Assembly (NCBI GenBank): GCA_022361135.1
Contig: JAKSBM010000217.1
Location: forward strand, 1-8,406
Length of the DNA stretch: 8,406 nt
Direction: 5' to 3'
Source of the DNA: Desulfobacterales bacterium
GTDB taxonomy: Bacteria > Desulfobacterota > Desulfobacteria > Desulfobacterales > Desulfobacteraceae
Shown: positions 1 through 8,406 of the stretch, piece by piece
How the letters are laid out: every line of letters begins with the position of its first letter
Numbering within the stretch: the first letter of the stretch is position 1
Translations under genes and position numbers: made by a program
The notes under the pieces: model-generated
The model's database searches: none
What the model saw: the letters and a program-made list of their open reading frames with translations, nothing else
What the model was told of the DNA's origin: nothing

Positions 1-164
1 CCCAGACCCGCCACCTTCCCCCCACCCCCCGAACCCGGCTCAACTCCCGGTTCCTGGTGGCCCTGGTGGAGGGGTTCATCCTCCAGGGAGTCCTGGGGGT
101 GGAGGAAACCTCCATCCGGGAGATGGTGGATCTGGCCATGGCGGTCCTGGTTCCAAGGGCCTAA
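1..164 (+). CDS. C-terminal fragment, probable TetR-family transcriptional regulator
   Basis: The open frame runs in from the left edge (codons start at base 3) and ends at the TAA at 162-164, leaving 53 residues. The visible part is polar and Pro/Arg-rich at first, then has two amphipathic helices: one around FLVALVEGFILQGVLGVEE and one around IREMVDLAMAVLVPRA. This pattern (ALVEGF, then a short acidic turn, then a last helix ending in a short basic tail) is typical of the ligand-binding/dimerisation C-terminus of TetR-family repressors. The DNA-binding N-terminal domain lies outside the window, so the family call is inference from a short, weakly conserved region. It could be the regulator of a gene further left; nothing shows that it controls the helicase gene 133 bases downstream. 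Confidence 0.45.
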   Translation, partial: QTRHLPPTPRTRLNSRFLVALVEGFILQGVLGVEETSIREMVDLAMAVLVPRA

Positions 165-206
165 CCCAATGCCCCACAAGGGGCGGAGGCCCCCGTGGAA
201 AAAAGC

Positions 207-236
207 TTGATCACCGACTCCATTTCCGGTTATCTT
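207..236 (+). promoter_or_regulatory. weak candidate sigma-70-type promoter for the helicase gene
   Basis: TTGATC (207-212) and TATCTT (231-236) lie 18 bases apart, each matching four of six positions of the -35 and -10 consensus. They sit about 60 bases before the helicase start, in the only A/T-richer stretch of the gap between the upstream regulator and the helicase. The match is marginal and such pairs arise by chance; no other promoter was seen in this gap. Confidence 0.22.
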
Positions 237-297
237 TTCCAAACAAATTGGTCCGTAACCCGAAATCAAATGCCCATCGCCCAAGGTTTTCAATGCC

Positions 298-3200
298 ATG
301 ACCGCGTTCAAAAACATCCTCTGTCTGGACCTGGAATCCGTTCCCAACGGAAAGATCTTCCACCTGGGCGCCCTGCTCAACAATAAAAAATTTGAACGCA
401 GGGATATTTCCTCTGAAACCCAGGCCCTGAAGGCCTTGGCTGATTTTGGCCAAGACGCAGACTCCATCCTGGGCCACAATATCTGCAACCATGATATTCC
501 CCTCATCCGGGAACGACTTCCCCAGGCATCCTTCCTTGAACAACCGGTGATTGACACCCTATTCCTCTCCCCCCTGGCCTTTCCGGAAAACCCCTACCAC
601 AAATTGATCAAGGATTATAAACTGGTCAAATCCGGCAAAAACGATCCCGTGGCCGATGCCCGACTCACCATTGAAATCCTTCGGGACCAGGTGGATGCCT
701 TCCTGGCCTTAGAGGAAGGAACGCCCAATCTCCTGAAGTTTTATGCCTTTGCCCTGGGTCTGGAAAAAAAACGCCCCCAGGGAGCCCAGGGCAATGCCCT
801 TATCATAGAAGGCATGGCCGGTGGTGTTCCCAGCCATGGAGAAGCCCGGCAACTTTTCCAGAAACTGTGCAAGGGCAAGGCCTGTCCCAGGGCATTGAAA
901 ACCTGCTGGGATAGCTGCTGGAATCAACCCAGAAAACGGCCGCTCCTGGCCTACCTGGTCTCCTGGCTCCAGGTGGCCGGGGGCAACTCCATCCTCCCCC
1001 CCTGGGTCAAACACGAATTTCCCCGGCTGGATGAATTCATCCAGACCCTGCGCTACAGCTGCGGGGATTCCAACTGCGACCACTGCCGCAAACAAAACGA
1101 TGCCCCCTCCCTGCTGAAACGGTATTTTGGATTTGAGGCATACCGCCCCATGGCCGACGGTACCCCCTTGCAACAGGACATCGTTGAGGCCGGGCTCGGC
1201 GGGAAATCCCTCCTGGCCATCCTGCCCACGGGTGGGGGGAAATCCATTTGCTACCAGATCCCGGCCCTCCACCGCTTCCACCGCACCGGTGCGCTGAGCA
1301 TTGTCATCACCCCCCTCAAGGCATTGATGAAGGACCAGGTGGACAACCTAAACCGGACCACGGGTACGGAGGTGGCCGCCACCATCAACGGCGGCCTCAC
1401 CCTTCCCGAACGGGGGGCCACCATGGAACGGGTGCGGCTGGGGGATGTGGGTATCCTCTACATTTCACCGGAACAATTGCGAAATCAAAGCATTGCCCAG
1501 CTCATCCAGGGGCGGGACATTGGCTATTGGATTTTTGACGAAGCCCATTGCCTGTCCAAATGGGGCCACGATTTCAGGCCGGACTACATCCACGTCACGG
1601 AATTCATTTTAAAATTAAGCCAACGCCATGGACATATTCCCCGGGTGGGGGCCTTCACGGCCACGGCCAAAAAGGATGTGACCGAAGAAATCCTGGATCA
1701 TTTCCAATCCGTGCTGGATCTGAAACCGACCCACTTCCAAGGCGGGGTCCACCGGGACAATTTGGAACTCTGGGTCCAGGCCGTCACCCCCAGTGAAAAA
1801 AATGACCAGATCGTCCGCCAGATCAAAGAAAGCCTGGAAAAGCGGGGCGGGGCCGCCATTGTCTATTGCAATAGTAAAAGGGGAACCGAAAAAATGGCCC
1901 GGTTCCTCCAGGAAAAACAAATCCAGGCCCGGGCCTTCCATTCACAAATCAAAGAAACGGATAAACAGGAAATCCAGGATGAATTTTCCGCCGGAAATAT
2001 CCCCGTCATCTGTGCCACCAATGCGTTCGGCATGGGCATCGACAAACAGGATATCCGTTTGGTCATCCATGCAGACATCCCCGGTTCCCTGGAAAACTAC
2101 CTCCAGGAGGCAGGACGTGCCGGGCGGGACCAGCAGGACTCCGATTGCATCCTCTGCTACGAACCCGATGACATCGACCTTCAATTCGCCCTGGCCGGCC
2201 GCTCCAAGGTCAGCCAAAAGGAAATCCAAAAAATCCTGAGATTCCTTCGCAAACGGGGACAGAAAACGGAAAAAATCATCATCACCCCCGGTGAAATCAT
2301 GGCCAGCATCGGCCACCCCCTGGACGACGAAACCACCAAGGCCCACACCGCGGTCAGCTGGCTGGAGCGAAAGGGATTCATCCACCGGGATTTCAATCAA
2401 ACCCTGTTTTTCCAAGGCCGCCCCCGGGTTAAAAACCTGGAAGCGGCCCAGGCCCTCATGGACAACCTGGATATCTCCCAGCGCACCCGGCAATTCTACA
2501 CCCGGATCCTCAGCCTCCTGTTCAACATCCAGGCCAACGAAGCCATCTCCGCCGACCACATCTGCACGGCCCTGGGCCAAACCAAGAATCCATCCAATAC
2601 CCATGTGGATTCCCGCCAGGTCATGATCCTGCTCTCGGACATGGCCCGCATCGGCCTCATCCGGGAAGGCACCCTCCTATCGGCCTTTATCCGCCCCAAG
2701 GGGAAGAACAATGCCCCGGCTCAATTGGAAACCTTCATTGAAATTGAAACGGCCATGGTCCAGGCCATGGAAGAGCTTTCACCGGAGGCCGGAACAACAG
2801 AAGAGCGGCTGGAAACCTTTAACCTGAGGCGCATGGCCCAGCGGCTCAAGGACCAGGGCCTGGAACAGGTGACCCCCAACACCGTGGATGCCGTCCTGAG
2901 AAGCCTGGCACAGGACCGGGGAAAATCCAAAGGGAAAAGCATGAAAATCATGGGACGGCGGGGCATGGACCGATTGGGGATCCATGTCAAATTCCCCTGG
3001 GAGACCCTGAAACAGCGCATGGCACTCCGCCACCTGGCCGCCCGCATCGCCATCCGGGCCCTCATTGACAAATTGCCCAAGGGGCAGCAGGCCAGTCGAG
3101 CTGAACTCTTGGTGGATTTCTTCCTCACCGACCTGACCCGAAAACTGGCCGCCCCCCATACCAGCCTCTTTGACGACGCAATTACCACCGCCCTGACCCG

Positions 3201-5475
3201 GGCCGATCATGTCCAAGTGGCCGAAGCGGTTCTACTCTACCTCCATGACCTGAACATCATCCGCCTCCAGAACGGCTTGGGCGTCTTCCGCCAGGCCTTT
3301 ACCCTGGGGCTGAACCCCCATGCCAAGGGGCGGGGGTACCTCAAGGGCGATTACCAGGCATTATCCCACCATTACGACCAAAAAAACGCCCAGATCCACG
3401 TCATGGAAAAATTCGCCCGCCTGGGCCTGGAAAAGCCCAAACACATTTACACCTACATCCGGGACTATTTTTCATTTTCCTTTGACCAGTTCACGGACCG
3501 TTACTTCCCGGGCGAAGAAAAAATCATAAAAACCGCCATGACCGGAGAAGCCTATCGAAATATCATCCAAAGCCTGAACAACCCGGTCCAGGAATCCATC
3601 GTGGCGGCGGCCATGGACAAAAACATCCTGGTTCTGGCCGGCCCCGGATCGGGAAAGACCCGGACCATCGTCCATCGATGTGCCTGGCTCATAAAGGCCC
3701 AATCGGTGATGCCCGAGGCCATCCTGGTCCTATGTTTCAACCACCGGGCCATGCTGGAACTCCGGCGTCGGATCCAAAATCTCACCGGCCCGGCCGGGCG
3801 GGGGATCACCGTGATGACCTACCACGGTTTTGCCATGCGCCTTACCGGCCGTTCCTTTCTGGAGTCCGGGGAAATGGATTTTTCCACATTAATCCAGGAC
3901 GCCACCGCCCTGCTCAACGGAGAGCAAGAAGTGGCGGGCATGGCACCGGACGACGCCCGGGAACACTTCCTGGCCGGCTTCCGTTACATCCTGGTGGACG
4001 AATACCAGGACATCGACCAGGAACAATACCGATTCATCTCCGCCCTCACCGGTCGATTAACCGAGGACAAGGAAACCAAAATTTCCATCATGGCCGTGGG
4101 GGACGACGACCAGAGTATCTATAAATTCCGCCAAGCCAACTTGAAATTCATCCACCAATTCCGGGAAGATTACCATGCCGAGCCCGTCTATCTCCTGGAA
4201 AACTACAGATCGGCCTACCCCATTGTGGAAACGGCCAACGCCTTTATCTCCCAAAACCGGGACCGAATGAAAAAGGAGCATCCCTGTCGGATCAACGGAG
4301 GGCGAAGCAGGGAGATTCTGCCCCCGGACCAGATTCCCCCCGCCCAACGGGTCCAGATTGTCCATGCCCCGGATCCGGCCTCCCAGGCCTGTTTTGTGGC
4401 CGAAACCATCCAGGCGTTAATGGAAGACAACCCCGATCTCACCCACGGGGACGTGGCCGTGGTCTCCCGCACCGGTCTGGGGTATCCGGCCCTGGTGGCC
4501 CTGCGCATGGCCCTGGCCCGCCTTGAAATTCCCTTTTCACGAACCTTGAAAAAGGACCAGGGATTCCCCCTTTTCCGGGCCCGGGAAATCCAAAACCTGT
4601 TGGACTACCTGGAGCTGCACAGCAACGACACCCTGGAACCGAAGGCATTGAAAACTCGCTACCTTGAAACCCTTGCTCCGGAAAATCCATGGACACCCCA
4701 GCTCGCGTCGCTATTGGAGGCCTGGTGCCAGGCTAACACCCAGGTTCCCATCACCCTCTCCCTGGCCCGGGAATTCATCCTTGAACTCCTCCTGGAGGAA
4801 CGCCGGGACCACCGCATGGGCAAGGGGGTTTCCCTGGGCACGGTCCACAGCGTCAAAGGCATGGAATTTCCCGTGGTATTTATCCTGGACGGGGGATGGC
4901 AAAACCGGGACATGGAAGAGGAACGCCGCCTCTTTTACGTGGGCATGACCCGGGCCGAACAAAGGCTTTACCTCATCAGAACCCAGGACGACACCCCCCA
5001 CATTCCCTTTCTGGAAAATTCACCCTTCTGCCGGGTATCCCAGGCCCCTCCCCGATCCCTGAGGGGATTTTCTCCCACCATGACCATCTCCATCCTGGGC
5101 ATGGGAGACCTTTACCTGGGGTATCCGGCCCGTTACCCGGAAAACAGCCCCATCCATACCCATCTATCAACCCTCATCCCCGGAGACCGGGTAAAACTCA
5201 TCCAGGAGAAGGAACGAATTTTCATGGTGGATAATTCCGATTTCAAGATAGCTGCTCTGTCCAAAAAAGCCGCACGGGTATGGCGCCCCCTGCTGGGAAG
5301 TATCATCAACGCCCGAATCCTTGCCATGGTCCGTCGCACCCGGGAGGACGGCAAAGAAAACCAGCCAACGGACATATCCTATCCCGACCCCAAATTGGAT
5401 TCCTGGGAAATCCCCATTGTGGAAATCCTCCACCAGGCCCCATTTGCCTCCTGGGATGAGTCCCCTCCCAAATGA
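298..5475 (+). CDS. DEDD exonuclease-RecQ helicase-UvrD helicase fusion protein
   Basis: A cytoplasmic DNA-processing enzyme of 1725 residues, almost three times the size of E. coli RecQ. Residues 1-130 form a DEDD exonuclease fold: DLE (D11, E13), GHNICNHD (D66) and NDPVAD (D120). Residues 190-263 hold seven cysteines (191, 196, 203, 207, 255, 260, 263). The RecQ core spans about 275-625: FGF at 277-279, Walker A TGGGKS 311-316, DEAH 414-417 followed by the RecQ aromatic-rich loop (SKWGHDFRPDY), TAT in motif III, motif V near 572-583 and QEAGRAGRD 603-611. No RecQ zinc domain follows. Residues about 625-1080 are a linker with winged-helix-like sequence. The UvrD/Rep core spans about 1090-1570: GPGSGKT 1115-1121, DEYQD 1234-1238, GDDDQSIYKFRQ near 1268-1278, ENYRS 1301-1305, VHSVKGMEF 1516-1524 and FYVGMTRAE 1546-1554. 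Residues 1585-1725 are an unassigned domain. ATG 298 is the only start after the in-frame stop at 256-258; AAGG at 283-286 is a weak ribosome site. All motor motifs are intact. Repair or recombination is the likely role, by inference. Confidence 0.93.
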   Translation: MTAFKNILCLDLESVPNGKIFHLGALLNNKKFERRDISSETQALKALADFGQDADSILGHNICNHDIPLIRERLPQASFLEQPVIDTLFLSPLAFPENPYHKLIKDYKLVKSGKNDPVADARLTIEILRDQVDAFLALEEGTPNLLKFYAFALGLEKKRPQGAQGNALIIEGMAGGVPSHGEARQLFQKLCKGKACPRALKTCWDSCWNQPRKRPLLAYLVSWLQVAGGNSILPPWVKHEFPRLDEFIQTLRYSCGDSNCDHCRKQNDAPSLLKRYFGFEAYRPMADGTPLQQDIVEAGLGGKSLLAILPTGGGKSICYQIPALHRFHRTGALSIVITPLKALMKDQVDNLNRTTGTEVAATINGGLTLPERGATMERVRLGDVGILYISPEQLRNQSIAQLIQGRDIGYWIFDEAHCLSKWGHDFRPDYIHVTEFILKLSQRHGHIPRVGAFTATAKKDVTEEILDHFQSVLDLKPTHFQGGVHRDNLELWVQAVTPSEKNDQIVRQIKESLEKRGGAAIVYCNSKRGTEKMARFLQEKQIQARAFHSQIKETDKQEIQDEFSAGNIPVICATNAFGMGIDKQDIRLVIHADIPGSLENYLQEAGRAGRDQQDSDCILCYEPDDIDLQFALAGRSKVSQKEIQKILRFLRKRGQKTEKIIITPGEIMASIGHPLDDETTKAHTAVSWLERKGFIHRDFNQTLFFQGRPRVKNLEAAQALMDNLDISQRTRQFYTRILSLLFNIQANEAISADHICTALGQTKNPSNTHVDSRQVMILLSDMARIGLIREGTLLSAFIRPKGKNNAPAQLETFIEIETAMVQAMEELSPEAGTTEERLETFNLRRMAQRLKDQGLEQVTPNTVDAVLRSLAQDRGKSKGKSMKIMGRRGMDRLGIHVKFPWETLKQRMALRHLAARIAIRALIDKLPKGQQASRAELLVDFFLTDLTRKLAAPHTSLFDDAITTALTRADHVQVAEAVLLYLHDLNIIRLQNGLGVFRQAFTLGLNPHAKGRGYLKGDYQALSHHYDQKNAQIHVMEKFARLGLEKPKHIYTYIRDYFSFSFDQFTDRYFPGEEKIIKTAMTGEAYRNIIQSLNNPVQESIVAAAMDKNILVLAGPGSGKTRTIVHRCAWLIKAQSVMPEAILVLCFNHRAMLELRRRIQNLTGPAGRGITVMTYHGFAMRLTGRSFLESGEMDFSTLIQDATALLNGEQEVAGMAPDDAREHFLAGFRYILVDEYQDIDQEQYRFISALTGRLTEDKETKISIMAVGDDDQSIYKFRQANLKFIHQFREDYHAEPVYLLENYRSAYPIVETANAFISQNRDRMKKEHPCRINGGRSREILPPDQIPPAQRVQIVHAPDPASQACFVAETIQALMEDNPDLTHGDVAVVSRTGLGYPALVALRMALARLEIPFSRTLKKDQGFPLFRAREIQNLLDYLELHSNDTLEPKALKTRYLETLAPENPWTPQLASLLEAWCQANTQVPITLSLAREFILELLLEERRDHRMGKGVSLGTVHSVKGMEFPVVFILDGGWQNRDMEEERRLFYVGMTRAEQRLYLIRTQDDTPHIPFLENSPFCRVSQAPPRSLRGFSPTMTISILGMGDLYLGYPARYPENSPIHTHLSTLIPGDRVKLIQEKERIFMVDNSDFKIAALSKKAARVWRPLLGSIINARILAMVRRTREDGKENQPTDISYPDPKLDSWEIPIVEILHQAPFASWDESPPK

Positions 5476-5513
5476 CTGAATGCACCATAGTTCCCGTTGA
5501 CCCCATAGACCGA

Positions 5514-5520
5514 AAGGAAG
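5514..5520 (+). promoter_or_regulatory. ribosome binding site of the DUF1989 gene
   Basis: AAGGAAG lies nine bases before ATG 5530 and fixes that start. It sits in the 54-base gap after the helicase stop codon. No promoter is evident in the gap, so co-transcription with the helicase gene is possible. Confidence 0.6.
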
Positions 5521-5529
5521 TTCGACGCC

Positions 5530-6384
5530 ATGAAACCCATGCCCCAATGCCCGGCCCCGGTTGATGCCCAAGCCCGGAAGGATGTGAAACCGGTGATCTG
5601 CTACCCCGTGGACAGCCTGCCCCAGCCCGATATGCACGGCCTTGAACAGGCCCGTGAACACCTGGAAAAAATAGACCAGATCATCATTCCCCCCAGGGAT
5701 GCCCGGGTATTTTCCGTTCCCCGGGGTCATTTTTTCAGGATTGTCTCCGTGGAAGGCCCCCAGGTGGGGGACCTCAACCTCTGGGCCGCGGACAACCTTA
5801 ATGAAAAATTCTACAGCGGCAAAACCCGGGCCCTCCACGGCACCCACCTGGGCTGGGGGGACCGCATGTGGTCCTCCTTCCCCCAGCTTCGTCCCATGGC
5901 CACCATCACCCACGACACCCTGGACTGGTATGGATTTGATGAATTCGGCGGATCGGTCCACGATGTCATCGGCACCCGGTGCGATCCGTACACCGGTCGC
6001 CTCCTCAGCGGAAACGACTACAACCATTGCTGCCATTCCAACCTCATCCGGGCCCTGGCCGCCCACACCGGCCTTGCCCCGGACCGGGCCGAGCCCCTGG
6101 TCCATGATGTCCTCAATGTCTTCATGTGTACCGGATTCACCCGGGATACGGGCCAATATTTCATGAAGGCCAGCCCAGTGCGACCGGGTGATTTCCTGGA
6201 ATTCTTTGCCGAGATTGATCTTTTGGGCGGCCTTTCCGCTTGCCCAGGGGGGGATTGCGGATCCGAACATTCCAGCGACACCGCCCCCTGCTTTCCATTG
6301 AAGGTGGAAATTTTCAAACCCCGTGCCCTGGCCGGCTGGACAACTCCGGCCCCCTCCCCCTACGCCGGTGGGCACGGCCTGTAA
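5530..6384 (+). CDS. DUF1989 (urea carboxylase-associated family) protein
   Basis: A 284-residue soluble protein with no signal peptide or membrane segment. After a variable N-terminal stretch (1-47) the DUF1989 domain runs from about residue 50 to 265. Landmarks are IPPRDAR 53-59, EGPQVGDLNLW 75-85, WSSFPQLRPMATITHDTLDW 114-133, GGSVHD 140-145, C151, NHCCHSNLIRAL 165-176, DVLNVFM 193-199 and SPVRPGDFLEFFAEIDLLGG 215-234, followed by a Cys-rich segment, SACPGGDC (236-243). The conserved Cys and His residues suggest a metal centre. Family knowledge: DUF1989 proteins are encoded beside urea/guanidine carboxylases, and one paired type (CgdA/CgdB) is a carboxyguanidine deiminase. This one is a single, longer protein with no carboxylase gene nearby, so its substrate is not known. 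The transporter genes downstream suggest an imported nitrogen compound. The family call is firm, the reaction is not. Confidence 0.88.
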   Translation: MKPMPQCPAPVDAQARKDVKPVICYPVDSLPQPDMHGLEQAREHLEKIDQIIIPPRDARVFSVPRGHFFRIVSVEGPQVGDLNLWAADNLNEKFYSGKTRALHGTHLGWGDRMWSSFPQLRPMATITHDTLDWYGFDEFGGSVHDVIGTRCDPYTGRLLSGNDYNHCCHSNLIRALAAHTGLAPDRAEPLVHDVLNVFMCTGFTRDTGQYFMKASPVRPGDFLEFFAEIDLLGGLSACPGGDCGSEHSSDTAPCFPLKVEIFKPRALAGWTTPAPSPYAGGHGL

Positions 6385-6392
6385 ATGTTCCC

Positions 6393-6414
6393 GCCCGCCT
6401 GTTTCCAGGCGGGC
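6393..6414 (+). terminator. strong hairpin after the DUF1989 gene
   Basis: GCCCGCCTG (6393-6401) and CAGGCGGGC (6406-6414) form a perfect nine-base-pair stem with a TTTC loop, starting nine bases after the stop codon. No T-tract follows, so it is not a textbook intrinsic terminator. It may protect the mRNA 3' end or cause pausing with factor-dependent termination. The structure is certain on paper; its function is inferred. Confidence 0.5.
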
Positions 6415-6459
6415 CATCCCGGCCCAACAGGCAGATGAACTCCAGACAGGGGGATGATC

Positions 6460-6495
6460 CATGCCACTTGTGACATTCCCATGCCATTGCTGGCA
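6460..6495. promoter_or_regulatory. candidate upstream activator site for the sigma-54 promoter
   Basis: CATGCCA occurs at 6460-6466 and 6480-6486, with starts 20 bases apart (about two helical turns). The second copy is half of the palindrome TGCCA-TTGC-TGGCA at 6482-6495. The palindrome centre lies about 170 bases before the predicted transcription start, a usual distance for an enhancer-binding protein. It does not match the NtrC consensus well, and the arms are short enough to arise by chance. Confidence 0.25.
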
Positions 6496-6526
6496 AAATC
6501 CACATCCCTTCCCCCCGGCCAAAAAC

Positions 6527-6560
6527 CAGCCCCGCCCCCATTTCAAGGCTGACTTTTTTT
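6527..6560 (+). terminator. weak candidate intrinsic terminator
   Basis: CAGCC (6527-6531) and GGCTG (6547-6551) can pair around a 15-base loop; two bases later come seven consecutive T (6554-6560). The T-tract is good but the stem is short and the loop large. It may end read-through from the DUF1989 unit before the sigma-54 promoter. Confidence 0.3.
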
Positions 6561-6630
6561 ACCTATCCCCTGGAATTCAAACCATTTCCCCGGGTGGATC
6601 CGCCCCACACAAAAACAAAGTTCATCCACC

Positions 6631-6646
6631 TGGCACACCCATTGCT
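6631..6646 (+). promoter_or_regulatory. sigma-54 (RpoN) -24/-12 promoter of the transporter genes
   Basis: TGGCAC (6631-6636), five bases, then TTGCT (6642-6646) matches the sigma-54 consensus TGGCAC-N5-TTGCW at every defined position, with the favoured C before TGG. The GG (6632-6633) and GC (6644-6645) elements have the strict spacing the family requires. Transcription should begin near 6657, giving a leader of about 100 bases before the ATPase ATG at 6756. Sigma-54 promoters need an ATP-driven enhancer-binding protein; none is encoded in the window. Its intergenic place directly upstream of an amino-acid transport gene makes chance unlikely. Confidence 0.8.
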
Positions 6647-6671
6647 ATTTGAGCATCCCAGTTTGACCGGC

Positions 6672-6702
6672 ATTCCATGACATTCTGCGCCAATCGTGGA
6701 AT
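6672..6702 (+). other. leader hairpin 1 of the transporter mRNA
   Basis: ATTCCATGA (6672-6680) can pair with TCGTGGAAT (6694-6702), nine base pairs including one G-U, around a 13-base loop. In DNA terms it is an inverted repeat and could instead bind a protein just downstream of the sigma-54 start site. Confidence 0.35.
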
Positions 6703-6707
6703 ATCCG

Positions 6708-6726
6708 GGCTGGGGGCGACCCAGCC
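6708..6726 (+). other. leader hairpin 2 of the transporter mRNA
   Basis: GGCTGGG (6708-6714) and CCCAGCC (6720-6726) form a perfect seven-base-pair GC-rich stem with a GGCGA loop, 29 bases before the ATPase start. The ribosome site is left free. ACAATTTT follows, too poor a T-tract for a clear terminator; it could stabilise the 5' end or act in attenuation. Confidence 0.4.
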
Positions 6727-6755
6727 ATTGACAATTTTCAGAAGAAAGGGCGGAT

Positions 6756-7538
6756 ATGAACCCCAGCGACCATGCCATCACCATTGTTGATCTTCACAAA
6801 TACTTCGGTTCCCTGGAAGTCCTCAAGGGCATCAATTTTTCGGCGGACAAGGGGGATGTGGTTTCCCTGTTGGGCTCTTCCGGATCGGGGAAATCCACCC
6901 TGCTCAGAAGCATCAACCTTCTGGAAACCCCGCAACAGGGGGAGGTCTACATCAACGGTGAACTCATCCGCATGGCCGGGGAGGGGGACAAACGCCGGGC
7001 GGCGGACAAAAAACAAATCAACCGCATCCGGGGAAGCCTGGGCATGGTTTTCCAAAATTTCAACCTCTGGACCCACATGACCATCCTCCAGAACGTCATG
7101 GAAGGCCCCATTCAGGTGTTGGGCAAATCCAAGGCCCAGGCCAGGGAGACGGCCATGGCCTACCTGGACAAGGTGGGGGTGGCCGACAAAATTTCCTTTT
7201 ATCCCTCCCAGCTCTCCGGGGGACAGCAACAGCGGGTGGCCATTGCCCGGGCCCTGGCCATGGATCCTTCCATGCTCCTCTTTGACGAACCCACCTCGGC
7301 CCTGGACCCGGAACTGGTCCAGGAGGTCCTCCAGGTCATGCGGGCCCTGGCCGACGAAGGCCGGACCATGATCATCGTCACCCATGAAATGGAATTTGCC
7401 CGGGAGGTTTCCTCCCGGATCATCTTCCTGGACGATGGGGAAATCACCGAAGACGGCCCGCCGGAAGAGGTATTTAACCGGCCCAAAACCGAACGATTTC
7501 GCCAGTTCCTGGCCCACAATCCCATGGAAACAGCGTAA
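6756..7538 (+). CDS. amino-acid ABC transporter ATP-binding protein, HisP/GlnQ/ArtP type
   Basis: A 260-residue cytoplasmic ATPase, the usual length for the polar amino-acid uptake family, that powers import through a membrane permease pair. Walker [10 protein letters not shown] is at 40-48, the Q-loop Gln at 100, the signature LSGGQQQR at 153-160, Walker B LLFDEP at 174-179 with catalytic E178, the D-loop SALD at 181-184 and the switch H210. The insertion near residues 75-95 (an AADKKQ-containing stretch) and the block [13 protein letters not shown] are characteristic of HisP-like ATPases for basic amino acids, longer than in GlnQ. ATG 6756 is preceded by a purine-rich ribosome site (GAAAGGG, 6744-6750, five-base spacer). 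A sigma-54 promoter lies upstream, and the cognate binding protein starts 51 bases after the stop. All nucleotide-binding motifs are intact. The exact substrate cannot be told from the ATPase. Confidence 0.95.
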
Positions 7539-7539
7539 A

Positions 7540-7551
7540 CCGGGAAACCGG
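7540..7551 (+). other. small intercistronic hairpin between ATPase and binding-protein genes
   Basis: CCGG (7540-7543), GAAA, CCGG (7548-7551) makes a four-base-pair stem with a stable GNRA-type tetraloop directly after the ATPase stop. It may affect mRNA processing so that the binding protein is made in larger amounts; it is too small to be a terminator. Confidence 0.25.
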
Positions 7552-7577
7552 ATTCTCCATAACCCATAAATTCATCC

Positions 7578-7583
7578 AAGGAG
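7578..7583 (+). promoter_or_regulatory. strong ribosome binding site of the binding-protein gene
   Basis: AAGGAG lies six bases before ATG 7590, the best Shine-Dalgarno match among the genes in the window. This fits the high level at which periplasmic binding proteins are usually made compared with their transporter. Confidence 0.7.
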
Positions 7584-7589
7584 TTACCC

Positions 7590-8339
7590 ATGAAAAAGCT
7601 TTTCACCTGCTGCCTCATCGCCCTCTTCCTGGCCTCGGGTTCTGCCATGGCCAAAACCGTAGTCCGCATCGCCAATGAAACCGCCACTCCCCCCTTCAAC
7701 TTTGTGGACGGCCAGGGCAACATCAAAGGATTTGACGTGGAAATCGCCGCCGCCCTCTGCCAGGTCATGGGCGTGGAAAAGAAAGACGTGATCCAGGACT
7801 GGGACGGCATGATCCCGGGCCTGCTTTCCAAAAAATTCGACGCCATCATTTCGGACATGTCCATCACGGCCAAACGACTTAAGGTGGTCAACTTCTCCGA
7901 CTCCTACTACGATGAAACCGGATTGTTCCTCTCGGAAAAGGGCAAAACCATGGAGTTTTCCCCCCAGGGACTCAAGGGCAAACGCATCGGCGTCCAGCGG
8001 GCCACCACCTGGGCCAATTATATCAAGGGCGTCTATGGAAAAACCGTTGAAATCAAATACTACGATGCCCCGGCCGCCCAGATCCTGGACCTGGCTTCGG
8101 GTCGGCTGGACCTGGTCCTGGCCTCGGATGTATTCGTCCACAAGACCCTGAAGAGTGAAGATGGGAAAAACCTCCAGGCCATCGGCCCCTTGGTCACGGA
8201 TAAACAATACATCGGCGCCGGTGTGGGCATTGCCATCCGCAAGGAAGACAAAGCGTTGCTGGAGGCCTTCAACAAGGCCCTGGCCGAAATCAAGGCCAAC
8301 GGTACCTACGATGAAATCTATGACACATGGTTTAAATAA
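7590..8339 (+). CDS. periplasmic amino-acid-binding protein of an ABC transporter (SBP family 3)
   Basis: A 249-residue solute-binding protein that captures an amino acid in the periplasm and delivers it to the permease. The first 21 residues are a Sec signal peptide: MKK, a hydrophobic core, and an AMA cleavage site before K22. The mature part has family-3 landmarks: PPFNFVD near 34-40, GFDVEIAAAL 47-56, WDGMIPGLL 71-79, FDAIISDMSITAKR 83-96 (R96 matches the arginine that binds the ligand carboxylate), NFSDSYY 101-107, GKRIGVQRATT 130-140, GRLDLVLASD 171-180 (D180 is a candidate ligand-amine contact) and the terminal NGTYDEIYDTWFK. The second lobe, with YIGAGVGIAIRKED near 207-220, resembles HisJ/LAO proteins, so a basic amino acid such as arginine, ornithine or histidine is favoured; this is inference. 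It follows the ATPase gene by 51 bases and probably shares its sigma-54 promoter. Confidence 0.93.
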   Translation: MKKLFTCCLIALFLASGSAMAKTVVRIANETATPPFNFVDGQGNIKGFDVEIAAALCQVMGVEKKDVIQDWDGMIPGLLSKKFDAIISDMSITAKRLKVVNFSDSYYDETGLFLSEKGKTMEFSPQGLKGKRIGVQRATTWANYIKGVYGKTVEIKYYDAPAAQILDLASGRLDLVLASDVFVHKTLKSEDGKNLQAIGPLVTDKQYIGAGVGIAIRKEDKALLEAFNKALAEIKANGTYDEIYDTWFK

Positions 8340-8368
8340 TTTCCAACATGGCAATCCCATGTAAATCC

Positions 8369-8402
8369 GGGGCCCCGGTCCATTGGCCGGGCCCCATTCT
8401 TT
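8369..8402 (+). terminator. probable intrinsic terminator or attenuating hairpin after the binding-protein gene
   Basis: GGGGCCCCGG (8369-8378) pairs with CCGGGCCCC (8387-8395), nine base pairs with one bulged C, around an eight-base loop, and is followed by ATTCTTT. It begins 29 bases after the stop codon. The stem is very stable; the T-tract is only moderate. If the permease genes lie beyond the edge, this may be a partial terminator that keeps the binding protein more abundant. Confidence 0.65.
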
Positions 8403-8406
8403 CAAC

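Follow-up and report, generated by a model that had tools for sequence, protein, structure and literature searches.

A single bacterial chain with a DnaQ-like exonuclease domain, a RecQ-type motor and a UvrD-type motor: a patchily distributed protein family

Introduction

The window analyzed here, a stretch of 8,406 nucleotides from a Desulfobacterales bacterium, contains a gene that raises a simple question: what might a bacterium do with a single polypeptide in which an exonuclease domain is joined to two helicase motors? The gene (298..5475, + strand, as are all features of the protein given below) is an open frame without a break, running from an ATG at 298 to a stop at 5475 and coding for 1725 amino acids. 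In order, the product comprises a DEDD exonuclease domain, a linker with four cysteines, a RecQ motor, about four winged helices, a UvrD motor and a small C-terminal domain. The initial annotation had claimed that a DEDD exonuclease and complete RecQ and UvrD motif sets share this frame and that the two motors have K315 and K1120 as their Walker A lysines. The former is confirmed by Pfam, NCBIfam, a motif scan and alignments, and the latter is borne out, with each lysine being retained in all 124 aligned family members. The four-cysteine linker, the winged helices separating the motors and the C-terminal domain are parts that the annotation did not include.

The individual parts are already known, and the chain, where it bears a name, is annotated as a RecQ-type helicase or, in one case, as a UvrD-helicase domain protein. 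No paper describing an exonuclease-RecQ-UvrD fusion was found among the matches listed in the open-access literature, as searched by titles and the openings of abstracts. If active, a protein of this kind would combine a nuclease and two motors of different superfamilies in one chain and might offer a tractable model of motor cooperation.

A family with a conserved domain order

Of the 7994 candidates scored in a protein search, 6639 gave a match; the best 120 are listed, and matches beyond these may cover one motor only. The nearest relative is 69% identical to the query along 99% of its length, and coverage is 87-99% for the 70 best relatives (query excluded). Several near relatives are named as Desulfobacterota (Desulfobacula, Desulfobacterales, Desulfobacter latus). 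This build is common to many bacterial proteins, full-length coverage being seen for the best matches listed. Since relatives at 27-69% identity retain the same predicted domain order, chance is excluded as the source of the fusion.

Conservation was gauged in two alignments, one of 124 members (114 database proteins of more than 1600 amino acids, the window protein included, and 10 plasmid copies) and one of 69 diverse rows (the window protein, 36 database proteins and 32 loci). Across the aligned members, the catalytic motifs of both motors are strongly conserved.

The exonuclease domain

Conservation and profile comparison identify residues 1-152 (298..753) as a DnaQ/RNase T-like DEDD exonuclease domain. 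Exo I supplies D11 and E13 (328..336), each present in 122 of the 124 members, the misses being gaps, and in 68 and 67, respectively, of the 69 diverse rows. Exo II, from GHN to D66 (residues 59-66, 472..495), contributes an aspartate found in every member and every diverse row (124/124 and 69/69), and Exo III, of the form N115-x4-D120 (640..657), contributes D120 (124/124 and 68/69). In the profile alignment, N115 falls at the catalytic His of DEDDh enzymes, five residues before the last Asp. This position is Asn in 118 and Ser in 6 of the 124 members, and the 69 diverse rows have Asn (63), Ser (5) or Lys (1) there. The tyrosine of DEDDy enzymes sits four residues before the last Asp; in the corresponding column (residue 116), Asp occurs in 72 and Asn in 48 of the 124 members, and Tyr is not among the five commonest letters. 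Individual copies depart from the acidic set: Gly replaces E13 in L040 and Cys replaces D120 in L109, both copies retaining the two Walker A lysines, and P0047 has gaps at both D11 and E13.

At 1e-3, no Pfam match was obtained for the exonuclease region, and at E <= 5 there were weak matches only. The profile comparison was run with hhalign, using a 33-row exonuclease alignment as the query and domain profiles from Pseudomonadota genomes as targets, these being made from clean frames (12 of 20 loci for PF01612, 19 of 25 for PF00929 and, for PF03104, 4 of the 5 used, with 6 fetched). RNase_T/DnaQ was matched with a probability of 95.6 (E 1.3e-8, 123 columns), DNA_pol_B_exo1 with 40.7 and DNA_pol_A_exo1, with 12 bacterial PF01612 domains as the comparison set, with 5.6. 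As controls, two other parts of the same protein gave 0.1-0.3, and PF01612 against PF00929 gave 54.9. When single sequences are scanned with Pfam, 7 of 33 members favor DNA_pol_B_exo1 (best 2.5e-4), PF01612 is not among the 12 Pfam families matched by the 33 members at E <= 5, and sequence matches in PDB are to exonucleases of the DnaQ kind, with a best E of 0.012. Because these single-sequence scans and PDB matches differ or are weak, the exact lineage of the exonuclease rests on the profile comparison, by which it looks like a DnaQ-derived domain with its His replaced by Asn. Hence, it resembles the DnaQ/RNase T (DEDDh) enzymes in profile over the domain and differs from them in having Asn115 in place of the catalytic His.

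With this His-to-Asn change, the exonuclease activity is best described as putative. One possibility is that the domain has no activity and functions in binding DNA ends, with the motors alone at work. The replacement of the DEDDh His throughout the diverse rows favors such a reading, as do the E13-to-Gly and D120-to-Cys changes in L040 and L109; against it, the four acidic residues are otherwise kept (67-69 of 69 rows), as are H101 and K105, and we regard inactivity as a secondary and somewhat unlikely reading. These last two residues lie in a loop (residues 101-112, 598..633) and are each invariant in the 69 rows, yet the loop is the least certain stretch of the structure model, with pLDDT below 50. 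It may, as a matter of speculation, supply the function missing with the altered His. The domain bears on the question of what the fifth residue of a DEDD enzyme must be.

The linker and the RecQ-type motor

The linker (residues 153-270, 754..1107) carries four cysteines, C196 in 68 and C255, C260 and C263 in all of the 69 diverse rows, which could possibly form a zinc site. It leads into a RecQ-type SF2 motor (residues 271-636, 1108..2205) recognized by Pfam, NCBIfam, a fold search and motifs. Pfam places DEAD at 289-462 and Helicase_C at 505-611, and the motifs run from TGGGKS at residue 311 (1228..1245, with K315) through DEAHC at 414, WGHDFR at 422, FTATA at 453 and ATNAFGMGIDK at 573 to QEAGRAGRD at 603. 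DEAHC and the aromatic-rich loop WGHDFR that is typical of RecQ (together 1537..1578) were located by motif scan and alignment, and the loop is conserved in the family. The protein passes the NCBIfam recQ_fam cut-off (TIGR00614, 301.7 against 219.8 bits). In these respects, it is like canonical bacterial RecQ, from which it differs in falling far below the RecQ equivalog (TIGR01389, 348.2 against the 640.2 bits needed) and in coexisting with RecQ in two genomes. Among other bacterial RecQ proteins, that of Bacteroides fragilis has reportedly been studied.

The arrangement of an exonuclease followed by a RecQ motor had led the initial annotation to call the protein WRN-like. The likeness holds for this order and is not supported beyond it. 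The exonuclease of WRN is placed in the Pfam DNA_pol_A_exo1 family, whereas that of the window protein is nearer to DnaQ/RNase T in the profile comparison with bacterial domains and is without the DEDDy tyrosine. Further, the zinc cysteines of RecQ are located after motif VI, where in the window protein only C617 and C620 follow closely by our reading of the sequence, the four-cysteine set preceding the motor; no HRDC match was found with Pfam at E <= 1e-3; and extra winged helices and a second, SF1A motor follow. In structure comparison, BLM and RECQL5 match equally well. That the protein is a bacterial orthologue of WRN is hence highly improbable.

Winged helices, the UvrD-type motor and the C-terminal domain

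Between the two motors, DSSP assignments of the structure model, judged by eye, suggest four winged helices: the first (residues 640-709, 2215..2424) at the place of the RQC winged helix, the second (residues 728-798, 2479..2691) with additional weak wHTH profile matches, and the third and fourth at residues 806-897 (2713..2988) and 901-1005 (2998..3312). The UvrD/PcrA-type SF1A motor (residues 1089-1563, 3562..4986) was recognized by Pfam, fold and motifs, with AAA_19/UvrD falling within 1098-1292 and UvrD_C at 1495-1562. Its motifs are AGPGSGKT at residue 1114 (3637..3660, with K1120), VDEYQD at 1233, NYRS at 1302, TVHSVKGME at 1515 and EERRLFYVGMTRA at 1541; both the order of the SF1A motifs, in a motif scan, and the SF1A fold, in structure comparison, are present. 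The spacings of motifs I-II (119) and IV-V (213) lie below the medians of 190 and 276 in 56 other UvrD-type proteins, and subdomains 1B and 2B are therefore shortened in this motor. In this it differs from UvrD, PcrA and Rep, as also in its scores, which are below all three equivalog cut-offs (pcrA, 218.9 of 911.2 bits; uvrD, 195.4 of 1144.45; rep, 161.3 of 951.45).

The protein ends in a small domain (residues 1566-1725, 4993..5472) that is alpha/beta in the model and for which no known family was found with Pfam on 24 members or by profile comparison. HIRAN, suspected by eye, is absent from the 11 Pfam families that these 24 members match, and hhalign gave a probability of 0.2 against three HIRAN domains. 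A HIRAN identity is thus not supported, though with so small a template set the evidence is weak. Fold searches with each half of the protein gave lists taken up by helicases, which are hence silent on other folds. In a Nitrospira bin, a form of 1057 amino acids (L036, 2659-5832) corresponds to residues 643-1710 only, without the exonuclease or RecQ, and the winged-helix-UvrD half can therefore stand alone; the same genome also holds a full-length frame elsewhere.

Distribution and mobility

The gene is found in a minority of the genomes sampled. With the exonuclease plus linker as the probe (E <= 1e-8), it was detected in 7 of 199 genomes of the genus of Pseudomonas sp. S30 (the chosen centre, itself among the 7). 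Phylum samples gave 4 of 112 genomes for that of G009, 3 of 198 for that of G007, where one copy has an internal stop, and, with a Bacteroidota probe, 11 of 198 for that of G004 (centre included). All of these frequencies are lower bounds, as the probes were single sequences and may miss distant members. Canonical RecQ, as a control, exceeds its cut-off in 59 of 59 genomes of the Pseudomonas genus, and two genomes, G003 and G062, carry both canonical RecQ and the fusion gene. Since 7 of 199 genomes carry the fusion while canonical RecQ is present in 59 of 59, the fusion gene, as judged from these sequence searches, is an accessory addition in the Pseudomonas genus sampled and not the cell's RecQ.

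Copies are also found on mobile DNA, with 18 plasmid records holding at least 80% of the query and 11 IMG/VR contigs carrying a family frame of at least 1577 amino acids. In a tree of 49 rows, copies from plasmids, IMG/VR, Verrucomicrobiota and Clostridia are intermingled, with the qualification that it was built by a quick method from the exonuclease plus RecQ columns, has values of 95 or more on 22 of its 46 inner branches and carries a long-branch warning for a cyanobacterial pair and a Bacteroidota-type clade. A phage-gene reading was discarded, as none of the 119 INPHARED records with a match reaches 80% coverage of the query. Two decayed copies that lack the middle of the gene (L185, 9731-11013; L188, 8793-11404) come from the phylum sampled for G007, the former from a genome (G504) that also holds a long open copy. 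In Acetivibrio, a copy (L037, 9956-14403) is split into neighbouring frames of 379 and 1079 amino acids, reflecting either a draft error or decay.

This distribution bears on the reading that the protein is an accessory DNA repair enzyme of the host, acting on crosslinks or broken forks without any link to foreign DNA. The RecQ, UvrD and DnaQ-type parts all belong to repair or replication families, and the genome copies lie largely among ordinary genes, with mostly ordinary families among the best 25 of the 135 Pfam families matched by the neighbours of the family loci. A precedent is offered by DinG of Staphylococcus aureus, in which, according to PMC12345164, an N-terminal exonuclease is likewise fused to an SF2 helicase and both activities are needed for crosslink resistance; DinG differs in unwinding 5'-3', as stated in that paper, and in having no RecQ or UvrD part. 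The patchy presence in the four groups sampled, the plasmid and IMG/VR copies and the decayed L185 and L188 all speak against a repair role confined to the host, which we consider a tentative alternative of rather low probability.

Genomic neighbourhood

No conserved neighbourhood was found in the 51 loci compared, the largest cluster of neighbours being present in 6 of them, and no recurring partner, such as a rep or relaxase gene, was seen. The genes flanking the genome copies were compared with PADLOC models (E <= 1e-15, up to three neighbours per side, two decayed loci and proteins of 1500 amino acids or more being left out). At the family loci, 132 models were matched by 105 proteins of 18 loci. 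The controls, 20 places taken from ten of these 18 genomes, had 34 models matched by 119 proteins; these are counts of models and not of genes, as related models match one and the same protein. The best 25 at the family loci include models for type I methylase, specificity subunit, JetA, JetB, DpdE, DpdF, PsyrT and ZorD, and the best 25 in the controls include PD-T4-6, RtcR, mad3 and mad6.

A scan for DNA methylase and recombinase motifs gave matches in 14 of 57 loci, with duplicate or decayed loci (L184, L185 and L188-L191) and partial loci set aside. Broken down, these are 8 of 11 IMG/VR, 2 of 10 plasmid (one false) and 4 of 36 genome loci; of the controls, 2 of 20 gave a match. Overall, the rate is 0.97 against 0.21 motifs per 10,000 residues, family loci being mostly longer than the 16-kb controls. 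The scan is known to give false matches, as in L006, where the gene matched is annotated as a substrate-binding protein. Thus, recombinases and methylases accompany the IMG/VR copies, and the genome loci show no clear difference from controls. For the genome copies, a location in defence islands is not clearly indicated, the motif count giving no clear enrichment, though the PADLOC counts differ. Among 92 neighbours on 12 IMG/VR contigs, PHROGs matches include integrase (5), DNA invertase (5), DNA methyltransferase (4) and ParB (3), and no structural phage family is present among the best 25 of the 71 PHROGs matched; the contigs were chosen as virus-like, which biases this neighbour content. 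Three IMG/VR loci (L102, L104 and L109) have paired serine-recombinase-like frames of 407-535 amino acids near the helicase gene. The initial annotation had looked to the neighbours to tell repair from defence: distribution and mobility argue for an accessory standing, and it is only on mobile contigs that neighbours of the defence type are clearly seen.

These results frame a second reading, in which the protein is a single-protein defence system, a one-chain counterpart of RecBCD or AddAB that attacks incoming phage or plasmid DNA. Two motors and a nuclease domain in one chain, encoded by a stand-alone gene, fit this notion, as do the methyltransferases and recombinases of the IMG/VR contigs, the type I methylase, specificity-subunit, JetA and JetB models near genome copies and the 132-to-34 difference in PADLOC models. 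Against it, models are not genes, those for DpdF and PsyrT may match ordinary RecQ-type proteins, and the motif scan sets genome loci close to controls. Further, the models for DpdF, GajB and PsyrT resemble the fusion in its helicase segments only: in the best 25 of the 83 PADLOC models matched by the window protein, either the RecQ or the UvrD part is covered and nothing else. Compared with RecBCD, AddAB and AdnAB, the fusion is one chain with motors of two superfamilies (SF2 and SF1A), has a DnaQ-type and not a RecB-type nuclease, and is without recurring partner genes. We consider a dedicated defence system unlikely. We are equally doubtful of the stronger suggestion that it is a one-chain equivalent of the multi-subunit helicase-nucleases, a one-gene device passed between bacteria that, with its motors from different superfamilies and a DnaQ-derived nuclease altered at a catalytic residue, would unwind and destroy invading or competing DNA.

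The plasmid copies and the ParB and integrase neighbours could instead point to a helper in the replication or upkeep of plasmids or integrative elements. According to PMC10085688, the UvrD of the recipient takes part in the establishment of conjugative plasmids. The lack of a recurring rep or relaxase neighbour in the 51 loci counts against such a helper, which we hold to be quite improbable.

A proposed role in accessory DNA processing

RecQ, UvrD and DnaQ families have an established 3'-5' direction, and by analogy with them, the two motors and the nuclease of the fusion are likely to share it. Taking these findings together, we propose, with somewhat better than even confidence, that the protein is a stand-alone, horizontally mobile 3'-5' helicase-nuclease that serves in accessory DNA processing at conflicts and not in core repair. 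An accessory role is suggested because of the patchy distribution and mobility of the gene, and the mobility further hints that it is used where DNA elements are in conflict. This proposal overlaps with the repair and defence readings discussed above, and our estimates for them are not mutually exclusive. From sequence and prediction, it draws on the domain order, the conserved catalytic residues (the DEDDh His apart), the patchy presence, beside a canonical RecQ in the Pseudomonas genus sampled, the plasmid and mobile-contig copies and the finding that no neighbour recurs widely among the loci compared.

Mechanistically, the protein might load on a DNA junction or end, where the RecQ motor, along with the winged helices, would open branched or forked DNA. 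The UvrD motor could then travel on the exposed single strand, stripping proteins or continuing the unwinding. UvrD monomers show autoinhibition, and the reduced 2B region may lower it in this motor. The DnaQ-type domain, in turn, would trim the 3' end. Potential substrates include damaged, stalled, incoming or mobile-element DNA.

Several observations run against this proposal. The His-to-Asn change makes the nuclease activity uncertain, methylase and recombinase motifs are no commoner at genome loci (4 of 36) than in controls (2 of 20), the best 25 neighbour families are mostly ordinary ones, and the three genes downstream in the window itself, scanned with Pfam and NCBIfam, code for a DUF1989 protein and transport proteins. 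On the upstream side, the window holds only 297 bases before the helicase gene, with the tail of a frame (3-164, + strand, stop at 164) that by eye resembles the C-terminus of a TetR-type regulator. Among the window frames scanned, no permease gene was seen near the transport genes (6756-8339, + strand), which encode a HisP/GlnQ-type ABC ATPase and a family 3 amino-acid binding protein. The DUF1989 protein (5530-6384, Pfam E 3e-47) is encoded on the same strand, 54 bases past the helicase gene, and has a distant likeness to urea amidolyase-associated proteins.
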